Positions 1-36,393 of a DNA stretch of 36,393 nucleotides are shown here, one piece after another. The notes under the pieces were generated by a model. It saw only the letters and a list, made by a program, of their open reading frames with translations. It was not told the origin of the DNA and did no database searches. A program made the translations under genes and the position numbers. Position 1 is the stretch's first letter; every line of letters begins with the position of its first letter. The stretch comes from an uncultured Lentisphaerota bacterium (GTDB lineage: Bacteria > Verrucomicrobiota > Lentisphaeria > Oligosphaerales > CAITYL01): assembly GCA_903896595.1 (NCBI GenBank), contig CAITYL010000092.1, positions 1 through 36,393 on the forward strand, given 5' to 3'.

Positions 1-54
1 CCCAACCCCCCAACCCCCCAACCCCCCCAACCCCCCCACCCCCCAACCCCTCAA
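1..54. repeat. C-rich CCCCCCAA-type tandem tract
   Basis: The window opens in a low-complexity tract in which AA or A is spaced by six or seven C residues, a degenerate 8-9 base repeat. It ends about 20 bases before the aldolase start codon. A similar but exact octamer tract sits directly before the regulator start near 5,625. The tract may extend beyond the left edge. Confidence 0.8.
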
Positions 55-72
55 CCAGGAAAACGCCTCATC

Positions 73-1002
73 ATGAGCAAGTCCCAAAAGATCCGCCTTG
101 GCGGCGCCGTCTGGTCCGCCGCTCCGACCCCCTTCACGGACAAGATGGAGATTGACGTTCCCGCGGTCAAGCGCATGGTCGAACACCACGTCCGGCTCGG
201 CGTCGGGGGGCTGTTCCTGGCCGGCACCAACGGCGAAGGGCCGTGGATGACCGACGCCCAGCGCCGCCTGCTGGTCAAAACCGTCGTGCGCTGCACCGCC
301 GGCCGCATGCCGGTGGCGGTGCAGGTGAGCGACAATTCCGCCGCGCGCATCTTGGACAACATGCGTGCCGCTCGGGAAGACGGCGCCGACCTCGCCGTCA
401 TCGCCCCCCCGTATTTCCTGGCGAGCACGGAACCGGCCGCCGTCCGCGACGTGTACGTGGAGGCCATCCGTAACAGTCCGTTGCCGGTCGGCATTTATGA
501 CCGGGGCACCTACAGTTCCGTGGCCGTGCCAGAAGCCTTGCTCAAGCAGATCTATCTGGAAAAAAACGTGGTCATGATCAAGGACAGTTCCGCCAACGAG
601 GGGCGCATGCGGCTGGCGTTGGAAGTCAAACGGCGACGACCGGAGCTCAAGTTGCTGACCGGCTGGGAGTTCGAGTGCGTGAAATACTTGGCGGCCGGCT
701 ATGACGGTGTCCTGCTCGGCGGCGGCGTCTTCAACGGCTTCCTGGCGGGGCAAATTGTGGCGGCCATGGCGGCGGGCGACCGCGGCCGCGCCGAGAAACT
801 CCAGGCGCGGATGAACCGCATGATGTACGCGGTGTACGGCGGCAAAAAGATCGCCTGCTGGCTGTCCGGCGAGAAGAAGCTGCTGGTGGAGCTCGGGCTC
901 TTCGGCAGCTGGCGGAACTATCCCGACTACCCGCTGACCGCCGCCTGCGAAAAGGCCATCCAGGCCACCCTGAAACGCGATGCGGAGTATTTGTTGCCCT
1001 GA
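73..1002 (+). CDS. Dihydrodipicolinate synthase/N-acetylneuraminate lyase family aldolase
   Basis: This 309-residue protein has the length and layout of the class I aldolase TIM barrels of the DapA/NanA family. The Schiff-base lysine is visible in VVMIKDSS (K170). The catalytic tyrosine is probably Y142 in GIYDRGTYSS. The substrate-carboxylate loop reads GTNGEG (51-56) instead of the DapA GTTGE, and the usual YNxP after the tyrosine is YDRG, so a true lysine-biosynthesis DapA is unlikely. A role on a 2-keto(-3-deoxy) sugar acid or sialic-acid-like substrate is more plausible, which fits the sialidase-like and HAD genes downstream. The ATG is preceded by AGGAA about 12 bases upstream, and the C-rich tract lies just before it. 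The family call is firm; the substrate is inference. Confidence 0.9.
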   Translation: MSKSQKIRLGGAVWSAAPTPFTDKMEIDVPAVKRMVEHHVRLGVGGLFLAGTNGEGPWMTDAQRRLLVKTVVRCTAGRMPVAVQVSDNSAARILDNMRAAREDGADLAVIAPPYFLASTEPAAVRDVYVEAIRNSPLPVGIYDRGTYSSVAVPEALLKQIYLEKNVVMIKDSSANEGRMRLALEVKRRRPELKLLTGWEFECVKYLAAGYDGVLLGGGVFNGFLAGQIVAAMAAGDRGRAEKLQARMNRMMYAVYGGKKIACWLSGEKKLLVELGLFGSWRNYPDYPLTAACEKAIQATLKRDAEYLLP

Positions 1003-1029
1003 ACCGGAGGCGGCAAGAGGCGGGGGGCA

Positions 1030-1076
1030 TCGACCGCACTCGATTGCAATCGACCGCGTTCGACCGCAGTCGATTA
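1030..1076. repeat. Spaced repeat array, TCGACCGnnn core, 10-base period
   Basis: Five units with the core TCGAyyG are separated by variable triplets (cac, caa, cgt, cag), starting exactly every 10 bases at 1030, 1040, 1050, 1060 and 1070. The second and third units form the palindrome TCGATTGCAATCGA. The array lies between the aldolase and the following gene pair. It has the same build as the TCGGAC, GTGGAC and CACGGAC arrays elsewhere in the window but a different core. Confidence 0.75.
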
Positions 1077-1140
1077 AGAAGAAACCATTCGCGCCCCCCC
1101 CGCCTCCCACCACTACCTCCGTTCCAACCAGGAGAAACTT

Positions 1141-1608
1141 ATGCCCAAAGAAGTCATGACGCGGCAGGCCGCGGACAATGTGTACCTGCACAAGGATTTC
1201 CACGGCGCCCTCAGCCGCGGAATCGACTACCTGCACCAGCAGTTCGGCGCGGAGGCCGTCCGCGAGTATCTCTGGCAGTTCGCCACCGCCTATTACGCGC
1301 CGCTGAAGGAGGACCTCCGGCGCCGCGGCCTGGTCGCCATTCAGGAACATCTCGAGCGGGTTTATCGCACGGAAGGCGCGGCCATCCAATGCACGCGCAC
1401 GGCGGACGAACTGCGGGTCGAGGTGGCGGCCTGCCCCGCCGTCATGCATCTGCGAAGCCAGAACGTCCCGGTGGCGGAGCTGTTTCATGAAACCACGCGG
1501 ACCGTCAACGCGGCCATCTGCGACGGCACGCCGTTCGCCGCCGAATTGGTGGCCTACGATCCCGCTACCGGCCGCGGCATCCAACGTTTTTACCGGAGGC
1601 CGTCATGA
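1141..1608 (+). CDS. Small protein of unknown function, first of a coupled pair
   Basis: This 155-residue soluble protein has no signal peptide or membrane segment. An N-terminal helical part (about 15-75) is followed by a likely alpha/beta part containing CPAVMHL near residue 101 and a conserved-looking acidic and aromatic pattern. The general pattern recalls small L-2-amino-thiazoline-4-carboxylate-hydrolase-type or V4R-like domains, but this is only a weak impression and no function is claimed. The start follows CCAGGAGAAACTT. The stop overlaps the next start in the sequence ATGA (1605-1608), so the two proteins are probably translated together and may work as a pair. Coding is supported by the overlap and by high third-position GC like its neighbours. 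Confidence 0.75.
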   Translation: MPKEVMTRQAADNVYLHKDFHGALSRGIDYLHQQFGAEAVREYLWQFATAYYAPLKEDLRRRGLVAIQEHLERVYRTEGAAIQCTRTADELRVEVAACPAVMHLRSQNVPVAELFHETTRTVNAAICDGTPFAAELVAYDPATGRGIQRFYRRPS

Positions 1609-2045
1609 TCTCCTGCACCGAATTCATTCCCGCCTACAGCGAACTGTTCAAGTACCTCCACGCCAAGGGCGGAGAGGCGGCGGTCCGCGACTTCTGGAAC
1701 TACCTCTCCGACAACTTCCTCGGCAACCTGAAAAGCCTGGCCGAACAGCACGGCATTCGCGGCTGCTGGATGTATTGGAGCCACACCCTCAACGAGGAGG
1801 CGGCGGACTTCACCATGGAGCTCGACGAGGACAAGGGCAAGTTCTCCATCATCATGCACCACTGCCCGTCCAAGGGGCGGTTGCTGGAGCTGGGACACAT
1901 CACCCCGTACCCCGACTACTGCGGGCACTGCGATGTCCTCTACCGGCGCGTGCTCGAACCGCTGGGCTTTGAATGCACTGCCGACCTGAGCCGGACCGAC
2001 CGCGCGGAATGCGCCTTCTGGTTCCGAAAAATACCGGCGGAGTGA
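1605..2045 (+). CDS. Cys/His-containing small protein of unknown function, second of the pair
   Basis: This 146-residue protein starts with the ATG that overlaps the upstream stop codon (ATGA). It is rich in aromatic and acidic residues and has two Cys/His clusters in its second half, HHCPSKGR and YCGHCD, which could bind a metal. The N-terminal helical half (FIPAYSELFKYLHAKGGE) resembles in layout the N-terminal half of the upstream protein (HGALSRGIDYLHQQFGAE), so the two may be distant paralogues. No family could be assigned. The neighbours suggest a role near sugar or sugar-acid metabolism, but nothing in the sequence proves it. Confidence 0.75.
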   Translation: MISCTEFIPAYSELFKYLHAKGGEAAVRDFWNYLSDNFLGNLKSLAEQHGIRGCWMYWSHTLNEEAADFTMELDEDKGKFSIIMHHCPSKGRLLELGHITPYPDYCGHCDVLYRRVLEPLGFECTADLSRTDRAECAFWFRKIPAE

Positions 2046-2082
2046 ACCTGATGGATTTCGTCCCGGAGGGACTGAATGAAAG

Positions 2083-2213
2083 TAGGCAGGGGCTTCAGCC
2101 CCTGTTCCGAAAAAATGAAAAGATGGCGTGCCGTAGGTACGCCGCGATTTCGCCGCGTACCTGACGGCACGCGAAATGGGGGGCGGTAAAACAGGGGCTG
2201 AAGCCCCTGCCTA
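2083..2213. repeat. Nested palindromic element with exact 24-base terminal inverted repeats
   Basis: The ends TAGGCAGGGGCTTCAGCCCC... (2083-2106) and its exact reverse complement (2190-2213) form 24-base terminal inverted repeats. Each is itself a near palindrome (CAGGGGCT/AGCCCCTG). A second inverted pair, GCGTGCCGTaGGTACGC at 2126-2142 and its partner at 2155-2172, lies inside. This is a 131-base nested hairpin, typical of REP/BIME or MITE-like intergenic elements. No transposase is encoded. Confidence 0.8.
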
Positions 2214-2261
2214 TTTCCATCCCGTCCCGCTGGGACGGGAAACCCCAATGAGGATTATGGT

Positions 2262-2290
2262 GCCGTGTCTCCGTGCCTCTGTGAGAAAAA
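2262..2290. repeat. CCGTGTCTCCGTGCCTCTGTG dispersed repeat fragment
   Basis: The degenerate run with units CCGTGTCT, CCGTGCCT and CTGTG just before the BNR gene resembles the CTTCGTG/CACGAAG repeats at 3,628 and 27,719. It would be translated if the upstream in-frame start at 2265 were used, which is one reason to prefer the start at 2322. Confidence 0.4.
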
Positions 2291-2321
2291 AGTGTGTGTG
2301 GTATACAGAAGGATCATCCCC

Positions 2322-3587
2322 ATGAACGTCACCTTCCAAGTCGCGGGGCGGGAAACCGACACCCGCCAGGTTTTGGCCTGCCGGCGGATGCTGGTCGGTC
2401 CGTGGTGCAACCAGCCGGAGGAGTACGAGGGCTACAACGGCTTTGTCGGCTGGCCGGGGCTGACCATTCTCAAGAGCGGCCGCTGGCTGCTGCCGTTTAG
2501 CTCGGGGTACTGGCACGCCAGCTTCCCCCTGACCCACGACCTGCTCCAAGACCCGGAAAGCAACACGTTTTTCCAGGACATGCGGCGCCATGGCTGCACC
2601 TTCGTCAACGCCCCCCGCGGCGGCCGCGCGCACCTGATGCACTCCGACGACCAGGGCCTGACCTGGACCCGGCCCGCCACCCTCATCGACACGGTCTACG
2701 ACGACCGGCATCCCTCCATCCTGGAACTGGACAACGGCGACTGGGTCGCCAATTTCTTCGAATATTGGATGCCGGCCCACTGCCAGGCCCGCTACATGCG
2801 TTCCCGCGACCGCGGCGCCACCTGGACGGAGCCGCAGGCAACGCCGGGCAACGGCGGCGGCTTTGGCGCCAATCCGATGATCCAGCTCGCCGACGGCTCG
2901 CTGGTCTGGGTGATTGAGGGCTTCTACGCTCCGCAGGCGGCCCATCCGGTCACCGGCGTCTTCCGTTCCGAAAACCGGGGCGAGACCTTTGAGCTGGCAT
3001 CCGTGGTCAATCCCGGCCACGTCCTCGAAGAACCGTCGGTCGTGGAACTGGCCGACGGCCGGTTGCTGCTCATCGGCCGGCGGCAGGACGACCTCTGCTG
3101 GTCCGCTGACGGCGGCCGCACCTGGAGCGCCCCGGTCTCCATCGGCGTCGAATTGTTCGACCCGCACCTGCTGCGGCTGCCCAGCGGCGTGCTGGCCTGT
3201 TTCCACGGCTCCTACGCCGGCGGCGGACTCCGCGTCATGCTCAGCACCGACGGCGGGCAGACGTGGCGCGGGCCCAAGGCCGACATCGGCTACAGCGTCG
3301 ATCCGCACGTCTATGGCTACTCGGCGCCGGCCGTGCTGCCGGACGGTTCGGTCTACATCGCCTATCTCCATTCGGGCGGGCATGCGCCGGCGGATGCCCG
3401 GACCGAGGCGATCTGGGGGCTCCGGATCACCGTCAACCCCGCCGCGGACGGCATCACCCTGCTGCCCGCCCCCGGCTCCCCCGCCGCCCGCGGCGGCGCC
3501 GCCGGCGCCAGCCCTCTGGCCGGCCTGGAAGGCCTGGCCACCCACGGCGGCGACCCGGAACTGGGCGAATTGCGCCGCGCCGAGTAG
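2322..3587 (+). CDS. BNR-repeat (sialidase-like) exo-glycosidase or sugar-binding protein
   Basis: The start is set at the ATG at 2322, preceded by AGAAGGATC, rather than the track's start at 2265, whose first 19 codons run through a dispersed repeat. The 421-residue product has several Asp-box motifs (S-x-D-x-G-x-T-W), including SDDQGLTWT, SRDRGATWTEP, SADGGRTWSAP and STDGGQTWRGP. These mark a six-bladed sialidase-type beta-propeller. No signal peptide is evident. Sialidase-fold proteins include sialidases, rhamnosidases and other hydrolases. The full arginine triad of sialidases cannot be confirmed by eye, so substrate specificity stays open. The nearby aldolase-family gene would fit release and cleavage of a nonulosonic acid, but this is inference. 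Confidence 0.85.
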   Translation: MNVTFQVAGRETDTRQVLACRRMLVGPWCNQPEEYEGYNGFVGWPGLTILKSGRWLLPFSSGYWHASFPLTHDLLQDPESNTFFQDMRRHGCTFVNAPRGGRAHLMHSDDQGLTWTRPATLIDTVYDDRHPSILELDNGDWVANFFEYWMPAHCQARYMRSRDRGATWTEPQATPGNGGGFGANPMIQLADGSLVWVIEGFYAPQAAHPVTGVFRSENRGETFELASVVNPGHVLEEPSVVELADGRLLLIGRRQDDLCWSADGGRTWSAPVSIGVELFDPHLLRLPSGVLACFHGSYAGGGLRVMLSTDGGQTWRGPKADIGYSVDPHVYGYSAPAVLPDGSVYIAYLHSGGHAPADARTEAIWGLRITVNPAADGITLLPAPGSPAARGGAAGASPLAGLEGLATHGGDPELGELRRAE

Positions 3588-3627
3588 CGGCCCCAGTGCC
3601 TTGTAAACCTTAAAACTTCGGATTCAC

Positions 3628-3651
3628 CACGAAGACACGAAGAGCACGAAG
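3628..3651. repeat. CACGAAG dispersed repeat
   Basis: Three CACGAAG units begin at 3628, 3636 and 3645 just before the HAD gene. The same sequence in opposite orientation (CTTCGTG units) occurs at 27,719-27,743, including the flanking GATT. It is a short dispersed intergenic repeat in this genome. Confidence 0.6.
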
Positions 3652-3662
3652 ATAAATCGAAG

Positions 3663-4337
3663 ATGATCCATCATCCCACGCAACCCGCGGTTATTTTCGA
3701 CATGGACGGCGTGCTGGTGGATTCCTACGCCGCCCATCGTGAGGCGTGGCGGGCCATGGGCGCCGCGGACGACCTGCCCTTTGACGAGGCCAAGTTCCGC
3801 AGCCTGTTCGGCCGTACCAGCAAACCCATCGTCGAGGCGTTGTGGGGGGTCGGCCGCTACACGGACGCGCAACTGGCCGAACTCAACGACCGGCGCGAAG
3901 CGGCGTTCCGCCGGATTGCCATCGACCCCTTTCCAGCCATGCCGGGCGCGTATAACCTGCTGACCGTCCTGCACGCGGCCGGGTTCGCGTTGGCCGTAGG
4001 ATCGTCCGGGCCACCGGAAAACATCGCCATGGTCCTGGAGCGGTTGCGGGCGCGGCCATTGTTCGACGCCGTCGTCACCGGCGCGGATGTCCGGCACGGC
4101 AAGCCCAGCCCCGAAGTCTTTCTCACGGCGGCGGCCCGCTTGGGCGTCGCCCCCGCGCGCTGCGTCGTGGTCGAGGACGCCCCGCCCGGCGTGGAGGCGG
4201 CGAACCGGGCCGGCATGATCTGCATCGGCATGGCGGGCGGTGACGCCCCCGCCCGCGACCTGGGCGCCGCGCGGCTGGTCGTCAACGCCCTCGCGGAAAT
4301 CACCCCGTCCGTCATCCGCGGACTGCTCGGGCCCTAG
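3663..4337 (+). CDS. HAD-superfamily hydrolase, beta-phosphoglucomutase-like
   Basis: The 224-residue protein has all four HAD motifs: FDMDGVLVDS (nucleophile D13 and acid D15), a GSSGPPE serine motif II, KPSPEVF (lysine motif III) and VVEDAPPGVEAA (acidic motif IV). The cap sits between motifs I and II (class C1), and the length matches beta-phosphoglucomutase and 2-deoxyglucose-6-phosphatase-type enzymes. It probably acts on a sugar phosphate in the cytoplasm. The gene follows the BNR gene by 75 bases and may be co-transcribed with it. Whether it is a mutase or a phosphatase cannot be decided from sequence alone. Confidence 0.92.
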   Translation: MIHHPTQPAVIFDMDGVLVDSYAAHREAWRAMGAADDLPFDEAKFRSLFGRTSKPIVEALWGVGRYTDAQLAELNDRREAAFRRIAIDPFPAMPGAYNLLTVLHAAGFALAVGSSGPPENIAMVLERLRARPLFDAVVTGADVRHGKPSPEVFLTAAARLGVAPARCVVVEDAPPGVEAANRAGMICIGMAGGDAPARDLGAARLVVNALAEITPSVIRGLLGP

Positions 4338-4354
4338 CGGGGGCGGACAAAATC

Positions 4355-4440
4355 TCGGACCTCTCGGACCTTTCAGACATTTCGGACTGATTAGACAGGT
4401 CCGACGCGTCCGAAATGTCAGATCAGTCCGACTAATCTGC
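4355..4440. repeat. Spaced repeat array, TCGGACnnn core, 9-base period, inverted second half
   Basis: Units start every 9 bases from 4355. Five forward units (TCGGAC, TCGGAC, TCAGAC, TCGGAC, TTAGAC) are followed by inverted units (GTCCGA, GTCCGA, GTCAGA, GTCCGA), separated by variable triplets. The array can fold into a long imperfect hairpin between the convergent HAD gene and the four-helix-bundle gene, where it could end transcription from both sides. The same core occurs twice inside the four-helix-bundle gene. Confidence 0.85.
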
Positions 4441-4457
4441 CGCCCCTCCCCCGTCAG

Positions 4458-5231
4458 TCAATGAACATACATGCCGCGGCGCCGGTCAAGCCGGGCCTGA
4501 CAGAGGCGTTCCGTAAAGCCGCCGTGGTCGAGGAACGCCTGTTGCAAACTGTCCAATTGCCGGCCGAGCAGCCAGATGGCCTGGCTGGTCAGACAGATCA
4601 GCGTGTTGGCGGCCGTTTCCGGCGGGGCAGTGGCGAGGTGGTAGGGGTCGGTGGCCTCGGACTCTTCAGACCTTTTGGATCTGTCCGACAAGTCGGAAAT
4701 GTCAGAAGAGTCCGAGATTTTCACCACCGGCACCGAGCGAAACCGGTTCCGCACCGCCAATGCAGCGGGGGAGTCTTTGGGCCAGCGTGGCAGGTGACGC
4801 TGCCGTAAAAAATCCTCGTAATCCAGCAATAACTCCTCGAGACTGGCCCGGGCCACGTTGGTCAGCTTGAACTCGGTGCGCGTGGAGGTCGCCGAGGCCA
4901 TGCTGCCTTCGGCAATGTTTTGCCGGCCACTGCGCGCCGCCTGCACCATTTGGTCGCAAGTGCGGGAATGGGCAGGCACAAAGCGCCGACAAAAGCAGAC
5001 CGTGCCGTCATAGACCCGTTCCGCTACTTGAAACGAGCGCAAGCGGCGGTACCCCCCGTGGGGCAGGAGCAGCTGGGGGTGGGCATCGGACTTTTCGGAC
5101 TTATCAGACTCTTCGGACCTCTCGGACTTGTCCGACCTGTCTGACACATCCGACCTGTCGGACATGTCCGATCTGTCCGACGCGTCCGAGATTACCAAGT
5201 GCTTGTCTTCCAAAGCCAGTTGGTGGCACAT
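4458..5231 (-). CDS. Four-helix-bundle protein (S23/IVP type) with Ser-Asp repeat tracts
   Basis: The track starts this ORF at a TTG (5276). The ATG at 5231, with GGGAG nine bases upstream, is the better start and gives 257 residues. The core SGRQNIAEGSMAS...LEELLLDYEDFLRQ is the hallmark of the four-helix-bundle family first seen in 23S rRNA intervening sequences, and the C-terminal helical segment resembles the suffix domain found on some members. The protein is interrupted by two low-complexity tracts, SDASDRSDMSDRSDVSDRSD-type near residues 15-48 and SDSSDISDLSDRS-type near 172-192. Each corresponds to the 9-base TCGGACnnn array read in frame. The molecular role of the family is not established. 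It is transcribed convergently with the HAD gene. Confidence 0.8.
   Translation of the reverse strand: MCHQLALEDKHLVISDASDRSDMSDRSDVSDRSDKSERSEESDKSEKSDAHPQLLLPHGGYRRLRSFQVAERVYDGTVCFCRRFVPAHSRTCDQMVQAARSGRQNIAEGSMASATSTRTEFKLTNVARASLEELLLDYEDFLRQRHLPRWPKDSPAALAVRNRFRSVPVVKISDSSDISDLSDRSKRSEESEATDPYHLATAPPETAANTLICLTSQAIWLLGRQLDSLQQAFLDHGGFTERLCQARLDRRRGMYVH
4657..4716. repeat. In-frame TCGGACnnn array inside the four-helix-bundle gene (C-terminal tract)
   Basis: Seven units of the 9-base period start at 4657, 4666, 4675, 4684, 4693, 4702 and 4711. On the minus strand they read as Ser-Asp/Ser-Glu triplets. The core is the same as in the intergenic array 300 bases away. Confidence 0.8.
5086..5190. 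repeat. In-frame TCGGACnnn array inside the four-helix-bundle gene (N-terminal tract)
   Basis: Twelve units spaced exactly 9 bases apart, from 5086 to 5185, encode a Ser-Asp-x tract in the minus-strand protein. Because 9 is a multiple of 3, unit gain or loss keeps the reading frame. Confidence 0.85.
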
Positions 5232-5384
5232 CTCATCGTTCTCCCGGCGGCCGCAAGAGCTGCGGTGTCCGCACAACCATACTAACGCGCGATAGCCTTA
5301 TTTATTGTGCGCCTCTGCCGTGGGGGTTACGTCACACCCAGGCGATACGCCCATCGCCATCAGAGAACTATCGAATGGATTCGG

Positions 5385-5453
5385 GTTTGGAGTTCCCACT
5401 TTAGTGGGGGCTGTTCGCTCCCAAAGGCACCGCCTGAAGGCGGAACTCCAAAC
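5385..5453. repeat. Palindromic element with GTTTGGAGTTCC ends
   Basis: GTTTGGAGTTCC at 5385 is mirrored by GGAACTCCAAAC ending at 5453. The inner parts (CCACTTTAGTGG and CCGCCTGAAGGCGG) also form short hairpins. It looks like a REP-type intergenic element. Only one copy is present in this window. Confidence 0.65.
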
Positions 5454-5512
5454 GTGGGTCTCCTGAACCGTGCCACGGTAGCTCAATATTCGACATTTGT
5501 TGCGCCCCCGAC

Positions 5513-5540
5513 TTGCCGGTGGGTCTACTGGGTGTATATT
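5513..5540 (+). promoter_or_regulatory. Candidate promoter of the GntR/LacI-type regulator
   Basis: TTGCCG (5513-5518) and TATATT (5535-5540) are separated by 16 bases, a fair sigma-70-type match in an otherwise GC-rich region. An alternative -10 is the AT-rich GATAAT a few bases downstream. Transcription would start just before the octamer tract. Confidence 0.4.
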
Positions 5541-5564
5541 GCTAGATAATGGGTCATACTAGTG

Positions 5565-5620
5565 GCCCAACCGCCCAACCGCCCAACCGCCCAACCGCCC
5601 AACCGCCCAACCGCCCAACC
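5565..5620. repeat. Seven exact GCCCAACC octamers at the regulator start
   Basis: Seven perfect 8-base units start at 5565 and every 8 bases to 5613. The tract ends four bases before the ATG at 5625. The unit length is not a multiple of 3, so a change in copy number changes which upstream start (ATG 5549 or GTG 5562) is in frame with the regulator. Confidence 0.9.
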
Positions 5621-5624
5621 GCCC

Positions 5625-6854
5625 ATGCCCCCCCGCCCCCGTCAACCCCTGGCCGACTTCGACCTCAAGCGCGAGCTCCCCAAGCACCAGCAGGTGCGGG
5701 AAACGCTCCGCCGGCATATTTCCACCATGCAAACGGGCGACCGCCTGTCCTCCGACCGCCAGATGGCGGAATTGTTCAAGGTGGACCGGATGATCGTCCG
5801 CCGCGCCATGCTGGAACTGGAGGCGGAGGGCTTCGTGGTCCGTCACCAAGGCCATGGTACCTTCGTCAAAAAAACCACCCGCCTGGGCGCCGCCGCCGAC
5901 ACCTCCAAAATCATCGGCCTGGTGGTTCCGGACGTGGAAATACCCGTGTTCGCCCGGATGCTCAAAGGCATTGACGATGAGGCCCGGGAGCGGGGTTTCA
6001 GCGTCCTGGTCAGCAACTGCAATCGGGACAACCAGCGCGAACGCGGCATTCTGGAGCAACTGGCAGGGCTGCAACTGGCGGGGATCATGGTGTTTCCGTT
6101 TCATGACGACAGCCTGGATCCGACCTATCACCAATTGCTGGGCGGCCTGTTCCAGCGCGGCCTGCCCTTGGTGCTGCTGGACCAGTATCTTCCGGGCCTG
6201 GACATCCCTTCGGTAGTCACCGACAAGGTGCAGGTCGGTTACCGGGCGGCCGAACATCTGATCATGTTGGGACATCAACGAATCTGCTACCTGACCACGG
6301 GACATTACGACGTGACCGGCCAGAATTGCCTGAAGGGCCATCGGATGGCGCTCAAGGATTATGGCCGCAACTATGATCCCGGCCTGACGGTGGAGATTCC
6401 CGTCCGCAACTGCGCGGGGCCCGCCCATGACGCCGTCAAGCGGCTGCTGACGGCCACCCCCAATGCGTTCACCGCCATTGCCACCGACCAGTTCTCCATG
6501 ACCTACGGCATCCTGAAGGCATTGGACGAACTGGGCATGAACATTCCGGATAACATGGCCGTGATCGGCCATGACGCCTACCAAAACCCGCAACTGGCCC
6601 ACATCACGTATACCTTGGATCCCGTCGAAGAACTCGGACGGGCGGCGGTCAGGCTGCTGCTGGAAGGTGCTGGCAAGGAGTCCTTGCAACGTCACGTTCT
6701 GCTGGCGCCCAAACTGGTGGTCGGCACCAGCTGCGGCGCGCCACGCGTCACCGGCGCCAGCGTCAGACAAGAAAACCCGTACCAAGAAAGGAGGCCGGAT
6801 AAAGACAAGACCGCCAGCGAAACGTCCCCTTTCCCAACCGTGGCGTCCGGTTAG
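5625..6854 (+). CDS. GntR-type HTH / LacI-type sensor transcriptional regulator (AraR-like)
   Basis: From the ATG at 5625 the product has 409 residues. The track uses the GTG at 5562, which would add 21 residues made only of the octamer repeat. The N-terminal 75 residues are a GntR winged helix (LKRELPKHQQVRETLRRHIS, SSDRQMAELF, VRRAMLELEAEGFVVRHQG, GTFVKK). The rest is a type I periplasmic-binding-protein-like sugar sensor starting at IIGLVVPDVEIPVF, with AAEHLIMLGHQRICYLT and AVIGHDAYQNP. This domain order is that of AraR, an arabinose-responsive repressor. It lies 59 bases before the PEP-CTERM gene and probably controls module I in response to a sugar. No strong ribosome binding site is visible at either start. 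Confidence 0.88.
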   Translation: MPPRPRQPLADFDLKRELPKHQQVRETLRRHISTMQTGDRLSSDRQMAELFKVDRMIVRRAMLELEAEGFVVRHQGHGTFVKKTTRLGAAADTSKIIGLVVPDVEIPVFARMLKGIDDEARERGFSVLVSNCNRDNQRERGILEQLAGLQLAGIMVFPFHDDSLDPTYHQLLGGLFQRGLPLVLLDQYLPGLDIPSVVTDKVQVGYRAAEHLIMLGHQRICYLTTGHYDVTGQNCLKGHRMALKDYGRNYDPGLTVEIPVRNCAGPAHDAVKRLLTATPNAFTAIATDQFSMTYGILKALDELGMNIPDNMAVIGHDAYQNPQLAHITYTLDPVEELGRAAVRLLLEGAGKESLQRHVLLAPKLVVGTSCGAPRVTGASVRQENPYQERRPDKDKTASETSPFPTVASG

Positions 6855-6913
6855 CGACGTCAGGTGCGAAAGCAGAACAAACAACCCGAAATCCGTAAAC
6901 CAAGGAGTGTGTC

Positions 6914-7600
6914 ATGCTACCGTCAATCCTCATTCAGGCCAAAAAGAAAACCGCCATGATCGTGGCGGGAACTCTTGCCCTGGCAAGCCTGGCCATGGTG
7001 TCCACAGCCAAGGCCGCCATTATCACCGGCCAGAGCGTGGGCTTCGTCGCCGGCGATTTCAGTTCCGGCAAGACCGCCAGCAAAACGATTCCGTCGTTCA
7101 ACTTGGCGGGCAATGTTAACGTATGGGAAGCATACAATCTGACGCAAAATATATATACCTCGAATTCCATCAGTCCGTTGGCCGCCCCATACCAGTGTTC
7201 CGTGACATGGAAGCTCACCTCTCCCACTTCCACTCCGATCGGTGGATTTAGCTGGGGCATCTCGAATCTGTGGCTAATCGGTAATGTTTCGCCGAAAGCC
7301 GTGACCGTCCGTTATAGCACCGACAACGCCACCTGGTCGACGCTTAAAACGTACACGGATACCCCAGACAATGGTTATCCCGACCTTTGGGCGCAGACCT
7401 ATACCGCGACCTTGACGGTCGCCAGCAGCGTCTTGTATTTGGGGTTTATTGACAACGCGGACCTATACGCCAACCAAAATCCCCAGATCATCGCAGATGG
7501 TGGCAGCACCAGCTACTTTAGCGTGACGGTGGTGCCCGAACCGGCCAGTCTGGGGCTGCTGGCGCTAGGCGGTCTGGTGCTGGCGCGCCGCCGGCGCTGA
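6914..7600 (+). CDS. PEP-CTERM sorted secreted protein (module I)
   Basis: The 228-residue protein has a long signal peptide (cleavage likely after STAKAA, near residue 36) and a C-terminal sorting signal VVPEPASLGLLALGG followed by a hydrophobic stretch and RRRR. In known systems this signal is processed by an exosortase, and the protein is carried to the cell surface or extracellular matrix. The middle is Ser/Thr-rich and beta-rich, without a recognised catalytic motif. AAGGAG seven bases before the ATG supports the start. It is followed by a GTGGAC palindromic array and the pseudopilin gene, exactly as in module II. Confidence 0.9.
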   Translation: MLPSILIQAKKKTAMIVAGTLALASLAMVSTAKAAIITGQSVGFVAGDFSSGKTASKTIPSFNLAGNVNVWEAYNLTQNIYTSNSISPLAAPYQCSVTWKLTSPTSTPIGGFSWGISNLWLIGNVSPKAVTVRYSTDNATWSTLKTYTDTPDNGYPDLWAQTYTATLTVASSVLYLGFIDNADLYANQNPQIIADGGSTSYFSVTVVPEPASLGLLALGGLVLARRRR

Positions 7601-7608
7601 CTAACGGG

Positions 7609-7686
7609 GTGGACCTTGTGGGCTCGGTGGACACGGTGGACATCGGGCACAAGGTCCACCACGTCCACAGCGTCCACCGGGTCCAC
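7609..7686. repeat. Spaced palindromic array GTGGACnnn/GTCCACnnn, 9-base period (module I)
   Basis: GTGGAC occurs at 7609, 7627 and 7636, and GTCCAC at 7654, 7663, 7672 and 7681, all in the same 9-base phase with variable triplets between. The forward and inverted halves can pair into a long hairpin between the PEP-CTERM stop and the pseudopilin start. It may act as a terminator, attenuator or RNA-processing site. An equivalent array sits at the same place in module II. Confidence 0.88.
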
Positions 7687-7718
7687 ACGCCCCTCCCCAC
7701 CACTGCCAGGTTTTTCCC

Positions 7719-8417
7719 ATGAGACGTTTCACGCTCATTGAGCTTTTGGTGGTGATCGCCATCATCGCGATTCTGGCGAGCCTGTTGTTGCCGGCGCTGA
7801 CGAAGGCGAAAGACGCCACCAAGCGGGTGGCCTGTGCCGCCAATCTGCGTCAAATCCAACTGGGGCTGAACGCCTACGCCGATGATTACGACGGGGGTTA
7901 TCCGCCAAATAACACGCCGTCGGGACTGGCGTCATTGACGCCATGGCCTCAGCCGGGTTTTTGGGATCGGTGGGTTCCGTGGGCCATGGTTTACACGGGA
8001 CAAGCCACCCGTGCGGATGCCACGCGTTGCTATGGCAATGCCGCCGGTATTTGGCGTTGCCCCGCCAATTCCTGCAGCGGCGCGGAGGACGGGTACGCGA
8101 ACCACTATGCCTTCAATGTGGAGATGGCGTCCGATAACACGGGCGGGCTGGGCATTTCCAAACCGAATGGCTGGGGGCATCAGACCGAGATAGTGATGGT
8201 GGTTGACGCGGGGGTGGCGTTTCCGTACAGCGCCACCCGAAATTTTTTTGAAGTCCAGGCGGGGTGGGGCGAGCGGGCCAATGCCGGTCGCTGGCATGCG
8301 GACGGGTATAACGCCGCGTTCCTGGACGGGCATGTGGCCTGGGAGAAAATGCCCGCCGACGGCCAACTGCCCATGGACTATTTTCCCCAAGGCCGCATCT
8401 GGCGGGGAACCTGGTAG
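7719..8417 (+). CDS. Type II/IV pseudopilin-like protein with H-X9-DG motif (module I)
   Basis: The 232-residue protein begins with a prepilin-type leader and hydrophobic helix ([24 protein letters not shown]) with the conserved Glu at position 5 of the mature region. The C-terminal [12 protein letters not shown] fits the H-X9-DG motif of the DUF1559-like pseudopilin family, which is abundant in Planctomycetota, Lentisphaerota and Verrucomicrobiota. The protein is probably cleaved and N-methylated by a prepilin peptidase and anchored in or assembled at the envelope. Whether it forms a filament or works as a secretion or sensing component is unknown. It lies between the PEP-CTERM gene and a secreted glycosidase. 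Confidence 0.93.
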
Positions 8418-8562
8418 CGCCCGGTATCGCTTAGCGCCTTCGCCACCAGCGGCGCGCCGGTTTCGGCGACCGTCGTCGGCGAGAGGTGGAGGCGGGGGGC
8501 GCCCCCCATCGTTGCAACACCAACTAGCACCACGAAAAACCGCATCTGGCACGGAGGCTCTT

Positions 8563-10200
8563 ATGGCGCTGTTTCATCCACGGCATTTTCTCTGGACCGG
8601 CGTTTTGACGCTGGCCCTGGCGGCCAGCCACGGAGCCGCCGGGCAGGACGCGCCGCGCACCATCCAGATCAAGCCGGCGGCGTGGAGCGCCACCGGCGGC
8701 GACGACATGGCCCGGCTGCGCCAGCTCGCCAACGGCGTGGGCTGGGAATTCGAGCCCAATGCCCAGACCACCGCCGGCTTGAAGCAGATCGGCATCAAGC
8801 GCATCCGCTGCATCAACGTGGATCCGTTGCAGGGCGTGTTTGACGCGCAGGGCCGCTTTGTGGTGGATGCCAAGGCCAACGGCGGCCTGGTCGCCCATCT
8901 CGCGACCTGCCGGGCGATTGGCGCCCAACCGCACGTCATCATCGCCACCGGCCTGCATCCCGACCTGGTATTGAAGGCGGCGGATCTCAAGAGCAAAGAC
9001 CCCAGCCTGCTGGGCCTGGTCCATCAGGCCACCTTCGGCCCCACCGACTGGGGCAAGTTCCGCAGCTATTGCCAGGCCTATTTCGAGTACGTCATGATCA
9101 CCCAAGGCTTTGCCGGCGCCTGTTTTGAGGTGGCCAACGAGCCGGACGCGGGCGGCGGCATCATCGAACAGCCGCCCAAAGCGGGCCCCGGTTCACGGCG
9201 GGCTTTTGAGGCGTATTTCAAGCTCTACCGGAACGTCGCCCAGACGGCGGCGGAATTTGAAAAGGCGCATCCGGGCACCAAGGTCACCCTGGGCGGTCCC
9301 GCCACCACCTGGGCCTTCACCTTCCGCTTCGGCGACTTCAACTGGCAGGAGGCGTTCCTGCGCGAAGTCCGCAACCAGAAGGTCAAGCTCGATTTCATCG
9401 GCCTGCATTTTTATGGCAATCTCACGCCGCTGACCGGCGAAGGCGGCACCTATCCCAGTTTTGCCGACATGACCCGGATCACCCGGGGCTGGCGCGACAG
9501 CTACACCCCCGGGGTGCCGATCTGGCTGACCGAATGGGGGGCGACCTACCACACGTCGCTGGAACCGCAGTCCCTGCACAATGCCAACCACGTCGGCGCG
9601 GCGTGGACGGCGGCCTTTCTCAACCAAATGCTGATCGAGGGGATTGACCGTTCCATTTATCTGGTCACCACTGACTTGCTCCAGGAAAGCCAGGGCAAAT
9701 GGCAGGACGTCTGGGGCTGGCCGGCCTTGTTCACCAATCCGACCGTGCATGGCACCCATCCCAAGGCGCCCTATCATGTCTTCACCATGCTGTCGCGCAT
9801 GGCGCCCCAGCGGGTCGAGGCCATGAGTCCCGGCGGCACCGTGGGCTGCCTGGCCTCCCGCGACGCCGCCACCGGCCGGCTGACCGTGCTGCTATGGAAC
9901 TTTGGCTACCGGATCGACGAGTTTGGGCCGGGCGCCGAACTGGCCAAGACCGAGACGGTCATGCTCCGCGTGGTTGAGGACGAACGGCTGCTGCGCGGCC
10001 GGGTGCGGGTCAGCCGCACGCTGGTCAGCCAGACCGTCAGCAACGCCTACGACCTGTTCGCCAAGGGGCAGCCGATCGACCAGCGGGCGGAATTGCAGGT
10101 GGTGGACCAGGGCGTCCTCCGCCCGGTGGACAATGCCCTTTACTATGGCTTTGCCCTGCCCCCCTCCTCCGTCAGCCTGGTTGAATTGACGCCGGAATGA
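8563..10200 (+). CDS. Secreted GH39-like (clan GH-A) glycoside hydrolase, module I
   Basis: The track ORF begins far upstream at 8203. The ATG at 8563 with ACGGAGG six bases before it gives a 545-residue protein with a signal peptide (GVLTLALAASHGAAGQ). A TIM barrel follows: FEVANEPD carries the likely acid/base Glu193, and IWLTEWGATY the likely nucleophile Glu324, in the order and spacing of GH39 and related clan GH-A enzymes. The C-terminal part (about 400-545) is beta-rich, as in GH39. A close paralogue of identical length is encoded at 21333-22970. Substrate is unknown; GH39 includes beta-xylosidases, alpha-L-iduronidases and arabinose-related activities. Confidence 0.8.
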   Translation: MALFHPRHFLWTGVLTLALAASHGAAGQDAPRTIQIKPAAWSATGGDDMARLRQLANGVGWEFEPNAQTTAGLKQIGIKRIRCINVDPLQGVFDAQGRFVVDAKANGGLVAHLATCRAIGAQPHVIIATGLHPDLVLKAADLKSKDPSLLGLVHQATFGPTDWGKFRSYCQAYFEYVMITQGFAGACFEVANEPDAGGGIIEQPPKAGPGSRRAFEAYFKLYRNVAQTAAEFEKAHPGTKVTLGGPATTWAFTFRFGDFNWQEAFLREVRNQKVKLDFIGLHFYGNLTPLTGEGGTYPSFADMTRITRGWRDSYTPGVPIWLTEWGATYHTSLEPQSLHNANHVGAAWTAAFLNQMLIEGIDRSIYLVTTDLLQESQGKWQDVWGWPALFTNPTVHGTHPKAPYHVFTMLSRMAPQRVEAMSPGGTVGCLASRDAATGRLTVLLWNFGYRIDEFGPGAELAKTETVMLRVVEDERLLRGRVRVSRTLVSQTVSNAYDLFAKGQPIDQRAELQVVDQGVLRPVDNALYYGFALPPSSVSLVELTPE

Positions 10201-10249
10201 CGCCGCCGCCCTTCTCTTTTGTGGTTAGAAATACTTAAACCGGGCGTTC

Positions 10250-11593
10250 ATGATGAGAAAACCGACTATTCAGTTGCTCTTGTCAGGCTTTTTGGGGCTT
10301 GGCTGGTGTTGCCACGCCGAGCAAAAATTATTCGCCGTTCCGGATTTCCAAGAGTTGCCCCCCAACTTCAAGGTGTTGTCTGAAAAAACGGCCGACGGCG
10401 TCAGGGTGACCGAGTTTTATATGAGCGGAGCGCCTTTTAACGGCGCGCCCACAAGACTCTATGCCTTTTATGCCTGCCCTGAAAAACCGGGACCTTATCC
10501 CGGCGTCGTTCAGCTTCACGGCGCCGGCCTGGGCGTTCTCAAACCGGAGGCCGCGATTTTCTACGCGAAAAACGGCTTTGCCTGCATTTCCATCGACTGG
10601 TGCGGGCCCGAGAAGGAACGGCACGTTCCCCGGAAGCCGCCCTACTCCGAGTTTGCGGCGGCGGGCAATCTCGCCAGTCCACTCCTCAATCCACCAACCG
10701 GAGCGGTGGCAAATAATCAGCCCTGGAAAATCGTTCTCCCCGAGCACAGCGGCATTACCAACGGAGTTAAGTTCGTCCGCCGCGCGTTGATGTTTTTACG
10801 GAGCCGGCCGGAAGTGGACTCCGGCAAGCTCTGCCTGTCGGGAATGTCAGCGGGGGCGCATGTGTCGCTTTTGGTCATTGGCCAGGAACCGGAACTCAGG
10901 GCGGCCGCGGTCAAATATGGATGTGCCTTTATCAGGGACCTGCCGGGGTTTTTTGGCGGTTATTTCGGGCCGGTCGCCATGACCGCCAAGGAAGACCAGG
11001 ATGCCTGGCTGGCCGTTCTTGATCCGAAACATTACATCACCGGTTACCGGGCGAGCGTGCTGCTGCTCTCCGGGACGGACGATATTTTTTTCTGGATGCC
11101 GGTGGTCCTTTACACCTACCGGGCGATTCCCACCTCAAAACGCCTGCTCATGCTTCCCAACGACAATCACACACAGGTGGAAAACGAAGTTTTGCCCTTG
11201 CGCTATTTCAACGCCATCCTGGGCACGGCGGCGGCGTTTCCCGCCATCACGGTGCGACCGGCGCGACCGGAGGGGGATAACGTGCGGCTGACCATGAACA
11301 TCACGGCCCCGTCCACGCTGACCACGGTGGCCTATGTGTTCAAGACGATGCCGGCAAACGCATTTGGGTTCGCGGGCGGGTGGACGGTTAAACCCGCCAC
11401 CAAAAACGCGGCCGCCTGGGAACTGATGGTTCCCGCCCCCAAGCCGGGTGAACAGATGGTGGCATACGGCATCGTGGAAGATGAAACCGGCGCAAAAACC
11501 ACTTCCGACACGGTTGAATTCCCCGAGTATCCGGCCTGGCGAGGGGGCCAGCCTGCACCGCGTTCCTCGGCGGGGCGCGCGGCGGAAAAATAG
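10250..11593 (+). CDS. Secreted alpha/beta-hydrolase, probable carbohydrate esterase
   Basis: This 447-residue protein has an N-terminal signal peptide (LLLSGFLGLGWCCHA). An alpha/beta-hydrolase fold follows with LHGAGLG (oxyanion region), nucleophile motif GMSAG (Ser200), acid in SGTDD (Asp277 or 278) and His307 in DNHTQ. The overall layout recalls acetyl-xylan-esterase or dienelactone-hydrolase-type enzymes. A C-terminal beta-domain of about 110 residues (from ITVRPARPEG) is extra. It lies 49 bases after the GH39-like gene, so a role in removing acyl groups from the same polysaccharide is a reasonable inference. Substrate is not determined. Confidence 0.82.
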   Translation: MMRKPTIQLLLSGFLGLGWCCHAEQKLFAVPDFQELPPNFKVLSEKTADGVRVTEFYMSGAPFNGAPTRLYAFYACPEKPGPYPGVVQLHGAGLGVLKPEAAIFYAKNGFACISIDWCGPEKERHVPRKPPYSEFAAAGNLASPLLNPPTGAVANNQPWKIVLPEHSGITNGVKFVRRALMFLRSRPEVDSGKLCLSGMSAGAHVSLLVIGQEPELRAAAVKYGCAFIRDLPGFFGGYFGPVAMTAKEDQDAWLAVLDPKHYITGYRASVLLLSGTDDIFFWMPVVLYTYRAIPTSKRLLMLPNDNHTQVENEVLPLRYFNAILGTAAAFPAITVRPARPEGDNVRLTMNITAPSTLTTVAYVFKTMPANAFGFAGGWTVKPATKNAAAWELMVPAPKPGEQMVAYGIVEDETGAKTTSDTVEFPEYPAWRGGQPAPRSSAGRAAEK

Positions 11594-11615
11594 TCAACAC
11601 GGTCAAAGCGATGGG

Positions 11616-11699
11616 ATGCGGACCGCCTGGGGAGGCCGCCGGCCGATTCTGCTGTGGATGACGCCATTCGTTTGCCTGGCCCTGGTCTTGATTGCCTAG
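11616..11699 (+). CDS. Possible 27-residue hydrophobic ORF
   Basis: Between the esterase and the UROD-like gene an ATG opens a 27-residue peptide with a short basic N-terminus and one hydrophobic segment (PILLWMTPFVCLALVLIA). It resembles the first membrane helix of a transporter and may be a remnant. No good ribosome binding site is visible. Confidence 0.2.
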   Translation: MRTAWGGRRPILLWMTPFVCLALVLIA

Positions 11700-11730
11700 A
11701 TTATTACACGCTTCTGCGGAGGCTCATGAG

Positions 11731-12960
11731 ATGAATGTATCGCACCACGATCGCACCCTCCTCCGCACCCTGGCCGCCAGGCTCAGGGAGATCGCCGGAT
11801 TGCCCGTGATGGCGGAGCGCAAGCGCCGCTGGCGTCACCACAATGCGCTGAACAGCGAACGGCCGCTGGTGCTGGCATTTCCCGAAGGCGCCTGGCCGGA
11901 ACTGCTCCCCGAATCGGTGTGCGAATGCGGGGACGAACTGGTGCGTTCATGGGAATATGGGCTTCGGCAACGGATTTTTTCACATGACGTGATCAATGAC
12001 GACAATGTGACCGAGCCGTTCCTTGACCTCGAATTCGAGCTCTGGCGCGGCGACCTCGGTTTTCCGGTAAAGCAAACCACCGGCACCGGCCGCGGGAGCT
12101 TCGCCTGGGAGCCGCCGATCAAGCATCTCGCCAACGATATTCCGCGGCTCCAACACTGCGAATTTTCCTTCGACAAAGCCGCCTGGCGGAGAAAATTCGA
12201 GATCGCGCAGGAGCTGGTCGGCGATATCATCACGCCTCGTCCCTGGGCGCGGTTCGCGTTGGCGCTGTCGGCGCCGTCGCGCGCGGTGACGCTCCTTGGA
12301 TTCGAGTATTACTCGCTCGCAATGTATGACGCCCCGGCGGAACTGCACACGCTCATGCGCTTCCTCGCCGAAGAGGACAACCGCTATCTCGATTACCTTG
12401 AGCGCGAAGGCCTGCTCTGGCTCAATAACGGCAATGATTATGTCGGTTCGGGCGGCGTGGCGTACACGGACGAACTTCCGCGGCACGATGATGGCGCGGG
12501 AATGCCGGTGCGTCTCGCCGATGTATGGGGGAGCGCCCAGGCGCAGGACACGCTCGGCATCTCGCCCGAGATGTTCGCCGAATTCATTTTGCCATACCAG
12601 CGGCCGGCCATGGAACGCTTTGGGCTTTCCGCGTATGGCTGTTGCGAACCGCTCGACAAACGTCTCGACGCGCTTTTCGCCGTGAAAAATCTGCGCCGCA
12701 TTGCCGTCGCGCCGTGGGCCGATCAGGAAGTGTGCGCGGCGAAGATGGGAACGCGGTATGTCTTCTCGCGCAAACCCAATCCGACGATGGTGTGTGTTCA
12801 GTTTAATGAAGACGAGATACGCGCCGATCTCCGGAAAACCCTGGCGCTCGCCGGAAAATTGAATCTCGAGATTATCCTGAAAGATACCCACACGATTCAG
12901 AACGAAGCGTGGCGCATCCCGCGCTGGGTGGCCATCGCGCGGGAAGAGATCGACGCCTGA
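11731..12960 (+). CDS. Uroporphyrinogen-decarboxylase-like (URO-D/MetE-fold) protein, module I
   Basis: The ATG at 11731, with GGAGG eight bases upstream, gives 409 residues; the track start 13 codons earlier has no support. The protein looks like a divergent member of the URO-D superfamily, with an N-terminal helical region and the motif YGCCEPLDKR (Cys304-Cys305) where corrinoid methyltransferase relatives have metal-ligand residues. It is unlikely to be HemE, because it is much longer and sits among carbohydrate genes. Such proteins are common in sugar loci of this group of bacteria, but their reaction is not established. Its stop shares bases with the next start (TGATG). Confidence 0.7.
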   Translation: MNVSHHDRTLLRTLAARLREIAGLPVMAERKRRWRHHNALNSERPLVLAFPEGAWPELLPESVCECGDELVRSWEYGLRQRIFSHDVINDDNVTEPFLDLEFELWRGDLGFPVKQTTGTGRGSFAWEPPIKHLANDIPRLQHCEFSFDKAAWRRKFEIAQELVGDIITPRPWARFALALSAPSRAVTLLGFEYYSLAMYDAPAELHTLMRFLAEEDNRYLDYLEREGLLWLNNGNDYVGSGGVAYTDELPRHDDGAGMPVRLADVWGSAQAQDTLGISPEMFAEFILPYQRPAMERFGLSAYGCCEPLDKRLDALFAVKNLRRIAVAPWADQEVCAAKMGTRYVFSRKPNPTMVCVQFNEDEIRADLRKTLALAGKLNLEIILKDTHTIQNEAWRIPRWVAIAREEIDA

Positions 12961-13121
12961 TGGACTGGCTCACCCAGAACGGCACCCGCCCGGAGATGTA
13001 CCGCTACTGCTACCTGTGGGGCTTCGTGATATTCGGCATTTCCACATTCTTCATGTACCTGCTGTACCGGAGCTGGCGCGCCCACGGCGGCCCGCATAAC
13101 TATCTGCCGCCAAGGGTATGA
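12960..13121 (+). CDS. Small single-span membrane protein, coupled to the UROD-like gene
   Basis: A 53-residue ORF starts inside the UROD-like stop codon (TGATG), giving translational coupling. It has one clear membrane helix (LWGFVIFGISTFFMYLLY) and a basic C-terminal tail. The track shows a longer version starting upstream in another gene's frame. It matches no family I recognise. It ends exactly where the duplicated GH36 tail begins, so its own 3' end may have been changed by that rearrangement. Confidence 0.6.
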   Translation: MDWLTQNGTRPEMYRYCYLWGFVIFGISTFFMYLLYRSWRAHGGPHNYLPPRV

Positions 13122-13130
13122 TATACCGAA

Positions 13131-13384
13131 GGGATGGCATTCAGTATTATGACCCGTCGACGAAGAAGGGCGTCGTATATCTCTTCAAGCCGAGTCCCGT
13201 GGCGGATACGATCACCATTCAGCTTCGCGGCGTCGAACCCGGCGTCCGCTACCGTCTGACCTTTGAAGACGCTTCCAATCCCAACGTGGAAAAAACCGGC
13301 GAGGAGTTGTCCAAAGGCCTGGAAGTCACGCTCAAGGGGGCGCCAGTGTCGGAATTGATCTTCCTGGAAGGTGTTCCCAAATGA
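13131..13384 (+). pseudogene. Duplicated 3' end of the GH36 gene (C-terminal fragment)
   Basis: These 254 bases match 18949-19202, the end of the GH36 gene, with only about nine differences. They encode the last ~84 residues (DGIQYYDPS to FLEGVPK) without the catalytic domain. The track ORF starts at an ATG (13118) in the overlap with the small membrane protein stop. It is best read as a fragment left by duplication or recombination of the glycosidase array, not as a working gene. The match continues past the stop into the shared leader sequence. Confidence 0.85.
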
Positions 13385-13430
13385 GTATCAGAACGTGATA
13401 AACCACAACCACCAGGAGAATAACATGCAG
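13371..13430 (+). repeat. Array leader repeat, copy 1
   Basis: GTGTTCCCAAATGAGTATCA... continues to AACGTGATAAACCACAACC and ACCAGGAGAATAACATGCAG. The same sequence recurs at 19189-19240 (with an internal deletion of about 17 bases) and 21152-21227. It carries a ribosome binding site (AGGAG) directly before the ATG at 13425. Confidence 0.88.
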
Positions 13431-16400
13431 GCAAACACTCATGAAGAACAAACCAGGAGATCTGCAATGACCACAAAGAACGCAATCTACGGACGTCCAT
13501 TCGCCACCCCGACACAGACCGCCTTGATCCCGCTGCCTGCCGGGGCCGTGGAACCGCAAGGCTGGCTGCGCGACCGGTGCCTGGCGGCCCGCGATGGGTA
13601 TACTGGGCACATGGACGACGTTCACGAGGCCTTCCGGCAAGCGTGGGCTGCGGACTACACCATGACCGGCGACAAACTGAACAGTTGGCAACTCGGCGCT
13701 TGGCCCTACGAAGGCGGCGGGTACTGGTTTGAAGGGTTGGTCCGCCTGGGGTATGCCCTGCACGACGAAGCCCTCATCCGGCAGGCAGAAACGCGACTGG
13801 GTGCCGTCGCGGACCGCATGAACGACAAGGGCATTCTGTTCTACTGGTGGCTCGACCGCAACACCCCCCAAGATGTTGCCGCGGCGGACGGCTGGCCGAT
13901 ATGGGCGAACGGGTTGTTCGGACGCGCATTGGCCGCCGCTTGCGCCGCCTCGCAGGACCCGCGCTTCCGGCGCGCCTTGATTGCCGGATACAACGGCAGT
14001 CGAGAATGGTGTCATGGCCCCTTGACGAATGTCTGGCCGGCATTAGAGGCCTACACCTGGTCCGGCGACGCCGCGATCAAGGCCAGGCTGACGGAGCTCT
14101 TCAAAGACGGTGGCTATGATAAAGTAGCATTTGAGGGGCAGTATCTAGGCCGTTACTTCCGAAAACCCGATTCGTCGGCCGGGACGGAAGATGTGCATAG
14201 TGTAGTTTTACAGGAACACGCCATCATTGGGGCGCTGGGATACCTTTGGACGGGCGACCGTGAAATGTACGATACCGCCGTGGCCTGGTTTGATGTTGTC
14301 GAGCGGCAAGCCATGCAGCCGCATGGTGTCATCGTCGGCGATGAGCACTTCGGGCCAAAGGGCGCGTTGCGTGGCACGGAAACCTGCGACGTGGCGGGGC
14401 ACTTGTGGAGCCGGCTGGTGTTGCTGATGGCCGGGGGCGACGGCGCGTGGGCCGACCAGAACGAGCGCGCCTTCTTCAATGCAGGCGCGGCGGCCATGGC
14501 GCCCGACTACCGCACGCACGTCTATCACCAGGCGCCCAACCGCACGGCTGACCGTGGCGGAGAGTTTTCCTATTCTACATATTACCCAGTGCTTTGCTGC
14601 ACTGCGTCGCTGAACCGCATCCTGCCATACTATGTCACGCATATGTGGATGGCGACGCACGACAACGGCCTGGTCGCCACGCACTACGGTCCGTGCCGTC
14701 TCTCGGCATTAGCCGGGGACAACGTACCGGTGCGTATCGATTGCCGGACGAACTATCCCTTCAACGAGGTGATCGATATGTCCATCGCCCTCGAACGGCC
14801 GGCTGCCTTCCCGATTTCCCTGCGAATTCCCGGCTGGTGCCGGCAGGCGGGCATCACGGTCAATGGCGCTCCGATTCCGTCCGAACCGGACACGAAGGGA
14901 TTTGTCCGCATTGAACGCACCTGGCGCGACGGCGACACGATTGGGCTGAGTTTCCCGATGTCTGTGAAGGTCGACACCGGCTTGGATATGAATTCCATAA
15001 ACGACTTACCCTATATTCCGTCAAGAGAAAAATTGCGCAACGGCAATGTGCTCCCGGCCGCGCCCTATGCCACGGTCTCGTACGGCCCACTTCTGTTCGC
15101 CTTGCCGATCGCCGAGTCGGCGGCCGACAAGAACCATAATACGCCGGATTCGGCGGCGAAGTGGAACTATGCACTGGACGAGGTGACGGGGAATGGAATA
15201 ACCGTGGAGCGCACCGACATGCCCGGACAATGGGACTGGCCGCTGGAGTCGCCGCTACGGCTGCGTGTACCGGCGGTGCCCTGCGATTGGAGCCCGAACT
15301 ACTATGAGCCGTTACCGCCCGACGCCGTTGCGGACGGGCCGCGCGAGACCCTGACGCTCGTGCCCTACGGGTGTACGCGCTTCCGGGTATCCATGTTCCC
15401 CGTGACCGAGCGCGCCTGGCGTCCGCACCAACGCGCCTGGTCCGACCTTACGCCCTTTGTCAAGTCATTGCGGGTCAGCCGGCCACTGCCGGCTTCCACC
15501 GGGGATGACCGGATGAACTATCCCGCTGATGATGCGGCACTCGGGCTGGAGTGGAAGACCTTCGCCGACGCTTGCTGCAGTGCCAAACTCCACCCTCCGC
15601 TGGAGGCCGACTGGACGGTGTTCGGACCGATTCCGGCGCCGCAATCTAACGTTACTCCGGCCCCGGAGTCATGGGCTTCCGCACCCGCGGCCATCACCGT
15701 CGCTGACGTCAGGTTTGACGGTCGGCGCATGCGCTCCGACGGCGGTGTGCTGCGCGTGCCTGACCACAGCGGCCCGACTCTGCTGGCTGCCACCGTGTGG
15801 GACAGCGAGGCGGACGGCACGCTCCAAATCGCTTTTTCCGCAGATTGGTGTGCGCGCTGGTGGATCAACGGGCAGCCGGCCTATTCGACATTTGACAAAG
15901 GCAATGAAGTCGGCCCCGGCACTGCCCCGCGCTTCGCGCACATTTTTGGCGCACCGGTACGCCGGGGTCCCAACCTGATTGTAGTGCAGATTGCGGGAGG
16001 GAGGGATAGTTGTGGTGTGGCCATGGAGGCCGCCCTGCTGCCGCCCCGGCAGGTCGACGCGACTCGCAATGAACAGCGCCTGATCTACGCCGCTTCCTTC
16101 GTTTGCTCCGAACCGATGCGGCTGGAGGCTTGTTTGGGCTATGACGGGCCGACGCAGGTGTGGATTGACGGCGGGTTAATCTACGACGACCCGGACGGTT
16201 CAAAGATCCCCATGCTGCCTTCCGCCCTACGTACGACGTGGCCCGTCACGCGCATCGTGCCCGACGCGGTTTGTCTCGGCTTTGAGGCTGCAGCGGGCAC
16301 GCACGAGATCCGAATTGCCCGCGGACTACTCAAGGACCGCGACCCCGGGATCTTTCTGCGATTCAAGCGAACGGACATGCCGGTGTTCTCCCTCGCAGCA

Positions 16401-16448
16401 AAGCGGCCGGCATTGCCGAAACTGTTAACGGATTCGACACAAGCCTAA
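13425..16448 (+). CDS. GH127-family beta-L-arabinofuranosidase with C-terminal accessory module
   Basis: From the ATG at 13425 (AGGAG six bases upstream) the protein has 1,007 residues. The ATG at 13467, also with AGGAG, is an equally good start and would drop a repeat-derived leader peptide. The alpha/alpha-toroid domain of GH127 (formerly DUF1680) is clear: GTETCDVAG carries the likely catalytic Glu319, and YPVLCCTASLNR the catalytic Cys pair (391-392), corresponding to Glu322 and Cys417 of HypBA1. After about residue 690 an extra beta-rich region appears (FSADWCARWWINGQPAY, GGRDSCG) that is shared with the N-terminus of the next protein. There is no signal peptide, so action on imported arabino-oligosaccharides is likely. 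Confidence 0.88.
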   Translation: MQANTHEEQTRRSAMTTKNAIYGRPFATPTQTALIPLPAGAVEPQGWLRDRCLAARDGYTGHMDDVHEAFRQAWAADYTMTGDKLNSWQLGAWPYEGGGYWFEGLVRLGYALHDEALIRQAETRLGAVADRMNDKGILFYWWLDRNTPQDVAAADGWPIWANGLFGRALAAACAASQDPRFRRALIAGYNGSREWCHGPLTNVWPALEAYTWSGDAAIKARLTELFKDGGYDKVAFEGQYLGRYFRKPDSSAGTEDVHSVVLQEHAIIGALGYLWTGDREMYDTAVAWFDVVERQAMQPHGVIVGDEHFGPKGALRGTETCDVAGHLWSRLVLLMAGGDGAWADQNERAFFNAGAAAMAPDYRTHVYHQAPNRTADRGGEFSYSTYYPVLCCTASLNRILPYYVTHMWMATHDNGLVATHYGPCRLSALAGDNVPVRIDCRTNYPFNEVIDMSIALERPAAFPISLRIPGWCRQAGITVNGAPIPSEPDTKGFVRIERTWRDGDTIGLSFPMSVKVDTGLDMNSINDLPYIPSREKLRNGNVLPAAPYATVSYGPLLFALPIAESAADKNHNTPDSAAKWNYALDEVTGNGITVERTDMPGQWDWPLESPLRLRVPAVPCDWSPNYYEPLPPDAVADGPRETLTLVPYGCTRFRVSMFPVTERAWRPHQRAWSDLTPFVKSLRVSRPLPASTGDDRMNYPADDAALGLEWKTFADACCSAKLHPPLEADWTVFGPIPAPQSNVTPAPESWASAPAAITVADVRFDGRRMRSDGGVLRVPDHSGPTLLAATVWDSEADGTLQIAFSADWCARWWINGQPAYSTFDKGNEVGPGTAPRFAHIFGAPVRRGPNLIVVQIAGGRDSCGVAMEAALLPPRQVDATRNEQRLIYAASFVCSEPMRLEACLGYDGPTQVWIDGGLIYDDPDGSKIPMLPSALRTTWPVTRIVPDAVCLGFEAAAGTHEIRIARGLLKDRDPGIFLRFKRTDMPVFSLAAKRPALPKLLTDSTQA

Positions 16449-16481
16449 AACCAGGAGATCTGCAATGACCACAAAGAACGC
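16449..16481 (+). repeat. Second copy of the GH127 start-region leader
   Basis: The 32-33 bases around AACCAGGAGATCTGCAATGA and ACCACAAAGAACGC occur at 13452-13483 (start region of the GH127 gene) and again here, directly after its stop codon. This second copy supplies the start of a mini-ORF. Confidence 0.85.
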
Positions 16482-16590
16482 CCTGACCGCCGGAGACGCC
16501 ATGCCCCTGCCCCCCCCTGACTCCCCGCTATTGACGTACCCGGCGACACCTAACGAAACAATCAAAACCCTACAGGAGAAACACCCATGA
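16465..16590 (+). CDS. 41-codon mini-ORF coupled to the GH36 gene
   Basis: It starts at the ATG of the repeated leader (AGGAG eight bases upstream) and reads MTTKNALTAGDAMPLPPP..., rich in Pro and Thr, ending TIKTLQEKHP. Its TGA overlaps the GH36 start as ATGA. It may be a leader peptide that sets translation of GH36, or the left-over start of an older gene copy. It is too short for the track. Confidence 0.45.
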   Translation: MTTKNALTAGDAMPLPPPDSPLLTYPATPNETIKTLQEKHP

Positions 16591-19202
16591 CCCCAACCCC
16601 CACCACCCCCTCGCAAACCCTCCCCCCCGACGGGCCGGACTGGCGGATCCTCGCCCCGGGCGGGGGCGATGAGAAATGGTTTGATTTGGCGCAGATAGTC
16701 GGGTCGGCTGAGTTATCAGAGCGGTGGACCGTGTTTGCGCTGGCCGAAAAATCGGATGCCGAACCGGCGGCCGGGCAATTATTGGAATTGCCCAAGACCC
16801 TGACCGTGGGCGGGGTGGCGACAACGCGTCATGAGTTCACCATTGATTCGGGGCGTCTGGATCTGGGGGAACTTCTGGATACTTCTATTGGCTATGGCGA
16901 ACAACAAAAGAGCGCCTATGTGTACATTCCTTTTACTGTTCAGGAAGATGGCCTCAACACCTTCGGCATTGGCGCCGACTGGTGGCATAAGGCCTGGATC
17001 GACGGTGCGGTGATCAGCGACACCCTGGCCAAAGGCAATGGCAAGCAACCCATCACGATGCTGGACCACCTGTCGCAGGTCCAGCTCCGCAAAGGGGATC
17101 ATCTGCTGGTCGTCAAATTCATCAATGGCAGAGACGGTGCCGTGCTCACCGTGGGAGGGGCGTCAAATTTGCGGCGGGAGGCGGTCGATTCCATGGATCC
17201 GATCGTGCCGGTGTGGATGACGGTTCCATGCCCCGAGATCGGGCAGAGGGTAGAGGCGTGGACGATCGCCACCGACGACACGCGACTCACGATCGGGGCG
17301 ACCCGCGAGGGGCAACTCGTTGTGTATGAACTGAGCAATCCCTCGGTGGGATGGAATTGGACCAAGGAGCCATCGGTATTCGACTTGCCGGTCAAGGCCA
17401 GGGTGGGCAATGTGGAACACCGCGTCCAGTGGAGCTTCCAGGAAGGCGTTTCGGACAAGACCGACGGGGAGAAGATAACCCTGCGTTTTGTCTGCGCAAA
17501 GCCGGCGCTGGCGTTGGAATCGACTTGGCATGCCCGCCCGGGGCGTGGGCCGATTCGGCATACGATGTCCATCGTCAACAAATCGGGGAAACCGATATCT
17601 TTCTTCGAGCAACCTACGGTCCATCTGAATCTGGCGCCTGACGAAGTGACGCTAGTAGGCGCGGCTAAGACGACGCACATGACGCTCTGGTCTTTCCACA
17701 CGGAAGGAATAAATGGAGACGAACCCGGTATTTACCGGAATGACATCAGGAAACCGTTCTTCCGCAGGATCGACACAGATCCTTTCACTTCCAAATTTAT
17801 CCCCTATGCGGTGTTGGATTCCAGAGGATGTCATGGTGTTTATGTCGGAATCGAGTGGAGTTACTGTCGTATTGCGGTGGCAGCATTGATGGGGGACAAA
17901 CCCGGTACCGTGCGGGTGCGCGGCGGGGAATACGACAAGTTCAGGATCGACGTGGCGCCCGGGGCGTCGTTCGAGGTTCCGCCGGGTTTCGTTGGCGCCT
18001 ACAATGGGGATGTGGACGATGCCGGCAACAGTCTGCGTCGTTATCTGTTTCAGTACCATATGCCGAAAGTGGTGCGAGACGATCCCTCCTACCCGAAAGT
18101 GCAATGGAATGCCTTTGGTTCGACCGGTAAAACCCATGGTTCGTGGGATAGCGTCGAAAGCAAGTACTACCCACTTGTCGATGATATGCGTCCGTTAGGG
18201 TTTGAGGAGGTGATGCTTGATGTGGGGTGGTGGCAGGGTGAAACCTGTGCACGGGAACCAGACGCTGATCCGGTGGATTGGCCTTCGGGCATGGCCAAGG
18301 CCGCTGAATACGCGCACCAGGCAGGGATGCGTTTCGGTTTGTATTGGAACAAGGGTGAAGACATGGCTGATTCAAAAGGGCGAATCCGTCGAATGTCGCA
18401 CATCAAACGACTGTACGACGAATACAAGGCCGACATGTGGCGCTCGGACGCTACTGGCGGAATGGTTGTCGATGCCAATTACAAATCAGTAAAAGGTTTC
18501 TACGAGATGTTGGATCAACTCTACCGTGAGATTCCCAACTTCCAGTGGGAAAGTTGCGCTGGTGGCGGTCGGATCAAGGATTTCGGCGCTGTGGAACGAT
18601 GTGTAAAGATTCAAGGCAGTGATAATTGTACGCTGCTGGGCAATCGGCAAATATTTTACGGTGGTTCATACATGTTTCCCCCTGTCCAACTTACGGGACA
18701 CCTTGGTAATTGGCAGGAACCGCTTCTGGGTGATGTCACATACTGGTTCCGCTCGTGTTCCATGGGTGCGCCTAACTGGTATATTGACGCACCCAATGGT
18801 GGCAATGGAGGCAATGGAGGGAAGCCTTGGACCGACCAGCAGAAGCAGGATGTCAAGAAAGCCGTCGAAACCTACAAGACGCGCATTCGGCCCTTGGTCC
18901 GCAATGCCGATCTGTACCATATTCTGCCGCGTCCGGACGGCAAGCATTGGGATGGCATTCAGTATTATGACCCGTCTGCGAAGAAGGGCGTCGTATATCT
19001 CTTCAAGCCCAGTCCCGTGGCGGATACGATCACCCTCAAATTTCGCGGCGTCGAACCCGGCGTCCGCTACCGTCTGACCTTTGAAGACGCTTCCAATCCC
19101 AACGTGGAAAAAACCGGCGAGGAGTTGTCCAAAGGCCTGGAAGTCACGCTCAAGGGAGCGCCAGTGTCGGAATTGATCTTCCTGGAAGGTGTTCCCAAAT
19201 GA
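16587..19202 (+). CDS. GH36-family (alpha-galactosidase-like) glycosidase with N-terminal accessory module
   Basis: The 871-residue protein starts at an ATG with AGGAG nine bases upstream. Residues about 1-200 form a beta-rich module (GADWWHKAWIDGAVI, INGRDG) related to the end of the preceding GH127 protein. A super-sandwich domain follows, then a TIM barrel with LGFEEVMLDVGWW, nucleophile motif WRSDATGG (Asp621), the ESCAGGGRIKDFG motif and IQGSDN (acid/base Asp679). These match GH36, although the usual KWD is RSD. The C-terminal beta domain ends LEGVPK, the part duplicated at 13131-13384. There is no signal peptide. Alpha-galactosidase or a related alpha-glycosidase activity is likely, and the changed nucleophile motif warns that the substrate may differ. 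Confidence 0.82.
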   Translation: MTPTPTTPSQTLPPDGPDWRILAPGGGDEKWFDLAQIVGSAELSERWTVFALAEKSDAEPAAGQLLELPKTLTVGGVATTRHEFTIDSGRLDLGELLDTSIGYGEQQKSAYVYIPFTVQEDGLNTFGIGADWWHKAWIDGAVISDTLAKGNGKQPITMLDHLSQVQLRKGDHLLVVKFINGRDGAVLTVGGASNLRREAVDSMDPIVPVWMTVPCPEIGQRVEAWTIATDDTRLTIGATREGQLVVYELSNPSVGWNWTKEPSVFDLPVKARVGNVEHRVQWSFQEGVSDKTDGEKITLRFVCAKPALALESTWHARPGRGPIRHTMSIVNKSGKPISFFEQPTVHLNLAPDEVTLVGAAKTTHMTLWSFHTEGINGDEPGIYRNDIRKPFFRRIDTDPFTSKFIPYAVLDSRGCHGVYVGIEWSYCRIAVAALMGDKPGTVRVRGGEYDKFRIDVAPGASFEVPPGFVGAYNGDVDDAGNSLRRYLFQYHMPKVVRDDPSYPKVQWNAFGSTGKTHGSWDSVESKYYPLVDDMRPLGFEEVMLDVGWWQGETCAREPDADPVDWPSGMAKAAEYAHQAGMRFGLYWNKGEDMADSKGRIRRMSHIKRLYDEYKADMWRSDATGGMVVDANYKSVKGFYEMLDQLYREIPNFQWESCAGGGRIKDFGAVERCVKIQGSDNCTLLGNRQIFYGGSYMFPPVQLTGHLGNWQEPLLGDVTYWFRSCSMGAPNWYIDAPNGGNGGNGGKPWTDQQKQDVKKAVETYKTRIRPLVRNADLYHILPRPDGKHWDGIQYYDPSAKKGVVYLFKPSPVADTITLKFRGVEPGVRYRLTFEDASNPNVEKTGEELSKGLEVTLKGAPVSELIFLEGVPK

Positions 19203-19245
19203 GTATCAGAACGTGATAAACTACATGCAGACAAACACGAATGCG
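19189..19245 (+). repeat. Array leader repeat, copy 2
   Basis: It overlaps the end of the GH36 gene and continues past its stop (GTGTTCCCAAATGAGTATCA, ...AACGTGATAAAC). The segment with ACCACAACCACCAGGAG is deleted, so it passes directly to ACATGCAGACAAACACGAAT. Confidence 0.85.
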
Positions 19246-19335
19246 GAAAGAAACAATATAGGGAAAACGACTATGAACCCAAACCCAACCACCCCTGCAC
19301 AAACCCACACCATCGACAAAGGAGAACTACAATGA
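19225..19335 (+). CDS. 36-codon mini-ORF coupled to the second GH127-like gene
   Basis: It begins MQTNTNAERNN in the leader repeat and includes MNPNPTTPAQTHTIDKG, which is homologous to the first residues of the GH36 protein (MTPTPTTPSQT). Its TGA overlaps the next start as ATGA. Because of the deletion in this leader copy, it has lost the AGGAG that precedes copies 1 and 3, so its own translation is doubtful. Confidence 0.4.
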   Translation: MQTNTNAERNNIGKTTMNPNPTTPAQTHTIDKGELQ

Positions 19336-21059
19336 CCACATTCAAGAACGTCACTCTGTCAACCCCGTCACTCAGCCCGTCCCAACTCAAGTTCCGACTC
19401 GGGTTGGTTCGGCAGCGGACGCAGGCGTATCCGCTCGATTCCATGGATTTCATCATGATGGATCTGGAACGGCCGGAGGGTCACCATCGCCATGCCTATC
19501 AGTGTACGGGCGATTTGACCGGCCGTCTGCTGGAATTCCTGTCGCATGCGGAGGGCGTGGACGGGCATCATGATCCGCGTCTTGCGGAACTCTTCGAGCG
19601 TATCCTGCGACAGCGCCATCCGTCGGGCCTGTTCGGGAGAATCATCGCTGACCCGATGATTGCCCATGAGTGCTTCTCGGCCTGCGCGCGGTTCTTTCCC
19701 GGATTCATCTACTACCACGAATTGACGAATGATGCGCGCGCGCTCGACGCGGCCCTGGGACTGGCTGAAAACGCGCTCCGCCACAAAGACATCTGGCGCA
19801 AGCGGGCGAAGGAAGCCGGGGGCCGGGCCATTGAACTGTGGATCACCGAACCGATGGCCTTGATGTACGGCTTGACGGGCAAGCAGGAGTATCTCGACTT
19901 TGTCGGTATGATCAACGATGAGATCGAGATGCCCGACAAAGGCGCTCATGCCCACGGGTACATGGCCACGTTGCGCGGCTTGCAGACAGCGGCGCTGATC
20001 ACTGGCGACGCCGCCTGGAATGCCAAGCCTGAAGCCGCACGTCGCATGATCATCGAGCGCCACTACGAGTTGCCGGACGGCTGCACGCCCGAGGGTTTCC
20101 CGCACAGCGGGGCCAACGAGGGTTGCTCCATCGCCGACTGGCTGATGCTGAACCTGAATTCCGCGGCGATAGCGGGGGATGATGCCGCCTACGAACACGC
20201 CGAGCATATCCTCTGGAACGCGCTGGCCTTCAATCAGTGGAACACCGGCTGTTTCGGTGTTCGTTCCACCTCGCCCAATGGCTACAGTATGACCCGCTTT
20301 GAGGAGGCTTGGTGGTGCTGCCTGCATCACGGCGGTTTGGCGCTGGTGGAATATGCGCGGCACGCGGTAACGATGCGGGACAACACCATCCAGGTCAATT
20401 TCCTCGTTCCTGGGCATTACCGGGTTGCGGTGCCCGGAGGGCGCGAAGCAGAAGTGCGGATCACGACGGCATATCCGGCCAGCCCTGAGGCGACCATCTC
20501 GGCAACGGGCGTGCCGGAGGGCGTTGCGCTCCGTCTGCGAGTGCCAGGTTGCGTGAAGCAACCGGCCGTTACCGAGACGCGCGACCACGACCGGGTGCAG
20601 ATCACGCTTGCCGGCCGCTTGGGCCACCATGTGGAATCCTGTCACGGCGGCATCATGCTCAAGTACGGTCCGCTGGTACTCGCCCCGGCGATCTACGGGA
20701 ACGTGGGCTATGCCGCGACCGCCAGCGAATCCCACGCCCCGAAGGGTTACATCCCCGAGACCATGCCCCAGGGACAGCCTGTCCTGCAATTGCCCGCCCC
20801 CGATGTGGACGGCTTGCTGTCGCTCTCCGACCAGCCCTGGCCCGACTGGATGTATTTCGACGAAGGGTCGACGTCGCGCTGCGGTGTGGAGGGATCGGCC
20901 GCGAATGTGGACGTGAAATTCGCTGCCGGAGAGAGCAAAACGCTGCGGTTCACGCCGATGTGTTACAACACATCCTGCCTCAGCCTATTCGATACCACGT
21001 TTGTTTTCGGCGGGACTGAGAGGGTGCCGGCGACCGTAAATCTTAGGACAGGCACGTGA
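19332..21059 (+). CDS. Divergent GH127-like (beta-L-arabinofuranosidase-type) protein
   Basis: The 575-residue protein starts at an ATG with AAAGGAG eight bases upstream. It has the alpha/alpha-barrel pattern of GH127 and related families: SGANEGCSIADWL supplies the equivalent of the catalytic Glu (Glu263), and EAWWCCLHHGG the Cys pair (329-330). A beta-sandwich follows (LRLRVPGCVKQP, LKYGPLVLAPA). It is shorter and quite different from the upstream GH127 protein, so it is not a recent duplicate of it; a GH127 relative with another substrate is likely. There is no signal peptide. Conserved Glu and Cys suggest it is active. Confidence 0.8.
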   Translation: MTTFKNVTLSTPSLSPSQLKFRLGLVRQRTQAYPLDSMDFIMMDLERPEGHHRHAYQCTGDLTGRLLEFLSHAEGVDGHHDPRLAELFERILRQRHPSGLFGRIIADPMIAHECFSACARFFPGFIYYHELTNDARALDAALGLAENALRHKDIWRKRAKEAGGRAIELWITEPMALMYGLTGKQEYLDFVGMINDEIEMPDKGAHAHGYMATLRGLQTAALITGDAAWNAKPEAARRMIIERHYELPDGCTPEGFPHSGANEGCSIADWLMLNLNSAAIAGDDAAYEHAEHILWNALAFNQWNTGCFGVRSTSPNGYSMTRFEEAWWCCLHHGGLALVEYARHAVTMRDNTIQVNFLVPGHYRVAVPGGREAEVRITTAYPASPEATISATGVPEGVALRLRVPGCVKQPAVTETRDHDRVQITLAGRLGHHVESCHGGIMLKYGPLVLAPAIYGNVGYAATASESHAPKGYIPETMPQGQPVLQLPAPDVDGLLSLSDQPWPDWMYFDEGSTSRCGVEGSAANVDVKFAAGESKTLRFTPMCYNTSCLSLFDTTFVFGGTERVPATVNLRTGT

Positions 21060-21151
21060 CCGTGCAAGTTGTTTTTACTACGGCATTTACGCGTCGACCG
21101 GGCGTTGAGTTGCATGCCTGTCCACGATAGTCAAAGTCCACATTTTTTGAC

Positions 21152-21227
21152 GGTGTTCCCGAATGAGCATCAGAACGTGATAAACCACAACCACCAGGAG
21201 AACAACATGAAGACAAACACGAATGAG
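21152..21227 (+). repeat. Array leader repeat, copy 3
   Basis: GGTGTTCCCGAATGAGCATC... continues with the full ACCACAACCACCAGGAGAAC segment and ATGAAGACAAACACGAATGA. It lies about 90 bases after the GH127-like stop, and only the last few GVPE codons of the GH36 tail remain. The encoded MKTNTNE stops at once (21207-21230). Confidence 0.85.
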
Positions 21228-21332
21228 TAAAGAAACATTAAAGGAGAAACGACCATGACCCCAAACACCACCACGGAAACGGCAATGGACACCAGACAAA
21301 GCACGATCCCACAACATACGAAGGAGGTTGGT

Positions 21333-22970
21333 ATGGTCAGGACTGGAATCACAAGGTGCGTCTTGATGGCCGCCGCGGTCTTTGCAACGTCAATGGCCGT
21401 CAGCGCGGATCCCGTCATACTGGTGAAGGCATCGCAAACGTGGAGTGACACGGGAGGCGACGACCTGGCCGCGCTGAAACGCCTCGCGTCAGGGATCGGC
21501 TGGGATTTCCAGCCAAACGGCGAGACTGATGCGAAACTCAAAGAGTTGGGGATAAAATACATACGCTGCATCAATGTCGACCCCCTCCCCGGACGTTTCG
21601 ACGAAGCAGGAGCCTTCATCGTGGAAGGGGACACGTCACGCCTTGACGCGCACTTGAAAAGCTGCCGGGATGTCGGAGCCAGCCCCCATATCTGTTTCGG
21701 CATGGGAGTCCCCAAGGAACTGCAAATAGCCTCGGACAAAGTCAAGAAGGACATGGGGGTTATGGGGCAGCAGGCTGGTGACTACTGCTACTGGAACGGT
21801 GACAAGGCGAAACTGAAGGCCCATGCGAAAGCCTACTTCGACTACGTGCTCGTCAAGAACAAATTCCCCGAGGCCCGCTTCGAAGTCGGCAACGAACCGG
21901 ACATCGACGGGCAGTTCCCCCGCAATCCTGGCCCAAAACTCGCCATGGGCTCGGCCAAGCTCTACGAGGAGTATTTTGGCATCTACAGCCTCCTCGCGGA
22001 GGCGGCGGCGGAATTCGAGAGAGAGAGAAACATCAAGGTCAGGATTGGCGGCCCGGCGGCGTCTTGGGCCTTCACCTTCAGGTTCGGGGGCTTGAACTGG
22101 GCCGACCGCTTCATCCGCGACTGCGCCGCGCAGAAGACAAAGATAGACTTCATCGGCCTGCACTACTATGGCAACATCTCCTCCCTGGATGGAGAGTACA
22201 AGGGGAGCTACCCCCACTTCACCGAGATGCTCAAGCGGACGAGGGGAAGCCGCGACACCTTCCTGCCAGGAGTCCCGCTGATCTTCACGGAATGGGGACC
22301 GAGCTATGTGACCGACAACACGGCAAAGGCCGCCGTCAACGCCGATCACGTCGGCGCGGCCTGGGCGGCGGAGTTCTTGCGCCAGATGCTCGTCAACGGC
22401 GTGGAGTCATCCCTGTATCTGGTGACCACCGACCAGCCAGCCCAGCCCGGAGGTGAGTTCAAGAGCATCAGGGGCTGGCCCTCGCTCTTCGTCACCCCCT
22501 GCGCCTTCGGCAAGCCCTACCCCAAGCCCATGTATCATGTGTTCAAGATGCTCTCGCAGCTTGAGGGCGCGCGTGTGGAATCCACCCGCTACGGATCCAT
22601 CGGCAGCTTCGTTGCCGCGCAAGGGGAGCGCCGCGTGGTCCGCGCCTTGATATGGAACTACGCGGCCATCATACCGGAGGGGGCCGCCAGCGTCGAGACC
22701 GCATCGAAGGAAGGCGTCACCCTGCGCGTGCGGGATGCGGGAGCTTTCTTCAAAGGCGCGCAAAAGGTCAAAATGTCCCGCTGGCTCCTCTGCAAAGGAT
22801 CCGGCGACGACTCCTGGCGGTTGGAGAACAATCAACTCGAGCCAAAGGATTTCCGGGAGGACATCCTTGTCGACAACGCCACCCTGACGGTACTTGACGG
22901 GGAATTGGACTGCTGCTTCTCCATGCCGCCGTCCTCAGTGTCGTTGGTCGAACTCTCGCCGGCGGAGTGA
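21333..22970 (+). CDS. Secreted GH39-like (clan GH-A) glycoside hydrolase, array copy
   Basis: The track start at 21255 includes 26 residues of leader-repeat sequence. The ATG at 21333, with AAGGAGG six bases upstream, opens a typical signal peptide (GITRCVLMAAAVFATSMAVSA) and gives 545 residues, the same length as the module I paralogue. FEVGNEPD holds the likely acid/base Glu188 and IFTEWGPSY the likely nucleophile Glu320. Shared stretches such as IRCINVDPLPGRFD and GPAASWAFTFRFG show close paralogy across the whole length. Substrate is unknown, as for the paralogue. It is the only member of the array with an export signal. Confidence 0.82.
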   Translation: MVRTGITRCVLMAAAVFATSMAVSADPVILVKASQTWSDTGGDDLAALKRLASGIGWDFQPNGETDAKLKELGIKYIRCINVDPLPGRFDEAGAFIVEGDTSRLDAHLKSCRDVGASPHICFGMGVPKELQIASDKVKKDMGVMGQQAGDYCYWNGDKAKLKAHAKAYFDYVLVKNKFPEARFEVGNEPDIDGQFPRNPGPKLAMGSAKLYEEYFGIYSLLAEAAAEFERERNIKVRIGGPAASWAFTFRFGGLNWADRFIRDCAAQKTKIDFIGLHYYGNISSLDGEYKGSYPHFTEMLKRTRGSRDTFLPGVPLIFTEWGPSYVTDNTAKAAVNADHVGAAWAAEFLRQMLVNGVESSLYLVTTDQPAQPGGEFKSIRGWPSLFVTPCAFGKPYPKPMYHVFKMLSQLEGARVESTRYGSIGSFVAAQGERRVVRALIWNYAAIIPEGAASVETASKEGVTLRVRDAGAFFKGAQKVKMSRWLLCKGSGDDSWRLENNQLEPKDFREDILVDNATLTVLDGELDCCFSMPPSSVSLVELSPAE

Positions 22971-23145
22971 GAACGGCTTCACGAATCTTCACGATTGCTC
23001 AGTGTCAACTGAAGGCACATCGGGAGATCCCCCCGACGTTTCGCCGTCAAACCGGGGAAGCTCAGAACATGATCGGCAGGCAGGCCCACAAGGGCACGCG
23101 TCGGAAATCTTGACGTGATGTGATTCAGGAACGAAAGGAACGAAC

Positions 23146-25533
23146 ATGAAGAAAAGCAAGCAGGACAGCCATTCACAACGGATCGAGAAGCCATTAATCG
23201 TAGAACAGCTGACAACGACCGGCTCCGGAGAGCTGGCGTTTCGCGCTCCCGGCATGGAGTTGATAGGCGGCGCCCCCGCGGCGCTGATTCTGATTGGGGC
23301 GGAAGAACGCTCCGAGTTGATCCGGCCCATGGGCCAGGCACCGGTGGTCACTGAATTCCATGAGCCGTCGCCGGCGGGACAGATCCGCGTGCGGCAGTTC
23401 GACTGGCCGGAGGCTGCTCCGGACGTCGGGTTCCTCTGGCGTGTCGGGACGCTCGCCGACGGCACAGGGTTCACCCTTCAGGCCGCCGTCCGCAACACCG
23501 GGGTGGAACCCTTCCGCCTGCGGGAGATTCAACTGCTCGGGGCCGGTGCCACGCTCGTCACCGTGGTCGGCGATCCCGGCGACTGGCATCTCCACGGGTT
23601 GTCCTGGCAAGGAGGCACCCTCGCCGAGACGCTGCCCAGCGCCAACGAGCGCACGCGCAAGATGTGGGAGGGCTTTGGCATGCCGATCCCGGACGAACTG
23701 CCGACCGATGAACGCGCGAACGACGGGCGTTGGCGGCTGATTGACAACGTGGCCACGCTGTATTCCGACAAGGGAGGCATTGGCCTCTATGCCGGCGCGG
23801 TCGGCGAAGAGGCCAATGTCAATTTCGCCTGGCATGTGGAGGGAGCGCGCTGCGCTCTGGAGGTCGTTAGCGCCATGTGCGACGTGCGCGTCGACCCCGG
23901 CGAAACCCGCTGGTCGGAGACCGTCATCTTCCTGGCCAGACCCTACGCCGAGGCGGCCGGCGCGTACTTCCGCTGGCTGGCCGTCCGGCTGGGCAGCCGG
24001 ACCCACCGCGGCTCGCTCGTCGGCTGGTGCAGTTGGTATGACCGGTCCTCCGGCATCACCGCCGAGCATGTCATCCAGGTGGCGCACGCCATCGCGCTGC
24101 GCCGCGACCGGCTGCCGATGCAGACCATCCAGATCGATGACGGTTTCCAACGTCAGGTGGGCGACTGGGAGTGCAACGACAAATTCCCCGATGGCTGGAA
24201 ACCAGTGGTCGAGGCCATTCGCGATGCCAAGGCCGTGCCCGGCATCTGGCTGGCTCCGCTGGTGGCGCATGACAAGGTGACGTTCTTTAATTATGCCGGC
24301 GAGAAGGAGAACTTGAAGGACGGAAGAATCATCGACATCCATCCGGACTGGTTTCAGCGCAACGCGCGCGGCGATCTGAACGGCTCCGCCAACAATTGGA
24401 CCCCCACGGCCCACTGGCTCGATCCGACGCATCCGGGTGTGCAGGCGTTTTTCCGCCGGATCATACGTCGCGCGATGCAGGAGGGGTTCCGCTACTTCAA
24501 GATCGATTTCAATACGGTGGGCGGCCGCCTGCACAACCCGAAGAAGACACACCTCCAGGCGCTTCGCGACCTGTACCGGTTGTACCGCGAGGAGATCGGC
24601 GAGGAGAGCTTTCTCCTCTCCTGCTCGGTGCTTACTCGCGCCACCATCGGGTTGGCCGATGCCTCGCGCATCGGGGGGGATTCCTGCGCGATGTGGCATG
24701 CCGGCCATCCATGCTGCATCCGCGACTGCATTCCCGCCGTCGCCAACTCCGCCTTTGCCAATGGCGTGCTCTACGCCAACGATCCGGACGTGACCCGTAC
24801 GCTTCCCGCCGGCACTCTGACGCTGGGCGAATTACGCGTCTGGCATGGCTTCGTCGGTCTGCTCGGCGGCATGGCGCTGGTTTCCGATAACTTCAGCCTG
24901 GCCAGCCACCAGACCGAGGAGGCGCTGCGCATGTTCGAGATTCTGACGCCGCCGGCAAAAGAATGCGGCATGCCGCTGCATCCCGGCACGGACCTCATGT
25001 GCGCCCGGTTCGGTCTGACCGTCACGCGCCCGTGGGGCCGCTTCGCCGCCGTCCAGGTGTACAATGCGCTCGACGTGCCGGCCGATGTGGCGCTCGACAT
25101 CGATCTCGATAGCCTGCTGGGCTGCGGGTCGTGCCACGCTTGGTCGTTCTGGTCCGGCGAGTATCTGGGCCTCATCCAGGGCGGGCATGTATTCCGCAAC
25201 TTGGGCGCGCACAGCGGTGTGCTGCTGCGCCTGACGCCGGTCGCGTCCGATCCTGCCGTGCCGTTGCTGGTCGGCACCGACCTGCACATCACGATGGGGG
25301 CGGTAGAACTGCGTGAGGTGCGTGCTACGCACGAACGCATGGAACTCGTTCTGGATGAATTCGCCGGGGCAACCAACGGCAATCTCGTCGTTCACTGCCT
25401 GGTGCCTTTGACGGTAAGTTCGTACGAGGGAATCGGCGAGGTTGGGCTGAACGCCGCCGGCCCGGGGATGTGGCGCGTGGCGCTGCGGGGCCGCCGCAAG
25501 GCCGTCCAGCGGATCGTGTTGAACAGTCTTTAA
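23146..25533 (+). CDS. GH36-family alpha-galactosidase
   Basis: The 795-residue protein starts at an ATG after GAAAGGAACGAAC. The N-terminal beta-supersandwich (1-280) is followed by a TIM barrel beginning GWCSWYDRSSG, with TIQIDDGFQ, YFKIDFN (nucleophile Asp454) and SRIGGDS (acid/base Asp512). It ends in a beta-sandwich. The motifs are nearer to the canonical GH36 enzymes, including the raffinose-synthase-like clade, than those of the other GH36 protein in the window. There is no signal peptide, so it probably cleaves alpha-galactosides in the cytoplasm. It lies 175 bases after the GH39-like gene and before the second UROD-like gene. Confidence 0.88.
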   Translation: MKKSKQDSHSQRIEKPLIVEQLTTTGSGELAFRAPGMELIGGAPAALILIGAEERSELIRPMGQAPVVTEFHEPSPAGQIRVRQFDWPEAAPDVGFLWRVGTLADGTGFTLQAAVRNTGVEPFRLREIQLLGAGATLVTVVGDPGDWHLHGLSWQGGTLAETLPSANERTRKMWEGFGMPIPDELPTDERANDGRWRLIDNVATLYSDKGGIGLYAGAVGEEANVNFAWHVEGARCALEVVSAMCDVRVDPGETRWSETVIFLARPYAEAAGAYFRWLAVRLGSRTHRGSLVGWCSWYDRSSGITAEHVIQVAHAIALRRDRLPMQTIQIDDGFQRQVGDWECNDKFPDGWKPVVEAIRDAKAVPGIWLAPLVAHDKVTFFNYAGEKENLKDGRIIDIHPDWFQRNARGDLNGSANNWTPTAHWLDPTHPGVQAFFRRIIRRAMQEGFRYFKIDFNTVGGRLHNPKKTHLQALRDLYRLYREEIGEESFLLSCSVLTRATIGLADASRIGGDSCAMWHAGHPCCIRDCIPAVANSAFANGVLYANDPDVTRTLPAGTLTLGELRVWHGFVGLLGGMALVSDNFSLASHQTEEALRMFEILTPPAKECGMPLHPGTDLMCARFGLTVTRPWGRFAAVQVYNALDVPADVALDIDLDSLLGCGSCHAWSFWSGEYLGLIQGGHVFRNLGAHSGVLLRLTPVASDPAVPLLVGTDLHITMGAVELREVRATHERMELVLDEFAGATNGNLVVHCLVPLTVSSYEGIGEVGLNAAGPGMWRVALRGRRKAVQRIVLNSL

Positions 25534-25636
25534 TGCCATCCACAACCTGCAAGCCGAGACCCCGGTGGCGAATGTGGTGGCGATGCTTGAGGCGGTCAGT
25601 GCATTCAATAGCCGTATCCGGAAAACGTGCGCATGA
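25532..25636 (+). pseudogene. Possible C-terminal gene remnant after GH36
   Basis: In the +1 frame right after the GH36 stop, 34 codons read as a convincing protein tail (HNLQAETPVANVVAMLEAV...). No start codon or upstream part is present. It may be the end of a deleted gene. No family was recognised with confidence. Confidence 0.3.
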
Positions 25637-25686
25637 TACGGCAGAAGTATCTCTCGGTAATTTGAAAATGGGGAATGAAAAAATCC

Positions 25687-25712
25687 ATATTGCGCCTGCG
25701 CTGGCGCAATAT
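25687..25712. promoter_or_regulatory. Perfect inverted repeat ATATTGCGCC-N6-GGCGCAATAT
   Basis: Ten-base arms with a six-base loop lie 45 bases before the UROD-like start. It could be an operator or a hairpin ending transcription from the GH36 gene; no T-run follows, which favours an operator or processing site. Confidence 0.5.
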
Positions 25713-25757
25713 CGACCATAAACCTGAAACCAAATTTCGGTTTGGTTAGGAGAAATC

Positions 25758-26804
25758 ATGATGACTTCACGTGAAATTGTCAAACGATGCATCGAATTCC
25801 GTGATCCGCCGCGGATTGGCTTACACTTCCAGGTCGACCCGATTCAGGGCCGCACGTGGGATGAAACTGATTTTGCCGGAGTTGGATACTCGGGCGATCC
25901 ACGTTTCAACCCCAAGCCGGGGCAGACGGAATGGGTCACCGAGTGGGGCGTCCGGCGGAAGACGCTCAACACGCAGATCGGCGAGGCGGTCGGTTTTCCT
26001 TTGGCCGAAGGCTGGCATCTGCTGGATCGCTACGAATTTCCGGATTTTGCCGCGCCCTGGCGCTGGACGAATCTTAAGCAGGATGTCGAGCGGGCGCACG
26101 CTGCGGCAAAGTATGTCTACGGGCACATCCCCAGTCTCATGTTGCTGCCCATCGATTTGCGGGGAATGGAAAACTGGTTCATGGACAACGCCGCGGAACA
26201 GGATAACCTGGCCCACCTGCTGGATCACCTTGTCAACGCCAGCAAGACCATCATCGAACATTACGCCGTGGCCGGGGTGGATGGCGTGATTACCTGGGAT
26301 GACATGGGGACCAACGACCGACCCCTGGTCAGTCCCGCAACTTTTCGCAAACTCTATTTTCCGCGTTACAAAGGGACGATAGACCTGCTGCACAATCACG
26401 GCATGCATTTCATCCATCACTGTTGCGGGCAGGTTCGTGAATACATGGACATGTTCGTCGAAGCCGGTTGCGATGTGCTGCAACTCGATCAACCCAATCT
26501 CATGGGCATTGAGTGGCTGGGAAAGAATTACGGCGGGAAAATATGTTTTTGGAATCCCGTCGACATTCAGACCACCATTGGCAGTGGCAATCTCGATGTG
26601 ATCGAGGACGAAGCCCATCGTCAAGTCTGGCATCTGGGTAATTTCGCCGGCGGATTTATGGTCAAGGCTTACCAGCAACCGGAATCGGTTGGCATGACCA
26701 TTGCCCAGGCGCAGCGACAATACGATGCCTTCCGTCATTACGCGAACTACCCGCTGCAACCCGTTGCGACCGGCGCTGGGGTCAGAGACGGAAATAGGAC
26801 TTAG
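25758..26804 (+). CDS. Uroporphyrinogen-decarboxylase-family protein (MtaA/corrinoid methyltransferase-like)
   Basis: The 348-residue protein starts at an ATG with TTAGGAG seven bases upstream. It has the URO-D fold pattern with VDGVITWDDMGTNDRPLVSP and FIHHCCGQVREYMDMFVEAG (His220-Cys223). The latter resembles the zinc-binding H-x-C-G motif of methylcobamide:CoM methyltransferases (MtaA/MtbA). True HemE proteins do not have this Cys motif, so methyl transfer is a better guess than porphyrin synthesis. No corrinoid-binding protein gene is seen in the window. It is the second UROD-like gene beside a GH39-like gene, as in module I. Confidence 0.85.
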   Translation: MMTSREIVKRCIEFRDPPRIGLHFQVDPIQGRTWDETDFAGVGYSGDPRFNPKPGQTEWVTEWGVRRKTLNTQIGEAVGFPLAEGWHLLDRYEFPDFAAPWRWTNLKQDVERAHAAAKYVYGHIPSLMLLPIDLRGMENWFMDNAAEQDNLAHLLDHLVNASKTIIEHYAVAGVDGVITWDDMGTNDRPLVSPATFRKLYFPRYKGTIDLLHNHGMHFIHHCCGQVREYMDMFVEAGCDVLQLDQPNLMGIEWLGKNYGGKICFWNPVDIQTTIGSGNLDVIEDEAHRQVWHLGNFAGGFMVKAYQQPESVGMTIAQAQRQYDAFRHYANYPLQPVATGAGVRDGNRT

Positions 26805-26907
26805 AGCTCAGGCCATGGGCACGGGAATACGCAAACGGGCTACTACATTCGAGTCAAGGTGAAGGGGAAACGGAGGAAACGAGTACGCCCTGGCCCCGGG
26901 GGAAACA

Positions 26908-27582
26908 GTGGCCCGCACCGTCCCGGTACGCATCCGGGACGCCGCCGTGCCCTGTCATCAGTTCACAGTCAGCCGGCCGGGCATCCGTCCAGCCACCTAT
27001 CCGTTTGCCGTCCAGTGGGAACTGGCGCCCGAGCCGCTCGCCGCCGGCGCGTCCCTGGACGACCTGACCAAGGCCGGCGGCAAAGCCTGGCCGCTCTGCG
27101 ACCCGGCGGGCCACCCGCTGGCCGCGGTCCGCTTCGCGCTCTCCGGCAACCGGCTGGGCATCGCCCTAGTCATTCGCGACCGGGTGATGCGGGAGAATGC
27201 CGAGATGCCGTGGGACGGCTCCTGCGCCGAACTGTTTTTTGCCGCCGCCGCCCAAGCCCCGGTGACGCAGCTGTTCCTGCTGCCGGCAACGCCACGGGGC
27301 CCGGCCCGGATCCTCCGGGCGCGGCCCGGTGGCCGGGACGACGTGACGGCCGCAGTGCCGGTCAAGACCTGGCTGGTGGACGGCGGGTACGGCGCGGCGC
27401 TGTTCCTGCCCGTTCCCTGGCTTCTCGGCCCGGACGCCGGCGCCGGCTTGAAAGCGCTCCTGGCCGAGGTTGGCGTCACCACGGCGCCGGAACCCGGCCC
27501 GTTCACCCGCGGCCGGCTGTTCGGCAACTACGACGCCCACCTGGTGGGCTCCCAAGGCTTTGCCAGGCTGATCCTCGGATAA
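26908..27582 (+). CDS. CBM9-like (DOMON/carbohydrate-binding) protein, probably 5'-truncated or frameshifted
   Basis: The GTG at 26908 gives 224 residues, but the frame is open and protein-like back to 26863 (NEYALAPGETVARTV). The C-terminal 160 residues have the CBM9-like pattern with MPWDGSCAELFF, typical of the ligand-side strand of this beta-sandwich. The preceding frame (26805-26864) reads NTQTGYYIRVKVK and would join this one if one G of the GGGG at 26865 were removed. A frameshift or loss of a larger N-terminal part is therefore likely. No signal peptide is visible. The role is probably carbohydrate binding, and it may be inactive now. Confidence 0.6.
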   Translation: MARTVPVRIRDAAVPCHQFTVSRPGIRPATYPFAVQWELAPEPLAAGASLDDLTKAGGKAWPLCDPAGHPLAAVRFALSGNRLGIALVIRDRVMRENAEMPWDGSCAELFFAAAAQAPVTQLFLLPATPRGPARILRARPGGRDDVTAAVPVKTWLVDGGYGAALFLPVPWLLGPDAGAGLKALLAEVGVTTAPEPGPFTRGRLFGNYDAHLVGSQGFARLILG

Positions 27583-27718
27583 AAGCCCTTCCCCATGAAA
27601 GCGCGAGGAATGCGAAGTTTGAACAAAAAATTTCGAGCGCGAGCGCCGCTACGCTGAGCGCGAAAAGCCTGTATGGCGCATAGATGCGGTTTCCGGAAGG
27701 GCCAACGGTTTCTGATTT

Positions 27719-27743
27719 CTTCGTGCTTTCGTGTCTTCGTGTG
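27719..27743. repeat. CTTCGTG dispersed repeat
   Basis: CTTCGTGCTTTCGTGTCTTC and the following GTG are the inverse of the CACGAAG repeat at 3,628-3,651, including the adjoining GATT. It lies in the short interval between the CBM9-like and AraC genes. Confidence 0.55.
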
Positions 27744-27778
27744 AGATCTTGGTTTGGTTCCGGCTATGCTGGGTTGGG

Positions 27779-28771
27779 CTAGCCCGTCCGGCCCCGCCGT
27801 CGGCCGGCAAACACGGCCGGGGTCGTGCCGGTGATCTTGCGGAACATCCGGTTGAAATAGCTGACATAGGCGAACCCGGTTTTGTCGGCAATTTCCTTGA
27901 TGGTCAGCCCGCCCTCGCGCAGCAGCCGGGCCGCCTCGGTGAGGCGCAGGCGCAACTGGTACTGATGCGGCGTGAAGCTGGTGGCGGCCCGAAACCGGCG
28001 CTGCAGGGTCCGCGCCGGCAGGCGGGTGGCCGCGATTATGGCGTCCAGGGAAAGGGCGGCCGTGGGGCGCGCCTCCATCTGATGAATGACGGCCTCGACT
28101 TCTCCCGTTCCCCCCGGGGCCGCCAGCGGGTGCTGATGCCGCGACACGCATTGGGAATAGGTGGCGAGAAAATCCAGCAACAACCCGTGCAGGCTGGTTT
28201 CCGTGCCCCGCCGTCTGGAACGGGTCTGGAGCAGGATCGCCTCAGCCTTGTGCAGGCAGAGCGCCAAGTCATCCGGGGCCAGGTGAAAACGCCTGGGAGC
28301 GGGGCCGGCCCGGCGCCCGTCCGCCGCTTGCAGCAACGGCAGAACGTGGTGAATGCCGGGCAGATGCCGCAACAGCTCCGCGTGACGCACAAAAAATTCG
28401 TTGCGGATGAGGATGTTGACCACGCGCAAGCCGCGACAGTCGCGATACCCATGCACCTGGGGGCCGGCCACCAGGAAGGTGTCGCCGGCCGCCAGCGTTT
28501 GGGAGCGGCGGGGAAACTCATGCCGCGCCATGCCTTTTTCAACCAGCACCAACTCCACAAACTCATGCTGGTGCAACACGCTGTCGTCCTGGAAGGTCGG
28601 ACGGACCACCACCGGCAGCGCGAGCCGGTGAAAAATGTAGGAAGCCGCCCAGTACTGGGTAACGGATCCATCGGTGGGCGGATTCCGGCGGGACGGCGGC
28701 GCCGGAGCGGCGGGGCGCATTTTTATGACATCTTGGCGCTTTTGTATAAAAGTTGTCTTATTCATGACCAT
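27779..28771 (-). CDS. AraC-family transcriptional regulator
   Basis: The 330-residue ORF has an N-terminal cupin-like ligand-binding domain (HQHEFVELVLVEKGMARHEF, LAAGDTFLVAGPQVHGY) and a C-terminal pair of HTH motifs of AraC type (LDAIIAATRLPARTLQRRFR and IKEIADKTGFAYVSYFNRMF). No ribosome binding site marks the start; ATG codons at residue 3 or 18 are alternatives. It is transcribed away from the PEP-CTERM gene across a 74-base gap and most likely controls module II, responding to a sugar. It occupies the position held by the GntR/LacI-type regulator in module I. Confidence 0.9.
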   Translation of the reverse strand: MVMNKTTFIQKRQDVIKMRPAAPAPPSRRNPPTDGSVTQYWAASYIFHRLALPVVVRPTFQDDSVLHQHEFVELVLVEKGMARHEFPRRSQTLAAGDTFLVAGPQVHGYRDCRGLRVVNILIRNEFFVRHAELLRHLPGIHHVLPLLQAADGRRAGPAPRRFHLAPDDLALCLHKAEAILLQTRSRRRGTETSLHGLLLDFLATYSQCVSRHQHPLAAPGGTGEVEAVIHQMEARPTAALSLDAIIAATRLPARTLQRRFRAATSFTPHQYQLRLRLTEAARLLREGGLTIKEIADKTGFAYVSYFNRMFRKITGTTPAVFAGRRRGRTG

Positions 28772-28845
28772 GATTCAGTTACCATAATGTATAAATTGAG
28801 GTTAGTGCAAGTAGACAACCCCCGCACACATAAGGAAAACGTCCC
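28772..28845. promoter_or_regulatory. AT-rich divergent control region of module II
   Basis: The 74 bases between the AraC gene and the PEP-CTERM gene form a marked AT-rich island with -10-like CATAAT and TATAAA sequences. The AraC ORF start region also overlaps AT-rich sequence. It probably holds both promoters and the AraC site. Exact -35/-10 pairs could not be fixed. Confidence 0.4.
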
Positions 28846-29538
28846 ATGAACAAGAACTTGAGATTGGCGGCCCTCCTTCTGGCTGGACTCGCCACCAGCA
28901 GTTTAGCCGCCATCACGACCACCCCCACTGGCACCAACGACCCCAGCGACTTCCCCTTGACCACCTCAAACCTACTCTTGTCCACCGTTAGTTCGGGCGG
29001 CGCTCCGCTCGACTGGTCCGGCGATTTGACCTTGCTCAACGACGGCAGTTTAGGCACAACGGGCGTCAGTACAACGTATGTGAATGGCATCAATGCGGAC
29101 ACGACCATCACCTTCACGTTCGACACGGTGAGCAACCCCAACGGCTACAATATTACGGGAATCCAAAGCTACGCCGGCTGGGAGACCGACGCGGGCGGGC
29201 GTTCCAATCAGGGATATGCCATTGGCCTGACATTTGTGGATAACACGACCGCAACCTTGCTGGATAAAACCAGTTGGGCCAATAGCGACCCTGTCGATTT
29301 CTGGACGCGGGTAGTGATCGCCAATAGCAGCGGGAATGGTGCCTTGGACAATGGCAGTGGAGTCGTCGCCACCGGTGTGAAGGCGATCACATTTTTTGGC
29401 TTTGATGAGGCGACCCCCAAGGGTCCGGTTGGATACCGTGAGTTCCAAATCGAGGGAACCGTTGTGCCCGAACCGGCGGCGCTGGGCCTGCTGGTCGGCC
29501 TGGGCGGCCTAGCCCTGCGCGCCCGGCGGCGGCGATGA
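28846..29538 (+). CDS. PEP-CTERM sorted secreted protein (module II)
   Basis: The 230-residue protein has an N-terminal signal peptide (LRLAALLLAGLATSSLAA) and the C-terminal sorting signal VVPEPAALGLLVGLGG with a terminal RARRRR. The middle is rich in Thr, Ser, Asn and Gly and looks beta-rich, without catalytic motifs. AAGGAAAACGTCCC precedes the ATG. Both ends match the module I PEP-CTERM protein in type, but the central parts differ, so each module seems to have its own surface protein. The exosortase needed to process it is not in the window. Confidence 0.9.
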   Translation: MNKNLRLAALLLAGLATSSLAAITTTPTGTNDPSDFPLTTSNLLLSTVSSGGAPLDWSGDLTLLNDGSLGTTGVSTTYVNGINADTTITFTFDTVSNPNGYNITGIQSYAGWETDAGGRSNQGYAIGLTFVDNTTATLLDKTSWANSDPVDFWTRVVIANSSGNGALDNGSGVVATGVKAITFFGFDEATPKGPVGYREFQIEGTVVPEPAALGLLVGLGGLALRARRRR

Positions 29539-29545
29539 ATAGCGG

Positions 29546-29623
29546 GTGGACCTTGTGGACCCGGTGGACACTGTGGACACCGGACACAAGGTCCACGGGG
29601 TCCACGAAGTCCACAGGGTCCGT
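29546..29623. repeat. Spaced palindromic array GTGGACnnn/GTCCACnnn, 9-base period (module II)
   Basis: GTGGAC occurs at 29546, 29555, 29564 and 29573, GTCCAC at 29591, 29600 and 29609, and GTCCGT at 29618, all in one 9-base phase. It is 78 bases long, the same as the module I array, and starts 7 bases after the PEP-CTERM stop (8 in module I). Confidence 0.9.
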
Positions 29624-29642
29624 TCCCGTCTAGGTTGTTCCC

Positions 29643-30293
29643 ATGAAGCATTTCACCCTTATTGAATTGCTGGTGGTGATCGCGATCATCGCCATTCTAG
29701 CCGCCATGTTGCTGCCAAGCCTGGGCCGGGCGCGGGAGACCTCGCGGGCCGTGGCCTGCCTGGGCATGCTCCGGCAGTTCGGCCTGGCCAACGAATCCTA
29801 CAGCAATGACAGTGGCGACTGGTACGTGCCGGCCAAGCACCGCGTCGATTGGGTCATTTGGGAGGCCAACAGCCTGTTCCGCCAGAACCTGGGACTCGAG
29901 GATGATGGAACGTCTTACGCCGCCAAAGCCTACATCTGCCCCGACGCCGCGGCCTGCCTGCAAGCGCCGGCCGATGCCAAGAACCGGTATGAGCTGGGCA
30001 CTAGTTGGGGCGCCAATGTGACGGGACTGAATCTGTATCCGACCGACCTTTATGTCGGCTACCGGCGAAGCAGCGTGGTCGCGCCGTCCCAGAAACTCAT
30101 GTTCGCAGACGCCGTGGACTGGTGGATCATGGAATGGTGGTCGGACACCTATGTGGGGGAAACCTGGACCGCCATGGCCGCTGCCTACCGGCATTCCGGC
30201 CGGATCAACATGGTCTATTTCGACGGCCATGCCGCCAGTATGAAACGCGAACAAGCGGTCAAACAGGACAGCCTGTGGGCCGTTCAGAACTGA
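29643..30293 (+). CDS. Pseudopilin-like protein with H-X9-DG motif (module II)
   Basis: The 216-residue protein starts with the prepilin signature [20 protein letters not shown] and ends with [12 protein letters not shown], an exact H-X9-DG spacing. It is the positional counterpart of the module I pseudopilin. The N-terminal 35 residues are almost identical, but the central region is different (many Trp and Tyr residues). Prepilin peptidase processing and an envelope location are expected from the family; function is unknown. It is followed by a MITE-like element and then a GH5 gene. Confidence 0.93.
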
Positions 30294-30306
30294 TTTTGAT
30301 TCAATA

Positions 30307-30560
30307 TTGGGGCCACCCTTTTGAAAAAGGGTGATCCCCCCGCGCTCCGCGCTTCGCAGTCCCGGCCCCGCCGGGTCGTTCACATGTTCACTCTGCAACC
30401 CCCTTCCTAAAACTTTTGTTTCATTTTGCGGATTTCGCAGGCCGTCTCGCGCGATAAACCGCAGACTGGGACTGCCAGGCGGCCTGCGAAATCCGCAAAG
30501 GGCACAACAAGGTTTGACGGAGGGTTTGGGAACCGCCTTTCCTCAAAAGGGGGTTCCCAA
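30307..30560. mobile_element. MITE-like element with TTGGGGCCACCCTTTT ends
   Basis: The region between pseudopilin and GH5 has 16-base imperfect terminal inverted repeats: TTGGGGCCACCCTTTT at 30307 and AAAAGGGGGTTCCCAA ending at 30560. Inside is a perfect 20-base inverted pair, 30425-30444 and 30480-30499. TCAAT flanks both ends within one base and may be a target duplication. No protein is encoded, so it would need a transposase supplied elsewhere. A copy lacking the centre lies at 34061-34094. Confidence 0.65.
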
Positions 30561-30618
30561 CTCAATGAACATGATAAATACGCGCATCGTACAAACACAC
30601 AAGGAATTGCAGTAAAAC

Positions 30619-32205
30619 ATGACAACCACGTTAAAAGCAATGATTCTTCCCGCCCTGGCCGGCACCCTTTGCCTGCCGCCCCTCGCCGCTCCGGCCGATG
30701 CCGCCGAACGGGAGGGCCAGGTGATCTACCAAACGGCCTTTGATGGCGCCGGGGCCTTGGCCGGCTGGGCCGGCGACGGCCGGTTGGAAGCCAGCTTCAC
30801 CCAGGGCGGCACTCTGGCCGTGGAACGGCGGGACGGCCCGGCGGCCGGGGTGGCGGCGGCGACCTGTTCCCTGCCCTGCCAAGAGGTCCGTGGCTGTCTG
30901 GTGCTGGTTTCCGCACTGGTCAGGAACGAGGCGGTGACGGAGGGGCCGCATGCGGTCAAACTGATGGCGACCGTCGCCGCACCGAGTGGCAACGAGACCT
31001 ATCAGGCCGGCATCGGCGGTGGTACGGTGAATTGGCGGCAGGCGGCGGTGCGCGTGTTTGTGCCCCGCGACGCCACCCAGATCACCCTGACCCTGGGCCT
31101 GGACGCTGGCAGTTTGGGCAAGGTTTGGTTCGACGACGTCAAGGTCACCGTCCGCCAGGTCAACGCGGTCGTAACGGGCAAGTTGCCGCCGGCGGCGACC
31201 CGCTTCTCGCGGTTGCGCGGCGCCATGATTGATCCAAACGGGTTCAAGGCGGCCGACGCCCAGGTCCTGGGCGGCCAATGGAACGCCAACGTCGTGCGCT
31301 GGCAACTGATCAACGCTCCCGAGGCGGGCGGGCCTCTGGGCTGGGCGGCTTACGACCAATGGCTGGAAAAGGAGATGCAACGGTTGGACGCCATGCTGCC
31401 GGTGCTGGAACGGCTGGGCATGGCCGTCGTGGTGGACCTGCACTGCCCGCCGGGCTCCATTTTTTGGGAAGCCACCACGCTGCTCACCGAGCCCGAGCGG
31501 CAGGACAAACTAATCGCCGTCTGGCGCAAACTGGCCAGCCATTACCGGGGCATCGAAAACGTTTTCGGCTACGACCTGGTGAACGAACCGATCGACTTGG
31601 CCAGTCCGGCGATGGCCGGCTACGACACCGTGCCCGGCGATGCCCGCAACTGGTGGGAACTGGCGGACACCACCGCCCGGGCGATCCGTGAAATCGATCC
31701 GAAGACGGCGATCATTTTCGAGCCCTCCCCCGGTGGCATTCCCTACGGTTGGAAAAACCTGCATCCGCTGACCGTTGCCAATGTGGTCTACAGCCTGCAC
31801 ATGTACTATCCGTACCAGTTCAGCCACCAATTGGTGCTCGCGGACTTTCCCAAACCACTCCGTTATCCCGGCTTTGAGTTCTGCGGTGAAACCTGGGACT
31901 TGGCCCGGGTGAAGCGGGAGATCCAGCCGGTGATTGACTTCCAGCAAAAATACGGGGCGCGGATCTACGTGGGCGAATTCAGCGCCACCCGCTGGGCCGC
32001 CGACAACAGCGCCTACCGCTACATCAAGGATCTGACGGACATCTTCGAGGCCAACGGCTGGGATTGGTGCTACCACGCCTTCCGCGAAAACCCCTGCTGG
32101 AGCGTGGAACTGGACGAGGACAAGGACCATCCCACCGCCAAAGTCACCGAACGGCAGAAGTTGCTGCGCCACTGGTTCGCGAAAAACCGCCGGCCGGCGT
32201 GGTGA
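30619..32205 (+). CDS. Secreted GH5-like glycoside hydrolase with N-terminal beta-sandwich module
   Basis: The 528-residue protein has a signal peptide ending near ADAAE (residues 1-29). A carbohydrate-binding-like jelly roll follows (about 35-185, ending VWFDDVKVTV), then a GH5-type TIM barrel. YDLVNEPI carries the acid/base Glu323 and YVGEFSATRW the nucleophile Glu453, with MAVVVDLHCPPG and SLHMYYPYQF between them as in GH5. Endo-glucanase, mannanase or related activity is possible. It is the glycosidase of module II. AAGGAATTGCAGTAAAAC precedes the ATG. Confidence 0.88.
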   Translation: MTTTLKAMILPALAGTLCLPPLAAPADAAEREGQVIYQTAFDGAGALAGWAGDGRLEASFTQGGTLAVERRDGPAAGVAAATCSLPCQEVRGCLVLVSALVRNEAVTEGPHAVKLMATVAAPSGNETYQAGIGGGTVNWRQAAVRVFVPRDATQITLTLGLDAGSLGKVWFDDVKVTVRQVNAVVTGKLPPAATRFSRLRGAMIDPNGFKAADAQVLGGQWNANVVRWQLINAPEAGGPLGWAAYDQWLEKEMQRLDAMLPVLERLGMAVVVDLHCPPGSIFWEATTLLTEPERQDKLIAVWRKLASHYRGIENVFGYDLVNEPIDLASPAMAGYDTVPGDARNWWELADTTARAIREIDPKTAIIFEPSPGGIPYGWKNLHPLTVANVVYSLHMYYPYQFSHQLVLADFPKPLRYPGFEFCGETWDLARVKREIQPVIDFQQKYGARIYVGEFSATRWAADNSAYRYIKDLTDIFEANGWDWCYHAFRENPCWSVELDEDKDHPTAKVTERQKLLRHWFAKNRRPAW

Positions 32206-32219
32206 AGCCCAAATTCTCG

Positions 32220-32477
32220 TTAATCCCCGTAATGAGTTTTGGTGCGATGGATAAAGATGGTTTTTGAGGCCAGATCGATGGAGTAAACGATCCGATCCTT
32301 GTAGGTGAGGCGAAAAGAGAAAAAACCAGCCAAGTCACCAACCAACCGCTTCCCGCAAAAGGGATCACAGGCAATCGAATGAACGAGGATTTCCCTGAGC
32401 TTCTGTTGCAACTTCGGCGTAAGCTGATGGAAATCCTTGGTTGCCTCTTTGGTAAACCGGATTTCATACGGCGTCAC
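32220..32477 (-). CDS. RelE/ParE-superfamily toxin (YoeB/Txe-like)
   Basis: The 85-residue protein has the RelE-like pattern: EIRFTKEATKDFHQL at the N-terminus, DPFCGKRLVGDLAGFFSFRL in the middle and the basic HRTKTHYGD at the end. Members are usually mRNA interferases acting at the ribosome. It overlaps the antitoxin gene by four bases and runs convergently with the GH5 gene, 14 bases from its stop. The toxin seems intact. Confidence 0.88.
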   Translation of the reverse strand: MTPYEIRFTKEATKDFHQLTPKLQQKLREILVHSIACDPFCGKRLVGDLAGFFSFRLTYKDRIVYSIDLASKTIFIHRTKTHYGD

Positions 32478-32734
32478 GTTTGCTCTCCGAAGAGATCTTC
32501 CATGGCCACCGTGTCGCCTTCCCGCACCTGCTGGCTGGAGGCCTCCAGCCTCTGGCGGAAACCGGGCTGAGACAAAAGTTCCACCGTTTCCAACAACCCT
32601 TCGTAATCCTCTTCGGACATCAGGACGGCCGCCCCCCGGCGATGATGGATGCGGAACGTTTGGTGGCCTTCAGCCGCGCCTTTGACGAGGTCGAAGAATT
32701 CCCGGCGCGCCGTAGTTGCGGTCAGGGTGGTCAT
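32474..32734 (-). CDS. Phd/YefM-family antitoxin
   Basis: The 86-residue protein matches Phd/YefM antitoxins: TATTARREFFDLVKGAAEGH at the N-terminus (DNA-binding part) and AAVLMSEEDYEGLLETVELL before a flexible acidic C-terminus that would wrap the toxin. GGGAG lies seven bases before the ATG. It is the first gene of the pair, as usual, and has its own promoter with an overlapping palindrome, so autorepression by the complex is expected. Confidence 0.9.
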   Translation of the reverse strand: MTTLTATTARREFFDLVKGAAEGHQTFRIHHRRGAAVLMSEEDYEGLLETVELLSQPGFRQRLEASSQQVREGDTVAMEDLFGEQT

Positions 32735-32750
32735 AACTAATCTCCCAATA

Positions 32751-32789
32751 TGTACACGATAACGTACACTTCGGCCACAAAAATGTCAA
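32751..32789 (-). promoter_or_regulatory. Promoter and operator of the toxin-antitoxin pair
   Basis: On the minus strand TTGACA (plus 32784-32789) is followed after 17 bases by TACGTT (plus 32761-32766). The imperfect palindrome TGTACGTTATCGTGTACA (plus 32751-32768) covers the -10 region, the usual place for an autoregulatory antitoxin site. Confidence 0.65.
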
Positions 32790-32796
32790 GGCAAAA

Positions 32797-33867
32797 TTAG
32801 TCGGCCACAGCCGGTCCGCCGTCGGGCGGGGCGCTGGTGCCCCGAACCACCAGGGTGGTGGGCAGCACGATCCGGCGCGGGGCGGGCGGCGCCACGGCGG
32901 GGTCGCGCCGGGCCCGGATGCCACTCAGAACCAGGTCGCCCAAAGCCTCGGCGATGCGGTCGATGGGCTGGGCGACCGTGGTCAGGGGCGGATTCAGGTA
33001 AGCGGCCAGTTCGATGTCATCCACGCCGACCACCGAAAGATCGCGGGGCACCGCCAACCCCAACTCGCGCGCCGCCCGCAACACCCCGATGGCCACCAAG
33101 TCATTGACGGCGAACACCGCCGTCGGCCGGTTGGGGCGTAACAACAATTCCCGCCCGGCCTCATAGCCATCCTGCAAACGAAAACCGCAGTGGACAATCA
33201 GGTCGTCACGGCAGGCCATGCCGTGCCGCGCGAGCGCGCTCTGGAACGCGCCGGACCGCTCGGGAATCGGCTGTTGGGGCGACACTCCGGCCACAAACGC
33301 CAGGCGCCGGTGCCCCAGGCCGATCAAGTGTTCCATGGCCGCCAACGCACCGTCATGGATGGCGACTTCCACCCGGTCAAAAGCCAGGCCGCTGCCAACG
33401 CCGTCCCCGCCCAGCAGCACGCAGTGGACACCGCCGGCCTGCAGATCGGCCAGGGACGCGGCCAGCCGGCGGCTGTCCGTGGGATAGACAATCATGCCGT
33501 CCACCGCCCGCCCCGACAACCGCGCCAGGGCCTGCTCCTCGCGCCGCACATCCTGCCCGGTTTCGCAGATGATCACGTCGTAATCATGCTGGAGCAGGAC
33601 ATCCTCGACCCGCCGGATGAGATCGGAAAAGTACGGGTTTTGCGCGTCCTGCACGATCATGCCAACCACCTGTCCCCGCGCCAGGCGCAGCCCGCGGGCC
33701 AGGCGATTGGGCCGATAGCCCAGTTCGGCGGCCGCCGCCAACACGCGCTGGCGCGCCTCGGCGGACACCGTGGTGGCTCCCCGCAGCACCAGCGAGACCG
33801 CACTCTTGGAATAACCGGCACGGCGGGCCACATCAATAATGGTGGGCTGACGGGGCGCACGAGGCAT
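32797..33867 (-). CDS. LacI-family transcriptional regulator
   Basis: The ATG at 33867 with CAGGAG nine bases upstream gives 356 residues; the longer track start runs through the promoter. The N-terminal HTH reads TIIDVARRAGYSKSAVSLVL with the hinge RPNRLARGLR. The sensor domain has VVGMIVQDAQNPYFSDLIRR, GHRRLAFVAG and AVFAVNDLVAIGVL...DLSVVGVDDIELA. It probably represses sugar genes. The nearest metabolic candidate is rhaA, transcribed away from it beyond a small gene, and self-control is likely. The C-terminus ends in a Pro/Gly-rich tail. Confidence 0.93.
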   Translation of the reverse strand: MPRAPRQPTIIDVARRAGYSKSAVSLVLRGATTVSAEARQRVLAAAAELGYRPNRLARGLRLARGQVVGMIVQDAQNPYFSDLIRRVEDVLLQHDYDVIICETGQDVRREEQALARLSGRAVDGMIVYPTDSRRLAASLADLQAGGVHCVLLGGDGVGSGLAFDRVEVAIHDGALAAMEHLIGLGHRRLAFVAGVSPQQPIPERSGAFQSALARHGMACRDDLIVHCGFRLQDGYEAGRELLLRPNRPTAVFAVNDLVAIGVLRAARELGLAVPRDLSVVGVDDIELAAYLNPPLTTVAQPIDRIAEALGDLVLSGIRARRDPAVAPPAPRRIVLPTTLVVRGTSAPPDGGPAVAD

Positions 33868-33912
33868 CGGTGGCAACTCCTGGCAAAACCGGTGAAAACA
33901 AAATTTGGTTCC

Positions 33913-33941
33913 AGCGTAACCCGCCCCCGGTATCCTGTCAA
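33913..33941 (-). promoter_or_regulatory. Promoter of the LacI-family gene
   Basis: On the minus strand TTGACA (plus 33936-33941) is followed after 17 bases by TACGCT (plus 33913-33918), 45 bases upstream of the start codon. The layout is nearly the same as the promoter of the toxin-antitoxin pair. Confidence 0.6.
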
Positions 33942-33943
33942 GG

Positions 33944-34018
33944 CACGGACGCACACGGACTTTCACGGACCGGCACGGACGACAAACGCCGCCGCCGGCC
34001 CGTCCATGTGCGTCCGTG
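33944..34018. repeat. Spaced repeat array CACGGACnnn, 10-base period, with inverted partner
   Basis: CACGGAC starts at 33944, 33954, 33964 and 33974 with variable triplets between. After a GC-rich centre, the inverted units GTCCATG (34002) and GTCCGTG (34012) follow, also 10 bases apart. The array lies directly upstream of the LacI promoter. It has the same design as the other spaced arrays with a seventh core base. Confidence 0.82.
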
Positions 34019-34043
34019 TTGGCAACGGCTGGTCAGCGTGCAC

Positions 34044-34111
34044 CGTTTTGTCGGACCATGTTGGGAACCCCCTTTTCCAAAAGGGTGGCCCCAACATGAT
34101 CCGACAAAACG
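34044..34111. repeat. Palindrome holding a centre-deleted copy of the MITE ends
   Basis: TTGGGAACCCCCTTTT (34061-34076) and AAAAGGGTGGCCCCAA (34079-34094) are the two ends of the 30,307 element, in inverse orientation and joined by CC. They are extended outside by CGTTTTGTCGGAyCATG arms (34044-34060 and 34095-34111). It would form a strong hairpin. Confidence 0.75.
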
Positions 34112-34282
34112 ATTAGGCACCCGCAACCGCGCCCCTCTTGACCAACCGCCGCGCGCCGGCTATGTTTTGGAACGTTCCACTGATTGGTGGCCGGAACACA
34201 CCGTGGCGGGACCGCACAGCGGAGGCTATGGTGGCAAAGGTGGGTGGCCCGAACGTCCTTCAACCAACCATGGAGAAACACG

Positions 34283-34621
34283 ATGCGCACTCTCGTCATC
34301 ATCCTGGTTATTGTGCTGGCGGCCATCGCCATTTCCCTGCTGGTGAAGCCCGCCCCGGCGCCCCCCCAGGTGACCCCGGCAACGCCATCCGTCCCCGCCA
34401 CCCGCCAAACCGCGGCCGTGCCCCGGCCGGTGGCCGCCCCGGCCGCTCCCGCGCAGCCGGAATTGCGGGCGGCCGCCGCCACCGGCGTGGTCGCCGACCT
34501 GCATACGGCGGCGGACTACGCCACCGGGTACACTCCGTTAAAGATCAAGAAAAATACGCAGACCAAAATCCAAGCCATTCAAGACAAGCACAATCAGGAT
34601 CTGGAACAAGCCCTCAAATAG
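34283..34621 (+). CDS. Small membrane-anchored protein with Pro/Ala-rich linker
   Basis: The ATG at 34283 (TGGAGA upstream) gives 112 residues; the track's longer start is not supported. An N-terminal membrane helix or uncleaved signal (RTLVIILVIVLAAIAISLLV) leads into a Pro/Ala-rich linker (about 25-70) and a charged C-terminal part (LKIKKNTQTKIQAIQDKHNQ) that may form a short coiled coil. No family is recognised. It could be an anchored periplasmic peptide or assembly factor; no function is claimed. It sits between the LacI regulator and rhaA. Confidence 0.6.
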   Translation: MRTLVIILVIVLAAIAISLLVKPAPAPPQVTPATPSVPATRQTAAVPRPVAAPAAPAQPELRAAAATGVVADLHTAADYATGYTPLKIKKNTQTKIQAIQDKHNQDLEQALK

Positions 34622-34815
34622 GATTCGAAATTCCGGCGGAGCCGGTGTAGCAAAGGGCTTGTAGCCCGTCGGAACGCCGCCGGCGCGATACAATCGCTTT
34701 GCCACAAAAAACCACGTAACCACTTTCGTGAATAATCCAAGCTAAAACACCGCCGCTAAGACGACATTCCGCAACTGATTCTTCCATCAACCACACACCC
34801 GACAAGGAGCCCGTC
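34622..34815. other. Intergenic region upstream of rhaA
   Basis: About 195 bases hold a small hairpin (GGGCTTGTAGCCC near 34,657) and an AT-richer stretch around 34,700-34,740 that probably contains the rhaA promoter, but no confident -35/-10 pair was found. Confidence 0.4.
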
Positions 34816-36105
34816 ATGTCCACGCCCCTTCCCAAACTCACACCGGCCGCCATCAAGGCCGCCTACGCCGCCGCCCGCAAACAATACGCCGCCCTGGGGG
34901 TGGACACTGAAGCCGCCTTGGCGGCCCTGGACACCCTGCCGATTTCCCTGCATTGCTGGCAGGGTGACGATGTCCGCGGCTTCGAACAGGCCGCCGACCT
35001 CTCCGGTTCCGGCCTGGCCACCACCGGCAACTATCCCGGCGCCGCCCGCACCGGCAGCGAACTCCGCGCCGACGCCGCCACCGCGTTCTCCCTGATTCCC
35101 GGCCCGGTCCGTTTCAACCTCCATGCCATCTACGCCGAAACGGCGGGGGAAAAAGTCGATCGCGACCAGCTCAAGCCTTGCCATTTCCAGCTTTGGATGG
35201 ACTGGGCCAAGAAGCTCGGGATCTGCTTGGATTTCAACACCTCCTTCTTCGCCCACCCCAAGGCCGCCTCCGGCTTCACCCTGTCCCACGAAGATCCCGA
35301 AATTGCCAAATTCTGGCTGCGCCATGGCCAGGCCTGCCGCGCCATTGCCGAAGCCATGGGGCGCGCCCAAAAGGGCACCTGCATCCTCAATCACTGGCTG
35401 CCCGACGGCGCCAAGGACAGTCCCGCCGACCGCTGGGCGCCCCGCCACCGCCTGGCCGCCCAGCTCGACAAGCTGTTGGCCACCAAGGTCGACCGGCGCT
35501 TCTGCCAGGACGCCGTCGAAGGCAAGCTGTTCGGCATCGGCAGCGAAGACTACGTGGTCGGTTCGCATGAGTTTTATCTGGCCTATACCACCAGCCGCGA
35601 GAACGCGCTGCTTTGCCTCGACATGGGGCATTACCATCCCACCGAGACCATTCACGACAAAATCTCCGCCATCCTCAGCTTCCATAAAAAAATCCTGCTG
35701 CACGTCAGCCGCGGCATCCGCTGGGACAGCGACCATGTGGTCATCTTCAACGACGACCTCCGCGCCGTCTTCCAGGAACTGGTCCGCGGCCAGGCGCTCG
35801 ACCGGGCCTGCATCGCCCTCGACTACTTCGATGCCAGCCTGAACCGGATCGGCGCCTGGGTCATCGGCGCCCGCGCCACCCGCAAGGCCGCCCTCGCCGC
35901 CCTGCTCGAACCGGCCACATTGATCCGGGCCGCCGCCGCCCGCGGCGACCAGGGCAGCAAACTGGCGTTGCTCGAAGAAGCCAAAACCCTGCCCCTTGGC
36001 GCCGTGTGGGACCAGTACTGCCTCCGGCACGGCGTCGCCGCCGGTCCGGCCTGGCTCGACACCCTGGCCGCCTACGAGAAGAAAGTCCAAAGCAAACGCC
36101 GCTGA
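34816..36105 (+). CDS. rhaA: L-rhamnose isomerase
   Basis: The 429-residue protein has the length and conserved blocks of RhaA, which converts L-rhamnose to L-rhamnulose in the cytoplasm. LPISLHCWQGDDVRGFE lies near the N-terminus. LDMGHYHPTETIHDKISA and SRGIRWDSDHVVIFNDD supply His and Asp metal ligands of the catalytic barrel. CILNHWLPDGAKDSPADRW and GSHEFYLAYT are also typical. AAGGAG lies seven bases before the ATG. No rhamnulokinase or aldolase gene lies in the window, so the rest of the pathway is elsewhere, although the downstream edge is only 288 bases away. It may be controlled by the LacI-family regulator. Confidence 0.97.
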   Translation: MSTPLPKLTPAAIKAAYAAARKQYAALGVDTEAALAALDTLPISLHCWQGDDVRGFEQAADLSGSGLATTGNYPGAARTGSELRADAATAFSLIPGPVRFNLHAIYAETAGEKVDRDQLKPCHFQLWMDWAKKLGICLDFNTSFFAHPKAASGFTLSHEDPEIAKFWLRHGQACRAIAEAMGRAQKGTCILNHWLPDGAKDSPADRWAPRHRLAAQLDKLLATKVDRRFCQDAVEGKLFGIGSEDYVVGSHEFYLAYTTSRENALLCLDMGHYHPTETIHDKISAILSFHKKILLHVSRGIRWDSDHVVIFNDDLRAVFQELVRGQALDRACIALDYFDASLNRIGAWVIGARATRKAALAALLEPATLIRAAAARGDQGSKLALLEEAKTLPLGAVWDQYCLRHGVAAGPAWLDTLAAYEKKVQSKRR

Positions 36106-36149
36106 GCAAATGCAGTAGGAACGCGGTGTCGAGCCACCGCCACTTAAAA

Positions 36150-36171
36150 GGTTCCGGTCATGGCCGGAACC
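36150..36171. terminator. Hairpin after rhaA
   Basis: GGTTCCGG (36150-36157) pairs perfectly with CCGGAACC (36164-36171) around a six-base loop, 45 bases after the rhaA stop. No T-run follows, so intrinsic termination is only possible; it may be an RNA-stabilising hairpin. Confidence 0.45.
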
Positions 36172-36393
36172 AGTCAAAAACCAGTTCCAAGAGGTGTTTT
36201 CAAAAGTCCCGATCAAAGTGGCACCGTTTTTGGAGTGCGGTAATTCCTTTGCCGCTTTTTAATCTCGGCGTTATTTCAAGACCGGGAGCCGCCCGTCCTC
36301 GGGCGGAAATCGATGGCGTCACACCAGTTCCGCCCTTTTATTGGGCCACCGTCCGCCAAACCAATGATGCGCGTCTCCGACGATGACGGATTC
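36172..36393. other. Right edge without a supported gene
   Basis: The last 220 bases hold a hairpin (CCGCCCG/CGGGCGG, 36289-36306) and sequence resembling dispersed intergenic repeats (GGAGTGCGGTAATTCCTTTG then CCGC). No coding frame here is convincing. Confidence 0.4.

Follow-up and report, generated by a model that had tools for sequence, protein, structure and literature searches.

Bacterial proteins that consist of a four-helix bundle followed by the TIGR04258 suffix helix are associated with arrays of short DNA units repeated every 9 bp. The association depends on the suffix, the array core matches the clade of the protein, local and dispersed arrays of a genome share their core, and the arrays differ between relatives in presence and absence and in unit number. 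The reading that we favour on balance is that protein and array are a cognate pair, in which the core of the protein's own clade is recognised and copies with the same core disperse as non-autonomous repeats. The locus described first lies in the window, the whole stretch of 36,393 nucleotides analysed from an uncultured Lentisphaerota bacterium.

The gene at 4458-5231 and the arrays of the window

The minus-strand ORF at 4458-5231 encodes a protein of ~257 residues that starts at an internal ATG at 5231, with GGGAG upstream of the ATG, and ends with a stop at 4458, one base from the gene end of 4457 given in the first-pass annotation. The product has a TIGR04258 suffix helix, and family profiles and an AlphaFold model point to a four-helix bundle. 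In profile searches the protein scores 67.6 bits with the TIGR04258 suffix domain (cut-off 40, E 6.6e-19) and 25.3 bits with the TIGR02436 four-helix bundle (cut-off 24, E 1.3e-5), and reaches 23.1 bits with PF05635, under that family's own cut-off of 33.8. Only the bundle and the suffix were found with Pfam and NCBIfam, with no transposase domain, and a sequence search for a solved structure gave a chance match only. The AlphaFold model places helices at residues 80-99, 105-127, 132-159 and 219-251 with high confidence, the last being the long helix that the suffix contributes after three bundle helices. The best-probability Foldseek match of the model is the S23 structure 2rld and a second is the DGR RNP chain 8ub7_B; both are weak, and every Foldseek E exceeds 0.2, so the fold assignment leans on the family profiles. 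The genes on either side encode proteins, a HAD hydrolase and a GntR/LacI-type regulator, and the locus is not inside a 23S rRNA gene. A perfect 8-bp tandem repeat, GCCCAACC, covers the start of the regulator gene (5565-5625), and a related repeat, CCCAACCC, opens the window at 1-56.

The pattern TCSGACnnnTCSGAC has 10 matches in the window against 0.02 expected, all within 4355-4413, 4683-4697 and 5086-5189, which confirms that the gene and the neighbouring intergenic array share their tracts, as had been noticed at first pass. The N-terminal in-frame array (5086-5190, minus strand) is built of GTCSGACnn units read as Ser-Asp-x, and its residues have a pLDDT mostly < 50. The in-frame linker array (4657-4716, minus strand) has the same GTCSGACnn core and lies at the junction of bundle core and suffix helix, in variable linker columns. 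The protein reads SDASDRSDMSDRSDVSDRSDKSERSEESDKSEKSDA ahead of the core and ISDSSDISDLSDRSKRSEESEA between core and suffix, and the earlier description of Ser-Asp-x tracts before and after the conserved core thus holds. Both tracts fall in low-confidence segments of the AlphaFold model, ahead of the bundle and in the linker preceding the suffix helix, and the model suggests that these segments are probably disordered. The third array (4353-4440) has inverted halves and lies between the convergent 3' ends of the HAD hydrolase and four-helix-bundle genes, with hairpin z values of -3.2 and -4.9, one per strand. Since the unit GTCSGACnn contains a near-palindrome, the coding tracts fold as hairpins as well (z -5.7 for the N-terminal and -4.1 for the linker array). 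All three stretches fold, so the inverted half, which had been taken as a mark of the intergenic copy, is a property of every copy.

Two dispersed arrays of another core are found elsewhere in the window. The array at 7625-7686 consists of GTGGACnnn followed by inverted GTCCACnnn units and lies 24 bases past a stop codon (z -3.6); its GTGGACnnn core belongs to a paralogue on contig C218 (L036). The array at 29546-29621 is a GTGGACnnn/GTCCACnnn hairpin 7 bases past a stop codon (z -5.8). The three intergenic arrays of the window all lie shortly past a stop codon. A role as 3'-end elements was considered and rejected, as the 24 intergenic arrays in 354 kb of own-genome sequence (8 convergent, 3 divergent) have a context only mildly off background.

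Arrays and cores in the suffix-bearing family

About a dozen TIGR04258 genes are present in the organism's own genome, and the gene was detected in 96 of 149 genomes searched, its own included. In homologues from many phyla the core and suffix align well, while the N-terminus and linker differ, carrying period-3-residue tracts with other cores (VDP/VHQ, GSN, SSQ, GRI, GRK, VLQ) or no tract. The alignment check proposed with the first-pass annotation therefore found tracts that vary in number, core and presence, and a tract constant in length and place was not seen. An array lies within 700 bp in 82 of 169 full-length genes; these arrays have many cores and occur at the N-terminus, in the linker (32), upstream or downstream (55). 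Between related species the linker tract varies by whole 9-bp units, with L060 having one SDK unit more than its relatives L059 and L062, in agreement with the earlier claim that expansion by 9 bp keeps the frame. At some suffix genes, L160, L171 (CTAGnnnnn), L191 (ACTAGGAAT) and L203 (ACAGTATTC), the period-9 arrays lack GGAC; the core is therefore less constant than the period. At L042/L044, L041, L194, L208 and L145 the core and suffix are in different frames or split by a stop, and some of these genes adjoin arrays; pseudogenes or assembly errors are possible.

The arrays are concentrated at these genes. A core-agnostic lag-9 detector was applied to the surroundings of 60 genes in relatives. 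It found 51 arrays in the 93 kb that lie no more than 0.7 kb from a gene and 3 in the 395 kb at distances above 1.5 kb; control lags of 8, 10 and 12 gave 2-3 arrays near the genes. At 80 named loci, 20 lag-9 arrays fell in the gene extended by 300 bp, and 3 fell outside. Of 76 named loci, 42 had any of five explicit cores in the gene or within ~1 kb of it, compared with 2 of 197 equally large distal windows, and the reversed-pattern control gave 0. Within the same array-rich genomes, the cognate unit pair was present at 6 of 8 suffix genes against 0 of 22 suffix-less four-helix-bundle genes (Fisher 5e-5). About half of the suffix genes are without a detectable array nearby. Of 53 array-rich genomes 47 have the gene, compared with 49 of the remaining 96 (Fisher test). 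Six genomes (G018, G042, G043, G044, G045 and G060) have at least 10 array matches and no detected gene, several of them being incomplete MAGs. The genomes sampled are mostly MAGs, in which arrays may break contigs; contigs often end less than 1 kb from the gene, as at L185, L187 and L200, which suggests that arrays break assemblies and that the counts are underestimates.

Core and protein clade go together. Between genomes, core similarity correlates with protein distance (Mantel r -0.64, 0 of 2000 permutations), and array similarity is 0.82 within a locus against 0.44 between the loci of one genome. On a protein tree from which the tract columns were left out, the five core classes (GTCNGAC, GATCNGNC, GTGGAC, ATRGGAC and AARGGAC) require 6 changes, where the minimum is 4 and the shuffled mean 41.9. 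Beyond a protein distance of 0.4 the nearest-neighbour core match is weak (63 of 2000). The GATC class belongs mostly to proteins with a GGYSEQL-type motif, at loci labelled Verrucomicrobia, Planctomycetes, Deltaproteobacteria and Fermentibacteria. Variation taken per unit pair is 0.08-0.19 in the core against 0.32-0.36 in the spacer; the per-array version is blurred by flanking bases. It had been suggested that an intergenic repeat spread in frame into the gene; a chance spread into an unrelated gene does not fit arrays that follow this protein family across phyla, with a core that follows the protein clade, in genomes whose suffix-less four-helix-bundle genes are array-free.

Dispersed copies and the proposed pairing

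The own genome contains 330 matches of the GTCNGAC array pattern against 3 in the control. Its arrays are mostly intergenic (24 of 33) in sequence that is ~83% coding. Dispersed copies of the five core classes were counted in 149 genomes after removal of the matches at the genes themselves. They were found in 46 of the 56 genome-class pairs that had a local array and in 72 of the 339 that had none, and the match between local and dispersed class has an odds ratio of 16.6 at four or more (0 of 5000 within-genome label permutations). The GTGGAC class has an inverted second half in 10 of 11 clusters. In the complete genome G014, two arrays are missing from the orthologous sites in a congener, so arrays are gained or lost from one species to another. 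Another dispersed element, of ~430 bp (L326 8610-9040, L320 6148-6581 and L322 about 2141-2577), has many copies in G039 and adjoins or sits inside period-9 arrays; in G039 an array is interrupted by one copy.

The suffix proteins are basic (median pI 9.3). By motif count, 36 of 166 ORFs (L037, L038, L039, L070 and 32 more) have a fused C-terminal topoisomerase-type zinc ribbon (PF01396), with Pfam matches for four examples. A basic protein joined to a topoisomerase-type DNA-binding zinc ribbon would favour nucleic-acid binding. The zinc ribbon is the only domain added in homologues, with no transposase or other catalytic domain to account for spread. In many phyla the suffix genes lie on the same strand inside or beside type I R-M and type I-C CRISPR operons, often abutting them; among L075-L154 (e.g. 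L110, L107, L095, L113, L114, L124 and L128) the neighbours include HsdR at 11 loci, HsdM at 9, cas1 at 8, cas7 at 7 and cas8c at 7. An earlier report placed IVP genes within cas loci (PMC3936711).

We infer that the basic helical-bundle protein binds directly to the core that the arrays of its clade carry, either in DNA form or folded as a hairpin, probably as an oligomer by analogy with its S23 and Avd fold relatives. The arrays inside or beside the gene would be its cis sites. The same-core copies scattered through the genome would be non-autonomous repeats, gained and lost as well as lengthened or shortened by 9 bp at a time. A tract in coding sequence would survive because 9 bp are three codons and because it occupies either a disordered N-terminal segment or the linker that precedes the suffix helix. 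Spread or use of the arrays may be promoted by the protein, possibly together with host enzymes. The clade match could come partly from joint inheritance of the gene with local arrays as passengers, but the dispersed copies and the suffix-less controls argue against this as the whole account.

The role of the protein may be limited to array binding, as for KfrA (PMC7783346), or may include spread, as proposed for RAYT/REP (PMC2817692). Like REP/RAYT, the gene is flanked by its own repeats, often inverted, and the repeats are dispersed, mostly intergenic and hairpin-forming; the type of REP matches the clade of the protein and is common in genomes that have the gene (PMC2817692), and the same coevolution is found here. 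RAYTs are transposases related to the IS200/IS605 family, whereas here there is only a four-helix bundle with a suffix, and each REP is one short palindrome headed by GT(A/G)G, whereas here period-9 tandem arrays also occur in coding sequence. Identity with RAYT was rejected, as a tyrosine transposase between the repeats is absent by Pfam and NCBIfam.

Alternative explanations and related systems

Autoregulation alone is an unlikely account, although it fares best of the alternatives. The protein would bind the gene-side arrays as iterated operators or as hairpins in the mRNA, the dispersed copies would be its regulon, and the arrays would grow by ordinary replication slippage and recombination with no part played by the protein. 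The arrays upstream, downstream and in the 5' coding part of the gene fit this account, and KfrA of plasmid RA3 is a precedent: it is an alpha-helical autoregulator that binds five 9-bp repeats of mixed orientation at its own promoter (PMC7783346). KfrA differs in that it binds by a helix-turn-helix and its repeat is found nowhere else on RA3 (PMC7783346). Against autoregulation alone, many of the arrays described here are off promoters, in downstream or linker positions, and slippage alone leaves dispersal to new sites unexplained.

It is somewhat less probable still that the gene and the inverted arrays on its two sides insert together as a selfish unit, comparable to the S23 gene of the 23S rRNA IVS, and that the dispersed arrays are remnants of it that lack the gene. 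Inverted copies lie on both sides of several genes (L036, L047, L049, L053 and L166), type I R-M and CRISPR I-C genes directly adjoin suffix genes in many phyla, and in the Coxiella IVS terminal inverted repeats enclose an S23 gene that has variable heptamer repeats ahead of its start codon (PMC4990558). The IVS shares with the present system an S23/IVP gene of the same fold family (TIGR02436/PF05635), a hairpin-forming setting and, in Coxiella, the variable short repeats near the start codon (PMC4990558). It differs in that the locus of the window is outside rRNA, and its position between protein genes rules out an rRNA intervening sequence there; an extra suffix domain is present and the cognate arrays are dispersed genome-wide. 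Linker-internal arrays cannot serve as cassette ends, and the analysis revealed neither a target-site duplication nor a site from which an entire gene cassette was precisely missing.

The repeats may also be passengers of a gene region that tolerates slippage, with local recombination seeding copies elsewhere and a protein unrelated to the repeats. The tracts do lie in predicted disordered segments and vary in unit number, but this account is improbable when suffix-less paralogues are without arrays, when the period is always 9 though 12 or 15 would be equally frame-keeping, and when the core class tracks the protein clade across phyla. Finally, that a reverse transcriptase writes the repeats with the helix-bundle protein as its Avd-like partner is very hard to credit: DRT10 makes 9-nt tandem-repeat cDNA (PMC12632851), and the bundle fold, basic character and weak structural resemblance to 2rld and 8ub7_B recall DGR Avd, but the largest families of recurrent neighbours at 80 loci include no recognised reverse transcriptase, a result that also led us to reject a DGR, and spacers differ between the units of one array, unlike a single-template product.

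The pairing of suffix protein and array is set apart as a new kind because it shares no homologous part with REP/RAYT and because the defining features of IVS and DGR failed; should transposition account for the arrays, the pairing would instead count as a variant of the REP/RAYT kind. The open-access literature that was searched names TIGR04258 or its suffix nowhere, and nonamer arrays of this kind were not found in it. The match of the repeats to the protein's branch of the family, with the same repeats recurring elsewhere in the genome, points to a protein-repeat partnership not described before. To our knowledge, the S23/four-helix-bundle family has been known for decades and lacks a function, and a suffix branch with a clade-matched DNA repeat in many phyla provides a testable ligand hypothesis for it. 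The pairing also suggests where one class of dispersed hairpin repeats comes from; such repeats may interrupt many metagenome assemblies. A bolder and doubtful proposal is that these proteins, without being transposases, recognise their own clade-specific 9-bp hairpin arrays, lengthen them and spread them through bacterial genomes, with a different core read by each clade; if so, one fold would have given rise to a family of sequence-specific readers with their natural targets beside each gene.
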